Positions 1 through 64,000 of a stretch of 64,000 bases of DNA are shown piece after piece (within the stretch, counting starts at the first letter, position 1; the number at the start of each line of letters is the position of its first letter). The stretch comes from Bryobacteraceae bacterium. GTDB taxonomy: Bacteria > Acidobacteriota > Terriglobia > Bryobacterales > Bryobacteraceae. The position numbers and the translations under genes were made by a program. The notes below the pieces were generated by a model. The model had not been told where the DNA came from and did no database searches. It saw only the letters and a list, made by a program, of their open reading frames with translations. The stretch is taken from the NCBI GenBank assembly GCA_025928545.1, contig JAICJH010000024.1, positions 1-64,000 of the forward strand, in the 5' to 3' direction.

Positions 1-138
1 GCCACCATGTGGCGATTCACCAGAAACAATGGAATCACCGAAGGCTTTCATACCAAAATGGAGGTTTTGCAGCGGCAGGCTTACGGATTCAGGAACTTCA
101 ACAACTACAGGCTCAGGGTTAAGGTATTGTGTTCTTAG
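1..138 (+). CDS. ISL3-family transposase, C-terminal fragment
   Basis: The first base is already in frame and 45 codons precede a TAG stop at 136-138; the 5' part lies outside the window. The visible residues include NNGITEGFHTKMEVL followed by RQAYGFRNFNNYRLRV, which is the characteristic end of DDE transposases of the ISL3 (IS204/IS1001/IS1165) family, just after the last catalytic acidic region. The start cannot be seen, so I cannot say whether the element is intact. The tail runs into a repeat at 171-192 that resembles an ISL3 terminal inverted repeat, and then directly into the tRNA gene, so the element probably inserted beside the tRNA 3' end. Confidence 0.8.
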   Translation, partial: ATMWRFTRNNGITEGFHTKMEVLQRQAYGFRNFNNYRLRVKVLCS

Positions 139-170
139 ATCGGTCGGAGGCAAAGCTTGCCCCCACTAAG

Positions 171-192
171 TGTGTAGAGCCTGTGTAGAGCC
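171..192. repeat. Tandem 11-bp repeat, possible right end of the ISL3 element
   Basis: TGTGTAGAGCC occurs twice back to back (171-181 and 182-192). Read on the minus strand from 193 it starts GGGCTCTACACAGG, which resembles the GGCTCTT-type ends known for ISL3 elements. It lies 33 bp after the transposase stop, where a right inverted repeat would be expected. The left end is outside the window, so pairing cannot be shown. Confidence 0.45.
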
Positions 193-203
193 CTTGTTTT
201 TAA

Positions 204-290
204 TGGTGCGGATGAGAGGACTTGAACCTCCACTTCCTTGCGAAAACTAGAACCTGAATCTAGCGCGTCTGCCAATTCCGCCACATCCGC
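204..290 (-). tRNA. tRNA-Leu (anticodon CAG)
   Basis: On the minus strand the gene begins GCGGATG at 290 and ends CATCCGC at 214-208 with discriminator A and an encoded CCA (206-204). The seven-base acceptor stem pairs perfectly. The anticodon stem CTAGA/TCTAG closes a loop TTCAGGT with anticodon CAG, decoding CUG leucine codons. A long variable arm and a T-loop GTTCAAG are present, as expected for a class II leucine tRNA. It decodes an abundant codon in a GC-rich genome. Confidence 0.95.
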
Positions 291-383
291 ACGATGGGCA
301 CTGCAAATTGTTATTTTCTCACAGCCACTTTCATGGCGTCCCGAATGCCCGCACAGCGTACTTCCAACCCTCACAACAAAACT

Positions 384-1937
384 TCAATTCTTGGGCAAAC
401 GGTCCAGAATCGCCGCGCTTTCCTCGATCTTGTCTTCCCGGTAGAGCACGCTGGCCAGCCCTTTGAGCGCATCTTCATTCTTGGGCTCCGCCTGCACTAC
501 TTTCTTGTAAATATCCTCAGCCATCGTGTATTCCTTGCGGTCCACAGCCTGTTTGGCAGCCTCAAGGTTGGTTTTCGTGTCAGCTCCTGGAGGCGGGGCG
601 GCGGTCCTGGCCGGTTTTGCTGCGTTCTCCGTTGCCGTTTGAATTTCCTTGCCAGCCGGAGGCGCTTTTTCAGCCGCACTCTCGCTCATCGTCCTGCGAA
701 TCTCATACGTGCCGCCAATGAGGATGGCGACTCCTACCACAGCCCAGAAGATCTTAGGGCCCAGATTCTTTATTTTCGAAGACTCCGCCGAATGACCGCC
801 GCGCTTCTCCCTCGGATTCTCGTGGTCCCGGCTCGCACGCGAACTTTGTGCCGGCGCCTCCGCGCTCTCCTGTGCCCGTGCCGCAGCCAGCCTCTTCGGC
901 AACTCCTGAGCCAGCTTATCCACCCCGGAAATCAGCCGGGAAAGATTATCTTCCGTACGCTGGTTATACTCACGCAACTCGTGCATCGCTTCCGCCTGCT
1001 GGCTCATATTATGTTCCAGCGCGGAAACCCTCTGCACCAGCTTCACCTGAATGTTTTTGACGAAAGTCTCAAGCGTCCGGACATGCTGTTCTTCAATCTC
1101 CGCCTGTAACTTGCCGGCCATGGACTGGAACCGTTTTGTTACCGCTTCCTCGATCATCTGCGGCAGCCGCGCTTTCAGATCCCGGCTGACGGCTCGACCC
1201 TTATCTACTCTCCCGCGCGGTGGAAAGTTGCCCGGATCCGTCAGACTTTCCGCAATCTCGGCGTCCAGCCAGCCGCGTGGATCTTCGGGAACAGGTTGTT
1301 CCCCGTCCTCCATTGCGACTACGCGTCCTTCTATTTCATCCAGGCGATCGAGGATCGGTCGGATTCCGTCCGCCATTTGGGACATGATTTCATAGTCGCG
1401 GTCGTCCAGATCGGCCGGCGCCTGTTCACGAATTCTTTCCCGGAAATGCGAACGGTCCATGGAAGCACCCCTGGACCGTCTTGATCGACCGGTTGCGGGT
1501 TCTTCCAGCAAATGCCGGTCTCTGCCATCGCGGCCAAGCTGCGGCGAGAAATACTGGCCTCCGTCCCGAACATAGCGGATTGCATCGATCAGATGCCTCG
1601 CAGGGCTGTTCTTCAGCAGGTAAGCGTCCGCTCCGGCCCGGACTACTTCGCGCACAATATCGTCGTCAATTGTTCCGGAGAGGATGATGGTTTTTGTGCC
1701 CAGCGCTTCTTCCCGGACCCTTCTCACCAGCTCGATTCCATGCAGTCCCGGAAGATTCAGATCCAGTACGACTACATCCGGCCGTTTACTGTGAATTTCC
1801 TGAAGTGCCGCATTGCCGTCGGAACAGCCGCCCACCACAGTAACTTCCGCCGTTGCCTGCAACACCGCCGCCATTCCATCGCGGCGCATCGAATCGCCGT
1901 CGGCTAATAGCACCGTTACTTTTGGGGTCTCTGGCAT
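384..1937 (-). CDS. Receiver-coiled coil-transmembrane-TPR hybrid protein
   Basis: The 517-residue product starts with a complete receiver domain (about 5-125): acidic D13 and D15, phospho-acceptor D59 in VVVLDLNLPG, S87 and K109. No DNA-binding domain follows. Residues 176-194 (LDDRDYEIMSQMADGIRP) look like the first helix of a LuxR HTH, but the sequence then changes into a long coiled coil (about 190-350). One hydrophobic helix (397-415) follows and then one or two TPR units (458-515). Read simply, a cytoplasmic receiver and coiled coil are tethered to the membrane with a small TPR module outside. It is the last gene of a minus-strand operon with a kinase, a NarL regulator and a coiled-coil protein. 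The domain order is unusual; function unknown, perhaps phosphorylation-controlled membrane assembly (inference). Confidence 0.85.
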   Translation of the reverse strand: MPETPKVTVLLADGDSMRRDGMAAVLQATAEVTVVGGCSDGNAALQEIHSKRPDVVVLDLNLPGLHGIELVRRVREEALGTKTIILSGTIDDDIVREVVRAGADAYLLKNSPARHLIDAIRYVRDGGQYFSPQLGRDGRDRHLLEEPATGRSRRSRGASMDRSHFRERIREQAPADLDDRDYEIMSQMADGIRPILDRLDEIEGRVVAMEDGEQPVPEDPRGWLDAEIAESLTDPGNFPPRGRVDKGRAVSRDLKARLPQMIEEAVTKRFQSMAGKLQAEIEEQHVRTLETFVKNIQVKLVQRVSALEHNMSQQAEAMHELREYNQRTEDNLSRLISGVDKLAQELPKRLAAARAQESAEAPAQSSRASRDHENPREKRGGHSAESSKIKNLGPKIFWAVVGVAILIGGTYEIRRTMSESAAEKAPPAGKEIQTATENAAKPARTAAPPPGADTKTNLEAAKQAVDRKEYTMAEDIYKKVVQAEPKNEDALKGLASVLYREDKIEESAAILDRLPKN

Positions 1938-2017
1938 GGCGTGGTCGTATTACATTCTAACCGAAGGCCGGCCGTTGCAGGAGCTTGTTCGCCCCTTGTT
2001 TCGGATGTGCCACAGCA

Positions 2018-2926
2018 TTAGCCTGCACTGGTCCGGCTTATGACAGACAGCCTCGGAACGTCTGGAACCTGCCCCTCCGCTTCACCCGAAATTCCGCTGG
2101 TTGCCGGCTTTTGTCCCTGCGGATTGGATAAGCGTTCCAGGGCTGTCAGGAGCCGAAGGATGTTCCGTTCGCTTTGCATCGAACAATCCCGCAGCTCTGC
2201 CACTGCCGCTGTCTGTGCTCCCATGTTGCTTTCGAGTTGGCTGATTCGCGGCGAGACACGGGTTTCGATCGACGCCACAATGGTATTGACGGTTTCTTTG
2301 TTTGCCGCCTTCATGCTCAGGTGAAATTGTTCTTCAATCGCGGCCAGCCGGTGTTCCAGGTCGCCGCTGATTTGCCGGTGCAGGCTGTCCCGAAGATCGT
2401 CGGCGAGATTTACCACGGATTCCACCGCGTATGTCGAACTCGCAACCTGCTGCCGCAGTTTCTCTACCTCATTCTGTTGCCGGTCCATCCGCGCCACTAC
2501 TTCTGTGAGGGCGCTTCGCCACTCGGAATCCAAAGCCTTGGGCGACACCATGGGCGCCGATGGTGGCCTGGCAGCCCGAGGCGCGAATGTGGCAGATCGA
2601 GTATTCGCGCCGGTGCTTTGGGGAGTGTTTGTGACTGTTGCGGCTTGCTGCCGGGAGGGGTAAGTCGCCTCTGTCGCTGGGGCGGGCTCACATTGTTGCG
2701 CCCGCGACAGTCTTTCCTCCAGTCGTTCCAGCCGATCGGTTACCGCATCTTTTTCGGAAACTCGCGGCTCGCGCGTTGTCTGCGCGTCTTCATGCTTTTT
2801 TCCGGCGCCGCGCGACTTCATGGTTGCCCGGTAAGACCCTCCCAGGCCCTCGCCCAGCCTGATGCTCGCGCCGAGGACGATTCCTCCGCCAACAGATGCA
2901 GCCAGAATGTGAAGGAGTTTTGCCAT
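2018..2926 (-). CDS. Membrane-anchored coiled-coil protein
   Basis: 302 residues with one N-terminal hydrophobic helix (about 5-24), a charged stretch with RLERLEERL, a Pro/Ala/Ser-rich linker (80-130) and a long coiled coil (130-270). The coiled coil matches that of the downstream hybrid protein: here ISQLESNMGAQTAAVAELR, there VSALEHNMSQQAEAMHELR, both followed by a Glu/Asn/Leu-rich helix. The N-terminal pattern also resembles the small divergent protein at 4550. I recognise no named family. It is the third gene of the operon, 28 bp after the NarL regulator and 80 bp before the hybrid, so hetero-oligomerisation of the coiled coils is a plausible role (inference). Confidence 0.8.
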   Translation of the reverse strand: MAKLLHILAASVGGGIVLGASIRLGEGLGGSYRATMKSRGAGKKHEDAQTTREPRVSEKDAVTDRLERLEERLSRAQQCEPAPATEATYPSRQQAATVTNTPQSTGANTRSATFAPRAARPPSAPMVSPKALDSEWRSALTEVVARMDRQQNEVEKLRQQVASSTYAVESVVNLADDLRDSLHRQISGDLEHRLAAIEEQFHLSMKAANKETVNTIVASIETRVSPRISQLESNMGAQTAAVAELRDCSMQSERNILRLLTALERLSNPQGQKPATSGISGEAEGQVPDVPRLSVISRTSAG

Positions 2927-2954
2927 ATCGGCTACAGCCTGCCTTGCTGCCGTG

Positions 2955-3626
2955 TCAATTCGGCGCCTTTCCCGATGTTTGGTGAATATTGCGCTGGATC
3001 GCGAAACGCACCAGTCCCGCGACGCTGTCTATTTTCAACTTTCGCATGACGTTGGAGCGATAGGTATCCACGGTTTTGGGGCTGATTCCGAGCGCCGCCG
3101 CTATGTCTTTGGGCCGCACGCCATCCACCAGCAATGAAAACACCGCGAACTCGCGCTTGCTCAGCGTAGCCAGCGGGTCGGGTTCCGCTTTTTGGAGGTC
3201 GTCCTTGCCCTCGATGCTTTCGCGGCGCAGCAGCGGCGTGAGATACTGGCCGCCGTCGCGGACATAGTTGATTGCGTCGAAAATATGCCGGGAGGGTCCG
3301 TCTTTCAGGACATAGGCGTCAGCTCCGCTGCGGAACAATTCCCGAATCGTACTTTGATCCCGGGTAATGGAAAGGACGATCAGACGGGTTTTGGATCCGG
3401 CCTCGCGTACCCGGCGGATCACCTCGAGTCCGCTCAGCTTCGGCATGTCGAGATCCAGCACCGCGAAATCCGGATTCCTCGCCAGAATCATGTCGAGAGC
3501 TTCTTGTCCGTCACTGCATTGCCCCAGCAGCGATACTTCCGGTCGTGCTTTGCAAAACGACGCCACACCCTCCCGTATAATGCCGTGATCGTCGGCAAGT
3601 ATCAGCGTGAGTGGGATCGCGTCCAT
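2955..3626 (-). CDS. NarL/FixJ-type response regulator
   Basis: 223 residues: receiver domain (about 6-124) with D12/D13, phospho-acceptor D58 in FAVLDLDMP, S86 and K108, and a LuxR-type HTH (about 153-215) with LSKREFAVFSLLVDG and ISPKTVDTYRSNVMRKL. All catalytic receiver positions are present, so it should be phosphorylated and bind DNA. It starts 21 bp after the histidine kinase stop, which makes that kinase its likely partner. Its receiver and post-receiver sequence are strikingly similar to the hybrid protein at 384-1937 (GADAYxLK, then YVRDGGQY), showing that the two are paralogues. Confidence 0.93.
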   Translation of the reverse strand: MDAIPLTLILADDHGIIREGVASFCKARPEVSLLGQCSDGQEALDMILARNPDFAVLDLDMPKLSGLEVIRRVREAGSKTRLIVLSITRDQSTIRELFRSGADAYVLKDGPSRHIFDAINYVRDGGQYLTPLLRRESIEGKDDLQKAEPDPLATLSKREFAVFSLLVDGVRPKDIAAALGISPKTVDTYRSNVMRKLKIDSVAGLVRFAIQRNIHQTSGKAPN

Positions 3627-3647
3627 AGTTTTTAAATACTCCGGCGC

Positions 3648-4418
3648 TCAGTCCGCCGCATACGGAACGCTGACTACTATTCTAGTCCCGCGGGGGCCGC
3701 TCGCTACGCTGGAATGGCCCCCCAGCGATCTGGCGTTTTCGCCGATGGCCCTCAATCCGATTCCCGTATTTCGCGACGCCGTCTCGAATCCATGGCCATT
3801 GTCCGCGACAGTCAGGATGAGCTGATCTCCCTCGGAGTGCAGGGAGATCGATGCCTCCGTAGCTCCGGAATGCCTGACGATATTCGAGATACATTCCTGC
3901 GCGCAGCGGTACAACTGCACCTTGGCTGCATGCGAGGGTTCTTCCGGCGGCGGGCATAAGTCCAATGTCAGGCGGAGGCCTCCGGCTAACCCGCTCGATT
4001 CCACAAGTGATTCGATGGCATGAGCCATGGACATTTCCTGCCATTCCGGCGGGTGAAGGCGATGCGATACCGCGCGTACCTGGCTAAGTGCCTGATCGGC
4101 CAGGGTCTGCAGTCTTCCGATGGTCGCTTTCGTCTCATCCAACCGTGCGGCATCGCCGCTTGCAGCAGTGCTTTCGCTGAGGATTTCGAGATGAAGCTTG
4201 ATTCCGGCCAGCGGTTGCCCCGCTCCGGCGTGCAACTCCCGCGCAATGCGGGAACGCTCACGCTCGAGCTCAGTCAGCAGATTGATTCCGGAACTGCGCG
4301 GCCAACGCTCAGCCACCAGATGGCTTAGTCGCGCCTTTTTTTCGCTGATTTTCGCCAGCATTTCCGCCCATGCCCCGAAATCGGGATAACTATTGGCGGA
4401 ATTTGGCCGGGAGTACAT
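3648..4418 (-). CDS. Soluble NarX/DesK-type histidine kinase
   Basis: 256 residues without signal peptide, transmembrane helix or recognisable sensor domain. A HisKA_3 dimerisation helix carries H63 in ERSRIARELHAGAGQPLAG; the HATPase_c domain has the N box (ECISNIVRHSGA, N179), the G1 box DNGHGF (206-211) and the G2 box GIGLRAI (219-225). The residue after the histidine is Ala, where most family members have Asp or Glu that assists phosphotransfer; this may alter kinase or phosphatase balance. It is the first gene of the operon and should phosphorylate the NarL regulator and perhaps the hybrid receiver. Input is unknown; the coiled-coil membrane proteins could supply it (inference). Confidence 0.9.
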   Translation of the reverse strand: MYSRPNSANSYPDFGAWAEMLAKISEKKARLSHLVAERWPRSSGINLLTELERERSRIARELHAGAGQPLAGIKLHLEILSESTAASGDAARLDETKATIGRLQTLADQALSQVRAVSHRLHPPEWQEMSMAHAIESLVESSGLAGGLRLTLDLCPPPEEPSHAAKVQLYRCAQECISNIVRHSGATEASISLHSEGDQLILTVADNGHGFETASRNTGIGLRAIGENARSLGGHSSVASGPRGTRIVVSVPYAAD

Positions 4419-4549
4419 AGGGAATATCCTATCAGTATGTCACTATTATATCGGGGTTTTTCTGTAGACTTTGTGACTAGTACTTCGGTGCCCTCCGGGG
4501 AGTACTACAGACTCTGTACTTCCCCCGTATCTGTCCCTATAATCGAGAC
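4419..4549. promoter_or_regulatory. Divergent control region between the kinase operon and the small coiled-coil gene
   Basis: 131 bp separate two divergently read genes. It contains a seven-base inverted repeat, TAGTACT and AGTACTA, flanking a GC-rich centre near 4480-4507, and two related blocks, AGACTTTGTGAC and AGACTCTGTAC, either side of it. Such symmetry suits a regulator dimer shared by both promoters, possibly the NarL regulator encoded here. No clear -35/-10 pair could be assigned. Confidence 0.35.
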
Positions 4550-4933
4550 TTGTTAAAACGAGCGCTGGCGGGGCTAGGTAAATCGCTTCTGATTGTCACG
4601 GGTGTTGGCTATGGCGTGCTCATCGCTATGGACGATATGCGCGATAATTCACAAACCAATGCGGCTGGGGATGATTCCGCACAGCACGTGCTCGCGCGTC
4701 TGAGCCGTATTGAGGAAAGACTGCTTCATTTGGAAACGGGCATTGATTGGGTTTCGCGTGCCGAAATGGAGGCCGCGATAGAACAACTTTCCGGCAGTAT
4801 GGCGAGCGATCTGGACTGCCGCTTTGACGTACAGAATCAGTCTGTTCAATCGCTGAGGACGATGATTGCCCGGACAGATGAACTGCTCGAACAGGTGATC
4901 GAAAACATCGAGTCGACCAGTCTGAGCGTCTGA
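4550..4933 (+). CDS. Small membrane-anchored coiled-coil protein
   Basis: 127 residues from a TTG start: one hydrophobic helix (about 8-27), a HVLARLSRIEERLLHLE helix and a second helical segment rich in Gln, Ser and Glu. The pattern of anchor, RLxRIEERL and late coiled coil parallels the 302-residue protein at 2018-2926, so it appears to be a shortened paralogue. It is transcribed divergently from the kinase operon. No enzymatic motif is present. The TTG start is chosen because it begins the helix cleanly; there is no alternative ATG upstream in frame. Confidence 0.7.
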   Translation: MLKRALAGLGKSLLIVTGVGYGVLIAMDDMRDNSQTNAAGDDSAQHVLARLSRIEERLLHLETGIDWVSRAEMEAAIEQLSGSMASDLDCRFDVQNQSVQSLRTMIARTDELLEQVIENIESTSLSV

Positions 4934-4964
4934 CAGAGCGCAGCGCCCATCCACTGCCGCTGCC

Positions 4965-5711
4965 CTAGATTTTTACCTGGCTCAACGGCCGGTTTACCAA
5001 CGGTTGGGATGCGACGGGCATACGTTCCACAAAGAAGGATCGGGGCGGCTGCCAGAGCGGCGCGTTCTGTCGTTTGGCTGCGGACATATCGGCTGCTTCG
5101 GTGACTTTCGACCCCGGTGCAAGATTCCTAAGCCCATACAAGGCCAGTTCAAATCGATCTTTAACCCCTAGTTTCTGAAACAACCGGGACATATAGACCT
5201 TCACGGTTCCCTCCGAGATGCTGAGCTGGTAGGCGATCTCTTTGTTCTTCAGTCCCTGCGACAACAAAGCGACCAACTGGCCTTCCCGTCGTGTGAGAGA
5301 GTAGCTGTGCGCCGTCATAATGCTGTCGGTCAGCGCCTTTTCGAACCATAGTTCACCTTCGTTTACGCGCGTCAAACAACGCACCAGCGTTTCCACCGGT
5401 AAGGTTCGGCGTAATATGCCTCGCACCCCCAGGCTCATCGACTGCAGAGCCAGTTCCGTTGAAATCGCGTGTACCCACAGTACGATGCGCGATGTGGAGA
5501 CCGCCTCGCGAAGTCCGCTCAGCACGGAGAAAGTGACATCTGCCGTCAGATCGACCAGCAGAATATCCGGCTGAAGTGTTTCAACCTGTTCTCGAAGATC
5601 TTCCAGCCGGGGGCAGCAGCCCACCAGATTCAGCCCCGGCGCATTCTCAAGGATGCGCCGAAGGCCCTCCGCCAAGATCGGTTCGTCAGCGCACAGCAGC
5701 ACGTTCGACAT
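4965..5711 (-). CDS. LuxR-type response regulator with atypical receiver
   Basis: 248 residues: receiver domain (1-118) and LuxR HTH (about 139-200, SLTRREGQLVALLSQG and ISEGTVKVYMSRLFQKLG), with a short C-terminal tail. D54 (ILLVDLTAD) is in the phospho-acceptor position, but the usual Thr/Ser after the fourth strand is not evident (IVLWVHA) and the conserved Lys is replaced by Arg (GILRRTLP). It may respond weakly or not at all to phosphorylation. It is convergent with the small coiled-coil gene and has no adjacent kinase other than the one at 3648. AT-rich DNA upstream should hold its promoter. Confidence 0.88.
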   Translation of the reverse strand: MSNVLLCADEPILAEGLRRILENAPGLNLVGCCPRLEDLREQVETLQPDILLVDLTADVTFSVLSGLREAVSTSRIVLWVHAISTELALQSMSLGVRGILRRTLPVETLVRCLTRVNEGELWFEKALTDSIMTAHSYSLTRREGQLVALLSQGLKNKEIAYQLSISEGTVKVYMSRLFQKLGVKDRFELALYGLRNLAPGSKVTEAADMSAAKRQNAPLWQPPRSFFVERMPVASQPLVNRPLSQVKI

Positions 5712-6022
5712 AGGATAAATCTTACCATGCGATAGTACTGCTTGTTACAACTTTTTTAGTTGTTTCTAAAGTATTTTTGGCTGCCCGTTCATGTTGACTA
5801 AAGATAGTAAACCATTTTGCTTTAAGGCGTAACATTCGCCCATCCGGGTCCCCGCACCGCCGATTCATTTGGCGTCGAATACTCCCAAAGGTAATACATG
5901 CATATGTTTACGATGTGATGTCCCCTTCATGGAAGGAGGCCAATCCCACCATAGATAACAGTCAAATGCAACCCATATTGGGTATTGTGACCAGGGCTCC
6001 GACCCGATAGATTCGATCATAG
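5712..6022. other. AT-rich intergenic region between a regulator and the pilus locus
   Basis: 311 bp of lower GC than its surroundings, between divergently read genes, so it should hold promoters both for the LuxR regulator and for the PilZ/Tad locus. Visible elements are a perfect ACAACT/AGTTGT hairpin around a T run near 5748-5766, a TTGACT hexamer near 5795 and a GGAGG near 5935 with no start codon at the right distance. I found no convincing gene. Confidence 0.5.
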
Positions 6023-6403
6023 ATGAATTCCAAACTGGATCGACGAAGGAAGTCGCGCATTGATCTTCGCCTGAGCTGCAGGATCATTGGGCGAGGCCGA
6101 TTATCGGAAAAATCCTGTGAAACTACGGAAAATATCAGTAGAGACGGGCTATTACTTCGATGGACGAGGGCTACTCCTGTCCCCGCCGCCGGTTCTCCCA
6201 TTCGCGTCGAAGTTGAGTTACCCTCCGACGGCGCCTTTGCCCCACGGGTGATGCGGTGTGAATCGACCGTCGTCCGTGTAATTGCCGGCGAAGACGGGCA
6301 ATCGCGAGTGGCGCTGAAAGTAAACAGCATGCGTTTCGTGGAAGATCGTGCCCGGTTATGGCACGGCAACTCCGACGCGGTGGTTCCCCGGTTTGTGAAC
6401 TGA
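6023..6403 (+). CDS. PilZ-domain protein (probable c-di-GMP binder)
   Basis: 126 residues with the two PilZ signatures: a basic RRRKSR motif near the N terminus (RxxxR) and ENISRDGLLL (the [D/N]xSxxG motif, with Asn-Ile-Ser-Arg-Asp-Gly). A beta-barrel-like Val/Arg-rich middle follows. No other domain is attached. It stands first in the row of genes that continues with the Flp pilus components, 7 bp ahead of the next gene, suggesting that c-di-GMP controls pilus assembly or surface behaviour (inference). Confidence 0.82.
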   Translation: MNSKLDRRRKSRIDLRLSCRIIGRGRLSEKSCETTENISRDGLLLRWTRATPVPAAGSPIRVEVELPSDGAFAPRVMRCESTVVRVIAGEDGQSRVALKVNSMRFVEDRARLWHGNSDAVVPRFVN

Positions 6404-6410
6404 GACTTCC

Positions 6411-8126
6411 ATGCTGATGCCGGTACACGAAATCGCCAACGAACAGGAGCGCGCGTCTGCGCCGGTCGCCATGGTGGCGCCTGCAGCCAACGCTACCGCA
6501 ATACGCGTGCCTGTAATCGCGCGGTTTCTGCCGTCGCTGACCGATTTGGCGTTCCTGATGCCCATCTTTTTCATATTTCTGAAAATGGGCGGAGCGCCGG
6601 CACTTCTTGGCGACGGCGATACAGGCTGGCATATTCGGACTGGTGAATGGATTCTGAATCATCATCAGGTACCTGTCGCCGACATGTTTTCCTTCTCCCG
6701 TCCCGGAGCGCCATGGTTCGCCTGGGAATGGCTCTGGGATGTGATGTTCGCTCTGCTCTCCCGAGCCGGTGGACTTGCGGCGGTGGTTCTGGCCAGCACC
6801 CTGGTGGTCTGTCTCACCTCCGTCGCTCTCTTTCGTCTGGTTCGGCGGAAGTGCGATAACGGTTTGGTCGCCATAGCCGTCACCCTATTGGCAACCGGGG
6901 GCTGCGCGGTCCATTGGCTGGCGCGGCCCCATCTTTTTACTTTCCTGTTCTTCGCCGTGGCGCTTCACATCACGGATCGTGCCGATATGGGCCGTCCGGC
7001 GCTGCTGGGCTGGCTTGTCCCGCTGACCCTTGTCTGGACCAATATTCACGGGGGCTTCTTCGTAATATTCCTGATTCTGGCGTGCTATATCGGCTCGAAT
7101 TTGTTGAACGCGGTCATTGAACCCGATCCCATTTGCCGCCGCGGATTTCTCCGCGCGACGCTGCCATGGCTGAGCGCGTTCGCCGCGTGTCTCGCGGTGA
7201 CATTCATCAATCCATACGGATGGCAGTTGCACCGCCACGTCATCGCCTACATAGCGGACCCCTATCTTCTCCGCCACATTTCGGAGTTTCAGGGTGCGAA
7301 TTTCCATTCTCTCGGCGCGATTTATTTTGAACCGTTGATGCTTGCCACGGTTGCGGCCGCTTTGTGGGCAGTACGTCAGCGCCGGTTTGCCGAAGCGCTG
7401 CTGGCCGTTGGCTGGCTTCATCTCGGGCTGATTGTTCAACGCAATCTGCCCCTGTTCTCCATCGCGTCCGCTCCCTTAGTTGCCGGCGGCCTGGCGGCTA
7501 TGCTTCGCGCCGCTGCATCCTCGCCCCTCGCGGGCCAAATCGGCAGAATCGCTCGTGGGTTTCAACGGGCCAGTATCAGCGTCGAAGAGACGGACCGCAT
7601 CGGACGTGTTCACCTGGTCAGTGCCGGCGCGTTCGCCCTGGTTGGCCTGCTGCTCTTTTCGCCCCAGCCCCTGAGCGCGCGTTTCGTCCCGGCCTTCGAC
7701 CCCGAGGTATTTCCAGTGAAGGCGCTGCCCGTGCTGGCCGCGAAAGAAACGCATCGGATTTTCGCTCAGGATCAGTGGGGCGATTACCTGATTTACAAGC
7801 TCTATCCCTCGACGCACGTTTTCATTGATGGACGCAGTGATTTCTACGGCGATGATTTCGGCGAAGAGTATCTCCGCCTGCTCGACGTACAGGTGGGTTG
7901 GGACAAGACGCTGGATCGGTATGGGATCGACACCGTCGTCCTCTCTCCGAAACTGGCTCTTAGCTCGACATTAAAGATTTCCCGGGACTGGCGTGTCGTT
8001 TACGACGATCATTTCGCGATCGTCTTCCGCCGGAATTCTCCCGCACCAGGATCCTCCGCTTCCGATAGCGAAGGTAGTAACCGCAATCGCGCGATTGCGA
8101 AAGTTAACACCCAACCAGCAAGCTGA
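6411..8126 (+). CDS. Polytopic membrane protein, GT-C-like
   Basis: 571 residues with about ten hydrophobic helices between residues 40 and 430 and a soluble C-terminal part. After the first helix comes GDGDTGWHIRTGEWIL, acidic residues on the outer face, the position where GT-C glycosyltransferases hold catalytic Asp. The C-terminal segment contains QDQWGDYLIY and FIDGRSDFYGDDF, seen in acidobacterial membrane proteins of unknown function. It could glycosylate pilins or an envelope polymer, but no activity can be proven from sequence. It lies between the PilZ gene and the pilins in the same orientation, so it probably belongs to the pilus operon. A second ATG at 6417 is an equally possible start. 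Confidence 0.65.
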   Translation: MLMPVHEIANEQERASAPVAMVAPAANATAIRVPVIARFLPSLTDLAFLMPIFFIFLKMGGAPALLGDGDTGWHIRTGEWILNHHQVPVADMFSFSRPGAPWFAWEWLWDVMFALLSRAGGLAAVVLASTLVVCLTSVALFRLVRRKCDNGLVAIAVTLLATGGCAVHWLARPHLFTFLFFAVALHITDRADMGRPALLGWLVPLTLVWTNIHGGFFVIFLILACYIGSNLLNAVIEPDPICRRGFLRATLPWLSAFAACLAVTFINPYGWQLHRHVIAYIADPYLLRHISEFQGANFHSLGAIYFEPLMLATVAAALWAVRQRRFAEALLAVGWLHLGLIVQRNLPLFSIASAPLVAGGLAAMLRAAASSPLAGQIGRIARGFQRASISVEETDRIGRVHLVSAGAFALVGLLLFSPQPLSARFVPAFDPEVFPVKALPVLAAKETHRIFAQDQWGDYLIYKLYPSTHVFIDGRSDFYGDDFGEEYLRLLDVQVGWDKTLDRYGIDTVVLSPKLALSSTLKISRDWRVVYDDHFAIVFRRNSPAPGSSASDSEGSNRNRAIAKVNTQPAS

Positions 8127-8153
8127 CAAAACAAAAGGACGAGGACAAACCAA

Positions 8154-8330
8154 ATGAAAAACATGATTCAGAATTTCGTACGAGACGAGCAGGGCCAGGA
8201 TCTTATCGAGTACACGCTTTTGATGGCGTTCATCGCTCTGGCATCGGCGGCCATTTTTATCGGCGCAGGTACCAGCGTGTCGAAGATCTGGAGCAGCGCC
8301 AGCGTTCAGTTGTCGACTGCCGCCTCCTAG
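8154..8330 (+). CDS. flp: Flp/Fap type IVb pilin 1
   Basis: 58 residues. The type IVb prepilin motif is exact: cleavage expected after G14, followed by QDLIEY with Glu at +5 and Tyr at +6, then the hydrophobic helix TLLMAFIALASAAIF. The rest is short and Ser/Ala-rich, as in Flp pilins. It is the major-subunit candidate of the Tad pilus encoded downstream, processed by a TadV-type peptidase such as that at 34590. A purine-rich GGACGAGGAC block precedes the ATG. A second, nearly identical pilin follows 112 bp later. Confidence 0.93.
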   Translation: MKNMIQNFVRDEQGQDLIEYTLLMAFIALASAAIFIGAGTSVSKIWSSASVQLSTAAS

Positions 8331-8352
8331 TCAGCGAGGTGAACGCGGGACT

Positions 8353-8376
8353 CGCCGCCGGCTGATGCCGTCGGCG
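8353..8376 (+). terminator. Hairpin between the two pilin genes
   Basis: A ten-base stem with one mismatch (CGCCGCCGGC, loop TGAT, GCCGTCGGCG) lies 22 bp after the first pilin stop. No T run follows, so it is more likely an RNA-stabilising or attenuating structure than a full terminator. It may raise pilin transcript levels relative to the assembly genes (inference). Confidence 0.4.
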
Positions 8377-8442
8377 CCCCGCGATGCGGGCTCGGTTTAC
8401 GCCGGGGAAGGATGGCTTTTCGGTTTGAGAGGAGATGAATCA

Positions 8443-8619
8443 GTGAAGAATTTTATTTCGAATTTCTTAAATGACGAACAGGGACAGGACCTGATCGAGT
8501 ACACGCTGTTGATGGCGTTCATCGCGTTGGCATCGGCGGCAATCTTTATCGGTGCGGGCGGCAGCGTCGCCAACATCTGGAGCTCAGCCAGCACGCAGCT
8601 TTCGACCGCTGCGAGCTAA
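8443..8619 (+). CDS. flp: Flp/Fap type IVb pilin 2
   Basis: 58 residues from a GTG start at 8443, chosen because it gives exactly the same length as pilin 1 and has GAGGAG just upstream; a longer reading from 8365 would add an N terminus no pilin has. The product is almost identical to pilin 1: DEQGQDLIEYTLLMAF is the same, with differences in the first ten residues (VKNFISNFLN) and near the C terminus (GGSVANIW). Tandem duplication of the gene is clear. It may form mixed pili or serve as a minor subunit. Confidence 0.9.
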   Translation: MKNFISNFLNDEQGQDLIEYTLLMAFIALASAAIFIGAGGSVANIWSSASTQLSTAAS

Positions 8620-8627
8620 ACAATCTT

Positions 8628-8657
8628 CCGGGGCAGACCCGAAAGGGTCCGCCCCGG
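8628..8657 (+). terminator. Strong hairpin downstream of pilin 2
   Basis: A thirteen-base stem with one mismatch, CCGGGGCAGACCC and GGGTCCGCCCCGG, closes a GAAA tetraloop eight bases after the pilin stop. No T run follows on the plus strand. Its position between highly expressed pilins and the assembly genes fits a transcript-processing or attenuation site. Confidence 0.5.
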
Positions 8658-8682
8658 GGAAATTGTGTGAAATCGGAAACGT

Positions 8683-9648
8683 ATGAAAAAGAGACTGATT
8701 AGCGTGTTTGTATTTGCCCTGACCGTCTCGGCAGGGGCAGCGTTCGTGCTTTATCAGTTGATTTCGACGAAAGTGACGGCCGGGGCCTCGAATCACCAGT
8801 CAACTACTAAGACTGTTTTCGTGGCGGCCAGGGATTTGCAGCCAGGAACGCTGGTTACCGAACACGACATCGCCAAACAGGAATACGTGAAGGTACCGGA
8901 CGGCGCCATCACAAAAAAGGAAGAGATTCTCAATCGCGGAGTCGTCAACGCCATCCACCGGGATGCGCCGTTTTTCACCGGAACACTGGCGAAAGAAGGC
9001 GAGGGCGCGGGGTTCGCGACAATTATTCCGTCCGGGATGAGGGCCTTTACCGTTAAGGTCAATGAAGTGGTAGGCGTGGCGGGGTTCGCGGTAGCGGGTA
9101 TGCACGTGGATGTGCTGGTTGCGGGCACGCCCCCGGGAAGCGCTACCGCGGGAGCGATCAGCCGCACTCTGCTTCAGAACATCAGCGTACTCTCCGCTGG
9201 TCAGAACTATCAGAAAGACGCGGAAGGAAAGCCGGTCATGGTGCAGGTGGTGAATCTTCTCGTAACCCCCGCTCAGGCCGAAATTCTGAATCTCGCGACC
9301 GACCAGCGAATACAGCTGGTTTTAAGGAATCCGGCGGATAACGAGATCACTCAAACACCGGGCGCAGCGACGGCAAACTTATTCGAAGGGAGCGCCATTC
9401 ACACGTCGCGCGTGGCATTTTCCACCGACGCGCCTGGCAGCGCGATGGAGTCATCCGGCGCAACTGCCAAACCGCGCAGGAAGGTCGAGTCAATACCAGC
9501 ACAAGTGACAGCGCCAGTTGCGGTTCCGGTCCCCCAAGTCCCGGTAGTGCCTCGCACGTCGACGATTGAAGTTGTGGCGGGCGGAACGCGCACACAAGTA
9601 ACCGTCAGCCGGCTTCCTTCCGGTGACGGCGCGGAGGCTGCGAAATGA
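8683..9648 (+). CDS. cpaB: Flp pilus assembly protein CpaB/RcpC
   Basis: 321 residues: one N-terminal membrane helix (about 5-27), then a SAF domain (FVAARDLQPGTLVTEHDI and the following 50 residues) and the RcpC/CpaB domain containing IIPSGMRAFTVKVNEVVGVAGF and MHVDVLV. The C-terminal 80 residues are a Pro/Val-rich low-complexity tail. CpaB is a periplasmic component that works with the secretin in Tad pilus assembly. Length is in the usual range. It overlaps the secretin gene by four bases (ATGA), showing translational coupling. Confidence 0.9.
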   Translation: MKKRLISVFVFALTVSAGAAFVLYQLISTKVTAGASNHQSTTKTVFVAARDLQPGTLVTEHDIAKQEYVKVPDGAITKKEEILNRGVVNAIHRDAPFFTGTLAKEGEGAGFATIIPSGMRAFTVKVNEVVGVAGFAVAGMHVDVLVAGTPPGSATAGAISRTLLQNISVLSAGQNYQKDAEGKPVMVQVVNLLVTPAQAEILNLATDQRIQLVLRNPADNEITQTPGAATANLFEGSAIHTSRVAFSTDAPGSAMESSGATAKPRRKVESIPAQVTAPVAVPVPQVPVVPRTSTIEVVAGGTRTQVTVSRLPSGDGAEAAK

Positions 9649-11120
9649 GAAGCCGGATTGTGGATATCGCGGTGCTGCTGGCGCTGGCGTTGTGTGCGAG
9701 CGCGCTGCGGGCGCAAGCCGTACCAGAGGTGGGGCGCATTCTGATCGGGACAGGGAAAACCTATGTGCTCGATTCGGCCGTCGACATCGAGCGCATCCTG
9801 ATTTCCTCGCCCGAGGTAGCGGAGTCTGTGCCTATCAACAATCGAACCATTGTGATCAACGGCAAGGCGCCGGGTGAAACCAGCGCGATGCTGTGGCTGA
9901 GCGATGGCACGCGAAAGCAATACGACGTCAACGTTTCCTACGCCGCGACACGGATGGACGCCGCGAAGCTGCAACTGGCCAAAGAATTCGGCGATGCCGT
10001 GCAACTGACCGGTGACGCCAGTACGGTTTATCTCACGGGCAAAGTGAAAAACATCTTCGCTTCACAGCGCGCGCAGGCGATTGCATCCTCTCTGGGCAAG
10101 GTCGTCAATCTGCTCAATGTGGACATTCCGCCGCAGGAGCAGGAAATTCTGCTGAAGGTGAAGTTTGCCGATGTGGACCGCTCGAAATCCACCGCGCTCG
10201 GATTCAACATACTGGGCGCTCCCGCTGGGTTCCCGTTTAACGTCACGACCGGAGCCGACAGTCCATCCCGCTTCGGAGATGTCACCAGGACCGGAACAGA
10301 CAGTAAGTTTAATCTCTCCGATGCCCTGAATATCATGATGTTCGATCCGCACGCTAACCTTCTGGCGACGTTAAAGGCGTTGCAGGGGAACAATGTGCTG
10401 CAGATTCTCGACGAACCCAACCTGCTGGCCATGAACGGCCACACGGCAACGTTCCTGGCGGGCGGCGAGTTTCCGTTTCCGACGATTCAGGGCGGTTCGG
10501 GCGGCGTGGGGCAGGTCACGGTTTCTTTTCGCGAGTTCGGCATTAAGCTGAGATTCACGCCGACGATCACTCCGCGCGGCACCATACGGCTGCATCTTGC
10601 GCCCGAAGTGAGTTCGCTCGATTTCGCCAATGCACTGACCGTTCTTGGCGGTACGGTCCCGGCCCTGAGTACACGAAAGATCGAAACCGAGGTCGAACTG
10701 GAAGACGGCCAGTCGTTCGCGATTGCCGGTCTGCTCGACCGCAGTACGACAGAGACTTTGAGCAAGATCCCCGGGCTTGGCGACATCCCCGTGCTTGGCA
10801 AATTCTTTTCATCGAAAACCATCAGCCGAAATAATTCGGAGCTCGTAGTCATCGTGACGCCCGAACTGGTCACGCCGATCCCGAAAGATCAGCCGACACC
10901 CGAACTCATTGTGCCGCGCACATTCCTCGAAGGAAAAGATGTTGCAACGACTGCGCCGCGGACTCCGGGAACAGACAAGACCGGACCGCTGCCCGAACGT
11001 CCGCAACGTACTGAGATTTCGGTCCAGGAGCTTGAGAAGATTCAGCACGACGAACAGACAGGCGGAGGCGGGGCGGGTGCGGTCGGCACAGCCGGGTCGA
11101 CCGCGGCGCCGACCCAATGA
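9645..11120 (+). CDS. cpaC: Tad secretin CpaC/RcpA
   Basis: 491 residues with a signal peptide (about 1-23, ending LRAQA), an N-terminal pilus-secretin domain (VGRILIGTGKTYVLDSAVDIER), a BON-like region, and a secretin domain (about 165-410) with VQILDEPNLLAMNGHTA-type and PGLGDIPVLGKFFSS sequences that are diagnostic for secretin barrels. It forms the outer-membrane channel for the Flp pilus. The last 80 residues are Pro/Thr/Gly rich. It overlaps cpaB by four bases and the next gene by four bases. Confidence 0.93.
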   Translation: MRSRIVDIAVLLALALCASALRAQAVPEVGRILIGTGKTYVLDSAVDIERILISSPEVAESVPINNRTIVINGKAPGETSAMLWLSDGTRKQYDVNVSYAATRMDAAKLQLAKEFGDAVQLTGDASTVYLTGKVKNIFASQRAQAIASSLGKVVNLLNVDIPPQEQEILLKVKFADVDRSKSTALGFNILGAPAGFPFNVTTGADSPSRFGDVTRTGTDSKFNLSDALNIMMFDPHANLLATLKALQGNNVLQILDEPNLLAMNGHTATFLAGGEFPFPTIQGGSGGVGQVTVSFREFGIKLRFTPTITPRGTIRLHLAPEVSSLDFANALTVLGGTVPALSTRKIETEVELEDGQSFAIAGLLDRSTTETLSKIPGLGDIPVLGKFFSSKTISRNNSELVVIVTPELVTPIPKDQPTPELIVPRTFLEGKDVATTAPRTPGTDKTGPLPERPQRTEISVQELEKIQHDEQTGGGGAGAVGTAGSTAAPTQ

Positions 11121-12418
11121 ATATGAATCCGCTGAGCGTAGCCGTGGTAGTGGCGGAGCGCACTCTGCGCGAGGAAGCGCTGGGATGTATCGAGAATCTG
11201 CCAGTGCGGGTCGTAAGCGATCAGCGATCGCTTGAAGACATGGAAGATCTGCTGGATCGGGTGGAACGGTCGAGAACGGACGTCGTTCTGCTCGAAGGCG
11301 GCTTGCTCAGGGGGCCACTTGACGAATTCGCGAGGCGGCTGAAGATGACCGCATCCGAGCCAGTGATTTTTATTCTGCAAACAACGGCTGTCGCGGAAAA
11401 CATTCTGGAAGCAATGCAGGCCGGAGCCAGAGAGTTTCTCTGTCCCCCACTCGGCAAGGCACTCAGGGAGGCGCTGGAGCGTCTCTCCGCTCTACGCACC
11501 GAACAGGTAAATACCCAGACGAAAAAGCTGGGCAGGATCATAGGTTTTATTTCGGCAAAAGGAGGTTGCGGCGCCACAACCTTCGCGGGTCATGTGGCGA
11601 CTATGGCGGCCAAACAAGCCGACAAGCCGCTGCTGCTGGCCGATCTGGATTTTGAAGCCGGTCTGCTTCGCTTCATTCTCAAGGCGAAGCCCCGATATTC
11701 GCTGCGTGACGCAGTGGATAACATGCACCGGATGGATTCCAGTTACTGGAACGCGCTGGTTTCGCGGCATGACGCGAAGCTGGAGTTTATTGCGGCGCCG
11801 GAGGAACTCACGGAGCGCGATCTGCCGGATCCGAAGCAACTGGGCCGGCTTCTGCGCTTTATCCGGACAATTTATCCGATCACCATACTGGATTTCGGCC
11901 GTTGCCATAGTGAGGTTGCGCTCGACACTCTGCCGGAACTGGAGACGCTCTTCGTGCTGGTCACGCAGGAGAGGCTTGGCCTCGAAAACGCCTCGGAGTT
12001 CTTCCGGACGGTACAGGCGCGCGCCAAAGGTGCGGAGCGCATCCAGATCATTCTCAACAAAGTCCCGGCGAAGCAAAAACCGGATCTGGCCGCCATAGAG
12101 AACCTTCTCGGGATGCGCCCGGCAGGTATTTACAGCGACGATTCCGAGGCGCTCTATGAAACGTGGTCGGAAGGGCGACTGCTGGGCAACGAGTCCGTTC
12201 TGGGCCGTCAACTCGCCGCCCTGGCAAAATCCATCGTGACGCCGCAGACGTCGCAAAACGAATCCCGGACCGCGGCGAATAAGCCGTCTGGAAGTAATTC
12301 GGCCGGGAATAATCCGGCGGGAAAAAATGCGGGAATCAGAATTCCTTCCGTGGCCGCAATCGCCGAAGCGGCGGGCTTCGGCCGTTTACTGAACTTGATG
12401 CGGAGCAGCCGGGCATAG
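11117..12418 (+). CDS. cpaE: TadZ/CpaE-type ParA-like ATPase
   Basis: 433 residues: an N-terminal receiver-like domain (5-120) without a phospho-acceptor Asp (VVLLEGGLL), and a MinD/ParA ATPase domain (about 138-380) with a deviant Walker A GFISAKGGCGATT and a switch region LLADLDFEAG. TadZ proteins localise the Tad machine at a pole or focus and usually have this degenerate receiver plus ATPase layout. A Asn/Gly/Pro-rich linker and a short helix end the protein. It lies between the secretin and the CpaF motor, the common place for tadZ. Confidence 0.9.
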   Translation: MNMNPLSVAVVVAERTLREEALGCIENLPVRVVSDQRSLEDMEDLLDRVERSRTDVVLLEGGLLRGPLDEFARRLKMTASEPVIFILQTTAVAENILEAMQAGAREFLCPPLGKALREALERLSALRTEQVNTQTKKLGRIIGFISAKGGCGATTFAGHVATMAAKQADKPLLLADLDFEAGLLRFILKAKPRYSLRDAVDNMHRMDSSYWNALVSRHDAKLEFIAAPEELTERDLPDPKQLGRLLRFIRTIYPITILDFGRCHSEVALDTLPELETLFVLVTQERLGLENASEFFRTVQARAKGAERIQIILNKVPAKQKPDLAAIENLLGMRPAGIYSDDSEALYETWSEGRLLGNESVLGRQLAALAKSIVTPQTSQNESRTAANKPSGSNSAGNNPAGKNAGIRIPSVAAIAEAAGFGRLLNLMRSSRA

Positions 12419-12433
12419 TCCCGATCGAAAAAT

Positions 12434-13804
12434 ATGGCAACCATACCGGTAACACCAGATTCAGCAGTCAACGGAACCCGCCAGGAAGCCGGCTGGGTTA
12501 CGCGCATGTCCAACCGGGACGGCTCGGGCACGGAGTTTCAGGAACTTAAGTTCACAATCCATCGCAAGCTGATCGACCGGATCAATCTGGAAGCCCTTTC
12601 GTCCCTCGCCGGTGAAAGGGCGCGAGCCGAAATCCGCTCAGCCGTCGCCAAGCTGGTGGAAGAGGAAAAGACACCGCTTAGCCTTGCCGAGAAGGAGCGG
12701 GTAATCGAGGAGGTTCTCGACGAAGTATTCGGACTGGGGCCGCTGGAACCTCTGCTGCGCGATCCGAGCATTTCCGACATTCTGGTGACTACGCCTCGCC
12801 TTGTTTACGTTGAGCGTGGCGGCAAGCTCTACCGCACATCGGTGGAATTCAAAGATAACAACCATCTGCTTCGCATCATTGAAAAGGTGGTGGCGCGCGT
12901 GGGACGCCGCGTGGATGAATCGTCTCCCCTGGTGGATGCGCGTCTTCCGGATGGCTCGCGTGTCAATGCGGCGATTCCGCCTGTCGCTGTGGATGGTCCA
13001 CTGCTTTCGATCCGCCGTTTCGGCCGCGATCTGTTGCAGGGTGAAGATCTGGTTTCCAAGCTCGCGCTCACTGAAGGCATGCTCGAGCTTCTGAAAGCCT
13101 GTGTTCGCGCCAGACTGAACATCGTGATCTCCGGTGGTACCGGCAGCGGTAAGACGACGCTGCTGAACGTCCTTTCAAGCTATATCCCGGAAAACGAGCG
13201 CATCGTGACCATCGAAGACGCGGCCGAACTGCGGCTGCGCCAGACACACGTGGCACGCCTCGAAACCAGGCCGGCAAACATTGAAGGCAACGGCGCGATT
13301 AAGATTCGCGACCTGGTTATCAACGCACTCCGAATGCGGCCCGACCGCATCATCGTGGGTGAAGTCCGAAGTGAAGAAGCGCTGGATATGCTCCAGGCCA
13401 TGAATACGGGCCATGACGGTTCACTGACGACAATTCACTCCAACACGCCGCGCGACGGCGTGGCACGTCTCGAAGTCATGGTCGGAATGGGCAATGCCAA
13501 CATGAGTCCGCGAGCGGTGCGGCAGCAGGTTGCGAGCGCGGTCGATCTGATTGTCCAGGTATCGCGTTTCAGCGACGGTTCCCGAAAGCTGACACACATC
13601 ACCGAACTGGTGGGCCTCGAAGGCGACCAGGTGACCATGCAGGACATTTTCCTGTTTGAGAAATCGGGCGTGACGGAAAGCGGCAAGGTAACAGGGCGGT
13701 TCCGGGCTACCGGCGTGCGGCCGAGGTTTTATGAAAAGCTGCGGTCCAGCGGAATCATGTTGCCGACATCGCTGTTCCAGACGATTGTGGAGGTCGGCGA
13801 GTAG
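12434..13804 (+). CDS. cpaF: Tad pilus assembly ATPase CpaF/TadA
   Basis: 456 residues of the type II/IV secretion ATPase family. Walker A is GGTGSGKT (234-241), the Asp box is IEDAAELRL (260-268), Walker B is RIIVGEVR (305-312) and the His box is [13 protein letters not shown] (325-337). The N-terminal region (35-220) matches CpaF. It powers pilin assembly, and in some Tad systems retraction, with TadB and TadC as the membrane platform. An in-frame ATG lies at residue 25 and is an alternative start. The stop abuts the next ATG. Confidence 0.95.
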
Positions 13805-14770
13805 ATGATCGCTCTGATCGTCATCACATTCCTGGTGGTGCTGGGCGCGGTGATGTTTTCGGTCAGCTCGGGCCTCCGGTATTTCGAGTCCAGGCGGCGC
13901 AAGCAACTCGTGTCTGTGCTGCGGACGGTGACGGAAGCCGGGGATGATCGTGTCGATTTGCTGATGGACCCCGAGGCGGGGAAGAAAGATCCCGCCGGAC
14001 TTCCGGGGCCGGAGGCTCTCTATGCCAAACTGAATCTGACCATCACGGAATCCGGGCTCGATTGGAACATGTCGCGTCTGGCAATGCTGTCCGGCGGCGC
14101 GTTCGTGCTGGGTTGCGTTGCGGGCGCTTTCATTCCTTTTCAATCGCCTCTCGCCCTCCGTTGCGGAGTCGTGGGCGGTGGTTTGGCGTGGCTGCCGCTC
14201 AAGTACGTACGTAAGAAACGCAGCAAGAGACTGGATGAAATGGAAGCGCAGTTGCCTGACGCGCTGGATTTTCTGGCTCGTTCGATGCGCGCCGGCCACG
14301 CCTTCACCATCAGTCTTGAAATGGTTGGCGAAGAAATCGCCGATCCTCTGGGGCAGGAGTTCCGGGCACTTTTTAACGAGCAGAATCTGGGCGCGTCGCT
14401 GGATCGCTCTCTGAACAACTTTGCCAAACGCGTGCCGCTGCCCGACGTGCGCTTCTTTTCGTCCGCTGTGCTGTTACAACGGCAAACAGGAGGCAATCTG
14501 GGCGAAGTGCTTGGCCGGCTCTCCCACATCATTCGGGAACGGTTCCGATTGAAGGGACAAGTGCAGGCAACCAGCGCGCACGGCCGGCTGACTTCGACGA
14601 TTCTCACGATTCTCCCGTTGGGAACTCTGGCGGGCTTGTTGGTTCTCTCTCCGTCCTATCTCAGCCCTTTGATGACGAATCCAACAGGAAGAAAGATGGT
14701 GGTCGGCGGAGTTGTGTGCCAGATTCTGGGAAATTATTTCATCAGGAGGATTATCCGGATCCGCGTGTGA
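13805..14770 (+). CDS. tadB: Tad inner-membrane platform protein TadB
   Basis: 321 residues: N-terminal helix (3-24), two further hydrophobic segments near residues 98-135, a T2SSF cytoplasmic domain (about 150-275) with QLPDALDFLARSMRAGH and LGQEFRALFNEQNLG, and a C-terminal membrane pair. TadB pairs with TadC to form the base on which the CpaF motor acts. The start codon immediately follows the cpaF stop, so translation is coupled. Confidence 0.92.
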   Translation: MIALIVITFLVVLGAVMFSVSSGLRYFESRRRKQLVSVLRTVTEAGDDRVDLLMDPEAGKKDPAGLPGPEALYAKLNLTITESGLDWNMSRLAMLSGGAFVLGCVAGAFIPFQSPLALRCGVVGGGLAWLPLKYVRKKRSKRLDEMEAQLPDALDFLARSMRAGHAFTISLEMVGEEIADPLGQEFRALFNEQNLGASLDRSLNNFAKRVPLPDVRFFSSAVLLQRQTGGNLGEVLGRLSHIIRERFRLKGQVQATSAHGRLTSTILTILPLGTLAGLLVLSPSYLSPLMTNPTGRKMVVGGVVCQILGNYFIRRIIRIRV

Positions 14771-14791
14771 CCTTCCGGAGAAACCTTCCCC

Positions 14792-15718
14792 ATGCTGCCG
14801 ACAATTCTGGCCGGATTCCTGTTCGTTCTTTTGCTTTCCATCATCACCGGGTACGGTTACCGGGCGTACGTTCGCCCAAGCCGGATCTACGACCGCGTGG
14901 GTGGCGATGACGAATCGGCGCGTGAAGCGGTCGCCAGCCCCCGTGAGCGCGTGGCGCGCATTTTTGAACAGGTCGGCGACAGGATACCGCTTAGCCCAAG
15001 TGAGCAGACGATGACCCGGCGTGATCTAACCATGGCCGGATACCGCACGGACGAAGCGATTGCAATCTTCTACGGCATTAAAGTCCTTGGCAGTATTCTC
15101 ATGCTCCTCGTCGGATTGCTGGTTCGCAACTCTCTCACGGAAGCTACCATGCTTCGCATTGTGATCGTTATCGGTTTCACCGGCTTAGGGTATTACGTGC
15201 CTACGCTGGGACTCGAAAAGCTCGTGAAGGAACGTCAGATCAAGTTGAAGATTTCGTTGCCCGACGCTCTAGACATGCTCGTTGTAGCGGTAGAAGCGGG
15301 GCTCGGGTTGGATCAGGCGCTACAGTACGTGAGCCGCGAAATCCAGACAGGCCATCCGGAACTTGCCGACGAACTCGGGCTGGTAGGCCTCGAGATGCGC
15401 GCCGGTAAGCGACGTTCGGAATCGCTGCGAAATCTCGCGGTGCGCACCGGCGAGGGCGAGCTTCGGAAGCTGGTGGCTATTCTGACGCAAAGCGACCGCT
15501 TCGGCACCAGCATGGGGGAGAGCCTGCGCACGCATTCGGATTATATGCGCCTGCGGCGAAAGCAGGAGGCCGAGGAAAAGGCGGCGAAGATCGGCGTGAA
15601 ACTGGTCTTTCCGATCTTCATTTTCATTCTGCCGTCGATGATGCTGGTGGCAGCCGGCCCGGCGATTCTCAGGATTTTCCAGGATTTGTTCCCGATGATG
15701 CAGAATTTCGGGAAATGA
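14792..15718 (+). CDS. tadC: Tad inner-membrane platform protein TadC
   Basis: 308 residues with an N-terminal membrane helix, a hydrophobic pair near 95-135, a T2SSF domain (about 150-270; KISLPDALDMLVVAVEAGLG and QSDRFGTSMGESLR) and a final helix (PIFIFILPSMMLVAAGPA). It is the second platform subunit. It is the last of the recognised Tad structural genes here; tadD, tadE, tadF and tadG are not found after it. Confidence 0.92.
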   Translation: MLPTILAGFLFVLLLSIITGYGYRAYVRPSRIYDRVGGDDESAREAVASPRERVARIFEQVGDRIPLSPSEQTMTRRDLTMAGYRTDEAIAIFYGIKVLGSILMLLVGLLVRNSLTEATMLRIVIVIGFTGLGYYVPTLGLEKLVKERQIKLKISLPDALDMLVVAVEAGLGLDQALQYVSREIQTGHPELADELGLVGLEMRAGKRRSESLRNLAVRTGEGELRKLVAILTQSDRFGTSMGESLRTHSDYMRLRRKQEAEEKAAKIGVKLVFPIFIFILPSMMLVAAGPAILRIFQDLFPMMQNFGK

Positions 15719-15845
15719 GAGATGAGCAGGATGAAGAACTTCGGCTGGACAGTGAGAGGACGACGGATGGAGAAGGCTCTGAAACGAAGCGGGGCCAGGT
15801 TGACGAATTGTGCAGGCGTGGACGGGAACAAAGGAGTAAACGAAT

Positions 15846-15950
15846 ATGAATACGCAGTGGCTCAGTTACATTATGTTGTTTTTCAGCCTGTTTTCACTGG
15901 CGCTTCTGATTCAGCGCCGGCGCGAACGCAGAAACGGCATCAAAGGTTAA
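15846..15950 (+). CDS. Small single-helix membrane protein A
   Basis: 34 codons: N-terminal MNTQWLSYIM, a hydrophobic helix LFFSLFSLALLI, then a strongly basic tail QRRRERRNGIKG. The ATG is preceded by AAAGGAG at a good distance, the strongest argument that it is translated. It lies 127 bp after tadC. The layout (short outside end, one helix, positive inside end) is typical of tiny membrane proteins, and the same layout recurs in the next small gene. Unknown function; possibly an accessory of the pilus base. Confidence 0.55.
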   Translation: MNTQWLSYIMLFFSLFSLALLIQRRRERRNGIKG

Positions 15951-15965
15951 GGGATTCAGGGCCTC

Positions 15966-16014
15966 ACCGGCGGAGCGCCGCACGCCGGTTTGGAGACGCG
16001 CCGAATGCGCGTCT
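15966..16014 (+). other. Two hairpins between the small membrane-protein genes
   Basis: ACCGGC/GCCGGT forms a six-base inverted repeat at 15966-15989 and AGACGCGC/GCGCGTCT a perfect eight-base stem with a CGAAT loop at 15994-16014. They follow the first small gene as the hairpins follow the pilins. There is no T run, so attenuation or mRNA stability is more likely than termination. Confidence 0.4.
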
Positions 16015-16071
16015 GGGCGGCGCAGCATAAAACGCATTACAAATTGACAAACGAAAGAGGAGACAAAGACT

Positions 16072-16170
16072 ATGAGCGGAACAATTTTGCAGGGTGGACT
16101 TTGGGTAATTGCAGGACTGCTGCTGACACTGTTGATCGTCCGTCGCGGCAAACGCAAAGCGCGGAGCTAA
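16072..16170 (+). CDS. Small single-helix membrane protein B
   Basis: 32 codons: MSGTILQGG, a hydrophobic helix LWVIAGLLLTLLIV and a basic tail RRGKRKARS. AGAGGAGA lies just upstream of the ATG. Same size and topology as small protein A but no clear residue-by-residue similarity. It sits 70 bp before the alpha-toroid gene and in the same orientation. No known family. Confidence 0.55.
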   Translation: MSGTILQGGLWVIAGLLLTLLIVRRGKRKARS

Positions 16171-16240
16171 AGGTCGAAATGAGTCCTGGTGCGGCTCGGA
16201 CGCGTATTGTCCGGGAGTTTGTGAACACCGGCCTACAGAT

Positions 16241-17089
16241 ATGACCGACTGGAAAACCAGACAAAACGGCGATGGTGGATGGGCGTACAGCCGCGGCTGC
16301 TCGTGGACGGAACCCACGGCATTCGTGCTGCTCGCCCAGGCCACCATGACGCCGGACCGCGAAAGCTTCGTCAAAGGTGCACGTTTTTTGAAATCGATCG
16401 CCCGGCCGGATGGAGGCTTCAGTCCGCAACCGGGCGTGGAAGAGAGCACGTGGGTAACGGCTCTGGTGGCGTTGTTGCCGGAGGATGCGGTAAACGAGCA
16501 GCAGCGTCGCCAGGCCATCGACTGGCTCAAAACACGGACCGGGAGGGAGTCGGGCTGGTATTACAAATTGAAGGTCAGACTTGGCGGAGGTAAGGACGAA
16601 TTTCCGGAGGGCTGGCCCTGGTTTCCAGGGGCGGCGGCGTGGGTGATTCCGACTTCACTTGGAATCCTCGCGTTTGAGCGGGCGATCCGGCGCAACCACC
16701 CGGAAGCAGACGTTCTGCGCCAGAGAGTTCTGGAGGGCCGGAGATTCCTGCTGGCGCGCATGTGCGCCGATGGCGGATGGAATCACGGCTCGAACCGCGC
16801 GCTGGGACGTGACGGCGATTCGTATCCGGAGACGACAGGTATTGCCATGCTTGCCCTGGGCGGCCTGAAAAATTCGAAAGAAGCTGGCGCGCAGCTGGAG
16901 CGCGCGAAAGCAGCGGCACGAAAACATTTGGGCGAATGCCGTGCTGCCGAGGGGATCGCGTGGCTGCGCATGGGATTGGCTGCGCACGGCGAGCAGACTC
17001 AGCCCGCGGTGGAACCCGTGTGCCGGACAAATATGGATCAGGCGCTGATAACGCTGGCATCGGCGGCGCGGAATCCGCTGTTGGCATGA
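16241..17089 (+). CDS. Prenyltransferase/squalene-cyclase-like alpha-toroid protein
   Basis: 282 residues with repeated QxGDGGW-type motifs: QNGDGGWAYS near the N terminus, RPDGGFSPQPG near 60, and CADGGWNHGSN near 180. These match the repeats of terpenoid cyclases and prenyltransferase beta subunits, which form an alpha/alpha barrel. The acidic DxDD motif of squalene-hopene cyclase is not visible and the length is under half of that enzyme, so it is probably not a cyclase. No signal peptide. It precedes a Tat-exported DUF362 protein in the same row, so the two may act together (inference). Confidence 0.7.
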   Translation: MTDWKTRQNGDGGWAYSRGCSWTEPTAFVLLAQATMTPDRESFVKGARFLKSIARPDGGFSPQPGVEESTWVTALVALLPEDAVNEQQRRQAIDWLKTRTGRESGWYYKLKVRLGGGKDEFPEGWPWFPGAAAWVIPTSLGILAFERAIRRNHPEADVLRQRVLEGRRFLLARMCADGGWNHGSNRALGRDGDSYPETTGIAMLALGGLKNSKEAGAQLERAKAAARKHLGECRAAEGIAWLRMGLAAHGEQTQPAVEPVCRTNMDQALITLASAARNPLLA

Positions 17090-17098
17090 GGAGAAATC

Positions 17099-17176
17099 AT
17101 GACACCCTTTCCTTACGACTGGCCGGAACGCGCACCGATTCCAATCACGCCGAAAAGATCGCTGGCACACATATGA
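17099..17176 (+). CDS. 25-codon ORF coupled to the DUF362 gene
   Basis: A GAGGAGA ribosome-binding site lies six bases before an ATG; the product has 25 residues (MTPFPYDWPERAPIPITPK, then RSLAHI) and its TGA overlaps the ATGATG start of the following gene. The Pro-rich, Trp-containing sequence is not a leader of known type. It could be a real short subunit or a translation-coupling device for the next gene. Support rests on the RBS and overlap only. Confidence 0.4.
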   Translation: MTPFPYDWPERAPIPITPKRSLAHI

Positions 17177-18144
17177 TGAAAAAGAATTCGCATCCCACCA
17201 GACGGGAAATGCTGGTCGCCACGGCCGCGGGCGCGACTCTGCTGCAATGCGGGCACACGGCGCGAACGTTTCCTGTCGGTAATATTTCCGTGGTCAAAGC
17301 GCCTGGCTACAACATGGACGTGTATGACACCGTCTACCGGATGATTGCCGATCACAACCTGAACGTGCGAGGCAAACGCATCGTACTGAAACCGAATCTG
17401 GTGGAGTACGACGCCCACACTTCCATCAATACACACCCAATGATTGTGCATGCGGTGTTCGAAGCCTTCCTGAAACTCGGCGCCGGCGACGTCCGGATCG
17501 CCGAAGGCCCGGGCCACAGGCGGGGCACGCTCGATCTGGCGGACGCTGCCGGATATTTCAGCACAGTGGCGAAATTCGAGGATTCGTTTACCGATCTCAA
17601 TACCGACGCGGTCGCCAAACGAAAGATCCCGAATCCGCTTTCACAGCTGGATTCACTTTATCTGCCGCACACCGTGCTCGACTGCGATCTGCTGGTGTCC
17701 GTGGCCAAGATGAAGACGCATCATTGGGCCGGCGCCACGCTTTCGATGAAGAATCTGTTCGGGTTGGTTCCAGGTGCGGTTTACGGATGGCCGAAGAACG
17801 TGCTGCACTGGGCCGGAATTCCGGAATCGATCGTGGATCTGCACCATTTGTTTCCGAAGCAGTTCGCGATAGTGGATGGTGTTATTGGAATGGAAGGCAA
17901 TGGGCCGATTCAGGGCACCCCGAAATACGCGGGAGTGCTGGTGGCAGGCCGCGATCCCGCGGGGGTTGATGCGACGTGCTGCCGGGTGATGGGCATCGAC
18001 CCGACGCAGATCGAATACCTGAAGCTGGCTCGCGGCGTGGAGAACCTGGGAGAAGGCGCGTTTCGCCAGACCGGGGAAAACATCCGATCGGTCAGGACCG
18101 ATTTCCAGTTAGTGGATGAGTGGAAGCAGATTCGGGCGGCTTAG
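17173..18144 (+). CDS. Tat-exported DUF362 protein
   Basis: 323 residues from the ATG at 17173, which gives an N terminus TRREMLVATAAGATLLQCGH: a twin-arginine signal ending in a lipobox-like Cys. The remainder is a DUF362 domain with VRGKRIVLKPNLVEY, LLVSVAKMKTHHWAGATLS and MKNLFGLVPGAVYGWPK. DUF362 proteins are often found beside ferredoxin-like or iron-sulphur proteins; this one has no Cys cluster of its own. The ORF remains open upstream to 16936, but that part would overlap the toroid gene and has no signal. The start overlaps the 25-codon ORF stop. Confidence 0.85.
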   Translation: MMKKNSHPTRREMLVATAAGATLLQCGHTARTFPVGNISVVKAPGYNMDVYDTVYRMIADHNLNVRGKRIVLKPNLVEYDAHTSINTHPMIVHAVFEAFLKLGAGDVRIAEGPGHRRGTLDLADAAGYFSTVAKFEDSFTDLNTDAVAKRKIPNPLSQLDSLYLPHTVLDCDLLVSVAKMKTHHWAGATLSMKNLFGLVPGAVYGWPKNVLHWAGIPESIVDLHHLFPKQFAIVDGVIGMEGNGPIQGTPKYAGVLVAGRDPAGVDATCCRVMGIDPTQIEYLKLARGVENLGEGAFRQTGENIRSVRTDFQLVDEWKQIRAA

Positions 18145-18570
18145 GAATCTGGCTCTGCGTGCGCTGTTTCAGACGGATCTACAAAGCGTGCGGCATTCAT
18201 GTTCGGCGACATGAGTATCGTACGCCTCTTTGGCACTGCCGCATTCCACGACAGAGGCGTGAAGCAGCATGTATATCTCATGGTCGCAGGGAAAGCGCGC
18301 GCGCGAAAACTCAATCGTGAGTTCCGAATGCCGACGGGTTGCGTCGGCGTATTTTCCTAACAGAATGGTTCTGGTCTGACAAAAAGTTGCTAACACAAAA
18401 AGCAAGTTTAGGTCGTTGACCGGGATCAGGGAAACTGGCAGTTGTTCCAGTTCGCGACAGCGATTCTTCGTCTGAAAATACAGCGGAAGTGATATTCTTT
18501 GCGCGATTCCTGGGAGAAGACCCGAACCAATCTACCGGTTGAAATCCGCATATTCCGGCCCTCCAGTACG
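18145..18570. other. Intergenic region, no convincing gene
   Basis: About 430 bp between the DUF362 gene and the next promoter. A perfect seven-base hairpin (GCCGACG, loop GGTTG, CGTCGGC) at 18330-18348 is followed by GTATTTT and could terminate the upstream operon. A 78-codon reading frame runs on the minus strand at 18169-18405; it has no recognisable family or ribosome-binding site and I do not call it. Confidence 0.4.
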
Positions 18571-18615
18571 ATACTTAAGTATAAACTTGACTATTATGCA
18601 GCCCTCCGATATAGT
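18571..18615 (+). promoter_or_regulatory. Sigma-70-like promoter with palindromic operator for the SRPBCC-ArsR operon
   Basis: TTGACT (18587-18592) and TATAGT (18610-18615) are 17 bp apart, close to the sigma-70 consensus. A perfect 12-bp palindrome, ATACTTAAGTAT, lies at 18571-18582, four bases upstream of the -35. ArsR-family dimers bind such short AT-rich palindromes, and an ArsR protein is encoded by this operon, so autoregulation is likely. Confidence 0.65.
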
Positions 18616-18666
18616 AAAGTTGTTGCTTAACTAATGAGCGACGAGAAAGCTCAGGAGAGACAAATA

Positions 18667-19137
18667 ATGAAACAGGAATCTGTGATTCACAATACGTTCG
18701 TGATCGAACGCAGCTTTTCGAAGACGCCGGCTCAGGTGTTTGCCGCTTTTTCAGATCCGGCCCAAAAACTACGCTGGTATGGTCAAAGCGAGAATCACGA
18801 TGTCGAGAAGTTCGAGATGGAGTTTCAAGTGGGTGGAGCGGAACATGTGCAGTATCGTTTCCGGGAAGGCACGCCCTTTCCAGGTGTGGCATTGACGAAC
18901 GACGGCCGTTATCTCGACATTGTGCCGGGGAGCAGAATTATTATGGAGTCGGCCATGGCAATTGGAGGCAAGAACGTGTCCGCCGTATTGGCGACGTTTG
19001 AATTTCTGGCTACGGCCCAGGGAACGACGCTGGTCTTCACACACCAGGGCGCCTTTCTGGAAGGCTCGGGTGGACCGGAGATGCGCGAACAGGGCTGGCG
19101 GAAACTTCTGGATAAGCTGGCGGCAGTACTGGTGTGA
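18667..19137 (+). CDS. SRPBCC (AHSA1-type) domain protein
   Basis: 156 residues from the ATG at 18667, chosen for the AGGAGA site nine bases upstream (an in-frame ATG at 18634 has none). It begins VIERSFSKTPAQVFAAFSDPAQKLRWYG, the standard entry of activator-of-Hsp90-like SRPBCC proteins, and continues with the FEMEFQVGGAEHVQYRF strand region and a C-terminal helix GWRKLLDKLAAVL. Such proteins bind hydrophobic ligands in a helix-grip cavity. Pairing with an ArsR regulator is very common in bacteria. Confidence 0.9.
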   Translation: MKQESVIHNTFVIERSFSKTPAQVFAAFSDPAQKLRWYGQSENHDVEKFEMEFQVGGAEHVQYRFREGTPFPGVALTNDGRYLDIVPGSRIIMESAMAIGGKNVSAVLATFEFLATAQGTTLVFTHQGAFLEGSGGPEMREQGWRKLLDKLAAVLV

Positions 19138-19147
19138 GAAGAGCAAC

Positions 19148-19477
19148 GTGAGCAAACGGAAAGTCGACGGCGTGTTCCACGCACTGGGCGATCCCACGCG
19201 GAGGAGAATTCTGGAGAGGCTCAGCCGGGGGCCGATATCGGTTTCGGCACTCGCTGAGCCGCTTGATATGACGCTGGCGGCCGTGGTGCAGCATCTCCAG
19301 GTGCTCGAAGACAGCGGCCTCGTCAGTACTCAAAAAACGGGGCGGATCAGAACCTGCAATCTCGAAGCCTCGGGTTTCGATATTGCCGCTGAATGGTTGC
19401 GCGACCACCGAAGTGTATGGGACCGGAGGTTACTCAGCCTTGGCGAATTGTTGGACGAACCCGAGGAACGGGAATAG
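19148..19477 (+). CDS. ArsR-family transcriptional regulator
   Basis: 109 residues from a GTG at 19148, ten bases after the SRPBCC stop. The winged HTH is plain: VFHALGDPTRRRILERLSRG, ISVSALAEPLDMTLAAVVQHL, LEDSGLVSTQKTGRIRTC. No ELCVCDL-type metal site is present, so it belongs with the SRPBCC-linked ArsR group rather than the metal sensors. It probably represses its own operon through the palindrome at 18571. The usual order is ArsR first; here it is second. Confidence 0.93.
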   Translation: MSKRKVDGVFHALGDPTRRRILERLSRGPISVSALAEPLDMTLAAVVQHLQVLEDSGLVSTQKTGRIRTCNLEASGFDIAAEWLRDHRSVWDRRLLSLGELLDEPEERE

Positions 19478-19483
19478 ACAACG

Positions 19484-19510
19484 GCCGGGCAGACTGTCGG
19501 GCTGCCCGGC
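19484..19510. terminator. Bidirectional terminator-like hairpin
   Basis: A perfect nine-base stem, GCCGGGCAG and CTGCCCGGC with a nine-base loop, lies six bases after the ArsR stop and 24 bp from the stop of the convergent oxidoreductase gene. It lacks a strong T run, but its position between convergent genes fits a shared terminator. Confidence 0.5.
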
Positions 19511-19533
19511 AAATCGCGATGCCCGAGGTTTTC

Positions 19534-21030
19534 TTAGCCGACCTTGAATGGCGGCTTCAGGAATTTATTCGCGTCCTTGTTGTTGGAAAAGACGCCTTTT
19601 TCCGCGTCCCACTCCAGCTTGCCATCCACCCGAAGAGAGATGACGCCGAGCAGCATCCATTCCACGAACGGCACAGCAACGTTGAAGTTGGAGCACGCCG
19701 AGTCGCCGCCTTTGCATGCGCGGATCCAATCCTGATAATGTCCGGGTGAGCGGGTCAGCAGAGGTTCCGGGAACCTGTAATTCTCCATCTTCTCTACCGC
19801 CGGGATGAGTCGGGTTTGCTCACCGTACGTGCCGGTTGTCATCATGCCTTTGTCGCCGATAAACAGACTGCCGTTGGGATCCGGAGCCTTGGCTTCCGGG
19901 GAGCGGGCGGCCTGGAATGTGTTCCAGTTGAAGACACTGCCGACAAAACCGCTGCGCGGCGCGGGCGGCGGTACGGGTTCGCCGGGTTTGCGCGCGGGGC
20001 GGGGAATCGAGGGCAGATCGCCCAGAAGTTCGCCTTCGGGAACGCCATCGATCTTCGGCGACGCCGTCATGCCGTCGTGCCAGAAGAGTTTGAGAGCGGG
20101 CATGTTACCCCGCGCAGGAAAATCGAATCGCACGATCGATTTTTTCGGATACATGAAGGTGCTGGCGCCTTCCTTCATGACACATTCCACGCTGGTGGGC
20201 GCGCCGAGCCGCAACGCGAGATTCGGCGCGCCGAGGATGTGACAGGCCATGTCGCCAATCGCGCCGCAGCCGAAATCGAAAAACCCGCGCCAGTTAAATG
20301 GCTGATAAAAGTTGCCGTACTTATTCGGATAACCGGCGCCACCGGAGGTGTAAGGGCGTTTTTCGGCGCTGCCCTGCCAAAGGTTCCAGTCGAGTGTGGC
20401 GGGAACGGCGTCTGGCGCGGGAATGGACGTCAGGCCCTGCGGCCACCAGGGGCGATCGGTCCACGCGTGGACCTCGGTGACGTTGCCTAACTGGCCGGAC
20501 CAGACAATCTCGGCCGCCTGCCGCGTACCTTCATTGGAATAGCCCTGATTGCCCATTTGGGTTGCGACCTTGTATTTCTGCGCCGTTTCCAGCATGAGAC
20601 GAGCTTCGGCCACCGTGTGCACGAGGGGCTTCTGCACATACACGTGCTTGCCGCGTTCCATACACGCGATGGCGGCCGTGGCGTGCATGAAATCGGGGAT
20701 GGTGACGATACAGGCATCGATATCTTTGCCTTTAGCGTCGAGCATCCGGCGGAAGTCCTTGAACTTCGGGGCGTCGGGATACTGCTTGTACTTGGCCGCT
20801 GCTTGTTTGTCGTCGACGTCGCAGAGCGCGACGATGTTTTCCATTTTGCAGCCGTCGATATCGCTGGAGGCCTTGCCGCCCGCGCCGATGGAGGCGATAT
20901 TCAGCTTTTCATTGGTTGACTTGTAGCCGGCCGCGGCCAACGAGGGAGTAGAGCCAAAACCGCGCGAAGGTATGGCTCCGGCGAGAAGCGATCCATAGAA
21001 AAAATAACGTCTGGAGAAATTTTGGCTCAT
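19534..21030 (-). CDS. Tat-exported Gfo/Idh/MocA-family oxidoreductase
   Basis: 498 residues. The N terminus has a twin-arginine signal (SRRYFFYGSLLAGAIPS). The NAD(P)-binding fold begins NIASIGAGGKASSD; the Gfo/Idh motif appears as GKHVYVQKPLVHT (Gln in place of the usual Glu before Lys-Pro). The C-terminal sheet domain contains RGFFDFGCGAIGDMACH, typical of acidobacterial and planctomycete members. These proteins oxidise or epimerise sugars or cyclitols; the substrate here is unknown. It is a single gene, convergent with the ArsR operon. Confidence 0.9.
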   Translation of the reverse strand: MSQNFSRRYFFYGSLLAGAIPSRGFGSTPSLAAAGYKSTNEKLNIASIGAGGKASSDIDGCKMENIVALCDVDDKQAAAKYKQYPDAPKFKDFRRMLDAKGKDIDACIVTIPDFMHATAAIACMERGKHVYVQKPLVHTVAEARLMLETAQKYKVATQMGNQGYSNEGTRQAAEIVWSGQLGNVTEVHAWTDRPWWPQGLTSIPAPDAVPATLDWNLWQGSAEKRPYTSGGAGYPNKYGNFYQPFNWRGFFDFGCGAIGDMACHILGAPNLALRLGAPTSVECVMKEGASTFMYPKKSIVRFDFPARGNMPALKLFWHDGMTASPKIDGVPEGELLGDLPSIPRPARKPGEPVPPPAPRSGFVGSVFNWNTFQAARSPEAKAPDPNGSLFIGDKGMMTTGTYGEQTRLIPAVEKMENYRFPEPLLTRSPGHYQDWIRACKGGDSACSNFNVAVPFVEWMLLGVISLRVDGKLEWDAEKGVFSNNKDANKFLKPPFKVG

Positions 21031-21353
21031 GGCGATTGACCTGCGTTACCGGAATTTCCGGGTCGCCATCATCATATAACGCCGGCAGGTGGCTCTGCTG
21101 TGCACATTACCAGTTTGCCCGCGCCGGGGTAGCGAACCTTGAGTGGCTTTCCGAAAGTCCTGAGTTCAGTCTCGAGACCGGCAGGAGTTCGGGCATAACC
21201 CGGAAACAACAAATAAGGAGCGCCGGGACCCCTGCGGAAACAGGGAATCGGATCGGACAATTGTGCGAATCCCGCAACCTGAAGTAACGCTGAAGTTTAG
21301 AGGAATCCTTGGTTTTTGGTCCGGCTTGGCCCGTCAAGTGCCAGTACAACGGC
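21031..21353. other. Intergenic region, no secure gene
   Basis: About 320 bp upstream of the oxidoreductase. A 62-codon reading frame on the minus strand (21072-21260) overlaps no other gene but has no family resemblance that I can name. The promoter of the oxidoreductase should lie at the left end. No repeat or RNA structure stood out. Confidence 0.35.
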
Positions 21354-21581
21354 ATGAGACGAAAACGTAACAAAGCACTTCACATCACAGACACGACGCC
21401 TTTGCCGGATGCCGTGGCAAAAGTGAAATCGGAAGAGCCGTTGCCCATCGTCATGGGTGAAATGGCCTTATGGGGAGCCGCAATGTCGGCGTTGATGATC
21501 CCGATCAGTATTATCGGGATACTGGCGTCTCCGGTAATCGCCGCAGGTAATCTTTTCCGGCGGGAGCCGGTAAGCGCCTGA
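21354..21581 (+). CDS. Small membrane protein
   Basis: 75 residues from the ATG at 21354: a basic N terminus (MRRKRNKALH), a soluble 25-residue stretch, and one or two membrane helices (MALWGAAMSALMIPISIIGILASPVIAAG) near the C terminus. The frame is open further upstream to 21309 without a signal. No known family and a weak ribosome-binding site; it is convergent with the BlaR1-like gene, ten bases apart. Confidence 0.45.
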   Translation: MRRKRNKALHITDTTPLPDAVAKVKSEEPLPIVMGEMALWGAAMSALMIPISIIGILASPVIAAGNLFRREPVSA

Positions 21582-21590
21582 TCCGTGCGT

Positions 21591-23666
21591 TTACGCCAGA
21601 CGGCGGAAGAGACGGAACACACCTTTAACGGCGCGAGCCAGCAGGTTTGTGTGCTTCGGTGCTGCCAACACCAATTCAGGAGTTGGCAGCATCACTCTTT
21701 CCGTAGCGCTGGCGATATGAAAATCGGCGGGTGGCAGGGCGGACATGCCAACTTTTTTCATCAGCTCGTCCAGCCCATCCGTGCCACCGTGGTACGCAGT
21801 GTAGTTTTCAACAAGCGTGTTCTCGGCGACGGTTTTCATTTCAGGAGCAAGAGCGCTGGGGCCCGTGATCGTCAGTGAACGTGCAAAGTCGTAGATCGCT
21901 TCCGAGTAACGCGTAAGTTCGTTGCTCGTGGCCATCTGCTGAAGGATCGTAGCGCCCAGCTGATAAGAGGTACCAGCGTCCTCCGGATCGACATCCAGAA
22001 CTTTTTTCAATTCAGATTCCGCGGTGTCGTAATCTTTTTCGGTTTGCGCGATGTACGCGAGGATGGTGTGAATCTGGAGAAGGTCGCGCGTGGAATCGTT
22101 CAGGTATTCATCGGAATGAGCGGCGAGCTGCTGGCCTGCTTTTTTCCCCGCGTCCAGGATCGCCGGATCGGTCTGGCCGTAGGCCGCGCCAAGTACGGCG
22201 AGTAGCGCGTGAGCGGTCATCACCGTGCGCTGCGTCTGGAGTTCGGAGACGGGGTAAAGTTGTTCCCATTCGCGGAGGAGATCGAGTTGCCTGACCGCGT
22301 CCTGTTCATTGTTGGCCGCCAGGCCGATAATTGATTCGCCTTTGTCTTTCCAGCCTGGTCCGATGCGTAACGGCGGCGGAGGGGCGGGCTGCAACGGGAC
22401 CGGAGCCGGAGTGACATTGGTTGTCGCAACCGCGGCCAGTTCGAAGGCCACGTTGATTTGTTCGGTGCCGGCGGGAGTGCCCGAATCAAAACGCATGGCG
22501 GTCGCCGATTTGACGGCTGCCTGACGAAGTTCGCGGGGGCCGCCAATGGCCCGCGCGCCGCTGACGGTTCCGAGTTCGTCAATATTTACCCGCACCGGAA
22601 CTGTTCCCTGAATGCCTTCAATCCGCGCGGATTCCGGATACTCCACAAGCGCGGGCGGAGCCGGGGCCGAACCGTTTGCGGGGCTTGAGTATGCCGCCAG
22701 GCAGACGATCGCGAGGCTGAGCGCGAGAAAACCCGCGAGACTCGAAGATCCATACTCAGGTGTTCGTTCGTTGTCCACTAGGCGGCGAATGCGGTATTCG
22801 AGCGGCGAACTGGCGATGCCGATTGTGGCCACCGAGAGACTGGGAGGCTGAACGCGCAATCGCTCAAGCGCCGTCAAAGCGCGCGCGTAACAGAGAGGGT
22901 TACCGGAGACGCGTACCGCGAGATCGTCACAACAGAGTTCCCGCTCGTCGCGTATACGGTTCGAGAGCCACCAGATGGCGGGGTGGTAAAACAGCACGGT
23001 TTCGATGACCGACTGCGCGATGTTCACAACATCGTCGTAACGGCGGAGGTGCGCGATTTCGTGCGCCAGAATGGCTTCGAGCTGATCCGGCGTCAGGTTG
23101 AGCAGGGTGGCGGCGGGGAAAAGAATGGCAGGCCGGAGCCAGCCGACAACACTGGGACCATCCGAATTAGCCGTGACCAGAACGCGGATGGCTCGCCGAG
23201 CTCCCATGCGCCGTGCGAGAGCGTTAGCGACGGCAAGGATCGAAGCGGCTGGAGGCGAAGCGAAGCGGCGCACTGACGACAGACTCGCGCTCAGGTATGC
23301 GAGGCGCATTGAAAAGAAGACGACCCCGAGAATCCAGAGTTTCAGGATCCAGGGTTGCGCGACCGACAGCCAGTGCTCGAAGGGGAGTGCGGTCGACGAT
23401 TGCGCGCCAGTCCACACGGCGCGTATCGTGAGAGTGATCGCGGCAGGCCCCGCGCTGGCGGACGCGAACGGATCATACAGAGCGATCGCGGTCACGACCG
23501 GCAGGGCTGCCAGAATCAGCAGCGCTCCACAACAAACCGCATAGCGGATCCGCGGATTCTGTTTTCGCAGGAAAAACATCGCCAGCGAGACGCAGAAAGC
23601 CACGAAAATCCCCTGCCAGATGAACTGGATCAGCGCGCTGCTGATCGCTTGTGCAACCGGCGTCAT
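21591..23666 (-). CDS. BlaR1-type M56 sensor peptidase with TonB-like and TPR domains
   Basis: 691 residues. Membrane helices lie at about 10-32, 43-63 and 105-122; the M56 metallopeptidase has H202-E203-I-A-H206 (AHEIAHLRRY) and a downstream RDERELCCDDLA that supplies the third zinc ligand. In BlaR1/MecR1 this cleaves the BlaI repressor on signal. Instead of the penicillin-binding sensor domain, a TonB-C-like domain (about 350-430, EYPESARIEGIQGTVPV) is followed by a TPR-type helical domain (about 450-650) that is clearly homologous to the protein at 24091-25404. The gene overlaps blaI by one base. The signal is therefore unlikely to be a beta-lactam (inference). Confidence 0.88.
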   Translation of the reverse strand: MTPVAQAISSALIQFIWQGIFVAFCVSLAMFFLRKQNPRIRYAVCCGALLILAALPVVTAIALYDPFASASAGPAAITLTIRAVWTGAQSSTALPFEHWLSVAQPWILKLWILGVVFFSMRLAYLSASLSSVRRFASPPAASILAVANALARRMGARRAIRVLVTANSDGPSVVGWLRPAILFPAATLLNLTPDQLEAILAHEIAHLRRYDDVVNIAQSVIETVLFYHPAIWWLSNRIRDERELCCDDLAVRVSGNPLCYARALTALERLRVQPPSLSVATIGIASSPLEYRIRRLVDNERTPEYGSSSLAGFLALSLAIVCLAAYSSPANGSAPAPPALVEYPESARIEGIQGTVPVRVNIDELGTVSGARAIGGPRELRQAAVKSATAMRFDSGTPAGTEQINVAFELAAVATTNVTPAPVPLQPAPPPPLRIGPGWKDKGESIIGLAANNEQDAVRQLDLLREWEQLYPVSELQTQRTVMTAHALLAVLGAAYGQTDPAILDAGKKAGQQLAAHSDEYLNDSTRDLLQIHTILAYIAQTEKDYDTAESELKKVLDVDPEDAGTSYQLGATILQQMATSNELTRYSEAIYDFARSLTITGPSALAPEMKTVAENTLVENYTAYHGGTDGLDELMKKVGMSALPPADFHIASATERVMLPTPELVLAAPKHTNLLARAVKGVFRLFRRLA

Positions 23667-24049
23667 TACTGCTGGTCCTCGATGCGGTCCAGAAGTTTTT
23701 CGACTTGTTTCAGGTCCTGGGCGGAGGTCTTCTTTTCCGACAGCGCCTGGAGCACCATGGCGCGGGTTGAGCCGCCGAACACACGGTCCAGCATGTGGCG
23801 AAGCAACTGGCGCTGGGTTTTGGCGCGCGGGTCTCGCGGGCGGTAGATCTGCGGCCGGACGGCTTCATCGCGCTCTACCAGTCCTTTCTCGGTCATGATC
23901 TGCATGACCTTCAGCACGTTTGTGTACCCGATGGGCTTTTCTTCGCTCAGCTTTCTCATGACAGCCCTCACAGAAAGGGGACCGTGTTCCCAGAGCACAC
24001 GAAGGATGCTGAGTTCTGCTTCTGTCGGCCGGGGGCGTTCGCTTGCCAT
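23666..24049 (-). CDS. blaI: BlaI/MecI-type transcriptional repressor
   Basis: 127 residues from the ATG at 24049 (MASERPRPTEAELSILRVLW). A longer reading from 24079 would place the start inside the promoter, so I reject it. The winged HTH includes VRAVMRKLSEEKPIGYTNVLKVMQ; the C-terminal dimerisation part follows. BlaI proteins repress palindromic operators and are cut by the BlaR1 peptidase; the cleavage region is the loop after the wing (RPQIYRPRDPR). The TAATG overlap with the downstream blaR1-type gene shows coupling. With promoters as drawn, the mRNA would have almost no 5' leader. Confidence 0.92.
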   Translation of the reverse strand: MASERPRPTEAELSILRVLWEHGPLSVRAVMRKLSEEKPIGYTNVLKVMQIMTEKGLVERDEAVRPQIYRPRDPRAKTQRQLLRHMLDRVFGGSTRAMVLQALSEKKTSAQDLKQVEKLLDRIEDQQ

Positions 24050-24056
24050 TGATTCG

Positions 24057-24084
24057 ATTATGACGATTTCGTTCGTCATGTCAA
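24057..24084 (-). promoter_or_regulatory. blaI-blaR1 promoter with overlapping BlaI operator
   Basis: On the minus strand TTGACA (24084-24079) and CATAAT (24062-24057) are 16 bp apart. The palindrome ATGACGA/TCGTCAT (24060-24079) fills the space between the hexamers. The same arrangement occurs at 25411-25438. A repressor bound here would block polymerase. The expected start of transcription is at or next to the ATG at 24049. Confidence 0.75.
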
Positions 24085-24090
24085 GGGGGG

Positions 24091-25404
24091 CTATTTCTTC
24101 GGCGCCTTGGGGATGGCTTTCACGGGACGCTTTGGGGCTGGCTTTGACTTTGCGGCGGTGTCGGCAACAAACGTGACACCCTCCGGCAGACCGGTGATGT
24201 CGGTCTTTGGTTCCTGAATGACCAGGGTAAGAGTGTACGGGTCTTTTGTGTAAGCATCCACCACGCCCTTGAACTGAATCGTTGTCCCGGCGGGAATTTC
24301 GCCTTTGATGTTGTCGTCGAGCTTGAGAATTGCATCTCCGGCTGAATTGTCCACGTTGACGAGGATCTGTTTTGGCGAAGGAACGGAGACGACCGTGCCA
24401 CGAAACATGGTCGCGCCCTTATAGGCGTCGCCAGCCGGAGGCGGGAAGCCCACTCCCTGGAGCGATGCAAAGAAGGTATCGCCCTGCGATTGCAAAGCTG
24501 TGCGGATTGTTTCCCAGAAGGCGAGTTCGGGGTGCGCGATTGCCCACGCGGCGTGATCCTTCTCTTTGATTTCCTCGACTTCCACCACGCTCAGAATGTG
24601 GAACCCATCGGGCGGAAGAGCCGACGTTACGGCCTGTTTCATCAGATCCTCCAGACCATCGTTGCTGCCGTGATAGTTGGGGTAGTTGGCTTTGAGCGCC
24701 TTCTCTGCGGCGGCCCTGCCTTCGGCGGGAAGAGCGTTCGGTCCTGTCACTGTCAGTGAGCGAGCCAGCTCGTAGAGGGCTTCCGAGAATCGCGCGAAGT
24801 TCTTGCTGAGCGAGATTTCATGGATAATTGTCCGGCCCAGTTGGTACGACGTTGCCGCCTGCGTTGGATCGATGAGGAGCACTTTCCTGTATTCGGCCTC
24901 CGACGTGGCATCATCCTTTTTCAGCGCAGCTATATATGCCAGCAGCGAGTGCGCCTGCATTTCGGATGTGCTCCGGATCTTCGCCCAATCGGCGGGAGAG
25001 AGTTCTGCCAGCTGCGGGAGCGAACGCAGAGCGTCGTCGAAATACGTGTTGAGGCCGTCCAGCAATTGGTGCGCGGCTTTTTCGCCAGCCTGGAGTGCGG
25101 GGCCGTCGGGCTTGCCGAACCCGCCGGTGATCAGCGCAGTCAGGGCCTTCGCTGTGAGCAGGATGCGCTGAGATTTAAGAGCGGAATCCGGGTATTGCTG
25201 TTCCCATTTCCTCAGCAGGTCGAGCTTTTTGATCGCGTCGGGTTCGTTCCCCGCGGCGAGGCCGATGTCGGATTCGCCCTGATCTTTCCATGTGGGAGTG
25301 GCGGGGGGCGTCTGGGCGATCGCATGGGAGACGAGCGTGCCGGCTACAAGGAGTCCGGCGAAGACGGTGGCGAAGCGCTGGAAGGAGGCCGGGTGCGATT
25401 TCAT
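24091..25404 (-). CDS. Secreted TPR-type protein of the BlaI regulon
   Basis: 437 residues with a signal peptide (about 1-31, ending HAIAQ). Residues 40-290 match the C-terminal domain of the BlaR1-like protein: WKDQGESDIGLAAGNEPDA against WKDKGESIIGLAANNEQDA, then matching LLxxWEQxYP, ATSYQLG, ARSLTVTGPNAL and NYHGSNDGL segments. The extra C-terminal part (about 300-437) has a beta-rich region (TMFRGTVVSVPSPKQILV) and a Lys/Pro-rich tail. It has its own BlaI-type promoter. Function unknown; it may bind the ligand or partner that the sensor recognises (inference). Confidence 0.82.
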   Translation of the reverse strand: MKSHPASFQRFATVFAGLLVAGTLVSHAIAQTPPATPTWKDQGESDIGLAAGNEPDAIKKLDLLRKWEQQYPDSALKSQRILLTAKALTALITGGFGKPDGPALQAGEKAAHQLLDGLNTYFDDALRSLPQLAELSPADWAKIRSTSEMQAHSLLAYIAALKKDDATSEAEYRKVLLIDPTQAATSYQLGRTIIHEISLSKNFARFSEALYELARSLTVTGPNALPAEGRAAAEKALKANYPNYHGSNDGLEDLMKQAVTSALPPDGFHILSVVEVEEIKEKDHAAWAIAHPELAFWETIRTALQSQGDTFFASLQGVGFPPPAGDAYKGATMFRGTVVSVPSPKQILVNVDNSAGDAILKLDDNIKGEIPAGTTIQFKGVVDAYTKDPYTLTLVIQEPKTDITGLPEGVTFVADTAAKSKPAPKRPVKAIPKAPKK

Positions 25405-25410
25405 AGCTCC

Positions 25411-25438
25411 ATTATGACGAAAGTTTTCGTCATGTCAA
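25411..25438 (-). promoter_or_regulatory. Second BlaI-type promoter and operator
   Basis: On the minus strand TTGACA (25438-25433) and CATAAT (25416-25411) are 16 bp apart. The operator ATGACGAAA-GT-TTTCGTCAT (25414-25433) has nine-base perfect arms and lies between the hexamers. It shares ATGACGA/TCGTCAT and exact position with the blaI promoter. The ATG of the downstream gene follows the -10 by six bases. Confidence 0.75.
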
Positions 25439-25552
25439 GCGGATCTTTCTTTCGTGCGGGGCGAGCCCGGTTTTTGCAGACAATCTATTTCTACTGGCGC
25501 TGAAGGATCAGCCCCGGCTGAAGTTGGAATATGCGAAGCGAGAATCGACCAG

Positions 25553-26872
25553 TCAGACTGCGTCGGAAACGCTGGTGAACGGGAAGTCTTTAACAACCAG
25601 CGGAGGAGCGATCATGCCGGCGCCTTCACCTCCCTGGGCTCGTTCGGGAATCCCCATTTTGACCACGTTCTGAAGCAGGCGGACAGGGCTTTCGTTGAAC
25701 CGGAAGTTTCCCGCCGGCGATGTCACCTTGCCGTTTTCAATCAGGAAAAGGCCGTCGCGCGTGAGACCGGTATATTGCAGGGTTTGCGGATTCACGTTAC
25801 GGAGATACCAGAAACGCGTGACGAGAAGGCCGCGCTCCACGCTGCCGATGAGGGCTTCCAGAGAGTCTGTGCCGCCTTCCAGAATCAGGCGAGTGGCGGC
25901 GGGTGTCGGTGACTTGCCGGCTTTCATGGCCCAATAACGGTCGTACTGGAGATTTTTCACTACTCCTTTTTCAATCCATGTGACGGGGGCGGCGGGCTGG
26001 CCGCCGTTCTCGAAGATCAGCGCGCGATTGCGCTTATCGAAAGGATCGGTACGCAGTGTGATGAATTCGGGAAAGAGTTTTTCGCCAAGCAGGGTTCCTC
26101 CCCCCTTCTTGCTGAGGAAACTGCTGCCTTGCTCCGCGGCGCGGGCGTTGAAGCCAATGAGCTGCACAAGATCGCTTACGGCGGTGGGTTCGAGCACGAC
26201 GGTATAGCGGCCGGGATCGAGGCGTTTCGGGTTGCGCCAGCTATCGCATTTCCCGATTGCGGCTTTTGCAACGGCTTCGCCATCCACTTGCGCAATATCC
26301 GGCGATTGACGCGATGCCCAGCCGGAACTGCTCCCATCCGGCGTGCGGACAGTACTGGAAAGTCGGGAATCGGTGGAACGTTCGAAGGCAAACAGGCCAT
26401 GCTTGTTGGCGATCGCGGAGACCGTGGCGTCCCGTTCAAAAAAACCGGCGGCGACCAGATTCTTTGCGCGTGCGCCTTCAATCACGGCGCGAACGCCCGG
26501 AATCATTTCTTTATTGCGCGCCGCCGCGGTACGCTCCACGAAGTTATCGAAGCTGGAATATTGCTGCGGGCCGAGCCCGGCGATAAATTCCTGGTTCGGC
26601 GGAGTGACGTCGGAGAGTTGCTCGGCGCGCTTCATGGCTTCACGCAGCGATTTGTCGTCGAACTCGCTGAGTGAGATGGAGCCGGTCTTGTTGTCTTTCG
26701 TGACGGAGATGGAGAGCGACTGCACCACCTGAAAACCCGACGTGGTCACGCTGTTGAGAGCGTAGCGGATGGAATCGGTTTCGGCATTCCTTACTGAGAC
26801 GGTGCACTCCGGGAACGTCGTCAGGGCCAGCACGCGATCGGTTATTTTCTTTGCTTCTGCACGTGTGAGCAT
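25553..26872 (-). CDS. pmbA: TldE/PmbA-type metalloprotease partner
   Basis: 439 residues of the TldD/PmbA (U62) family. Recognisable segments are RYALNSVTTSGFQVVQ, SVSDLVQLIGFNARAAEQG and RFWYLRNVNPQTLQYTGLTRDG with the final RFNESPV loop. It lacks the HExxxH zinc motif, as TldE does, and should pair with the TldD encoded five bases upstream. TldD/TldE cut unfolded peptides and mature microcins elsewhere; the substrate here is not known. No signal peptide. Confidence 0.92.
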   Translation of the reverse strand: MLTRAEAKKITDRVLALTTFPECTVSVRNAETDSIRYALNSVTTSGFQVVQSLSISVTKDNKTGSISLSEFDDKSLREAMKRAEQLSDVTPPNQEFIAGLGPQQYSSFDNFVERTAAARNKEMIPGVRAVIEGARAKNLVAAGFFERDATVSAIANKHGLFAFERSTDSRLSSTVRTPDGSSSGWASRQSPDIAQVDGEAVAKAAIGKCDSWRNPKRLDPGRYTVVLEPTAVSDLVQLIGFNARAAEQGSSFLSKKGGGTLLGEKLFPEFITLRTDPFDKRNRALIFENGGQPAAPVTWIEKGVVKNLQYDRYWAMKAGKSPTPAATRLILEGGTDSLEALIGSVERGLLVTRFWYLRNVNPQTLQYTGLTRDGLFLIENGKVTSPAGNFRFNESPVRLLQNVVKMGIPERAQGGEGAGMIAPPLVVKDFPFTSVSDAV

Positions 26873-26877
26873 GGCTT

Positions 26878-28449
26878 TTAGTCGGTTTGAATCACGTTGA
26901 TCTGACGGAAGCGGGCAGGGGAGCAGCCGTGACTGACGGCGTTTGACTGCGCCGGTTCACCCTTGCCATCGTTCAGCGCGCCATACTGCTGGAAGTAGGC
27001 CGGACCGGCGATGCCGTCGCAGGATGTCCAGAAATCGGTGGTCTTGGACTGATACGCCACGCTGCGCAGCATCCGGCCCTTCTTGCCGTTCTTAATTTCC
27101 CAGAAGGCGTCGCCGCCAAACTGGAAGTTGTAACGCTGCTGGTCGATAGAGAAGCTGCCATCGCCATCGATAAGGATGCCGTCCTCCACACCGGCGATCA
27201 GCGATTCGAGGCTCGTGTCGCGCGAACCGGGTTCCAGCCAGACATTGGGCATGCGCTGGAACGGAACGCTGGCCCAGCTATCCGCATAACAGCAGCCGCG
27301 GCTTTCTTTTTCGCCAATCAGATGAGCTTGATCGCGAATAGTCTGGTAGTGGGTGAAAATGCCTTTTTCAATGATGGGAAATTTTGTGGTCTTAACCCCG
27401 TCATCGTCATAGCCAATGGTGGCAAGGCCGCGGTCGTTGGTACGGTCACCCCAGATATTGACGAGGTCGGATCCGACCCGCTGCTTTCCCAGCTTCTCCG
27501 TCGTGAGGAAACTGGTGCCGGCGTAATTAGCCTCAAAGCCGAGTGCACGGTCGAGTTCGGTGGAGTGGCCCAGGCTCTCGTGAATCGTCAGCCAGAGATG
27601 GGTAGGGAGCAGGACAAGGTCCTTTTTCCCCGGCGTGACCTGAGGGGCGGCAAGATGTTCGAGAACTTCTTCGCGGACTCGCGACGCATTCTCGAGGAGG
27701 TTCATAACGGCGACCATTTCGTAGCCCGCGGTAGAGGGCGGGGCCTGGAAGCCACGCGATTTGGAAAGGGCGCGCGCGGTATCGACGGCCGTGGCATTGA
27801 CGCCCCCTCCGCTCTGAAGATAGAGTTGCTGGATCGACGAGCCTTCTGATGATGCGAAATACTTGTCTTCCGTGCGGAAGGTAAGTTGTGCGTTCGATGA
27901 GAAGATGCGATTGTTCTTCTTGACTTCATCGGCTGCGGCGCGAATCAGATCGAGCTTTTCCGCAATCGGAATTGCGAATGGATCTTTCTCGTGCGGCGTG
28001 ACCCATCGTGTGTGATAGGTGGCGACGGGTGCGAGTTCGACTGGCTTGACCTGAAGCACTGAGTTGGCCTTCGCTACGTTCACTGCTTCGCCGGTGATGC
28101 GGACGATCTCCGCGGGATTGACAAACGGGGAACAGGAAAACCCCCAGGCGCCATTCGCGATCACGCGAACCCCAAAACCGAAGGTGCCCGACTCCGTGGC
28201 GAACGGAACTACGAGGGTCTTGCCGGTTCCACGTTCCGGATTCAGGCGAATAGACGCGCTTTGTCCGCGGGTACGAAGGATGCGGATATCGCAGTAAGTA
28301 GCTTTGAGCCGTTTTGCTTCGTTCAGCGCGACGGCGCCGAGTTTTTCAAGTTCGGCGGAAGGCTTGGTGGAAGCGGCGTCGGCCGAAAAAAGGCGGCTGG
28401 AAAAAGCCAGTGCGGCGGCGCCACCTGTGAACGTCCGGCGGGTCATCAT
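26878..28449 (-). CDS. tldD: TldD-type metalloprotease with Tat signal
   Basis: 523 residues. The zinc motif is H290-E291-S-L-G-H295 (TIHESLGHSTELDRALG). Glycine-rich TldD segments include GRSFLT-like YAGTSFLT and GYDDDGV. The N terminus MTRRTFTGGAAALAFSS is a twin-arginine signal, unlike cytoplasmic E. coli TldD. If the signal works, this subunit is exported while TldE (no signal) would have to travel with it as a folded pair, which Tat could allow (inference). The gene order amidohydrolase-tldD-tldE suggests peptide or amide turnover. Confidence 0.9.
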   Translation of the reverse strand: MMTRRTFTGGAAALAFSSRLFSADAASTKPSAELEKLGAVALNEAKRLKATYCDIRILRTRGQSASIRLNPERGTGKTLVVPFATESGTFGFGVRVIANGAWGFSCSPFVNPAEIVRITGEAVNVAKANSVLQVKPVELAPVATYHTRWVTPHEKDPFAIPIAEKLDLIRAAADEVKKNNRIFSSNAQLTFRTEDKYFASSEGSSIQQLYLQSGGGVNATAVDTARALSKSRGFQAPPSTAGYEMVAVMNLLENASRVREEVLEHLAAPQVTPGKKDLVLLPTHLWLTIHESLGHSTELDRALGFEANYAGTSFLTTEKLGKQRVGSDLVNIWGDRTNDRGLATIGYDDDGVKTTKFPIIEKGIFTHYQTIRDQAHLIGEKESRGCCYADSWASVPFQRMPNVWLEPGSRDTSLESLIAGVEDGILIDGDGSFSIDQQRYNFQFGGDAFWEIKNGKKGRMLRSVAYQSKTTDFWTSCDGIAGPAYFQQYGALNDGKGEPAQSNAVSHGCSPARFRQINVIQTD

Positions 28450-28480
28450 TGGCTGAAGATAGCACAGCGGCGCGACAAAC

Positions 28481-29770
28481 TTACTTCGCGCGATCGTTGC
28501 GGTATACCCTGCCGTCTTTCATTACGAAGATCACGCTCTGAGTGGTCTTGATATCCGCCAGAGGATCGCCAGGCACGGCTACGATATCCGCGGCCATTCC
28601 GGCGCGCAGGATGCCCACCGTGTCTTTCAGGCCGAGCAGGTCCGCGGCGGCGATGGTGCCGGCCTGCAGAGAATTTGCAGTTGTCATACCCGCTGCCGCC
28701 ATGAGCTGGAATTCGATTGCATTGCTGCCGTGTGGATACACGGCGGCATCCGTTCCCAACGCGATCTTGACGCCGAGTTCCAGTGCGCGTTTCAACATCG
28801 CGTCCTGCTGTTTGACGGCGCGATCGGCTTTGGCCTGGACGAGCGGTGGAAACTTCGATTCGGCCAGTCCGACCCGAGTCGTCAGGGTTGGCACCAGGTA
28901 CACCCCGCGGTCGTGCATCATGCGCATGGCTTCGTCGTCGAGGAATGTGCCGTGCTCAATGGAATCGATGCCTGCGCGGATGGCGCGTTTGGATGACTCC
29001 GCGCCGTGCGAGTGCGCCGCCGCCTTGCGGTGGAGTGTGTGGGCTTCATCCACCAGTGCATTGAGTTCAGCTTGGGAGAGTTGCGGCACATCCACTTCGT
29101 CGGTCGGCGAAAGCACGCCGCCGCTGGCGCAGATCTTGATGACGTCCGCGCCGTATTTCACGTTGTAGCGTACGGCGGCGCGAGCTTCGTCGGGGTTGTT
29201 GATGACGCCGTCCTGCGGTCCGCTTTCGTGATTGAAGACGCCGGCGCGGAAGCCATCGCTGTCGTCGCAATGGCCGCCGGTAGAGCCGATGGAGTGGGTC
29301 GCCGTAACCATTCGCGGCCCGGGAACGATACCCAGATTGATGGAATTGCGGAGGCCGACATCGATAAACTCGGCGGCGCCCAGGTTCCGTACCGTAGTGA
29401 AGCCGGCCATCAGGGTAACGCGCGCATTCACTGTGGACCGGATGGATTTTTCCGCGATCGTCCGTTGCAGATCGCGCAGCATGGACCCATCGTAGTCGGG
29501 ATCGAAATCGAACGTAAGGTGCGTGTGGGCGTCGATAAAGCCGGGCATGAGTGTGGCATCGCCGAGGTCGAGGACGGTCGCTCCCGCCGGGGTTGCTGCA
29601 GCGCCAACGGATTGGATCTTTCCGCCCGAAACCACCACGATTCCGGGAGTCACCGTCTTGCCGGAAACGCTGTCAAAAAGACGCTGAGCTTTCAGAACAT
29701 AAGGATGTTCCTGCCCGGCAAGGATGCCGGCGGCGAGCCCCAATCCACACAGAATCGCTATTGATTTCAT
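28481..29770 (-). CDS. Secreted amidohydrolase (imidazolonepropionase-like)
   Basis: 429 residues from the ATG at 29770; a GTG six codons upstream is possible but would place residues before the signal peptide. Signal peptide MKSIAILCGLGLAAGILAG, then an amidohydrolase domain with DAHTHLTF (metal His-x-His), YNVKYGADVIKICASGG (catalytic Lys/Cys region), AHSHGAESSKRAIRAGIDS and ALGTDAAVYPHG (Asp). Members cleave dipeptides or prolidase-type substrates. It is first of a minus-strand operon with tldD and tldE, 31 bp ahead of tldD. Confidence 0.92.
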   Translation of the reverse strand: MKSIAILCGLGLAAGILAGQEHPYVLKAQRLFDSVSGKTVTPGIVVVSGGKIQSVGAAATPAGATVLDLGDATLMPGFIDAHTHLTFDFDPDYDGSMLRDLQRTIAEKSIRSTVNARVTLMAGFTTVRNLGAAEFIDVGLRNSINLGIVPGPRMVTATHSIGSTGGHCDDSDGFRAGVFNHESGPQDGVINNPDEARAAVRYNVKYGADVIKICASGGVLSPTDEVDVPQLSQAELNALVDEAHTLHRKAAAHSHGAESSKRAIRAGIDSIEHGTFLDDEAMRMMHDRGVYLVPTLTTRVGLAESKFPPLVQAKADRAVKQQDAMLKRALELGVKIALGTDAAVYPHGSNAIEFQLMAAAGMTTANSLQAGTIAAADLLGLKDTVGILRAGMAADIVAVPGDPLADIKTTQSVIFVMKDGRVYRNDRAK

Positions 29771-29882
29771 GACGGGCAAGTGTATCACGGCTCAAAATCA
29801 CTCTCACCCAAAATCAATTCCTCCAGGGGATTTACCCGATTGACAGCGCCAAAGGTGACATTGCATACTTGCTTTTTTCAGC

Positions 29883-30506
29883 TTGCGAAATTCAATACAT
29901 AGCTGGCTGCGGTCGCGCCTGGCATCTGTGCTGGTACTGTGCTTTTTCAGCACTGGCTTGGCGCTGGCGGGGGAGCCCCCTAACTGGGGCGGTAACTATT
30001 CTCCCTGCGCGCGCCATGACGACTGGCTGCGCCGGGAACATATGGATCTGGGTCTCCGGATCGCGACTCGGAACACTGCGCTGGCCCGGCAATTTGAACG
30101 CGCAATGGAATTCTGGTCCGGTATTATCGACATGGACTGGCATGAGGTTGAGTCTCAGGAATGTTCGGTTGAACTGGTGGAGGGTGCGCACAATCTTTTC
30201 GAGACCCAGGGTATTGCGGCGCGTGCGCAGGAGCCGGACCGGCCTGCGTTCCAGGGATGGGTCGCCTTTAATCCCGCTTCGAAGCTGACGGAGCATGAGA
30301 TGTTCGTGATCTCCGTGCATGAGATCGGGCACTTGCTGGGCTTGCCGCATAATCCAAGTGCGGCGTCGGTGATGTTTTTCTTTAATCTGGATGATTCGAT
30401 TTGGCTGGACGCCGCGGATCTCAAGACCCTGGCTCAGCGGCACACTTTGCGTTCGGGTGTCTTCGCAGTTGGCCGGGGAACGGCCAGACGCGTTATTACG
30501 CCGTAG
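29883..30506 (+). CDS. Secreted matrixin-like metzincin protease
   Basis: 207 residues from a TTG start. Signal peptide about 1-30 (ending ALAG). The zinc motif is H146-E-I-G-H150-LLG-L-P-H156, and the Met-turn is A-S-V-M164, as in matrixins (M10) and related metzincins. No hemopexin, propeptide switch or other domain follows, which makes it a minimal catalytic domain. No ribosome-binding site is obvious before the TTG; no better start exists that keeps the signal peptide. It is convergent with the next gene, 14 bp apart. Confidence 0.85.
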   Translation: MRNSIHSWLRSRLASVLVLCFFSTGLALAGEPPNWGGNYSPCARHDDWLRREHMDLGLRIATRNTALARQFERAMEFWSGIIDMDWHEVESQECSVELVEGAHNLFETQGIAARAQEPDRPAFQGWVAFNPASKLTEHEMFVISVHEIGHLLGLPHNPSAASVMFFFNLDDSIWLDAADLKTLAQRHTLRSGVFAVGRGTARRVITP

Positions 30507-30520
30507 CGAGCCTTCCCGAT

Positions 30521-31024
30521 CTAATTCACCCTAAGGATAAGACGGTTGTCACGGCACTGTCTGCTCACATCGCAGCACAAGTGCGTCCAGAAGGGAAAAG
30601 ATTCCGACATGCGATCCAGAAGTTCGCGCTTCTTCGCATTGTGTGTTTGCTGGCTGGCCCGTTCGTACATCGATTGGCCCATCTGGTCATACCATTTCAC
30701 ATTGTGGCGGCGCGCCATCTGGTCGCGGAAAAATCCGGCGAATAACAGGATCTGCGACCCGCCGATCTCAAGAATCTCGGCGTCGCTCAAACCGTTCGTG
30801 TGCAGAATGAAACTATCGAATACTTCCGATAAATTCGCCATGGAAGGGATTGAAACAGTGTCGGCTCGCGATGTCTGCGCATAGTGCGCGAGGATGCTGG
30901 CAACATAGAGCGTCTCATCTTCTTTCGGAGCTTCGTTACCCGCGCTGTCGCGCAGGTTATTGACGAAAAAATTCAAAGCCGCGTTGGAATCGACTGCGAA
31001 TAACTCTTCGAAGAGACTGTCCAT
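30521..31024 (-). CDS. Hypothetical helical protein
   Basis: 167 residues from the ATG at 31024, preceded by GGGAGG; the open frame continues upstream without a ribosome-binding site. The product is mostly alpha-helical, with MDSLFEELFAVDSNAALNFF at the start and a run of Asp/Arg/Met through the middle. No signal peptide, membrane helix or motif I recognise. It is a single gene, convergent with the metzincin. Confidence 0.7.
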   Translation of the reverse strand: MDSLFEELFAVDSNAALNFFVNNLRDSAGNEAPKEDETLYVASILAHYAQTSRADTVSIPSMANLSEVFDSFILHTNGLSDAEILEIGGSQILLFAGFFRDQMARRHNVKWYDQMGQSMYERASQQTHNAKKRELLDRMSESFPFWTHLCCDVSRQCRDNRLILRVN

Positions 31025-31101
31025 AATGCCTCCCTTGCATGAGAGCGTAGCAAATTCAATGCCAATCTGAAAGAAGTTTTTGTTTATTTGGCTTATAGGC
31101 A

Positions 31102-31311
31102 CTAACGACGGTTGATCAGCCACGCGATCAGAGACAACGCCGCACTGATCAGCAGACACGTAACTATCGGAAAATAGAAGGAACCGTGTTTCCCGCGGAT
31201 CTTAATATCGCCGGGCAGGGAACCCGGATGTATCCCGAGACGCTCCGCCAACAGCACGACCAGGCCGGTGCCGACCAGCACCAATCCGGCTACGATGAGG
31301 AGGCGGCCCAT
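31102..31311 (-). CDS. DUF2905-family small membrane protein
   Basis: 69 residues: helix 1 MGRLLIVAGLVLVGTGLVVLL, loop ERLGIHPGSLPGDIKIRGKHG, then SFYFPIVTCLLISAALSLIAWL. The GxLPGDIxxxxxxxxFYFPI pattern is the hallmark of DUF2905, whose role is unknown. Its ATG (31311-31309) abuts the ATG of the oxidoreductase on the other strand, so the two genes are arranged head to head. Confidence 0.9.
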   Translation of the reverse strand: MGRLLIVAGLVLVGTGLVVLLAERLGIHPGSLPGDIKIRGKHGSFYFPIVTCLLISAALSLIAWLINRR

Positions 31312-32322
31312 ATGTCCAGCATAATGCGGGTAGTTGAAATCAACCAGCCTGGTGGTCCTGAAGTCTTGCAACTGGCGGAACGGCCACTGCCGCATGTTGC
31401 TGCGGGCGTGGTCCTCATCAAAGTTGTCGCGTCGGGAATCAACCGGCCCGACGTCTTTCAACGCAGGGGTTATTACCCGCCGCCACCCGGCGCATCGGAT
31501 ATTCCGGGCCTTGAAGTCTCGGGCACGATTCTCGATGGAGATTTCACCGTCGATAATCCTTTCCATCTGAAGGCGGGCGATGGAGTGTGTGCTCTGCTGA
31601 CGGGCGGCGGCTACGCGGAGTATGCGGCGGCTCCGCTGAAACAATGCCTGCCGGTACCGAACGGCATGAGCCTGGTGGATGCCGCCGCTCTGCCGGAAAA
31701 CGCTTTCACCGTGTGGAGCAACGTTTTCGATCGGGGCGGGCTCGGCCGCGGTGAAGGCGGAATGCACGAAAGCCTGCTCGTGCAGGGCGGCTCGAGCGGG
31801 ATCGGTGTATTCGCCATCCAGCTTGCCCACACGCTGGGGCACACTGTCTTTGCGACCGCAGGCAGCGATGAAAAATGTCGCGCGTGTGAAGCGCTTGGCG
31901 CCCGCGCCATCAACTACAAGACCGAAGATTTTATGGAACGCGTGCGGGCTTTTACAGGGGGCCGCGGCGTTGACGTAATTCTGGACATGGTTTCCGGCGA
32001 TTATGTGGCGCGCGAACTGGATGCGCTGGCCGAAGGCGGTCGGCTCGTGACGATCGCAACTCTGGGGGGATCCGCGGCCACAATAGACACGGGCAAACTG
32101 ATGCGCCGAAGGCTGACGATTACCGGTTCCACGCTGCGCCCGCGACCCGTGCCGTTCAAGGCCGCGATCGCCCGGAAGCTCCACGAAGTAGTGTGGCCGC
32201 TGCTGGCAGCGGGAACGATTCGGCCGGTCATCCATGAAATCTTTCCAGCCGCGGACGCCGCCCGGGCGCATGCCGTGATGGAAAGCGGTTCGCACGTCGG
32301 GAAGTTGTTACTTCGCTGGTGA
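31312..32322 (+). CDS. NAD(P)H quinone oxidoreductase (PIG3/QOR family)
   Basis: 336 residues of the medium-chain dehydrogenase/reductase family without zinc ligands. Signatures: VVASGINRPDVFQRRGYYPPPP at the N terminus, NAFTVWSNVFDRG, the NADPH-binding GGSSGIGVFAIQLAHTLG and DVILDMVSGDY. PIG3-type enzymes reduce quinones. The ATG at 31312 is chosen over that at 31324 because AGGAGG lies eight bases before it. Head to head with the DUF2905 gene. Confidence 0.92.
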   Translation: MSSIMRVVEINQPGGPEVLQLAERPLPHVAAGVVLIKVVASGINRPDVFQRRGYYPPPPGASDIPGLEVSGTILDGDFTVDNPFHLKAGDGVCALLTGGGYAEYAAAPLKQCLPVPNGMSLVDAAALPENAFTVWSNVFDRGGLGRGEGGMHESLLVQGGSSGIGVFAIQLAHTLGHTVFATAGSDEKCRACEALGARAINYKTEDFMERVRAFTGGRGVDVILDMVSGDYVARELDALAEGGRLVTIATLGGSAATIDTGKLMRRRLTITGSTLRPRPVPFKAAIARKLHEVVWPLLAAGTIRPVIHEIFPAADAARAHAVMESGSHVGKLLLRW

Positions 32323-32345
32323 TGGGGCGGGTATACCATCCGGGT

Positions 32346-32768
32346 ATGCGACGCCTGCTCTTGTTTTGCCTTGCTGCCGGAATCCTGATGGCAGCCGATC
32401 CCTGGACTCCCGGAGATGTAGTCGCTCCCGACGCTCTCGCGAAAGATCTCAAAGCGCCGCTCGTCATCCACGTCGGCTTCGACGTCCTCTACCGCGCTGT
32501 GCATATTGCGGGCACGCCATACGCCGGCCCGGCATCGAAGCCGGAAGGTCTTGAAGCCCTGAAGAAAGCCGTCGCCGGTCAACCGCATGACCGCGATATT
32601 GTTCTTTACTGCGGTTGTTGCCCGATGGAAAAGTGCCCGAACCTGCGGCCTGCGTTTTCTGCCCTGCATGCCATGGGCTTTACTCGTGTCCGGGTCTTGA
32701 ACATTCCGGAAAACCTGAAGACCGACTGGACCGATAAAGGGTATCCGGTCGACCGCCGCGCGGAGTAG
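32346..32768 (+). CDS. Secreted rhodanese-like protein
   Basis: 140 residues with a signal peptide (MRRLLLFCLAAGILMA). The rhodanese fold is recognisable by VIHVGFDVLYRAVHIAG and by IVLYCGCCPMEKCPNLRPA, where the active-loop Cys stands in a C-G-C-C pattern with another Cys five residues on. The extra cysteines are unusual and suggest a metal or redox role. It stands 23 bp after the oxidoreductase. Confidence 0.75.
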   Translation: MRRLLLFCLAAGILMAADPWTPGDVVAPDALAKDLKAPLVIHVGFDVLYRAVHIAGTPYAGPASKPEGLEALKKAVAGQPHDRDIVLYCGCCPMEKCPNLRPAFSALHAMGFTRVRVLNIPENLKTDWTDKGYPVDRRAE

Positions 32769-32799
32769 CCTTCCCCGATTGCCGTTATACTGAAGAGGA

Positions 32800-33450
32800 A
32801 TGAAACTATTTCTCGATACAGCGAATCTCGATGAACTCCGCGCCGGCGCCAAATGGGGCATTGTTGACGGAGTTACCACTAATCCCAGTCTGATTGCCAA
32901 AGAGGGCAAGCCGATCAAAGAGCAGATCGCTGCCATCTGCGACATCGTCGACGGGCCGATCAGCGCCGAGGTCGTCGCTGTGGAAGCGAAGGCGATGATT
33001 GCTGAGGGCCGCGAACTGGCCAAAATCCATAAGAACATCATCGTCAAGGTGCCGCTGATTCGCGACGGAATCGAAGCCTGCTCCGCGCTCAGCAAGGAAG
33101 GCATCCGCGTGAACGTCACCCTCTGCTTCTCGCCCGCACAGGCCTTGCTCGCTGCCAAGGCCGGCGCATATTTCATCAGCCCGTTTGTTGGACGCCTGGA
33201 TGACATCGGCGCGACTGGTATGGATTTGGTACGGCAGATTGTCGCCATCTATGAGAATTACGATTTTGAGACGCAGGTCCTCGCGGCATCTCTGCGTGGC
33301 CCGCTGCACGTGGTGGAAGCCTCGCTCGCGGGCGCGCACATAGGCACGCTTCCCTTTAAAGTTCTCGATTCCCTGTTCAATCATCCCTTGACAGATAAAG
33401 GTCTCGATCAATTCCTGAAGGATTACAACAAGGCCTTTTCAAAAAAGTAG
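32800..33450 (+). CDS. tal: Transaldolase / fructose-6-phosphate aldolase family
   Basis: 216 residues, the short (TalC/FSA) type. [20 protein letters not shown] and [13 protein letters not shown] start the barrel, the Schiff-base Lys is K83 in [11 protein letters not shown], and [20 protein letters not shown] and [12 protein letters not shown] follow. It moves dihydroxyacetone units in the non-oxidative pentose phosphate pathway. It precedes a small membrane protein gene by 23 bp. Confidence 0.95.
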
Positions 33451-33473
33451 CTGGAAACAGCTAACGGACTGAT

Positions 33474-33902
33474 ATGCCCGCACTCTGGGCGCAAGTGACG
33501 CTACAAACCGAGGAACTCCGGTGGGTTGCCTTCGGAGTCGGCGTGACGGCGGCTCTGACGGCGATTGCGCTGATGTTGTGGCGCGCGTTTCACCCGCAAC
33601 TCTCCGCCAGCGAACTGGAACGCCGTCGCCGTGGCATGCTTTACAACTCTGGCAAGATCGGCGACGGGGAAATTCTGGATGTCGACGGCGTCGTGATCCT
33701 CTACACCTATTCGGTGGGGGGCGTCGAATATACAGTTGGCCAGGATGCGTCGGCCCTCGAATCCGCGCTGCCCGAGGACCGCATGCGCATGGTTGGACCC
33801 GCGTCCGTCCGGTTCGATCCGAAAAATCCTCCCAACTCGATTGTGCTTTGCGAACAATGGAGCGGGCTGCGTCTGCGCGATGTTTCCGACCGCCTCGGAT
33901 AA
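33474..33902 (+). CDS. DUF3592-like membrane protein
   Basis: 142 residues: one helix (about 14-37), then a beta-rich soluble part with RRGMLYNSGKIGDGEILDV, ILYTYSVGGVEYTVGQDAS and VRFDPKNPPNSIVL. The DGxIxD...YxYxVxGxxY pattern and the DPxNP motif are those of DUF3592-like proteins. Function unknown. It lies between the transaldolase and DinB-like genes in the same orientation. Confidence 0.65.
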   Translation: MPALWAQVTLQTEELRWVAFGVGVTAALTAIALMLWRAFHPQLSASELERRRRGMLYNSGKIGDGEILDVDGVVILYTYSVGGVEYTVGQDASALESALPEDRMRMVGPASVRFDPKNPPNSIVLCEQWSGLRLRDVSDRLG

Positions 33903-33913
33903 AATCGGGAGAT

Positions 33914-34462
33914 ATGGCTCACGAGTTCACAACTTCGTATATCGAGGAGGCGCTGGCGACCCTGCGCCAGTACAAGAAAATGGCGGAAGGCGCGATGAGT
34001 CAGGTCAGCGACGACCAGCTTTTCGCTACGCTCGACGCCGAGATGAACTCGATTGCGGTCATCGTCAAACATATGACGGGCAATATGCGGTCGCGTTTTA
34101 CGGATTTTCTGACGACCGACGGCGAAAAGCCGGACCGCAACCGGGACAGCGAGTTTACCGAACCGCCGGCAACCCGGCAGGCGCTCCTCGAGCGCTGGGA
34201 AGAAGGCTGGAAAATCGTGTTCTCTGCCGTTGAACCACTCTCTGATGCCGACCTGAGTCGCAAGATCACGATTCGCGGAGAGCTGCACTCTGTCATGCAG
34301 GCGATCAACCGGCAGGTCGTCCATTATGCCGGTCATGTTGGTCAGATTATCTTTCTCGCCAAACACCTGGCCGGAACGAACTGGAAGTCGCTCACGGTGC
34401 CGAAGAACCGCTCGGAGGATTTCAATCGGCGAGTCCTGCAGGGCGAAGCCACTCAGCGGTAA
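33914..34462 (+). CDS. DinB-like protein (DUF1572)
   Basis: 182 residues forming a four-helix bundle: ALATLRQYKKMAEGAM, SIAVIVKHMTGNMRSRFTDF and VMQAINRQVVHYAGHVGQI. Histidines at KHM and in HYAGH sit where DinB-family proteins bind a divalent metal. DinB-like proteins include thiol transferases; the activity here is unknown. The start was taken at 33914, 11 bp after the previous stop. Confidence 0.85.
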   Translation: MAHEFTTSYIEEALATLRQYKKMAEGAMSQVSDDQLFATLDAEMNSIAVIVKHMTGNMRSRFTDFLTTDGEKPDRNRDSEFTEPPATRQALLERWEEGWKIVFSAVEPLSDADLSRKITIRGELHSVMQAINRQVVHYAGHVGQIIFLAKHLAGTNWKSLTVPKNRSEDFNRRVLQGEATQR

Positions 34463-34589
34463 AACGAGGGCAAAATTAGCACTTCGGCGGATAGCATATT
34501 TAGTTGACGTACCATGATCTAACTATGGTTAACATGGCCCTTTTTCATGCTGCCATTGGTTAGATTCACGCTATACTCATTTTGCAACG

Positions 34590-35153
34590 ATGCTGACGCA
34601 GCCAACACTTTCCGGAGTCGCCCAGGCCCTTCTCGGGATCCTGATTTTGGTGGCTGCTGGTTATGACATTCGCTACCGTCGCATACCGAACTGGCTTGTG
34701 CTTGCGGGCATCGTTACCGGTTTCGCATGGAACACCTTTTCCTCCGGCTTGTCCGGCCTCGGTCACGCGGCGGCGGGGCTCGGGCTCGGCTTCGCGCTGT
34801 ATTTCCCGCTCTATCTGCTGCGGGCGCGCGGTGCCGGCGATGTAAAGCTGCTGGCTGCGGTCGGCGCCATCGTCGGTCCTGGCAATTGCTTTTGGGTGTT
34901 TCTGCTGACCGCGGTTTTAGGCGGCATAATTGCAATGTTGATGTTGCTGGTACGCGGACGGGTTCGCCACACGTTCTTCAATATGTCGTTCATCATGAGC
35001 GACCTGCTCAAACTGCGGGCGCCTTATAAGAGCAGCGATGAACTCGATGTAACAACGTCGAAGGGGATGCGGCTTCCGCATGGCGCGATGATGGCCGTCG
35101 GCGTGCTTGCTTTCGTGATTATGGCTCAATTCAATCTCAGGATAGGTGGGTAA
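34590..35153 (+). CDS. cpaA: Prepilin peptidase, TadV/CpaA type
   Basis: 187 residues with about six membrane helices. The aspartyl catalytic residues are D26 in AGYDIRYRRIPNW and D84 in ARGAGDVKLL, the GxGD motif of type IV prepilin peptidases. It lacks the N-terminal methyltransferase domain, as TadV does. It should process the Flp pilins at 8154 and 8443, although it lies about 19 kb from the Tad cluster. The next gene overlaps it by one base (TAATG). Confidence 0.92.
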   Translation: MLTQPTLSGVAQALLGILILVAAGYDIRYRRIPNWLVLAGIVTGFAWNTFSSGLSGLGHAAAGLGLGFALYFPLYLLRARGAGDVKLLAAVGAIVGPGNCFWVFLLTAVLGGIIAMLMLLVRGRVRHTFFNMSFIMSDLLKLRAPYKSSDELDVTTSKGMRLPHGAMMAVGVLAFVIMAQFNLRIGG

Positions 35154-35440
35154 TGCTGGTCATTCAGGTTTTTGTTTATCTGCAATTGCTCGATTTTCTG
35201 ACCACGATGGTCGGCTTTAAGCTCGGCGCCCATGAGGCCAGCCCGTTTATTGCCAAGCTCATCCACACCACATCCCCTGCCATGGGCGTCGCGGCGTCAA
35301 AGCTCGTTGGGCTGGCAATCGGCGGTCTCTGCGTTGTCACCAGCCGTGTCAAATTATTGTCACTCGCCAATTATTGGTATGCCGCCCTGGTGGTCTGGAA
35401 TCTTGCCATGATCCTGATGATCAATGTGCAGCACGGCTAA
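35153..35440 (+). CDS. DUF5658-like small membrane protein
   Basis: 95 residues with three hydrophobic segments: LVIQVFVYLQLLDFLTTMVGF, the middle MGVAASKLVGLAIGGL, and YAALVVWNLAMILM. The motif LDxLTTxxGxxxGxxEASPF is that of DUF5658, a family of unknown function. Its start overlaps the prepilin-peptidase stop, so it is translated with it and may act in pilus biogenesis (inference). Confidence 0.75.
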   Translation: MLVIQVFVYLQLLDFLTTMVGFKLGAHEASPFIAKLIHTTSPAMGVAASKLVGLAIGGLCVVTSRVKLLSLANYWYAALVVWNLAMILMINVQHG

Positions 35441-35479
35441 GACTGACGTTGGCGTCCATCTGCTCCGATAATAGGAGCG

Positions 35480-37120
35480 ATGACTCGTCGCTCGGCTATC
35501 CTTTCTCTCTCTGCGGCATCGGCTGCACTTTCCACCCTTCCGGCTTCCGCTGCGGATATTCCCGCTGCCGTTACCTCACGAACCGATACTGCCGTTGATT
35601 CATATTTGAAATCCCAGGCTGCCGATGGCAGCGTCCCCGATGAGTACCTGCAGCATCCGGTCGGCACCGCCAGCGGTCTCATCGAGACTATGACTGCAGC
35701 CCTGCTGCATTCCGGATCGAAGCATTTTGGTTCGAATGAACTGGTTGCCCGCATACGCTCGGCGGCTGGATTCCTGGAGCGGAGCCAGAGCCCTGAAGGC
35801 TTCATCGATCTGCTTTCCACCAATTTCAATTCGCCGCCCGACACCGGGTTTGTCGTTCACAATGTCGGTACCGCGGCTGCTGTGGCGAAACTTGCCTCGA
35901 ACGATACCGTGCTGGGAATCCTGCGCCCATTTCTCGTGAAAGCGGCGAATGGACTGGCCGTGGGCGGAATTCACACCCCGAATCACCGCTGGGTCGTGTC
36001 GTCCGCACTGGCGCAGGTGAACGACGTTTTCCCGAACCCCGCTTATCTGAAGAGGATCGATCAATGGTTGGCGGAGGGCATCGATATCGATGCGGACGGG
36101 CAATATACGGAACGCAGCACGGTTACGTACAACACCATCTGCGACCGCGCGTTTATCGTGCTTGCGGCAAAGCTGAAGCGCCCCGCGCTTCTCGGGCCTG
36201 TGCGGCGGAATTTGCGGGCGATGATGTACCTGCTGCATCCCGATGGCGAGGTCGTAACGGAGGTATCGAAGCGGCAGGATCAGTTTGTACGCGGGACGAT
36301 GGCGGCCTACTGGTTCCCGGCGCAGTATCTGGCCGTTCATGATTCGGATGGCCAGTTTGCCACCCTGGCCCGCCAGTTAGGAGCCGACAATGCGCGGCTT
36401 TCCACCCTGATGGAGTATCCCGAGCTGAACGCCGCCTTGCCCGCGAGCGCCCCGCTGCCCGATGACTATGAGAAGTTCATGCCCGTGGTCGGTCTGGCTC
36501 GCATCCGGCGCGGGAATCTGGATGCGACAGTGATTATGCAGGACAACAGCCGGTTCTTCAGCGCACGCAAGGGAGCGGCGGTAGTGCAGGCAGTTCGTTT
36601 TGCAACTTCGTTCTTTGGCAAAGGGCAGTTCATACCTTCGGGCACGGTGAAGCAGGGCGGCAGTTACGTTTTATCGCAGTCGCTGGAGGCTCCTTATTAC
36701 CAGCCCCTCGCGCCGGCAGTGGCGGTGGATTACAAAAACTGGTCGGCAATGCGGGATCGCCGTCGGAAAACGCAAATCTGTAAGTTGTCGCAGTCGGCGA
36801 CGGTTACGGAGAAAGCGGGCGGCTTCGATCTGCGGATTCAGGCGCAGGGGACTCCCGGCGTGCCTTTGGCCGTCGAGATCAATCTGCGCGAGGGTGGCGA
36901 GCTATCGGGATGCCGGCCTGCCCCACACGTGGAAGGGGGCTGGATCCTGGAAAATGGCTACGGGAGATACACGGCAGGTGGGCAGAGCGTTCGCTTCGGA
37001 CCCGGAGCCGCTCCGCATCTGCTGACTCAGTTGCGGGGCGCGGAACCAAAACTGCCCGGAGTCAGCGTTTACTTAACCGGGTACACGCCGTTCGACCGGG
37101 TGATTTCGTTCGAATTCTAG
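35480..37120 (+). CDS. Tat-exported alpha-toroid protein, polysaccharide-lyase-like
   Basis: 546 residues with a Tat signal (MTRRSAILSLSAASAALSTLPASA). The first 320 residues are alpha-helical with GFVVHNVGTAAAVA, HTPNHRWVVSSALAQ and ADGQYTERSTVTYNTICDRAF. NHRW and YxERSxxYN recall the catalytic area of toroid lyases such as heparinase II/III and alginate lyases. The C-terminal 200 residues are beta-rich. I favour a secreted polysaccharide-degrading enzyme; substrate and family number cannot be set. Confidence 0.6.
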   Translation: MTRRSAILSLSAASAALSTLPASAADIPAAVTSRTDTAVDSYLKSQAADGSVPDEYLQHPVGTASGLIETMTAALLHSGSKHFGSNELVARIRSAAGFLERSQSPEGFIDLLSTNFNSPPDTGFVVHNVGTAAAVAKLASNDTVLGILRPFLVKAANGLAVGGIHTPNHRWVVSSALAQVNDVFPNPAYLKRIDQWLAEGIDIDADGQYTERSTVTYNTICDRAFIVLAAKLKRPALLGPVRRNLRAMMYLLHPDGEVVTEVSKRQDQFVRGTMAAYWFPAQYLAVHDSDGQFATLARQLGADNARLSTLMEYPELNAALPASAPLPDDYEKFMPVVGLARIRRGNLDATVIMQDNSRFFSARKGAAVVQAVRFATSFFGKGQFIPSGTVKQGGSYVLSQSLEAPYYQPLAPAVAVDYKNWSAMRDRRRKTQICKLSQSATVTEKAGGFDLRIQAQGTPGVPLAVEINLREGGELSGCRPAPHVEGGWILENGYGRYTAGGQSVRFGPGAAPHLLTQLRGAEPKLPGVSVYLTGYTPFDRVISFEF

Positions 37121-37127
37121 CCGACGC

Positions 37128-37493
37128 TTATTCGAGATCCAGGCCGGATTCTTTCAATGCTTTCCAACCGCCATCGAGTGAGATCGCATTCGTGTAGCCC
37201 ATCTTGCCGAGACTTTCAGCCACCAGTGCCGAGCGAAAACCTCCGCCGCAGTAGAGAACCAAGGGCATCGATTTGTCCGGGTATTTGATTTCGATATCCC
37301 GTTCAATGATGCCGCGGCTCAGGTGTACCGCGCCCTTCACATGGCCGGCTGCGAATTCATTATCTTCGCGCGTATCCACCAAAACCGGCGTTTCGCCCCG
37401 GGTCAGCATGGCCTTATAGCCTGTGACATCGGTCTCTTTGACAATCGCCTTGGCGTCGTTGACCAGTTTCAGGAAACCACTGCTGTGCGGCAT
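37128..37493 (-). CDS. Rhodanese-domain sulphurtransferase
   Basis: 121 residues, single rhodanese domain: PVLVDTREDNEFAAGHVKGAVHLSRG and the active-loop Cys in LVLYCGGGFRSALVAE. It has the complete CxGGxRS-type loop. It is the last gene of the minus-strand operon, two bases after murA, and may donate sulphur; its tie to cell-wall genes is positional only. Confidence 0.92.
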   Translation of the reverse strand: MPHSSGFLKLVNDAKAIVKETDVTGYKAMLTRGETPVLVDTREDNEFAAGHVKGAVHLSRGIIERDIEIKYPDKSMPLVLYCGGGFRSALVAESLGKMGYTNAISLDGGWKALKESGLDLE

Positions 37494-37495
37494 AG

Positions 37496-38752
37496 TTATT
37501 CCACCCTTCTGATGTTGACGCCTACCGCCGCCAACTTGTCTTCTATTTTTTCATAGCCGCGATCGATGTGATACACCCGGTCGATCACGGTCTCGCCTTT
37601 GGCCACGAGTGCCGCCAGAACGAGCGAGGCGCTGGCCCGGAGGTCGGAGGCGATAACGCCGGCGCCGGAAAGCTGACTGCGTCCCGCCACGATTGCCTCG
37701 CGCCCTTCGAGGCGGATGTTCGCGCCCATGCGCATGAGTTCCTGCGCGTGCATAAAACGATTTTCGAAAATCGTTTCTTTAACGATGGAAATGCCGTTGG
37801 CCTGCGTCATGAGCGCCATATACTGCGCCTGAAGGTCTGTCGCGAAGCCGGGATACTCTTCGGTCGACATATCGACCGCGTGCAGGCTGCCCCCGGGAAG
37901 AACGTGCAGCGTGGTGGCATCGGGCTGGACCACCCTGATGCCCGCCTTCGCCATTTTCACGGTGAGGGCGCCCAGGTGGTCGGCGACGCAGCCGGTGATC
38001 GTGACGTCGCCGCCGGTGATGGCGCCCGCGATGAGATACGTGCCCGCTTCGATGCGGTCGGCGATAATTTCATGCTCCGCGCCGTGGAGTTTGGCCACTC
38101 CTTCGATGCGGATGAGGCTGGTGCCGGCGCCTTCGATCCTGGCTCCCATTTTGATCAGCAGCTCGGCAAGGTCGACAACTTCGGGCTCGCGTGCAGCATT
38201 TTCGATAACGGTCTCACCCTCCGCCAGAACCGCGGCCATCAGGATGTCTTCCGTACCTGTGACCGTGATGCGGTCGAAAACAATGCGCGTACCTTTCAGT
38301 CCGTCGGGCGCGGTGGCTTCGACGTAGCCGTGTTCCTGAGTGATCTTTGCGCCGAGCAGTTCAAGACCGGAAAGGTGCTGATTGATGGGACGCGCTCCGA
38401 TGGCGCAGCCGCCGGGCAACGACACACGCGCCCGGCCTGCCCGGGCTACCAGCGGGCCAAGCACCAGGCTCGAAGCGCGCATCGTTTTCACAAGCTCATA
38501 GGGCGCCTCCGGAGAGAGGATGCGCGGAGTTTCCAGCGTGACCTGTTCGCCTTCGACTGTGATGTATGAGCCGATATCCTGGAGCAGACGCTCCATCGTC
38601 CGGATGTCCCGCACCCGCGGGACCCGCTTGAGGACGACTTTATCTTCCGTTAAAAGCGCTGCGGCAAGCGCCGGCAGGGCGGAATTCTTGGAGCCGCTGG
38701 TGGCGATGGTGCCGTGCAGCCGTGCGCCGCCTTCAATGACGAATTTATCCAT
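37496..38752 (-). CDS. murA: UDP-N-acetylglucosamine 1-carboxyvinyltransferase
   Basis: 418 residues. Begins MDKFVIEGGARLHGTIATSGSK with the conserved Lys K22 of the SGSKN motif. The catalytic Cys is C116 in VSLPGGCAIGARP; RMGANIRLEGREAI and the other EPSP-synthase-fold repeats are present. It transfers enolpyruvate to UDP-GlcNAc, the first committed step of peptidoglycan synthesis. The Cys means that fosfomycin sensitivity is expected. Overlaps murQ by eight bases. Confidence 0.97.
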   Translation of the reverse strand: MDKFVIEGGARLHGTIATSGSKNSALPALAAALLTEDKVVLKRVPRVRDIRTMERLLQDIGSYITVEGEQVTLETPRILSPEAPYELVKTMRASSLVLGPLVARAGRARVSLPGGCAIGARPINQHLSGLELLGAKITQEHGYVEATAPDGLKGTRIVFDRITVTGTEDILMAAVLAEGETVIENAAREPEVVDLAELLIKMGARIEGAGTSLIRIEGVAKLHGAEHEIIADRIEAGTYLIAGAITGGDVTITGCVADHLGALTVKMAKAGIRVVQPDATTLHVLPGGSLHAVDMSTEEYPGFATDLQAQYMALMTQANGISIVKETIFENRFMHAQELMRMGANIRLEGREAIVAGRSQLSGAGVIASDLRASASLVLAALVAKGETVIDRVYHIDRGYEKIEDKLAAVGVNIRRVE

Positions 38753-39587
38753 TCGCTCTATTGTCGTTTATCAATTGTTCTATAGCGGCACGCACACTGT
38801 TGCCCGAGGTTTTGAGCGCCTCGGCGGCCCTTTCAGCTGAGGCTCCGGTAACAGTGCGGATAATCCGAATGGCGCGATCCCGCAGCTTTTCGTTCTTTGG
38901 CTGCACGTTCACCATCATGTTGCCGCGCACGTACCCCATCCGGATAAATGCTCCCGTCGTGAGCATGTTCAGCACGAGCTTCGTTGCGGTGCCTGCCTTC
39001 AGTCGCGTTGAACCAGCGATGATTTCAGCTCCCGGCGTGGGAGTGATTGCAATCCTGACGCGGCGGGAAAGTTCAGAACCCGGAGTGCAACTGATGCCGA
39101 TCGATGTCGCCCCGAGCCGGTTGGCTTCCTCAACCGCCCCCAGGACATAAGGCGTTCGGCCGCTGGCCGCGATTCCACACACAACGTCTTTGGCAGTGAC
39201 CCCGCGAGATAGCAGATCTCGCACGCCGATTTGCGGATCATCCTCTGTGGTCTCTGTGGCCCGGGAAAGCGCCGCTTCGCCTCCCGCGATAATACCCTGC
39301 ACCAGGTCCGGCGGCACATTGAACGTGGGAGGGCATTCGGACGCGTCGAGAACTCCCAGGCGGCCGCTGGTGCCGGCCCCTATATAGAAGAGGCGTCCGC
39401 CGTTTTGAAACGCCGCCACAATTGCATCGACCGCCTGCGCAATATGATGCAGCTCCGGAGTAATCGAATCGGCCACCCGCCGGTCATCGTCGTTGATCGT
39501 CCACAGCATCTCGAAAGTGGAGAGCTGATCGATTCGCGCGGACGCCGGATTGAGCTGTTCGGTCAGTAGCTCGTGAAGCTTTTCCAT
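38745..39587 (-). CDS. murQ: N-acetylmuramic acid 6-phosphate etherase
   Basis: 280 residues with a SIS domain: GRLFYIGAGTSGRLGVLDASE, VCGIAASGRTPYVLGAVEEA and IRMGYVRGNMMVNVQPKNEKL. MurQ removes the lactyl ether from MurNAc-6-phosphate in cell-wall recycling. A UBA-like helical tail (SAERAAEALKTSGNSVRAAI) ends it. Its 3' end overlaps the start of murA, directly linking recycling to synthesis. Confidence 0.95.
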   Translation of the reverse strand: MEKLHELLTEQLNPASARIDQLSTFEMLWTINDDDRRVADSITPELHHIAQAVDAIVAAFQNGGRLFYIGAGTSGRLGVLDASECPPTFNVPPDLVQGIIAGGEAALSRATETTEDDPQIGVRDLLSRGVTAKDVVCGIAASGRTPYVLGAVEEANRLGATSIGISCTPGSELSRRVRIAITPTPGAEIIAGSTRLKAGTATKLVLNMLTTGAFIRMGYVRGNMMVNVQPKNEKLRDRAIRIIRTVTGASAERAAEALKTSGNSVRAAIEQLINDNRANG

Positions 39588-41152
39588 CAGCCCTGAACCC
39601 GCTTTTCCAGACCCTTCCAGAACGGCTCGCGAAGTTCCCGCTTCAGCACCTTCCCCGTGCCCCCCTTGGGTAAAGGCTCAGTCCGGATAAAGTACCTATG
39701 CGGGACCTTGAACTTTGCCAGGCGCTGGGCAAGATAGGCCCGCAGATCTGCTTCATTCAGGTTGATCCCGGCTTTTATGACGACGAAGGCCACCGGAATT
39801 TCTCCCCAGCGGTCATCGGGCGCACTCACCACCGCGGCTTCCGCGACGGAGGCGTGAGTGCAAATGGCCTTCTCGACCTCAATGGAGGAAATGTTCTCTC
39901 CGCCGCTGATGATGATGTCTTTCTTGCGATCCACGATATGGATGTAGTTCTCTTCATCCCACACCGCCATATCCCCGGTATGGAGCCACCCGCCGCTCAT
40001 CACAGCTGCGGTGGCTTCGGGATCCCGATAGTAGCCATCCATCACGACGTCGCCGCGAACCACCACCTCGCCCACTGTCGAAACGTCCCGCGGAACAGGA
40101 TTGCCGGAGACATCGACAACCCTGACGTCAGCTCCGAAGATCGGCCAGCCGGCGACGGACTGTCGCTGCCATCTGTCTTCATCCGACGCGTAAACCACGG
40201 TGGATTTGCGGCGCGCGCTGGTCGCCACCGGACTGGTCTCCGTGAGTCCGTAACCGGCGAGGATTTCGCACTGGAACGCTTTTTCCAGATTCTCGATCAT
40301 CGACGGATTGGCGGCAGCGCCTCCGATAAACACCTGAGTGAGAGATGAGAGATCGAAAGCATCGCGCCCGTCGAACGCCAGCAGCGCGTTCGCCATAGTG
40401 GGAACAATCGACATGGAAGTCGCGCGCTCGTCCTGAATGAGGCGGCAAACGCCGGCAGCATCGAAACGGCGGACCATCACCTGCGTCATTCCCATCATTG
40501 TGGCGGTCTGGGGACGTCCCCAGCCATTCGCATGGAATAGCGGGATCGTGTGGAGTTCCACGCCATTAGGGTCGAGCGTCATGGCCGCAATGGAACTGAC
40601 CGCGTGCAGATAGACCGTGCGGTGCGAGAGCATCACCCCTTTGGGTGTACCCGTACTGCCACTGGTGTAAAACAATTCCGCGATAGCGTCTTCGTCGTAG
40701 GCACGAATGTCTGGAGGGATGGGGTCGCCCTGGACAAGGAAATCGTCGTATTCGGTGTCGAGATTTACTATGCGCAGACCGGGCAGGGAAGTGCGGAGAT
40801 GTTCGGCAACCGGCAGGAACTCCGCTTCAAAGAACAGAAACTTCGGTTCGGCGTGGCGCACGATGTCCGTCAGTTCCACCGGAGTGAGACGCACATTCAG
40901 CGGCATCACGATGGCGTGAGCCTGCGGGGCGCCGTAATAGCCCTCCAGCAGTTTGTGCGTGTTGTAGCTGAGATAGGCGACCCGATCCCCAGGCACGACA
41001 CCGTTGCGGCCGAGTGCGGAGGCCAGGCTGGCGACGCGGCTCGCCATGTCTCCGTAAGTGAAGCGCTGATCGCCGCACACGATGCCGGTTTTGCCACCGA
41101 ACAGCTCGGCGGCGCGCTCCAGGCAGCGCATAGGCGTTAGAGGGAATCTCAT
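39587..41152 (-). CDS. Long-chain acyl-CoA synthetase (AMP-binding)
   Basis: 521 residues from the ATG at 41152 (MRFPLTPMRCLERAAELF); an extension to 41242 is possible but adds no conserved sequence. Adenylation motifs: YTSGSTGTPKGVMLSHR, GYGLTETSP and GWLHTGDMAVWDEENYIHIVDRKKD, with the C-terminal Lys in PKGGTGKVLKRELR. It activates fatty or related acids to CoA esters. First gene of the operon; its stop shares one base with the murQ start (TGATG). Confidence 0.93.
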   Translation of the reverse strand: MRFPLTPMRCLERAAELFGGKTGIVCGDQRFTYGDMASRVASLASALGRNGVVPGDRVAYLSYNTHKLLEGYYGAPQAHAIVMPLNVRLTPVELTDIVRHAEPKFLFFEAEFLPVAEHLRTSLPGLRIVNLDTEYDDFLVQGDPIPPDIRAYDEDAIAELFYTSGSTGTPKGVMLSHRTVYLHAVSSIAAMTLDPNGVELHTIPLFHANGWGRPQTATMMGMTQVMVRRFDAAGVCRLIQDERATSMSIVPTMANALLAFDGRDAFDLSSLTQVFIGGAAANPSMIENLEKAFQCEILAGYGLTETSPVATSARRKSTVVYASDEDRWQRQSVAGWPIFGADVRVVDVSGNPVPRDVSTVGEVVVRGDVVMDGYYRDPEATAAVMSGGWLHTGDMAVWDEENYIHIVDRKKDIIISGGENISSIEVEKAICTHASVAEAAVVSAPDDRWGEIPVAFVVIKAGINLNEADLRAYLAQRLAKFKVPHRYFIRTEPLPKGGTGKVLKRELREPFWKGLEKRVQG

Positions 41153-41248
41153 CGCAGTCAGATAAGATTCTACCCGAGAATCCGCTGCTGTTGCTTTCAG
41201 CGGCCCGGCGCTCTCATATCGGCGGGCATAACCCGATATCATGCAGGG

Positions 41249-42409
41249 GTGGCGAATGCGGGCGTGTTGCGCGCCTTCCTGATATCCGGATTCCTGCTGG
41301 CGTTACCCGGCGGCCTGCTGCCGCTATGGGGTTACCACGTCAATACGGAGTTCGGCATCGCGGGCAATTACTTCCTGGCGCTGGGCGCGGGAATGGCCGG
41401 AACCATGGCGCTTTCGCGGGCGCTGACCCGCCGGTGCTGTCCGGGTCTGCTGTTGATGTTGGGTTGCCTGTCGGCTTCCGCTGTCTTGCTGATGATGGCT
41501 TTTGCCGGCCCTCCCGCCCGATTCTGGTACCAGATGCTGTGCGTCTTCGTTACCGGCGCGGCGGCGGGTCTGGTGAACGGCGCGATTTTCGAATCGGTCG
41601 GTCCGGTATGGGAGGCGGATCCCGCCGGCGTGACCCTGCGCGGTGGCATCTACTTCGGCGTGGGAAGCGTGGCTGCGTCGCTGTTGCTGTCCCAGTCGTT
41701 TGGCAGCCCCACCATCGGAGATACGAATGCGTCCCGCATCCTCGCGATCAGCGCCCTGTTTCCGTTGCTCGCGGCGGCGGCGTTCCGGCGGCTTCAGTTC
41801 TCAACAACAGCACCGCCATCTGTCGATGGCTCTGCCTCACGCGACCGGCAAACGGTCATGGCCATTCTTTTCGGCTTTCTGTTGTTTTTTCAGTTTGCGA
41901 ATGAGTGGTCGATTGCCGCGTGGCTGCCGATCTACCTGATCGACAGGCTCGGAATGAGTCCCTCGGGCGCCGTGTTGCTCCTGTCCACTTTCTGGATCGC
42001 GCTGACAGCGGGCAGAATCGGCACTGTTGCCCTGCTGAAGGTAATGCCCCATGGGCGCTTGCTGGCAATCAGTATTTTTTGCGCCTTGTTTGGCGGGACG
42101 GCGCTGACCGCGTCGGATACGCGCGGCGGCGTGGTTGTGGGAGTCTTGCTGATGGGCGCCGGTTTTTCGGCGATCGTTCCGCTTGCTTCCGAGCGCGTTG
42201 CGCCCCGCTTCAGCGGGTATGATTCGGGATATTTCAGCGGTCTGTTTGCGTTTGCCATGTCCGGTGGAATCTTCGCGGCCTTCGTGCTGGGGCACCTCGC
42301 GGGATGGCTTGGCCTGCGCGTGATTCCGCTTGCGGCGATGCTGGGAAGCTGCGCCGTGATTGGTCTGCTGCTCGTAATCCGGCTCGGCCGGAAGGTTTCC
42401 GGCAATTGA
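41249..42409 (+). CDS. MFS transporter
   Basis: 386 residues from a GTG start with twelve predicted membrane helices. Conserved MFS points: GYHVNTEFGIAGNYFLALGAG between helices 1 and 2, LSRALTRRCC in the first cytoplasmic loop, and GYDSGYFSGLFAFAMSGG near the C-terminal half. The family is known for sugar and small-metabolite transport; substrate unknown. It lies back to back with the acyl-CoA synthetase. Confidence 0.85.
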   Translation: MANAGVLRAFLISGFLLALPGGLLPLWGYHVNTEFGIAGNYFLALGAGMAGTMALSRALTRRCCPGLLLMLGCLSASAVLLMMAFAGPPARFWYQMLCVFVTGAAAGLVNGAIFESVGPVWEADPAGVTLRGGIYFGVGSVAASLLLSQSFGSPTIGDTNASRILAISALFPLLAAAAFRRLQFSTTAPPSVDGSASRDRQTVMAILFGFLLFFQFANEWSIAAWLPIYLIDRLGMSPSGAVLLLSTFWIALTAGRIGTVALLKVMPHGRLLAISIFCALFGGTALTASDTRGGVVVGVLLMGAGFSAIVPLASERVAPRFSGYDSGYFSGLFAFAMSGGIFAAFVLGHLAGWLGLRVIPLAAMLGSCAVIGLLLVIRLGRKVSGN

Positions 42410-42431
42410 AAAAAACGAACTCAACAAACAG

Positions 42432-43268
42432 ATGAACATGAATAAAACGATTCTGGCTTTGCTGGTGCTCTCGCTTTCCGGTTGCACTACCCCCGCCGCG
42501 GTATCGCAGTTTTGTGCGTCGGCGTCCGCTACCCTGGCAGCGTCTCAGCCTGTCTTCGAAGATTTAAAACAATCGTGTCTCCGGGAGGTGAATTCCCGCG
42601 TAGAGTTTGGTTCGTTTACGCGGCCACTGGAAGATGATGCCGCCTGTACCGCAATTGGCAAGCAGTCCGAAGGCGCGGCCGCTGCTGCAAAGATCCTAGC
42701 GGATTATTTCCGCGCGATTAACTCTCTCGCGTCGTTTGGTACGGCCAAAGCCGGGAGCGATGCGGAAAGTCTGCTCACGAAAACCAGCGGAGCCGTCGGA
42801 GCGAGCTCGGCTGCGCAGACCGCGCTCGGTTCCATTGCGAAATTCCTGGTGACGGCTGCCACATCCGGATACCAGCAGAGAGCGCTCGCAAAGGATCTGC
42901 CGCAGGTGAGCCGGAATATTTCCGATGTGACGGCCGCGCTGGTGACCATCGTCCAAAACGATTACTCCGGTCAGTTGTTGAAGAGTGAAGAACAAAAGCT
43001 GACGATTCGCTATAAGGATTTCGCCCGCGGGAAATCGCCTGATGTCGTGTTGATGCTGGACGCACGATGGCAGGTGGAGGAGCAGGCGATTGCGCAAAGA
43101 CGCGCCTCGGCTCGCAGCCTGGTCACCGGTCTGCAGGCGCTTTCCAAAGGCTTCGCAGAACTTGCGGCGAATTCGCGCAGTCTCAAAGGAGCGGAAGTTC
43201 CAGGTTTACTGGCCCCTTATGTTTCGCAGCTTGAAACTCTGATTCCTCAAATTCAAAAAGCATTTTAA
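42432..43268 (+). CDS. Putative lipoprotein, helical
   Basis: 278 residues. Lipobox LSLSGC places the lipidated Cys at 18. The mature part is almost all alpha-helical, Ala/Ser/Leu-rich, with four Cys, including CTAIG and SCLREV. No recognised family. It is followed after 17 bp by a smaller helical gene in the same orientation, and both appear to form one unit. A second Met codon two codons in could be the true start. Confidence 0.7.
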   Translation: MNMNKTILALLVLSLSGCTTPAAVSQFCASASATLAASQPVFEDLKQSCLREVNSRVEFGSFTRPLEDDAACTAIGKQSEGAAAAAKILADYFRAINSLASFGTAKAGSDAESLLTKTSGAVGASSAAQTALGSIAKFLVTAATSGYQQRALAKDLPQVSRNISDVTAALVTIVQNDYSGQLLKSEEQKLTIRYKDFARGKSPDVVLMLDARWQVEEQAIAQRRASARSLVTGLQALSKGFAELAANSRSLKGAEVPGLLAPYVSQLETLIPQIQKAF

Positions 43269-43285
43269 ATTTACGGAGACATGAT

Positions 43286-43699
43286 ATGGCATCAATGGCA
43301 ACACCTTCTCCCTTCGATCCGGCGGCGGAAGCACGCCGGCTGGCAGCCCTGTTTGACGATTTTTCAACCTCGGTGGACGAATACCGTTTAACGCTCCCGG
43401 ACGACACGCCAAAGGAACAACTGAGCCGCCTCAAAATTCAGGCGCAAATCCTCGAAAGCCAGTCGCACCAGTTCACCGCCGATGCCATCGGGGCAACGCT
43501 CGCCGCGATCCAGCATGATCTCGCGCACGTGAAAGAGGTGACGGCGCAGGCGAAGGATCAGTTGAACGTCCTGAACAGCGTGGCCAAAGCGATTTCAATA
43601 GCTTCATCGGCGGTGGATCTCGGCCTCGCGATTGTGAGCGGAAGTCCTGGCGGAATTCTCGCCGCAACCGAATCGCTGGCACAGCAGATTACCGGATAA
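43286..43699 (+). CDS. Hypothetical helical protein, partner of the lipoprotein
   Basis: 137 residues: Ala/Pro-rich N terminus, a long amphipathic helix set (PKEQLSRLKIQAQILESQ, QFTADAIGATLAAIQHDLAH) and a hydrophobic stretch ISIASSAVDLGLAIVSGSPGG near the C terminus that could be membrane-active. No signal peptide. ACGGAGA lies before the ATG. Unknown family; pairing with the lipoprotein is positional. Confidence 0.6.
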   Translation: MASMATPSPFDPAAEARRLAALFDDFSTSVDEYRLTLPDDTPKEQLSRLKIQAQILESQSHQFTADAIGATLAAIQHDLAHVKEVTAQAKDQLNVLNSVAKAISIASSAVDLGLAIVSGSPGGILAATESLAQQITG

Positions 43700-43705
43700 C
43701 GAGCT

Positions 43706-44155
43706 TCAGATCGCCCGGAGTCTCCCGAGGAATTCGATTTGAGCCGGCAAAATCCTCACCCCCGCTTCTTCCAGCCCAAACCATGCGGCCTTGTCTACCT
43801 CGGGGAATTCCTGAAGTTTTCCCGAACCGGGCGGCCATTCAAGCTGAAACGTATTGCTCCTGATCCCCTCGGCCTCAACGTCGTATTCCAGCGCCCACGC
43901 CGTCACGATTTTGCCGCCTGCTTGTCGAACCTCACCCAGCGGTACAAAACTTCCCTCCGCAACAACGCCGGTTTCTTCCTCCAGTTCCCTTCGCGCGGCC
44001 ATGAGCGGATCTTCGTCCGATTGATACTCGCCCTTCGGTATGGACCACGCCCCCGCATCTTTCTTCGCCCAAAACGGGCCCCCCGGATGAACAAGGAACA
44101 CCTCCAAACCCGAGGGCCCTTTTCGGTATAAGAGAATACCCGCGCTGCGCTTCAC
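43706..44155 (-). CDS. Nudix hydrolase
   Basis: 149 residues with a complete Nudix box: GEYQSDEDPLMAARRELEE, then ETGV, fitting GX5EX7REUXEEXGU. The N terminus SAGILLYRKGPSGLEVFLVHPGG resembles members that handle diadenosine polyphosphates or act on nucleoside diphosphates. Its start overlaps the ligase stop by four bases (ATGA), so it is translated with LigD and may clean nucleotide pools or remove adenylates from DNA ends (inference). Confidence 0.93.
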   Translation of the reverse strand: MKRSAGILLYRKGPSGLEVFLVHPGGPFWAKKDAGAWSIPKGEYQSDEDPLMAARRELEEETGVVAEGSFVPLGEVRQAGGKIVTAWALEYDVEAEGIRSNTFQLEWPPGSGKLQEFPEVDKAAWFGLEEAGVRILPAQIEFLGRLRAI

Positions 44156-46116
44156 CGTTCGACCTTTTCACGGACTACGTCCTTAACTCGCTTGTCATCC
44201 CGCAATGCAACGAATTTCGAATGTCGAAGATGATCGTCCGGCGTCCATTCCCTGAATTCGAATTGCCCCACCAGCACAGGCTTTAACCATCGGCACTCCT
44301 GCATCTTCGCCGCTGTAAGCCCCTGACCCCACCGGCCGCTTCGCTTTTCCGGCAGATTCGCAAACGGACACTTCGCGGTTTCAATCGGACGAAACTTCCG
44401 CATCAGCTGCTCCCGCAGTGCGGGCGTAAAGCCATTGCGCGTTCGCGCCACATAGATCAGGCGTGGTCCGTCATAGTACCCGAACACCAGTGCGTCGAAC
44501 GTGCTCCCGCCCAGCGTGTATCCGCCGATCACGAACTCCTGTCCCTCATTGACGCGCATCTTCTGCCAGGCGCCCGACCGTTGGCCCGCTTCATAGCGGC
44601 TGTCGCGCCGCTTGGCCACCAGCCCTTCCAGCCCCTGCTCCTTCACAGCGCGAATCAGTTCGGTTAGGCTGCCCTCCAGAGTCGGCGAAGCGCGAATTGG
44701 TTCGCGCAGCAGCGGAAGCACGCTGTTTTCCAGATGCGCCCGCCGTTGTTCCAGAGGGAGATCCCGCAGATCGTGCCCCATCAGGATGGGCACATCGAAC
44801 AGGTAGTAAACTAGTTCCGTTCGCGAAGAACCGTAATTCTGTAATGCATTGAAGGACGGCTTGCCCGCTTCATCGAGTGCCACGATTTCGCCGTCGACAA
44901 CCGTTTCAGTGGGCAGCGCGCTCAGTGCCGCGGCAATCGTCGGATAGCGCGTTCCGAAGTCGTTCTCATTGCGCGACCACAGATGAAACGCGCCTTTCGT
45001 TCTCGCCGCAATCGCGCGATAGCCATCCAGCTTCAGCTCGTAGAGCCACGATGCCTGCTCCGGAAGGCGCTCGGTCCGCAGCAGTAACATCGGCTCTACA
45101 AATTCCGCGCGCGCCTTCGGTAGTGCGTCGAGCTTCTTATGATCTCCCGACTGCCTGCGGGGTGCCGCTTTCGGGCGTGCAGGCGCTTTTGGCTCAAAGT
45201 CACGAAGCTTTTCCGGCAACTTTTGTTTGAGCGTCAACAAAGGCGCAAACAAGTCACCCTGCGATTCCACGCGCTTCAGCGCACCCTCCGGACTAAACCG
45301 CAACTTCGCGGCGTCACGCGCGTTTCGCAAGCCAGCCAGTTCTTCCCAGGTGACCGGCATCGAGACAAACGGCTCGTCGCTTTTCGCGCGCAGCGAGTAG
45401 ACACCCACCGTAGTTTTGAAATCGGAGTTCTGGCTCCAATCCACAAAAACCTTTCCATGCCGGAGATTCTTCGCCATTTCGGCTACAACCAATTGGGGAC
45501 TCTGCCGCGCCAGCTCATTTGCCACGGCTTGAGCGAACGATCTCGTCCGCCCGTATGTGATCTCCGAATTGACCGGCACATAGATCTGAAGCCCCTTGGA
45601 ACCGGAGACCTTCGGGAAACACTGGAGCCCGTTCGCTTCCAGCAGAGATTTCAGCGGGAAGGCAACTTCGGCGCACGTCGCAAGCGTGGCCCCTTCCCCC
45701 GGATCCAGATCGAAGACAACCGCGTCGGGCCTGTCCAGCTGCCCCGCACGGTGCAAAAATAAATGAAATTCCAGGCTCGCGATATTCGCGCACCACACCA
45801 GCGTCGGCAGGTTGTCGATGCAGATATACCGGATAGGCTTGCCACCTTTCTGGCGCGGAACATCGGTAGTAGTCACCCAGTCCGGTGTGTGTTTCGGCGC
45901 GTCCTTTTCATAAAACGCCTGGGCTTTGACTCCGTCCGGAAAGCGATGCAGCGTGACGGGGCGTCCGGCATAGTGAGGTAGAAGCCATGGTGCGACGCGA
46001 ATGTAATAGTCGATAATCCGCGCTTTGGTGAACCCATTGCCCGGATAGAGGACCTTATCCAGATTGGAGAGAGCGACCTCTCGTCCATCCACGTCGACTA
46101 ACTGCTTCGCCGCCAT
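44152..46116 (-). CDS. ligD: LigD: DNA polymerase/primase-ligase
   Basis: 654 residues. N-terminal polymerase domain (about 5-290) with VVFDLDPGEG (D136, D138) and YVPVNSEITYGRTRSFAQ; a Lys/Pro-rich linker (300-335); then an ATP-dependent ligase domain with the adenylated Lys K362 in YELKLDGYRAIA, DGEIVAL, EGLVAKRRDSRYEAGQRS and a C-terminal OB fold. The nuclease (PE) domain found in Mycobacterium LigD is missing. With Ku it would perform non-homologous end joining; no Ku gene is in the window. Confidence 0.93.
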   Translation of the reverse strand: MAAKQLVDVDGREVALSNLDKVLYPGNGFTKARIIDYYIRVAPWLLPHYAGRPVTLHRFPDGVKAQAFYEKDAPKHTPDWVTTTDVPRQKGGKPIRYICIDNLPTLVWCANIASLEFHLFLHRAGQLDRPDAVVFDLDPGEGATLATCAEVAFPLKSLLEANGLQCFPKVSGSKGLQIYVPVNSEITYGRTRSFAQAVANELARQSPQLVVAEMAKNLRHGKVFVDWSQNSDFKTTVGVYSLRAKSDEPFVSMPVTWEELAGLRNARDAAKLRFSPEGALKRVESQGDLFAPLLTLKQKLPEKLRDFEPKAPARPKAAPRRQSGDHKKLDALPKARAEFVEPMLLLRTERLPEQASWLYELKLDGYRAIAARTKGAFHLWSRNENDFGTRYPTIAAALSALPTETVVDGEIVALDEAGKPSFNALQNYGSSRTELVYYLFDVPILMGHDLRDLPLEQRRAHLENSVLPLLREPIRASPTLEGSLTELIRAVKEQGLEGLVAKRRDSRYEAGQRSGAWQKMRVNEGQEFVIGGYTLGGSTFDALVFGYYDGPRLIYVARTRNGFTPALREQLMRKFRPIETAKCPFANLPEKRSGRWGQGLTAAKMQECRWLKPVLVGQFEFREWTPDDHLRHSKFVALRDDKRVKDVVREKVER

Positions 46117-46173
46117 GCCCGTATTGTGCCATCAAAACGGCCGGCTCCGTTCGGGCTCCATCTGCGAACGATA

Positions 46174-46653
46174 TTACGGCTTCGCCACAGGCTGCCAGAG
46201 CTCAATCTTATTTCCATCCGTGTCATAAATCCACGCGAAGCGGCCATACGACTCATCCATCCGCTTGGCATCGATCTTCACTCCCTCGGCTTTCAAACGA
46301 TCGAGCAAAGCATCCATATCGTCCACGATGTAGTTGATCATGAAAGGCGCGTGGCTGGGGTCTAAATACGTACTCGAGTTGGGGAAAACAGTCCAGACGG
46401 TAACGTGTTCCTTTTGCGGGTCGTCGTGTTCGCGCCACGCAAGCGTCGCCCCTCCGCCTTTATCGCTGATTCCCAGATGCGTCGAATACCATTCGCGCAT
46501 CTGATCGCGATTGGCGGACTTGAAGAAGATACCGCCGATTCCGAGGATGCGCCCGCGCTGCTCCGTTTTGACTGGCGCTTGCTGCTGTCCTTTTGTGCCC
46601 ATCGAGATGAGTAAAAGCGAAGCGAGCGCAATAGCGCTCCAGGTTCTTTGCAT
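46174..46653 (-). CDS. Secreted VOC/glyoxalase-like protein
   Basis: 159 residues with a signal peptide (about 1-22). A VOC module: GIGGIFFKSANRDQMREWYSTHLG, MINYIVDDMDALLDRLKAEGV and FAWIYDTDGNKIELWQPV, the last carrying the conserved Glu metal ligand. Usual VOC proteins of this type are cytoplasmic; the signal peptide is unusual. Substrate unknown. Confidence 0.85.
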   Translation of the reverse strand: MQRTWSAIALASLLLISMGTKGQQQAPVKTEQRGRILGIGGIFFKSANRDQMREWYSTHLGISDKGGGATLAWREHDDPQKEHVTVWTVFPNSSTYLDPSHAPFMINYIVDDMDALLDRLKAEGVKIDAKRMDESYGRFAWIYDTDGNKIELWQPVAKP

Positions 46654-46698
46654 CTGCGAATCATATAAGATTCGTCATTCGCCCCGCAATCCCGCGCA

Positions 46699-48927
46699 TC
46701 AATCCACCGCAATTGTGCCGATATTGCTGACCTTGCCGTCCACCGTAATCGTCAGCGCATATTGGCCCGCTGCCAGCTGCGGAACGAGGATGTTCACCTG
46801 ATACAGCCCCGCGAATCCCGGTGCGAGTCCCGCAAACTGCACCTGCGCCGGTGTGCTCCCGATCATTGCGGTCACCTGGCCGGTTACCCACGAAAGAGGG
46901 CTGTCCGGCGCCGCCTGGCCAGTTCCAATTGCCGGACCCACCGTGCCCAACCCCGTGCAGTACGCCGCGATCACGCTGCTGCCCGGCGCAGGCTGATCGC
47001 CGGAATTGACACTCCCGTTCTGGTTCACTACGGCCGCCCGGCCCTGTGCCAGCATAAATACACCCGGCGCGCTGCTGAGAATATTAAATGACGTCGTTGC
47101 CGTCACGTTGCCGTTTACACTCACTTCGATCACCGCATTCCCCGGCGGCACGTCAAATGGAACCTGCACATTGAGCTGCCCGGGGCTTGCAAACAGAATC
47201 GGCGCGGGTCGGCCGCCAATCGATACCGTGGCGCCTCCCAGCTGGAATGGAATGGGAAATGAACTCGCCGTATCCGTGCTCGCCGTCAGTGCGGAACCGG
47301 AACTATAGATGGAAACTAACGCACCCGGCGCGAGCGATCCCACATCCCCGCTGGCCGCGCTCGAAACTGCGGGCGCCCCGTCAGGCCCCAGCAGCCCGTA
47401 CACCGCGAGCGAATCTGCCGTACCCGCATAGACTTTTCCATTCGCCACCGTCGGGACCGAATACTTGACTGTGGCTCCGGCCGAGTCGCGCTCCGGGTTC
47501 TGGCCCGCGTTCCATAATTCCCGAGTCAGGTCCGATGCATCCCAGGCGCGCAGTCCGGCTGCCGGATCGAGCGCCCAAACAATGGCATTCGCGGTGCCAT
47601 TCGCGGAAATCGTGGGAACGTTGCACGGATATCGAAAGCTTGCGTCCGATTGCGATATCGGAGCGGAAGACATCTGCGCATTCGAAATCGTGTAGGCAGC
47701 CAAACGATTTCCCGCGCCGCAGTAATATACCGTGTGATTGAAATACGCGGGATTGCCGAACATCGCAGTCAGCGCACCGGGAATCGACTGCACTATCTGG
47801 CTGTCCGACCCTTGCTGAAGCTTGCCCATATTATCGCGATCCAGCAGATAGATGCGCCCTTCCTTTCCCGCTCCGGTCATGAGATGGGGATGTGCCGCGC
47901 TGCCTGCCTCGTCTCCAATCAGGACCACGCCAGCCGACCCCACGTCGGCATCCGTGTCGTTCAGGAACGAATAATTGTAGGGAGTGAAATAGTCCGCCAC
48001 CGAGAAACCATTGCTGGTTGAAAGCTTGATGTAGCTCTCACCAAGGTCGCCTCCGTTGTCGAACGTTCCATTACCGGCGACGACGTAAATATTGCCGCTG
48101 GCATCGGCCGCCGGAGCTGCGCCCCCGTTCCAGAAGGAGCCCATGTTGCCATTAGGCGTATTGTTATAAACCGCGACCTGCGCCAGCGTGTGCGAATCGT
48201 ACCCGATCAGCCAGCCGTGGTACCGCCCGATATCGCAGTGAGACGACCACGCCGTGTAAACAACTCCGTTCAACAACAGCAGGCCGGGACGCTGTTTGTA
48301 ACTCCTCGCATTAAAAATCAGTGTGCTGCCGCCCTCGCCTCTGCCTGGATAAGTGGCCTCAATCGCAACCACCCCTTTCTCGGCGCCAGTGGCCAGATCG
48401 AGAGCATGCAGGCGATGCACATACTCCACGGAATTGCCGCTTGCTTCACGCGTCATGGCGACGACGAAAATTGTCCCGCTTGCCGTGTCGATCACGGGAG
48501 TGCTCGTGATTCCGATCTCCGGCGCGATCTGTTCGCAACCCGTGTCTGCTGCGGGAACGGCGATGATCTGCGCTCCCGCGTTCGCGAAGGTGTCCTGCCA
48601 AAGCGGCGCTCCGCTGGCTCCCGAATCGGCGTCGAATGCGTAAACGGAATCGTTCTCCGTCGCGACATACACGATATTGTGCGTTCCAGCACCCGGAACA
48701 GCGACATTCGCTACATAGAGCGGCTGACCGTATATGGCGCCGTCCACCGGATAAGAGAAGAGCTTACCGAAGCGGTCGACGTTGACATTGGCCCGGTTGA
48801 GCGTCACTTCACTCGTATTAGCCCCGGCTCTCGTGGCGTCGTACTGATAAGTCGTTACATTAACTTGCGCGCAAATGGTAAAGATAAACGCGAACAGGAA
48901 AACAGCAGCGCGGATGAAGGCGGCCAT
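46699..48927 (-). CDS. Secreted PQQ-like propeller protein with TIGR03437 C-terminus
   Basis: 742 residues from the ATG at 48927, chosen because it starts a signal peptide (MAAFIRAAVFLFAFIFTICA); the frame stays open upstream to 49224. Residues 25-500 are a WD/PQQ-like beta-propeller (YVATENDSVYAFDADSG and similar blades). The C-terminal 210 residues contain GALVSIYSSGSAL, LNVQVPFDVPPGN, YCTGLGTVGPAI and QVNILVPQLAAGQYAL, the TIGR03437 domain typical of Solibacter. No haem motif. A surface or periplasmic role is likely. Confidence 0.85.
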   Translation of the reverse strand: MAAFIRAAVFLFAFIFTICAQVNVTTYQYDATRAGANTSEVTLNRANVNVDRFGKLFSYPVDGAIYGQPLYVANVAVPGAGTHNIVYVATENDSVYAFDADSGASGAPLWQDTFANAGAQIIAVPAADTGCEQIAPEIGITSTPVIDTASGTIFVVAMTREASGNSVEYVHRLHALDLATGAEKGVVAIEATYPGRGEGGSTLIFNARSYKQRPGLLLLNGVVYTAWSSHCDIGRYHGWLIGYDSHTLAQVAVYNNTPNGNMGSFWNGGAAPAADASGNIYVVAGNGTFDNGGDLGESYIKLSTSNGFSVADYFTPYNYSFLNDTDADVGSAGVVLIGDEAGSAAHPHLMTGAGKEGRIYLLDRDNMGKLQQGSDSQIVQSIPGALTAMFGNPAYFNHTVYYCGAGNRLAAYTISNAQMSSAPISQSDASFRYPCNVPTISANGTANAIVWALDPAAGLRAWDASDLTRELWNAGQNPERDSAGATVKYSVPTVANGKVYAGTADSLAVYGLLGPDGAPAVSSAASGDVGSLAPGALVSIYSSGSALTASTDTASSFPIPFQLGGATVSIGGRPAPILFASPGQLNVQVPFDVPPGNAVIEVSVNGNVTATTSFNILSSAPGVFMLAQGRAAVVNQNGSVNSGDQPAPGSSVIAAYCTGLGTVGPAIGTGQAAPDSPLSWVTGQVTAMIGSTPAQVQFAGLAPGFAGLYQVNILVPQLAAGQYALTITVDGKVSNIGTIAVD

Positions 48928-48989
48928 GCCTCCGGACCTGCATGAACCATGCCAATTTGCCGCTAAACTGTTTTCGCTACCCGGACGCG

Positions 48990-50708
48990 CTATTGAATCA
49001 GCTGGAACATATACAGGCCCGTCCCGGCCGACGCCAGGATTACCTGCCTGCCATCCAGCATGAATGTCTCCGCCGGGGCCGACAGCCCGCCGATTTGTGT
49101 GTGCCAAACCGGCGTGCCCGTCTTCGCGTCCCACGCGGCGAAGTTCTGGCCATCGTTGGTAAACAGCAGTCCCCCTGCCGTCGAAAGCAAGCCGACATTT
49201 CCGCTGCTCAGCAAATGCCGCCACACTACCTTGCCCGTTTTGTAATCAATCGCATCGATAAACGTTCCGTAGTTGATCCCCGCGGCGCTGCTTTCCCCGC
49301 CGAGCCCCATCGATCCGCGCGCATCCGGTTCCAGCAGATAATCGATCCGCAATGAATTCGTCTCGTGAACATAGAACAGGCCCGTATCCGGCGAAAACGT
49401 CGGCGGCTGATGATTGAGTACGTCGTCGTTCACCACCGACCCCGCAACACTCGCGTCCTTGTGCGGGTTTCTCTGAACCTGTCCCCGCGCGTCCAGATGG
49501 AGTTTGGAATCGGTAGCGATGTCCGATGCGTAGTTGTTCACCAGGCCAAGCTTGCTCGTGATCAGGTGTTCGCCTGTCACTCGATCCAGAACGTAAAAAT
49601 AGCCGTTGCGCGTGGCCATCATCACGAGCTTGCGCGTCCGTCCGTTAAAGGGCAGGTCCGCAATAATCGGCGTCTGCGTCGAATCCCAGTCATGCGTGTC
49701 GTGCGGCGAAGTCTGGAAGTACCACTGCATTTTGCCCGTATCCACGTTGAGCGCGATGAGGCATGAAGTGAACAGATTATCTCCATCGCCCCGCCCTGTG
49801 GTGTAGGACGGTGTCGGGTTGCCCGTTCCGTAAAGATACAGATGGGTATCCGGATCGTAAGAGCCCGGAATCCAGCTGGTGCCCGCTCCGTGCCGCGCGG
49901 CATCCAGATCCTTCCACGTATCCGCTCCCGGATCGCCCGGATTCTGTGGAGTGTTGTAGTGAGTCCACTGGATCGCACCCGTTTCCGGATCGAGCGATTG
50001 CAGCCATGCCGGCGAATCCATATCGTTACCCGGTCCCACCAGAATGTGATTGCCGATCACCAGCGGAACATTCGAAGAGAAATACTGCTGCTCGAACGGG
50101 GCGATCTCTTTCTTCCACACTTCTTTCCCGGTCTTCGCATCCAGGCACACAACGTAATCGTCGTGGAAAGTGAAGTAGATGTAGTTGTGCCACATGCTGG
50201 GACCGCGTGTGCCCGTTGAGGTGCCGCCGCGGAACTTCCAGTAATAGTGCCAGAGTACGCTGCCATCGCGCGCGTCGATGGAATACACGTCGTCGCGGGT
50301 TGCCGCATAAATCGTGTTGTCGACGAACAGCATCCCGCCGCCGAAACGCGCCGGCCCACAGGTATTCGATTCACCGTTACCCAGACCTCCCACCACCAGT
50401 CCCGCAACGCCCCGTCCTCCACCGCCGCCACGCCCGCCCGCGACCGCCGGTCCGGTTCCATCCGGACCGCAACCCGTGGTGATCGACGTGTTCGCCCATT
50501 TCAGGCCGAGGCCCTTAATAGTGTTCAGATTGATCGCCTTCAGCGAACTGTAACGCTTGCCCGTCATATCGCCTGAAAAGCTGGTCCACTGATCGGACAA
50601 AGGCTTCAGGATGTCGGCCGGATCCAGACCGCCGGATTGGCCGTGCAGAAACAGCGGCGTCACACCAAGCAATGCCATCAGCGAAAGGACGGTTGTTGTT
50701 TTTTTCAT
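48990..50708 (-). CDS. PQQ-dependent dehydrogenase-like protein
   Basis: 572 residues from the ATG at 50708 with a signal peptide (MKKTTTVLSLMALLGVTPLFLHG). Quinoprotein propeller: WTSFSGDMTGKRYSSLKAIN, AATRDDVYSIDARDGSVLWHYY, QWYFQTSPHDTHDWDSTQTP and VTGEHLITSKLG. These match alcohol/glucose-type PQQ enzymes common in acidobacteria; the vicinal Cys pair of methanol dehydrogenases is absent. It likely passes electrons to the cytochrome c encoded 47 bases upstream. Confidence 0.9.
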   Translation of the reverse strand: MKKTTTVLSLMALLGVTPLFLHGQSGGLDPADILKPLSDQWTSFSGDMTGKRYSSLKAINLNTIKGLGLKWANTSITTGCGPDGTGPAVAGGRGGGGGRGVAGLVVGGLGNGESNTCGPARFGGGMLFVDNTIYAATRDDVYSIDARDGSVLWHYYWKFRGGTSTGTRGPSMWHNYIYFTFHDDYVVCLDAKTGKEVWKKEIAPFEQQYFSSNVPLVIGNHILVGPGNDMDSPAWLQSLDPETGAIQWTHYNTPQNPGDPGADTWKDLDAARHGAGTSWIPGSYDPDTHLYLYGTGNPTPSYTTGRGDGDNLFTSCLIALNVDTGKMQWYFQTSPHDTHDWDSTQTPIIADLPFNGRTRKLVMMATRNGYFYVLDRVTGEHLITSKLGLVNNYASDIATDSKLHLDARGQVQRNPHKDASVAGSVVNDDVLNHQPPTFSPDTGLFYVHETNSLRIDYLLEPDARGSMGLGGESSAAGINYGTFIDAIDYKTGKVVWRHLLSSGNVGLLSTAGGLLFTNDGQNFAAWDAKTGTPVWHTQIGGLSAPAETFMLDGRQVILASAGTGLYMFQLIQ

Positions 50709-50755
50709 GTTCGGATTCACTCTCTGTTTCAATGAGCCAGGAAATGACGGCAACG

Positions 50756-51643
50756 TCATTTCAGTGTCCAAAGGAACGCAGTAATGTCGTGAAGATTCTT
50801 GTTGTCAGGGTCGTCGATCGCGATCGCCATCTTCTTGTGCGCTTCCTGCGGGTCCTTCATCTCCACCTTCGGCGCCGGCGTTACATCGAGTGGGATCGAC
50901 CTCCGCGTGCCATCGGCCAGCATCAGGATCACGATGTAGTCGTCCTTCCGGATCGATCTGCCTTCCAGCTTCGTGCCGTTCGGCATGGTCACGATGGCCT
51001 GCATGCCGCGTCCGCCTCCTCCGCGCCCGGCGCCGGGAACAATTCCGTCGAACCAGCCATTTTGCAGAGCTTTGGCGTCCTGGTATTTCGAGGCAATGCC
51101 CTTCAGGTCTCCCGTCGTCGAATGGCAATTCGCGCACGCTTTCGCGAAATAAGCTTCGCCCGCCTTCGCATCGCCCACCAGGACGTTCAGTTCAATCCCC
51201 ATCGGGTTGCGTCCCGGAGGACTTCCCTGCGCGCCCGCCGTTGCCTCGATGCTGTGCAGATATTCGGATATGGCCAGGTTGTCGGCTTCCACGAGGTTGA
51301 TCTTCGGGTTGTGCTTGGCGACGCTGCCTGCGATCAGTTCACCGGCCTTGTCGCTCAGCACGATGCCCGAGCGCAGCAGGTTATTGCCTTTGCCGGGAAC
51401 CCCGCGCATATCCGCAGCGTGGCACGTCCCGCAGGTGGAATTGTAGAGCGCCTTACCGCGAATCAGAACATCCTGCGATGCCAACGGTCGCGTGTATTGC
51501 GTGAATCCGTTGTTGCGAACACCTTTGCCGGGGGCGATCGGAACGGGATCGGGTACGGGCGTCGGTGTCCCCTGCGCGTAAACCAAAGCGGTCAGAATCG
51601 TTCCGGCAAATAAGGCCGCAATGAAATGTTGTTTTCGAATCAT
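50756..51643 (-). CDS. Secreted dihaem cytochrome c
   Basis: 295 residues from the ATG at 51643 (GAGGG upstream). Signal peptide about 1-23. Two haem sites: C71-G-T-C-H75 and C170-A-N-C-H174, with axial Met candidates (MRGVPG and others). Residues 225-275 form a beta domain (MPNGTKLEGRSIRKDDYIV) often seen in acidobacterial cytochromes linked with PQQ enzymes. Together with the next gene it makes an electron-transfer pair. Confidence 0.92.
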   Translation of the reverse strand: MIRKQHFIAALFAGTILTALVYAQGTPTPVPDPVPIAPGKGVRNNGFTQYTRPLASQDVLIRGKALYNSTCGTCHAADMRGVPGKGNNLLRSGIVLSDKAGELIAGSVAKHNPKINLVEADNLAISEYLHSIEATAGAQGSPPGRNPMGIELNVLVGDAKAGEAYFAKACANCHSTTGDLKGIASKYQDAKALQNGWFDGIVPGAGRGGGGRGMQAIVTMPNGTKLEGRSIRKDDYIVILMLADGTRRSIPLDVTPAPKVEMKDPQEAHKKMAIAIDDPDNKNLHDITAFLWTLK

Positions 51644-51811
51644 AATGTAACCCTCAAAGATGTACTGCCGGCAACGCCCATGGGCCATTCTATACGAGAG
51701 TCTTATCGGCGTGCACCGGCGTGCACCGGCGGCCATCAAACAAAACGAAAGCGGCGATGACCATGTCACCGCCGCTCCACTACCTGCAAACCTCTTCTTT
51801 CAAACGTCAAT

Positions 51812-52909
51812 TTACGGCGCGCTGGGGCTGTCGTCCGCCTTCAGATCGCCCAGCGCATACTGGATGCCCGCCAGCATATGGGCGAGGAACGGACGCATGA
51901 AGTACACCTTCTCGTCATGCCCGTGCGCCTCGTAGAACACCCGGCCATTGCCCACATGCTGGATATAGCTGAGTGCGTAGTCGCCATCGGTCCGCTTCGT
52001 CGCCGCCGGTTCCTTGTCCTTGTCGTTCTGGCTCATCTTGTCGTAGTTGATGCTGGTCAGAACGTGTACCCGTTTACGAGTGAACGAATCCTGGGCGAAA
52101 GTGTAAGTTTCGTCCACGACCTCATAACCTCTGGGACTGAACATCTGTGTCAGCGGGCTCTTGGGATCGTCGATCTTCACTGAGATCAGCGTTGGATAGG
52201 TCCAGTGGAACTTGAAGAATCCACCGATCATCGCGTTGAACTCCGGCCAGGTTCCCTGAGGTTGCGCCGGGGCAGCCGCTGCTGCCGCTGCACCGGGAGC
52301 TGCGGGAGCCCCGCCGCCGCGTCCGTGATAAGAATCGGTTGCCGCGTGAATACCTGCCAGCCCCTTGCCGCTCTTTACGAAATCGAGCAGCGCCTTCTTG
52401 CGGATCTCCGTGGCGGATGGATCGTTAGCATCGTCCAGAAATGCGCCGGTCGTGCTGTCCAAAAAGATCGCATCGTACTGTTTTAGATTCTCGGGAGTGA
52501 TGACTGCGGCGTCGTATGAGATCGTCGTACTCCACGCGCCGGTCCTGTCACCGAGGTACTCGACCATCTTTGAGGCCAGCGGAATCGAGGAGTGCACAAA
52601 ACCGTTCGCCCTGCACAGCACCAGAATCTTGCGCGGGCTCGCGGGCGTGGCATATGCCTTGTCCGGAAGTGACGCCATCATAGCGGCTACGTCGGACGCA
52701 CAGGCGATCTGCGGCAGGCCGCTGCGGCCGCCACAGGCGTCGAGTTGTGCCGGGCCACGGGCGGCGCCCGATCCACCTCTTCCGCCCGCTCCGCCTCTGC
52801 CGCCCGGTGCTGCCGCCGGGGGAGCCTGTTGAGCGAAAATTACCGCGCTAAGCAACAGCGCAACCGTGCACGTCGACGCGATCGTGATTGTTTTGGACGT
52901 CAACTTCAT
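51812..52909 (-). CDS. Secreted ThuA-like protein
   Basis: 365 residues from the ATG at 52909 with a signal peptide ending VIFAQ and a Gly/Arg-rich linker (30-55). ThuA-like signatures: KILVLCRANGFVHSSIPLA, YDAIFLDSTTGAFLDD, GKGLAGIHAATDSYHG and GNGRVFYEAHGHDEKVY. ThuA proteins resemble class I glutamine amidotransferases and are linked to sugar catabolism; activity unproven. It opens the row with cytochrome c and the PQQ enzyme, all minus strand. Confidence 0.88.
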   Translation of the reverse strand: MKLTSKTITIASTCTVALLLSAVIFAQQAPPAAAPGGRGGAGGRGGSGAARGPAQLDACGGRSGLPQIACASDVAAMMASLPDKAYATPASPRKILVLCRANGFVHSSIPLASKMVEYLGDRTGAWSTTISYDAAVITPENLKQYDAIFLDSTTGAFLDDANDPSATEIRKKALLDFVKSGKGLAGIHAATDSYHGRGGGAPAAPGAAAAAAAPAQPQGTWPEFNAMIGGFFKFHWTYPTLISVKIDDPKSPLTQMFSPRGYEVVDETYTFAQDSFTRKRVHVLTSINYDKMSQNDKDKEPAATKRTDGDYALSYIQHVGNGRVFYEAHGHDEKVYFMRPFLAHMLAGIQYALGDLKADDSPSAP

Positions 52910-53027
52910 GAAAGTCTCCTGAACTGTAATGGATCTCGAATGAAGATCCGGTTCGCAAAGTATTATATATGACTTTCCGAATCGGCGTGCAGCAGCGTCC
53001 ATCGACGGGTATTTTCGTTATTCCGCT

Positions 53028-53672
53028 TTACTCGGCTTTCGCAGGTTGAAAATAGACGTTACTAAAAACAGCCCCGTCCTTCGTGTTCGGATCCGCCGAT
53101 GCTACCGCCAGACCCACATAAACCGGACCATTCATTGTGACGGTAACGGGCTGGCCAAATGGTATCGGGCCGCCGTATTTAAGTCTTTTTCCGGCCGACA
53201 CGGTAAAGACATCGCCATGCCTGACCAGCGACATATAGACGGTACTGCTGAGATCCGCGTTTGCCAGCACTTCCACACTTTTTGACGCCGCGCCGGAGTC
53301 CGGCCGGTACTGAAGCTCGGCCGCTCCATTAGTGTTTAGCACCGCGGCGGCATAGGCTGCTCGCGGGTCGAGCGACTGGCGCACCATGATCGCCGCCTTC
53401 CGGTCGCCGCCTGCGCCCCCCGGGAACCGCGCGTCGGCGTTGACAACAACGTCTCCGCTTACTTTCTTCCAGACAAAATGGAATCGATCCGAGGCTCCGG
53501 CGATATTGCCGGACCCGGCAATCGCATATTCTCCGGTATTCGGGTTGAATTCAGCGTGCCCGCCCATTGCGCCGACCGCGCTTTGGTCGTCGAAAGTGCC
53601 CAGCGGGGTAGCGAAACAAATGGCGGCTGCGAGGAAAGGAACGAAATATTTGATTCGTGGAGTTTCAGGCAT
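53028..53672 (-). CDS. Secreted DUF1349-like beta-sandwich protein
   Basis: 214 residues from the ATG at 53672 with a signal peptide (about 1-21). The beta-sandwich features RFHFVWKKVSGDVVVNADARFPG, KAAIMVRQSLDPRAAYAAAV and VGLAVASADPNTKDGAVFSNV resemble concanavalin-like DUF1349 proteins that bind or process carbohydrate. Unproven function. Downstream of the repeat array. Confidence 0.75.
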   Translation of the reverse strand: MPETPRIKYFVPFLAAAICFATPLGTFDDQSAVGAMGGHAEFNPNTGEYAIAGSGNIAGASDRFHFVWKKVSGDVVVNADARFPGGAGGDRKAAIMVRQSLDPRAAYAAAVLNTNGAAELQYRPDSGAASKSVEVLANADLSSTVYMSLVRHGDVFTVSAGKRLKYGGPIPFGQPVTVTMNGPVYVGLAVASADPNTKDGAVFSNVYFQPAKAE

Positions 53673-53733
53673 GGTACTGAGACGCGCCACCCCAATATTT
53701 TCTTCCCGGAAAACCCAAAGCTTTCTCTTTCCG

Positions 53734-53870
53734 AGCCGTCACTAAACACTTTCCGAGCCGCGAAGGTAACGGAGCGGTCCTAACCGCGCAAAGCCTTCCG
53801 AGCCGCGACGGTAACGGAGCGGTCACTCCCAGGCAAAGCTTTCTGAGCCGCGACGGCAACGGAGCGGTCA
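53734..53870. repeat. Array of 25-bp repeats at 45-bp period
   Basis: Three copies of GAGCCGCGA-CGGTAACGGAGCGGTC type lie at 53756-53780, 53801-53825 and 53846-53870, exactly 45 bp apart, with a truncated fourth copy at 53734. Cores differ by one or two bases and are separated by 20-bp unique spacers. Partial CCGC/GCGG symmetry allows a hairpin. Read on the minus strand the period encodes 15-residue units containing TAPLPSRL. Such intergenic repeats are known to me from Solibacter-like genomes; this is not a CRISPR because the cores are short and cas genes are absent. Confidence 0.75.
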
Positions 53871-53890
53871 CAGCCAGGCGAAAACCCGAT

Positions 53891-56041
53891 TCAATCATCC
53901 CCATCTTTCGAGCCTGCGGAAAGCGTGAAATAAAACGTGGCTCCCGCATCGGGTTGCGACTCCACCCCGATTGTCCCCCCATACCGTTCCACAACGCGCT
54001 TACAAATCGCCAGTCCAATCCCGTTGCCGGGAATCGTCCTGCCGTGCAGCCGCTTAAATACCCCGAAAATCTGCTCCTGGTACTCGGATTTGATGCCGAT
54101 GCCATTGTCCTTTACGGCGACACGCCACACACCATCGTTCATCTCCGCCGACACATGAATCTGCGGCGTACGCTCGCTGCGGTACTTCAGGGCGTTGCTG
54201 ATCAGGTTTTGAAACAGCTGGATGAAATGCGGCTTGTGGCCGGGAACGCAGGGGAGGAGATCGGTGATAACATTTGCGCAGCTTTCATGAATCGCGACCC
54301 TGCAGTTTTCAACGGCCGCCTCGAAAGCTTCGTTCAGATCGACGGATTCATGTGATTCTTCCCTCCCGCTGAGTTGGGTATAGGCCAGCAGGTCCTCCAG
54401 CAATTGACGCATGCGCTTCGTCCCGTCGGTGATGAAACTGATGAAGCTTTCGGCCTCACTGTCGAGTTGGCCGCCGTACCTCTTCTGCAGCAGTTGCGAA
54501 TAACTCGTGATCATGCGCAGCGGTTCCTGCAGATCGTGGCTCGCGGCAAAAACAAACTGGCTCAGGTCGTCGTTCGCCCGCCGCAGGTCTCCCATGTTTC
54601 TGTTAAGCAAATCATCGGCTTCCTTCTTCTGGGTGACATCCCGGAATACGAGGACTGCCCCGGTCACATTGCCGTCGGCGTCCAGGATCGACGCGGCTGT
54701 CTCATCGATCGGAATCTCGCGGCCGCCTTTCGCCGTCAGCGTCGTATGATTGGCGGGGCCGATGACCCTCCCCTCCCGTAAAGCCCGAACGACCGGATTC
54801 TCCACCGCCGCGCCGGCCTCATCGCAAATGACAAACACCTCTTCGAGAGGTCGCCCGATCGCCTCTTCCTCCCGCCAACTGGTCAATTCCTGGGCAACGC
54901 CATTCAGAAAGGTGATGCGGCCTTTCTGGTTCGTTGCAATAACCCCCTCCCCGATGCTGGCCAGGATCGTCTTCAGCCAGTCTCGGCTCTGCCTCACCTC
55001 GTCGGTCAGTCTCTCGCGCGTCTCCCGCGCCTCGCCCAGGGTGGTCAGAAAGGCCTCCGCCTCTTTGAGTCGGGCGCCGGTAAGCGAAAACGGTTCGCCG
55101 CGGCCAAACGCAGCGGCGGCTTTCGTCGCCTCCGACAGAGGCGTTGTAATTTGTAGCGCGAAGAACACCCCCAGCGCCAGCGCAATCGTCAGGGCGAACA
55201 CTGCGGCTGAGGCCCACAACAACAAGGAGTGGCGCTCTTGTTCGACAAACGAAGCATACGGAATATTCACGCCGATGCCCCAGCCGGAAACCTGGGAAAC
55301 GCCCGTTGCGTGCATCACGTCGGTTCCGTCCGGCCGGGTTGTTCTGATGAGTGTGCGCTGAGTGTGTGTGCGCATGGCGTCCGGCACGGGCCCGCCGACC
55401 GACCGCCCGTCGTCCTGCGAATGGGCCAGGACCACGCCTTTGGCGTCCCAAATCGTCGTCGCCCATCCGGAACCCGGCTGATGCGATGCCAGCAGCATCC
55501 GCAGGTCGTCCGGCAATAAGGCGAGCGCGAGCACATATCGAACTTCGCCATCCTTCAAAATCGGAATGTCTACGTTGAACACTGGCTTTTTCAAAGCCAG
55601 GCTCATAAACAGATTGCTGACCTGCGGCAGTTTGGTCTGAACGATTCTGGCCACCGTGTCCGGGTCGCCCGTCATCGGAGGCTGCTGCCCATACGGCGTC
55701 GCGGTATTTACCAGTTGCCGGCCGTTGGCGTCGGTCACCACCAGATAAGCGCGCCCTTGCAGGCCGGCTTTTGCCTGCGTGTAAAAAGTCGGCCAGTCGG
55801 CGTCGGCAAGTGCCGATGAGGTTGCCAGCGTGCGCAGAATAGTGAGATCGCGATCCAGATCGCGGTCCAGATCGTTCACCAGTCCGTCGACCGCCTGAAA
55901 CATGCGGGTCTCGATCTGTGACCGCTGAGCGTTTGCGGATCGAAACAGTAAGACCCCGGAGAAAACCAGCAGCGGCACCGTCACGCCAAGGCCAAAAAGC
56001 CACAGGTACGTAAATGCCCTGAATGAGCCCGAATGCTTCAT
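53891..56041 (-). CDS. Membrane sensor histidine kinase (double Cache, PAS, HisKA)
   Basis: 716 residues from the ATG at 56041. Helix 1 at 12-34, periplasmic Cache-like domain 35-270 (VVTDANGRQLVNTATPYG, DAKGVVLAHSQDDGRSVGG), helix 2 at 272-296, HAMP-like stretch, PAS domain (352-475), a HisKA box with H502 (FAASHDLQEPLRM, the phytochrome-type form) and HATPase_c (about 610-712; LFQNLISNALKYRS, DNGIGIKSEY, GNGIGLAICKRVVERYGG). No response regulator lies beside it, so its partner is elsewhere. Ligand binding through the Cache domain is expected (inference). Confidence 0.95.
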   Translation of the reverse strand: MKHSGSFRAFTYLWLFGLGVTVPLLVFSGVLLFRSANAQRSQIETRMFQAVDGLVNDLDRDLDRDLTILRTLATSSALADADWPTFYTQAKAGLQGRAYLVVTDANGRQLVNTATPYGQQPPMTGDPDTVARIVQTKLPQVSNLFMSLALKKPVFNVDIPILKDGEVRYVLALALLPDDLRMLLASHQPGSGWATTIWDAKGVVLAHSQDDGRSVGGPVPDAMRTHTQRTLIRTTRPDGTDVMHATGVSQVSGWGIGVNIPYASFVEQERHSLLLWASAAVFALTIALALGVFFALQITTPLSEATKAAAAFGRGEPFSLTGARLKEAEAFLTTLGEARETRERLTDEVRQSRDWLKTILASIGEGVIATNQKGRITFLNGVAQELTSWREEEAIGRPLEEVFVICDEAGAAVENPVVRALREGRVIGPANHTTLTAKGGREIPIDETAASILDADGNVTGAVLVFRDVTQKKEADDLLNRNMGDLRRANDDLSQFVFAASHDLQEPLRMITSYSQLLQKRYGGQLDSEAESFISFITDGTKRMRQLLEDLLAYTQLSGREESHESVDLNEAFEAAVENCRVAIHESCANVITDLLPCVPGHKPHFIQLFQNLISNALKYRSERTPQIHVSAEMNDGVWRVAVKDNGIGIKSEYQEQIFGVFKRLHGRTIPGNGIGLAICKRVVERYGGTIGVESQPDAGATFYFTLSAGSKDGDD

Positions 56042-56512
56042 TCTGCCTTTACCCTCGCTGCGGATCGGGCACGCGTATATTCGCCGGGCGCGCTGAAGCG
56101 GCACTGGACCAGTTCCGCCACAAGCTGTTCATTTATCGTGCGGCGAAGCGAAATGGAGAGTGTCGCTTCCATCGGCTTCCAAGCTAGCACTTTTTGCGAA
56201 GAGGTGTGACAGGAAATCGGGCCATCCCCTTCGCGGGAGGCGTCCGTCCATCTGCCTGCTAACCAACGATGTATTGCGGCAAAACACGCGCGAGAGCTAC
56301 GCTTCAGGAACGGGCCCAGGATTGGGAGAGCAATGTCTTGCTGATCCTCAATTTCATCGGAAGGCTATATAAGCTATATTCGGCGCAAAAATAAGCGATT
56401 AAAACGCGCTTTCGCGGCAAGTCTCCCGCTATGCCCAAAACTCTCAGTTGTCAGCGCCAGACGCCTGAATGGTCGCATGTAGGCTCTCTTTGAGTCTGAG
56501 GGGCAACTCAAC
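56042..56512. other. Intergenic region, no convincing gene
   Basis: 471 bp between divergently read genes, holding their promoters. GC is lower than in the flanking genes near 56360-56410, where a TATATAAGCTATAT stretch is an AT-rich promoter candidate. I found no ORF with a ribosome-binding site and no repeat. Confidence 0.4.
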
Positions 56513-57685
56513 TTGTACAATCGTGCCAGCTTAGATTGCATCTCCGGGGACTGGGACCCCGCGCGCCCTAACAATCTGGATTTCATCCGTTTCCTGCTGG
56601 CCACTTTGGTCCTGATCGAGCACTCTCATCTTCTCCTTACCGGAAGCCTGGCAACCGACCCACTCTTTGCGTTTTCACATGGCGCCACCAATACCGGCGA
56701 AGTCGCGGTGAATGGCTTTTTCACTCTCTCAGGCTTTCTGTTGGCTCGCAGTTGGCAGGGCAATTCGACCTCCGGTGTACTGGCCTTCGCCTTACGTCGG
56801 TTACGAAGAATATTTCCGGGCTACGCCGCGGCCGCACTTATTTGCTGTATGGTCATTGGACCTGTTTTCAGCGCCTGGCACGGTCTTAGTTGGTTTAGGA
56901 AGCTCCCGCCGTCTCTGATTGTCCTTCGCATATTCCTGCTTCGACGAATCGACGGTCCAGGTTTCGGTACACTGACTCTCTTTGCTCAAAGCGGCCAGCC
57001 CCTGCATCTCAATCTGTCAACCTGGACTATTCCGATCGAGGCCGGGGCCTATGCCTTATGTGCGGCGTTGGGTGCAAATCGATTACTGACGGCGGGCAAG
57101 AGGAATTGGGTTCTGCTCCTGCTGGCCGTCGATCTCGTCACCGTCGCAACAGTTCGACTGCAATTGACGAATCACGTGGTCGCAGGGATGGTGTCGCTGG
57201 CAGGCGAACTCGCCGTGCCTTCGCCATTGTCGTTGGAATGGCCTCGGCTTTTTGCCTGCTTCCTCGCAGGAATTGCATTCTGGCTCTTCCATGAGAGCAT
57301 CCCGCGTTCCGGTGTGCTGGCCTTGTTCTCCGTTTTGCCGCTTGCCCTGAGTCGCTGGCTGGGTCCGTTGACATCTGTTCTGCTCCCTTTGGGTGGCGCC
57401 TACTTGCTCCTGTACCTGGCGCTTCCGCGGCGTCCGATGGGTCTCGAGAAATGGAGGGACATGGTCGGCGGAGATTACAGTTATGGTTTGTACCTTTGGG
57501 GATGGCCGGTCGGCCAGCTCCTGGTTCAGTACGCAGGTGGGGTCATCCACGGCTCGGCGACCGGCCTTTTCTTTGCCACACTTCTCCTGGCCGTCCCCAT
57601 CGCCGCGCTCAGCTGGCGCCTCGTCGAAAGGCCTTTCGTGGAACCCCTCCATTTGCGGGCTCTCCGGGCGAGTTCGCCGACGTGA
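56513..57685 (+). CDS. Acyltransferase 3 (OafA/YrhL type)
   Basis: 390 residues from a TTG start. Acyltransferase-3 motifs: NNLDFIRFLLATLVLIEHSHL (FxRxxAxLxVxxxH, here IR and EHSH), VNGFFTLSGFLLARSW and LSTWTIPIEAGAYALC. About ten membrane helices. It O-acylates a polysaccharide or other envelope glycan. The upstream DNA is AT-richer than the gene. TTG is chosen because no ATG precedes the conserved part in frame. Confidence 0.9.
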   Translation: MYNRASLDCISGDWDPARPNNLDFIRFLLATLVLIEHSHLLLTGSLATDPLFAFSHGATNTGEVAVNGFFTLSGFLLARSWQGNSTSGVLAFALRRLRRIFPGYAAAALICCMVIGPVFSAWHGLSWFRKLPPSLIVLRIFLLRRIDGPGFGTLTLFAQSGQPLHLNLSTWTIPIEAGAYALCAALGANRLLTAGKRNWVLLLLAVDLVTVATVRLQLTNHVVAGMVSLAGELAVPSPLSLEWPRLFACFLAGIAFWLFHESIPRSGVLALFSVLPLALSRWLGPLTSVLLPLGGAYLLLYLALPRRPMGLEKWRDMVGGDYSYGLYLWGWPVGQLLVQYAGGVIHGSATGLFFATLLLAVPIAALSWRLVERPFVEPLHLRALRASSPT

Positions 57686-57709
57686 ACGTCGCACCACCCT
57701 TGGCAATGC

Positions 57710-58372
57710 TCAGCGGGTGGCGGGCAGTCCAACCACGATGAGAACCGTGTAGTCCTGCTTGCGGCAGCCGTTCACCACGGGCATGGCCGCCCCTGGATTC
57801 ACCGGAAAACCCGTAGTCCGAACGTTCGCGGGCGAGCACGAGTCGTTACCCCGGGCCGGCGTGTAGCGCGCCGACCGGCATCCGAGATGGGTAACATCGT
57901 AGAGCGTTGCGCCGTCGGCGAGTTCCCACCGCTGATTGCCGTCCTTGTCCTTCGGCTGAATTGTCAGCACGGTCGTCACCTTGCGGTCGCCCGTGACGAG
58001 GTATTTCCCCGGAGGCAGCGGAAAAGTCGGCTTCTCCATGATCAGGCCGTGTTCCTCGAGCCACCAGTCCTCGGCGTCGAATTTCCACTGTGAAGGTGCC
58101 ACGCCGCCGGCCGCCTTCAATTGGTCGTAGCGGTCCAGCTTGCAACCGCGCGGACCCGGGTCCTGGCTCCAGAGACCCCATGTTTGCGCGCCGGTGCCGG
58201 AGGTGGCCCCGGGCTCTCCCAGCGCCGCGATGTACTGCGGCTCGATGCGCCTGAACTTCGAGAGGTCTGCGCCTGTCGCGTCAACCAACAACAGCAGGCT
58301 GGCCGTCAACAGGAGAAATCCCGTGGACAAAAGCCGATGGTTCACGGACTGCACGATGTGGCGGACATTCAT
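57710..58372 (-). CDS. Secreted hypothetical protein
   Basis: 220 residues with an N-terminal signal peptide or anchor (about 10-35). The mature part has four Cys (CKLDRY, HLGCRSARYTPARG, SCSP, NGCRKQDYTV) and Trp-rich segments (QTWGLWSQDPGPRG, DAEDWWLEEHGL). I recognise no family. Single gene between a convergent acyltransferase and a TIGR03437 protein. Confidence 0.7.
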   Translation of the reverse strand: MNVRHIVQSVNHRLLSTGFLLLTASLLLLVDATGADLSKFRRIEPQYIAALGEPGATSGTGAQTWGLWSQDPGPRGCKLDRYDQLKAAGGVAPSQWKFDAEDWWLEEHGLIMEKPTFPLPPGKYLVTGDRKVTTVLTIQPKDKDGNQRWELADGATLYDVTHLGCRSARYTPARGNDSCSPANVRTTGFPVNPGAAMPVVNGCRKQDYTVLIVVGLPATR

Positions 58373-58485
58373 ACGGTTGCTCCGGTTGGACGATCTGATG
58401 ACATCCTACACCAGCGCGCGCAGGAAGAGGCTATCTCCGTGATCGCCCCGGGCCCGGCCAGGCTTCGGAAAAACTCTCGCTCCGC

Positions 58486-60819
58486 TCACTGAAAGTTGAG
58501 CGTAACCGCCCCCTGCGTCGGCTGCCCGCTGACATACATCTCTACCGGCAACTCGCCCCGGTCGAGCCCCGCCGGCACCTGAATGTTGATTTGGTACAAC
58601 CCCGCCCCCACCAGGCCCGCATACAGCACGGGAACGTCGCGTCCCGCGATCGTGACCTTGATTCGCGACAGGTCGTCGACGGGATAGGCCGTTGTGAGTA
58701 CCACACCCTCGGGAGCCGCCGGTGTCGTCGCCCCCAGACCATTCGCATAGAGCGCCAGAAAATCTCCCGCCTGTGCCGACCGGCTCGTCTGTGCGCCAAG
58801 GCTGCCCGTCGGCGCCACATAGATCGCGCTGCCGGCATTTGCCGGGTTCACAATCAGGGCGGCTATCCACGTTGGTCCCCCCAGCGAATAGGTGAACCAG
58901 GAGGGCGCTACCGGTGAGAGTGTCGCGGTGGAAGTTACGGTTCCGCTTGCCGTGGTCACCTGGACCGTAACGTTGCCGGAGATGGTATCCGTCGGCGTCA
59001 GGACGTTTACCTGTCCCGGACCAGCGTAGCTGAGGTATGCGGTTTTGCCGTTGATGGTCACTGAAACGCCGCCCAGATTGGATGGCAATACGGTGGTGGG
59101 AGTCCAGCTCAGCCCGGAAGCGGTGAAACTGGTGCCGTAGATGGTGGCGAAGCTGTTCGGTGCGATCGAAGACCCTGCGCTGGCGGCATTCAGGACGGCG
59201 GTAATCACGGCTCCCGTCGATACCGTGGCGTTGACGGCAAATTGTTCAATCGTACCCTCGGCGGTGATTGTGATGATGCCGCTGTAGGTGCCGGGTGTAA
59301 GGCCAGTCGGATCCACTTTGACTGCGAGCGATGCCGGAGCTGTTCCACTCGCGGGAGAAACGGTGGCCCACGGAACGGAAGAGGCAACCGTAAATGGATA
59401 GCCATGCCCGCCCAGCGAAAGTATGTTTGACGTTTGCGTGACCGGCGCCAAACCACCCGGTACGGCGCCGGAAAAAGCGAACTCCATCTTATTCATTGGC
59501 AGCTCGGGGACGGGCGACTTGCAGAAAACATCCGTGTCGGATCGTCCCAGCACGGCCCCCATGCAAAAAATCGCGCCTGCTGCCGTCGCGCCTGCGGACT
59601 TTGCATGGATCACTAAATTAGTGGGGAAGTACCCCGCCGGCCCCGAATAGCTGACAACACTTGAAAACGGCGCGGTCCCGCTGCTCGGAGAAAAAGTGTA
59701 ATACTCCGGATGAAATGGACACACCAGATTGCCGCAGCCTCCTGCCTCGCCGTCAACCGTTTCAAAGGTGACAGGTCCTGTGGCCGACCCCGTGACACCG
59801 ATTGTTGCCGAACCGAAAGGCTTCGGGCCGCCTGTGAACTGCACGTTCTTCAGGAATAACGACTGCGGTCCCCAAACGATCATGTCGTCGATAGCGCCCG
59901 GGCCGTTTGTGATCAGCCAGATTCGGCCGTCCGGCATCACGAACGCCTTCGCGTCGCCCTGATCGGCGGGCACTTTGCTCTCGAGCGCGAAACTCAACCC
60001 ATCTTTACTCACGTAGCTGACAGTTGTGTCGCCCCCCGGACAATAGATCCGGAACAGCCCCTTACCGTTCTCCGTCACGCTCACGGCTGTGACATCGCCG
60101 CACGCGAATTGATTTTGATTCACTCCGTTGATGGTCAGGTTGGTGACCGGCCCCTGAACGATGGGATTGATCCGGACGCCAGGCTCGCGAACCCAGGTCA
60201 GGCCGTTGTCCTTCGACACTGCGCTGAGAATCACTCCGTTGTCGAATATGCCGTTATACCAGGTGGGCGTGCCTGCGCTCCCTGGCACGAGTCCCCCCGA
60301 AAAATACATGCGGACCGAACCATCCGACAGCGGCACGAAGCTCGCCCAGCGGGGGCCTTTGTGCTCATAGATAGAGGAGCTATCGTTGGCGAACCGCGTG
60401 CCCGACTCGCTTGTCCAGACAACGCCGTCTGACGAAATGGCGCTGAGTAAGCCCGCGCCTCCAAAGAGAAACATTCGAATCCGGCCGTCGGGAAGCGTGA
60501 GTGCTCCTGCGCGTCTGACGCTGACGGAACAGAGGTCGCCACTGGTGCCGCAGACGTCATTGGGATCTTGTGTCCAGGTTTTTAAGTCCGCGGAGAACGC
60601 TCGGCCCGGCGCGTTCGTCGGTCCTTCCGATCCGTCCGCCGCCAGTTGCGTGAAATACATGACGTAGCGGGTGGGCGCCTTGAAGATGATGAAGTCATAG
60701 CCGCGGAAGGGAAGCACTCCGAAGCTGCTCCAGCCGTAAACTGCCGGGCTTTGCGCATGCAAAGGCAGGCACCCGATCAGGCCTGCGATAAAAAGGGCAA
60801 AATGACGGAACTGCCGCAT
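58486..60819 (-). CDS. Secreted propeller protein with BACON and TIGR03437 domains
   Basis: 777 residues from the ATG at 60819, with a signal peptide (about 1-22). Residues 25-390 form a glycoside-hydrolase/sialidase-like five-bladed propeller (GYDFIIFKAPTRYVMYF, DGRIRMFLFGG, DGSVRMYFSGG). A BACON-like module follows (PWATVSPASGTAPASLAV), then a TIGR03437 C-terminal domain (SFATIYGTSFTASG, QVNVLTPTDTISGNVTV, LALYANGLGATTPAAP, LYQINIQVPAGLDRG). Likely a surface protein; catalysis unproven. Confidence 0.82.
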   Translation of the reverse strand: MRQFRHFALFIAGLIGCLPLHAQSPAVYGWSSFGVLPFRGYDFIIFKAPTRYVMYFTQLAADGSEGPTNAPGRAFSADLKTWTQDPNDVCGTSGDLCSVSVRRAGALTLPDGRIRMFLFGGAGLLSAISSDGVVWTSESGTRFANDSSSIYEHKGPRWASFVPLSDGSVRMYFSGGLVPGSAGTPTWYNGIFDNGVILSAVSKDNGLTWVREPGVRINPIVQGPVTNLTINGVNQNQFACGDVTAVSVTENGKGLFRIYCPGGDTTVSYVSKDGLSFALESKVPADQGDAKAFVMPDGRIWLITNGPGAIDDMIVWGPQSLFLKNVQFTGGPKPFGSATIGVTGSATGPVTFETVDGEAGGCGNLVCPFHPEYYTFSPSSGTAPFSSVVSYSGPAGYFPTNLVIHAKSAGATAAGAIFCMGAVLGRSDTDVFCKSPVPELPMNKMEFAFSGAVPGGLAPVTQTSNILSLGGHGYPFTVASSVPWATVSPASGTAPASLAVKVDPTGLTPGTYSGIITITAEGTIEQFAVNATVSTGAVITAVLNAASAGSSIAPNSFATIYGTSFTASGLSWTPTTVLPSNLGGVSVTINGKTAYLSYAGPGQVNVLTPTDTISGNVTVQVTTASGTVTSTATLSPVAPSWFTYSLGGPTWIAALIVNPANAGSAIYVAPTGSLGAQTSRSAQAGDFLALYANGLGATTPAAPEGVVLTTAYPVDDLSRIKVTIAGRDVPVLYAGLVGAGLYQINIQVPAGLDRGELPVEMYVSGQPTQGAVTLNFQ

Positions 60820-61000
60820 ACACACTCGTCTCCGGATTTGTCAGTATACAGCGTGAGAACGGGATTCAATGCGCTTTTGCTCGGCGGTGCGGTTGTTGTC
60901 GAATCGCGTTAGGAACACTCGGCCTGAAACGCAGGGCATCTCCCGAGGAAACGATTTGCGTCGGTCTGAAACTTCGCACCTATGTTAGTATCGCCTTATT

Positions 61001-62449
61001 CTGCTCCGTTTCCTGCTCATTTGTCTTCTCGTCACAACGTCGTCACTGCGGGCGGATGATGCGCCGAAGCTCATCCGTTCCCAGGCCGGTCCAGCCGGAA
61101 AACTGGTTGGCGATCGGTTTGTCCTGGATGAGGTTCGCGACCGATTCGTTTACCCATCGGATAAATCGCTCACGATCTTTTTTCAATGGGAAGTTCCTCC
61201 GGGCGATCACGTGCTCACGGGCGTCTGGAAGAGACCAGATGGTGTGGTGGCCTCGATTTCGCCCCAGGTAAAGATGCAAACGGCTACCGCCGCGCTGAGC
61301 TGCTACTGGCTGTTCGAGTTGTATCCGGGCATGGCAAATGGCGCCTGGACCCTTGAGGTGAAGGTCGACGGTACCCCCGCCGGCGCTCACGCCTTCGAGA
61401 TCGCTGGTATGACGGAGACCGTAATCCCGAAGCAGGTCACCCCCGATCAGATCTTCAAAATGATTTCTCCATCGCTCGTGTGGGTTCATAAGCTGGATCC
61501 CTCGGGCCACCCTTTCGATACCTCGACGGGCTTCGTGCTGCAAACCGGTGTCATTGCGACCGCCTTCCAGTCCATCGATTCTGCTTCGCGCCTGGAGATC
61601 GAATTCACGGATGGGCGCAGAGAGCAAACGGACCAGCTGCTTGCCTTGTCGCGCTCTTCCGACTGGGCGATGATTGGCGTAAACACTGGTACAGCGCAAC
61701 CCCTGACTCGTGGTGATCCGGGAAAAACAGAAGTGGGTGGAATGGTCACCGTTTTCAACTTCGATGCCGGGTCCCGCGTATTCGGTCAGGTCCTCGTGGG
61801 CGCGACAGGTAAGACTCCAGGGTTCGGCAGCAGAATTGTATTCTCTCCCAGTCTGTCGCCGGAAGCGGCCGGCGGACCGCTGTTGAATGAGGACGGCCAG
61901 TTGGTCGGAATCCTGGGCGGCAACGTTACACCTGGTTCACGAGTCGGCAGCAAGGGGCTGCAAATCAATCCCGGCCTTTGGCGCTTGTTGGGCGTTCAGA
62001 ACGCCGCTGTGGCGATCAATGAGCTTCCCGCGCAAACGCCACGGACGGCGAGATCGCTGGCGGAACTGAGCGCAGCCGGAATCCTGACTGCTCCCGTTAT
62101 ACCGGTGGCTCATTTCAAATACGGCGGAGCAGTCCTCAGCCTTCCCAAAGACGTACTCGCAGCAATGCCCCCGGATATTACCGATTTTTCAAGGCGTGAT
62201 CAGATTTATGTGTATTCCATGTGGGCGCAGTCTGGCAAGGATTCAAAAGGCGAAATTACCGTAAAGGTTTACGACCCGTCAAACCGGGAAATTCTTGGCA
62301 CCGCGCCAAAGAAGATTTCGCTGAGCAGGGAACTTTCGCGATACTCGGTGAGCTTTGCCGCTGCGCCTCTGGCCAACGGGATCTATAGGATCGATCTGAA
62401 CTGGAATGGACAGCCTGCCTGGCGAACGTTCATCCGGGTCGCCGAATAG
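61001..62449 (+). CDS. Secreted trypsin-fold protein lacking catalytic His and Ser
   Basis: About 482 residues if read from the CTG at 61001 (ATT at 60998 is an alternative); a GTG at 61211 would drop the signal peptide MLRFLLICLLVTTSSLRA and an Ig-like domain that continues smoothly in frame (DRFVYPSDKSLTIFFQWE). The upstream frame is stopped by TAG at 60986. The central part is trypsin-like: STGFVLQTGVIATAFQ has Phe where His is expected, SDWAMIGV keeps Asp, and SPEAAGGPLLNEDGQLVGI has Ala where Ser is expected. A beta-sandwich domain ends it. Probably a binding or scaffold protein. Confidence 0.65.
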   Translation: MLRFLLICLLVTTSSLRADDAPKLIRSQAGPAGKLVGDRFVLDEVRDRFVYPSDKSLTIFFQWEVPPGDHVLTGVWKRPDGVVASISPQVKMQTATAALSCYWLFELYPGMANGAWTLEVKVDGTPAGAHAFEIAGMTETVIPKQVTPDQIFKMISPSLVWVHKLDPSGHPFDTSTGFVLQTGVIATAFQSIDSASRLEIEFTDGRREQTDQLLALSRSSDWAMIGVNTGTAQPLTRGDPGKTEVGGMVTVFNFDAGSRVFGQVLVGATGKTPGFGSRIVFSPSLSPEAAGGPLLNEDGQLVGILGGNVTPGSRVGSKGLQINPGLWRLLGVQNAAVAINELPAQTPRTARSLAELSAAGILTAPVIPVAHFKYGGAVLSLPKDVLAAMPPDITDFSRRDQIYVYSMWAQSGKDSKGEITVKVYDPSNREILGTAPKKISLSRELSRYSVSFAAAPLANGIYRIDLNWNGQPAWRTFIRVAE

Positions 62450-62546
62450 TCCGGGATTCAGTTTTCAGCCCGAAAGGCGCCCCATGAATGTCGATGGCGG
62501 GAGCGGTCCGATGGCCGCGATGCGCCGCGTGCGTTCGGAATCGGCT

Positions 62547-64000
62547 TTACTGTTTCGGCAACCGGGGCCACGATTCTACAAAACCCTGAGCAGTCAGGTT
62601 CCAGTCAATCACATACCCGTTCCAGTCCGTCAACCTTACAAAAATGGGTTGGTGCCGTTCGTCGAAACCGTACCCTAATTTGATCATCCTGCCATCCGCA
62701 AGGGTTTGGGATGTCAGTTCGTCCAAAGACCCGTAAGTGTTCTTCAACAATATGGTGCCGCGCGAGTCGCGCACGGCCGTCATCCTGTTCAGGTTGTCAT
62801 ACTCGTAGCTTTCCTGACCGTTCTCGGAGTCTGACACGCGAATCAGTCTGCCAGCGGCATCGTATTCGTAGCGAACGGATCGTCCTGAACTTTGTTGAGC
62901 CAGCGCGACGCGACCGTGCTCATCGGCAGTGAATTCGATCCAGGACCCATCGGGCAGTGTGGCGCGCTTCAATGCTCCGGAAGGCGCCCTGGCGATCGTG
63001 AGCCGCTGACCATGACCGTCGATCTGCAGCAACGCACTGCGCTCCGGCGGAATGTCAGGTCCACTGGCCGGAAATCTCCATCTCCAGCCATCAATCGACA
63101 GAACGTCCCAGCCGTTTCCGTTCCATTTCAAGGTCGAGTTACTGAACGGGCTGCCCGACGCTGGTCCCGTGCGCAGTACCGCATCCTGGTAGCTGCTTCC
63201 TTTCGAAACGCGCTTGTAGTCGACGTGTCCGCCGTCAGCGAGAATCAGCTCAAGGCTTCCAAATGTCTGTGAGTCACCGACAGGGAAGATGTCGAACGAA
63301 CTGTTCGCACCCACGCCGAAAGCCCTCGATCGATCATCCTCCGCACGGGATGCGCGTATGAAGGAAAAGTGGTTCTGACTCGGATACGGAAAGTCCGTAC
63401 GACTCTCGACCAGGAGAGGCAAATCCGCATAATTCACAAACGTTTCTATCCGGCTATCGGACGGCATGTCTCCGGTACAATCGGCCCTCATGGTTTGGAC
63501 CCGGCTCGGACCCTGGGTCACCGTGACGCACGGGCTGGAGCCTGGCATGGGCATCCAGCGCCCCTGCTCACCGATAAAGTGTTCGCCTATTTCGTCGATC
63601 TCGGAAGCGCGGCTTGTACCGTAGGCGACCAGGCTTGTGACGTCGGCACTCATAGCGATCGGATATCGAATCAGCGCGACATTCCTTGCGACTAACTTGC
63701 GCAGTCGGATCGCGCCTGCTTCCGGATTCTCGCCTGCCCCCCAGGGCATCTTATAAATCGGTCTCGTCGAAACGATCGCCACGTTCCCCCGATGATAGTT
63801 GAGGGCGAACGGATGGTCTTCGGTCTGAACAAGTAAGTCCCGGCTCGTCACAGCGACGATGACCGAGTCCGGATTCGCGGCAAAATCGGGAATAGTTTGG
63901 ACGAATTCGCGAGCGCGTTCCCCGATCACCTGTTGAGTTGCGGGGTCGATTGCTCGCGGATCGAGCTCCCTGACAGGCAAAACCGAGACGCTGAGTTCGA
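62547..64000 (-). CDS. RHS/YD-repeat protein, partial
   Basis: The frame stays open to the window edge, so the N terminus is missing; the visible 480-odd residues end at the stop at 62547. YD/RHS units appear near the C-terminal half: RSVRYEYDAAGRLIRVSDS, ESYEYDNLNRMTAVRDSRG and MIKLGYGFDERHQPIFV. The upstream part has a globular region (YHRGNVAIVSTRPIYKMPWG). RHS proteins form beta-cages around toxins or serve as surface proteins; the C-terminal end here lacks a long extra toxin domain. A TTG at 63980 is not the true start. Confidence 0.8.
   Translation of the reverse strand, partial: ELSVSVLPVRELDPRAIDPATQQVIGERAREFVQTIPDFAANPDSVIVAVTSRDLLVQTEDHPFALNYHRGNVAIVSTRPIYKMPWGAGENPEAGAIRLRKLVARNVALIRYPIAMSADVTSLVAYGTSRASEIDEIGEHFIGEQGRWMPMPGSSPCVTVTQGPSRVQTMRADCTGDMPSDSRIETFVNYADLPLLVESRTDFPYPSQNHFSFIRASRAEDDRSRAFGVGANSSFDIFPVGDSQTFGSLELILADGGHVDYKRVSKGSSYQDAVLRTGPASGSPFSNSTLKWNGNGWDVLSIDGWRWRFPASGPDIPPERSALLQIDGHGQRLTIARAPSGALKRATLPDGSWIEFTADEHGRVALAQQSSGRSVRYEYDAAGRLIRVSDSENGQESYEYDNLNRMTAVRDSRGTILLKNTYGSLDELTSQTLADGRMIKLGYGFDERHQPIFVRLTDWNGYVIDWNLTAQGFVESWPRLPKQ

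Follow-up and report, generated by a model that had tools for sequence, protein, structure and literature searches.

The Caulobacter protein PodJ, as described in PMC8980812, combines cytoplasmic coiled coils, a transmembrane (TM) segment and a periplasmic TPR domain, and it regulates the kinase PleC. In the same account, PodJ also contains an IDR and a domain that binds peptidoglycan, and PleC contains PAS domains (PMC8980812). In two-component systems such as NarX/NarL and DesK/DesR, a HisKA_3 kinase works with a regulator of the NarL/FixJ family. In the FimV-FimL-PilG axis, a membrane protein of the TPR/coiled-coil type is connected with a receiver that is a separate protein. Receivers in which at least one catalytic residue is missing are defined in PMC12632262 as pseudo-receivers or atypical response regulators.

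The locus described here looks like a little-known arrangement in which a signalling pathway of soluble proteins is tethered to the cell envelope. It lies in a stretch of 64,000 nucleotides of Bryobacteraceae DNA, which we call the window (Table 1). A sequence-only reading had reported four minus-strand genes with gaps of 21, 28 and 80 bp and a divergent coiled-coil gene beside them, and the ORF coordinates confirmed both. The kinase and the NarL regulator belong to the same catalytic families as NarX/NarL and DesK/DesR; unlike in those systems, the kinase is soluble, carries no known sensor domain and has lost the Asp of the DxxxQ motif, and extra membrane coiled-coil genes are present. The 517-aa fusion protein resembles PodJ, which scaffolds a kinase, in having by prediction a coiled coil inside, one TM helix and a TPR outside, a comparison of architecture, and it differs from PodJ as described in PMC8980812 by carrying a receiver. 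Pfam gave no match to a peptidoglycan-binding domain in the fusion protein. PleC is also a different type of kinase from that in the window. The fusion receiver lacks one or more catalytic residues, as pseudo-receivers do; unlike atypical response regulators, it is joined to a membrane coiled-coil/TPR protein, a stub of the HTH is left and four orthologues are complete. The domains are known and their arrangement is new to us; no description of it was found by title or start of abstract in a literature search that mostly covered journals outside subscription.

Table 1. Features of the locus, in window coordinates
Feature	Position	Strand	Size or residues	Remarks
Receiver-HTH stub-coiled coil-TM-TPR fusion gene	384-1937	-	517 aa	
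C-terminal TPR of fusion	405-578	-	residues 454-511	predicted outside
TM helix of fusion	690-764	-	residues 392-416	
Conserved coiled-coil module of fusion	888-1184	-	residues 252-350	
First HTH helix remnant of NarL	1356-1412	-	residues 176-194	LDDRDYEIMSQMADGIRP; profile alignment
Receiver of fusion	1566-1916	-	residues 8-124	50% identical to neighbouring NarL receiver; second acidic residue is Gly
Membrane-anchored coiled-coil protein gene	2018-2926	-	302 aa	N-terminal hydrophobic anchor, C-terminal coiled-coil module
NarL regulator gene	2955-3626	-	223 aa	ORF and Pfam
HisKA_3 kinase gene	3648-4418	-	256 aa	ORF and Pfam
Divergent promoter region	4419-4549			3 GTAC sites; putative operator cluster, conserved at related loci
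Divergent membrane coiled-coil gene	4550-4933	+	127 aa	TTG start
Second NarL-like regulator	4965-5711	-		degenerate receiver; Response_reg 25.7 bits, under cut-off 30.2

The kinase-NarL core and its coiled-coil partners

The order kinase, NarL, coiled coil, receiver/TPR fusion is kept in 10 of the 15 genomes of the genus with an intact fusion protein. Three of the four genes are present in G005 and only NarL and the fusion in G006, and neither kinase nor NarL adjoins the fusion gene on the contig stretches examined in G003, G015 and G016. The gene order is therefore conserved in related genomes, and gene order and orthologues together support the coherent signalling locus that had been proposed. 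A Tad pilus locus with Flp and CpaB, which the sequence-only reading did not mention, adjoins the four genes; the second NarL-like regulator is probably tied to it rather than to the module.

The kinase-NarL pair is the conserved core and was found in 18 of 84 sampled genera of the order. A kinase profile search of 250 genomes of the order (E<=1e-45) gave matches in 54 genomes at 56 places, 11 of them within the genus. Outside the genus, 42 of 45 places were inspected (the three weakest, G080, G156 and G205, were left out), and a NarL orthologue adjoins the kinase at 36 of these. No partner of the pair is more widely conserved than the divergent 127-aa protein, whose gene accompanies the pair at 31 of these 36 loci and at 7 of 12 kinase-bearing loci within the genus, that is, at 38 of 48 loci with the module, counts that are inflated by the relatedness of the loci. 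As it is absent from 5 of the 36 loci outside the genus (only L198 among them is cut by a contig end) and from 5 of the 12 within it, it is not strictly obligate. We rejected an account limited to the 517-aa protein, because the core of kinase, NarL and divergent coiled-coil gene is older and wider.

Both partners of the pair score above the Pfam gathering cut-offs (HisKA_3 48.1 and HATPase_c 43.1 bits for the kinase, Response_reg 71.8 and GerE 62.8 bits for NarL). All five receiver catalytic residues are intact in 12 of 12 NarL partners, including that of the window. The kinase has the phospho-acceptor His, in the box IARELHAGAGQ, where Ala replaces the Asp of the other HisKA_3 kinases checked, so that the DxxxQ of bifunctional HisKA_3 kinases reads AxxxQ. 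This Asp is missing in 46 of 47 module kinases examined (L187, of another family, retains it) and kept in all 14 other HisKA_3 kinases, 8 from the same genome and 6 from loci without the module. According to PMC3510030, the phosphatase activity of NarX requires DxxxQ, and the missing Asp suggests that the module kinase is probably a weak phosphatase or none at all. Such a consistent loss, in genomes whose other HisKA_3 kinases are intact, offers a natural way to test the role of this residue. Hydropathy indicated no TM segment in the kinase orthologues. The module kinases outside the genus have longer ORFs (280 to 382 aa) with an N-terminal region that had no Pfam match in any of six kinases scanned, and for this reason they may sense by themselves.

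The description of the divergent protein as a coiled-coil paralogue proved correct. In three profile comparisons among the three coiled coils of the locus, the real alignment each time outscored all of 100 shuffles that preserve the heptads (36.5, 107.3 and 36.8 against best shuffles of 22.0, 31.2 and 24.6, respectively), with L183 (internal deletion) and the short G010 protein left out of the profiles. This rejects mere heptad periodicity as the source of the likeness. The 302-aa protein has a C-terminal module homologous to that of the 517-aa protein; its N-terminal anchor was not seen in 3 of 10 orthologues of the genus (G014, G017 and G018), with ORFs as called.

The 517-aa fusion protein

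The fusion protein is a single intact ORF of 478 to 658 aa in 15 of 19 genomes of the genus, counting that of the window. In G008 (83% complete) the gene is split between two frames, and the protein was not found in G007, G011 and G013. A frameshift separating receiver from TPR was looked for, and a frameshift or chance ORF is rejected by the 15 intact orthologues, which bear out the claim that receiver, coiled coil, TM helix and TPR form one chain. One match within the genus, G010:C64, has two in-frame stops. The topology is predicted to place the receiver and coiled coil inside and the TPR outside, as had been suggested for the TPR, since the count of Lys plus Arg is higher before than after the TM helix in 15 of 15 orthologues. 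The coiled-coil module lies within a predicted helix of 116 residues (244-359). The AlphaFold2 model, built from two sequences, was poor, also in the receiver (mean pLDDT 54), and only its long helix, TM helix and TPR were used.

Response_reg (79.5 bits) and TPR_19 (31.1 bits) exceed their gathering cut-offs, so the fusion has a NarL-type receiver, and Pfam found no GerE match, only the first HTH helix being left. This stub aligns with the NarL profile at 31.1, compared with a maximum of 17.3 in 200 column shuffles. Anchored coiled-coil-TM-TPR proteins that have no receiver are found elsewhere. In G178 one lies some 0.8 kb away from the same kinase-NarL pair, in G188 the distance is 3.3 kb, and in G151 protein and pair are on different contigs; in G039 the neighbours, about 1.3 kb away, are a NarL orthologue and an end-cut kinase fragment. 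Judged from these comparisons, the 517-aa protein arose when the receiver and HTH stub of a duplicated NarL were joined in frame to an older anchored coiled-coil-TM-TPR protein. In a tree that took in three of the six other regulators of the same genome, the fusion receivers form one clade (100/98), which falls outside the NarL orthologues of the family (82/84), a placement that long-branch attraction may explain. The locus would show the recycling of a regulator caught stepwise, with NarL duplicated, its HTH cut after the first helix, the remainder fused to a scaffold and phosphorylation residues repeatedly lost.

Scaffold, phosphate branch or vestige

We give an even chance to a PodJ-like membrane scaffold or sensor for a soluble two-component pair, with the receiver captured as a docking module. 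The tethering, docking and sensing ascribed here to the coiled-coil/TPR proteins are read from sequence. The soluble kinase and NarL would be tethered to the inner membrane by the homologous coiled-coil membrane proteins, of which the divergent 127-aa protein may be the ancestral adaptor. The coiled-coil-TM-TPR proteins would add an outer face, where the TPR could sense some component of the envelope or surface and signal its state to the kinase by way of the TM helix and coiled coil, much in the manner of PodJ and PleC. One protein of this type would, in this genus, have taken the receiver and first HTH helix of the duplicated NarL. The captured receiver would most likely be a docking module, either for the kinase or, by means of the shared beta5/alpha5 face, for NarL; it may be phosphorylated only in some species. 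As the kinase without the Asp is probably a poor phosphatase, output may be set by recruitment and release rather than by a kinase/phosphatase switch. More tentatively, and at less than even chances, the locus may represent an undescribed three-part system of one acidobacterial order, made up of an Asp-less soluble kinase, NarL and a divergently encoded family of membrane coiled-coil adaptors, with a single operator of the GTAC type. In such a system the adaptors would replace the sensor of the kinase, and one would have gained a receiver as a dock for the kinase or the regulator. If true, the scaffold reading adds to PodJ another case, of independent origin, in which a membrane coiled-coil/TPR scaffold brings the outside to a kinase, here a soluble one and spread over many genera of one soil-bacterial order.

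The sequence-only reading had a single kinase phosphorylating both receivers and supposed that the locus could couple the assembly of membrane proteins to gene control. The membrane receiver would then act as a phosphate sink or second output. We consider such branched transfer unlikely. A true receiver has two acidic residues, Asp, Ser/Thr and Lys all present. The captured receivers keep the Asp in 14 of 15, and the Lys and first acidic residue in all 15, and four (G001, G002, G005 and G010) are complete; the beta5-alpha5 loop is 72% identical to that of NarL, a sink would benefit a kinase short of phosphatase activity, and PMC10368727 describes non-cognate regulators that sequester kinases. 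Against this, 11 of 15 are pseudo-receivers, including that of the window (D, G, D, S, K, with Gly at the metal-binding second acidic position), and alpha1, a site of kinase contact in DesK-DesR (PMC5231405), is only 28% identical between the fusion and NarL receivers, the second most diverged segment, while it is conserved at about 80% inside each receiver family. In addition, no kinase orthologue was detected in G003, G006, G008, G015 and G016, all of which carry the fusion (broken in G008, with Asp changed to Glu in G016), so in these five genomes it must have other partners. This persistence, together with the catalytic decay and a coiled coil that is about as conserved as the receiver (72% mean pairwise identity), would also fit a structural envelope protein with a vestigial receiver, to which kinase and NarL are mere neighbours. 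That explanation is improbable, as the four-gene order is kept in 10 of 15 genomes, receiver-less relatives lie beside the same pair in another genus, and alpha1, alpha4, beta5 and alpha5 are 80 to 90% identical across orthologues, which is unexpected of a vestige.

It is equally doubtful that the locus serves mainly to regulate the neighbouring Tad pilus and to help in its assembly, with the TPR proteins as assembly or localisation factors and NarL controlling the pilus genes. Flp and/or CpaB lie beside 7 of the 12 loci of the genus with NarL and the fusion (G000, G001, G002, G004, G006, G009 and G010), and PodJ participates in polar development, including Tad-type pili. However, no Tad gene occurs in about 20 kb around the loci of G012, G014, G017 and G018 (the G005 contig ends too near for a call), and none was recognised within 7 kb of 20 modules outside the genus, scanned against the window proteins only. 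The regions upstream of PilZ and Flp hold no intergenic GTAC cluster; one GTAC precedes PilZ, and the three before Flp fall inside the upstream pilin gene.

GTAC sites of the divergent promoter

GTAC occurs 3.29 times per 220 bp at 38 divergent promoters, compared with 0.48 at 311 control upstream regions. CTAG (5.1 vs 0.8 per kb) and ACGT (6.5 vs 2.5 per kb) are raised as well, and 6 of the 38 promoters, among them the three g64 loci, have fewer than two GTAC sites. The cluster suggests that NarL may regulate its own module. A genome-wide search gave 57 matches per strand. The matches listed, with two from a stricter pattern and the first 12 kb of the window, merge into 45 GTAC clusters, 33 coding and 12 intergenic. 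Among the matches listed, 8 of the 11 intergenic clusters outside the window have a called gene within 400 bp. An association with surface proteins is a lead only, since the categories were chosen after looking: among the matches listed, an exported-looking gene lies at 6 of these 8 clusters (6 of 9 genes, one cluster having two), against a background of 59 of 175 by the same rough rule (P = 0.02-0.045). These genes include an Ig-like protein, an SdrD_B neighbour, a PEP-CTERM protein and a kumamolisin, among others.

Kinase core and genus-level fusion

The sequence-only reading described four minus-strand genes with gaps of 21, 28 and 80 bp and a divergent gene beside them, and ORF calling reproduced this arrangement. 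Pfam gathering cut-offs were exceeded by HisKA_3/HATPase in the kinase, by Response_reg/GerE in the NarL regulator and by Response_reg and TPR_19 in the 517-aa protein (with its orthologues, the fusion: receiver, HTH stub, coiled coil, transmembrane helix [TM] and TPR); the two coiled-coil proteins of the locus had no Pfam family above the cut-off.

Positions of the features in the window or, where an L number is given, in fetched contig stretches
Feature	Position	Strand
tRNA-Leu	204-290	
517-aa fusion	384-1937	minus
302-aa coiled-coil protein	2018-2926	minus
NarL regulator (223 aa)	2955-3626	minus
Kinase (256 aa)	3648-4418	minus
Divergent protein (127 aa)	4550-4933	plus
Second NarL-like regulator	4965-5711	
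Tandem Flp-type pilin genes	8154-8330; 8365-8619	
Altered fusions of G016 and G008	L052 5290-6867; L055 8552-9963	
Further proteins with the coiled-coil module	L056 8869-9780; L057 9338-10042	
Receiver-less proteins of two other genera	L136 3004-3843; L135 8016-8627; L059 9117-10064	
Intergenic GTAC clusters, window genome	L245 2426-2493; L246 2187-2485; L248 2132-2175; L249 2362-2384; L252 2320-2352; L272 1950-1993	

The kinase-NarL core is the older part of the locus. A kinase profile (E<=1e-45) matched 54 of 250 Bryobacterales genomes at 56 places, and a whole-class sample gave matches outside the order only at ~2e-50 to 1e-45, the same range as non-module kinases. Our inspection covered 42 of the 45 non-genus places (20 + 20 fetched, plus L133 and L134). 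A NarL orthologue adjoins the kinase at 36 of these, in 17 genera, and 31 of the 36 also carry a divergent homologue of the 127-aa protein; of the five without it, L198 alone is shortened by a contig end. The six NarL-less loci lack the divergent protein too, and their kinases are other HisKA_3 members. Within the genus, the divergent protein occurs at 7 of 12 kinase-bearing loci.

The HTH-stub-coiled-coil-TM-TPR part of the fusion, searched against 61 genomes, matched 16 of the 19 genomes of the genus. That the 517-aa protein is a single intact gene was borne out, as 15 of these genomes hold one ORF of 478-658 aa; in G008 the fusion is split between two frames. The gene order also held, with kinase, NarL, coiled-coil gene and fusion following one another in 10/15 genomes. 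The G005 locus lacks the middle coiled-coil gene, that of G006 consists of NarL and fusion only, and in the contig stretches examined from G003, G015 and G016 the fusion has neither kinase nor NarL alongside. A kinase orthologue was looked for and not found in G003, G006, G008, G015 and G016, and G011 has kinase and NarL without the fusion. Two kinase-less genomes carry altered fusions: the phosphorylation-site Asp is Glu in G016, and the G008 frame split may be an assembly error.

Receivers and kinase

It had been proposed that one kinase phosphorylates both receivers. By the five residues used as a completeness standard (PMC12632262), NarL receivers are complete in 12/12 cases and fusion receivers in 4/15 (G001, G002, G005 and G010). 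Among the fusion receivers, nine have Ala in place of Ser/Thr, three (the window copy included) have Gly or Ala at the second acidic position, and one (G016) has Glu for Asp. The proposal is thus weakened by the 11 incomplete fusion receivers, the window's among them; for the four species with complete ones, it is possible that one kinase serves two receivers. Mean identity between the fusion and NarL receivers of the same genome is 28% for alpha1, 81% for beta5, 72% for the loop joining beta5 to alpha5 and 64% for alpha5, and beta2 (22%) is the sole segment less alike than alpha1. Therefore, beta5 and alpha5 have been kept alike and the kinase-contact helix alpha1 has diverged.

Directly after the phospho-acceptor His, 11/11 genus kinases examined have Ala or Ser, and 35/36 module kinases outside the genus have Thr, Ser or Ala; the L187 kinase, from another family, retains Asp. 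Asp follows His in all eight other HisKA_3 kinases of the window genome and at 6/6 non-module loci. NarX phosphatase activity is described as needing DxxxQ (PMC3510030), and in the phosphatase state of DesK the Asp is described as bridging to the regulator (PMC5231405). Given these roles, the module kinases that have lost Asp are predicted to be without phosphatase activity.

Origin and architecture of the fusion

The fusion receiver shares 50% identity with that of the neighbouring NarL. Downstream of the fusion receiver, LDDRDYEIMSQMADGIRP aligns with the NarL HTH start, LSKREFAVFSLLVDGVRP (hhalign probability 81.5-83.1%, score 31.1; maximum of 200 column shuffles, 17.3; six other stretches of the 517-aa protein as controls, 6.7-12.6). 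Beyond this stub the fusion aligns with receiver-less anchored coiled-coil-TM-TPR proteins of G151, G178 and G188 (just past the stub, PILDRLDEIEGRVVAME versus PLLDRLKSVESRIVEME). The receiver-less gene lies ~0.8 kb from the kinase-NarL pair in G178 and ~3.3 kb from it in G188; in G151 they are on separate contigs. In G039, from another family, ~1.3 kb separates a coiled-coil-TM-TPR gene from a NarL orthologue accompanied by an end-cut kinase fragment, and in G032, G106 and G217 related receiver-less proteins stand in a different gene context. The receiver was absent from all eight non-genus relatives inspected (G021, G032, G039, G106, G151, G178, G188 and G217); the wider searches are uninformative on this point because their profile contained no receiver. 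The receiver-less coiled-coil-TM-TPR proteins of two other genera (L136, L135 and L059) adjoin pyridine nucleotide-disulphide oxidoreductase-like and ROK-like genes, named by eye.

Judged by profile alignment, the coiled coils of the fusion, the 302-aa protein and the divergent protein are homologous, in agreement with the paralogy suggested from the sequence. All three comparisons exceed the best of 100 heptad-preserving shuffles: 36.5 against 22.0 for divergent protein and fusion, 107.3 against 31.2 for 302-aa protein and fusion, and 36.8 against 24.6 for divergent and 302-aa proteins. The divergent proteins are anchored by a hydrophobic N-terminus, and their C-terminal coiled coil is conserved; the N-terminal anchor is missing in 3/10 orthologues of the 302-aa protein, with ORFs as called. 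The structure model of the 517-aa protein has a helix at 244-359, the TM at 392-416 and TPR at 454-511, and in 15/15 fusions the N-side of the TM has more Lys plus Arg than the C-side (5-8 versus 0-4). The coiled-coil module also occurs, in other contexts, in two further proteins of the window genome, one of which has a C-terminal tail that by eye resembles a four-Cys zinc ribbon.

PodJ is the closest working analogue of this membrane protein. PodJ, which acts on PleC, is described as having its coiled coils in the cytoplasm, a TM, and its TPR in the periplasm (PMC8980812). The 517-aa protein likewise combines coiled coil, TM and TPR but, unlike PodJ, has no peptidoglycan-binding domain and carries a receiver within its chain. 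The kinase type differs as well between PleC and the module. These differences speak against a direct equation, and the likeness in architecture would be one of analogy.

Divergent promoter and Tad neighbourhood

Segments of 220 bp were centred on the midpoint between the kinase and divergent-gene starts. GTAC averages 3.29 per segment at 38 divergent loci, which are related and so not independent cases, versus 0.48 at 311 other upstream regions. At least three copies occur in 76% of the 38 loci versus 1.3% of control regions, and at least two in 32/38; 125 were observed versus 18.7 expected from same-locus composition. CTAG and ACGT, from a comparison of eight palindromes, are elevated too. 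The GTAC cluster resembles NarL-type TACYNMT half-sites, and autoregulation through this GTAC-rich promoter is the simplest reading. Elsewhere in the window genome, intergenic GTAC clusters often lie upstream of exported-protein genes (Ig-like, SdrD_B neighbour, PEP-CTERM, kumamolisin); these possibly form a regulon, for which the statistics are weak.

On its other flank the module meets a second LuxR-type regulator, a PilZ protein, a 571-aa protein with no family in Pfam, a Flp-type pilin scoring below the Pfam cut-off and CpaB. This set forms a Tad pilus locus, and 7/12 genus loci bear Tad genes, G006 among them through a Flp-like gene. The second NarL-like regulator has a degenerate receiver (Response_reg below the cut-off) and, in several genus members, is kept next to a multi-pass protein and PilZ where the Tad locus lies. 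Ahead of CpaB, the Flp-type pilin genes stand in tandem; the shorter product, read by eye, has 58 aa and falls under usual ORF length limits.
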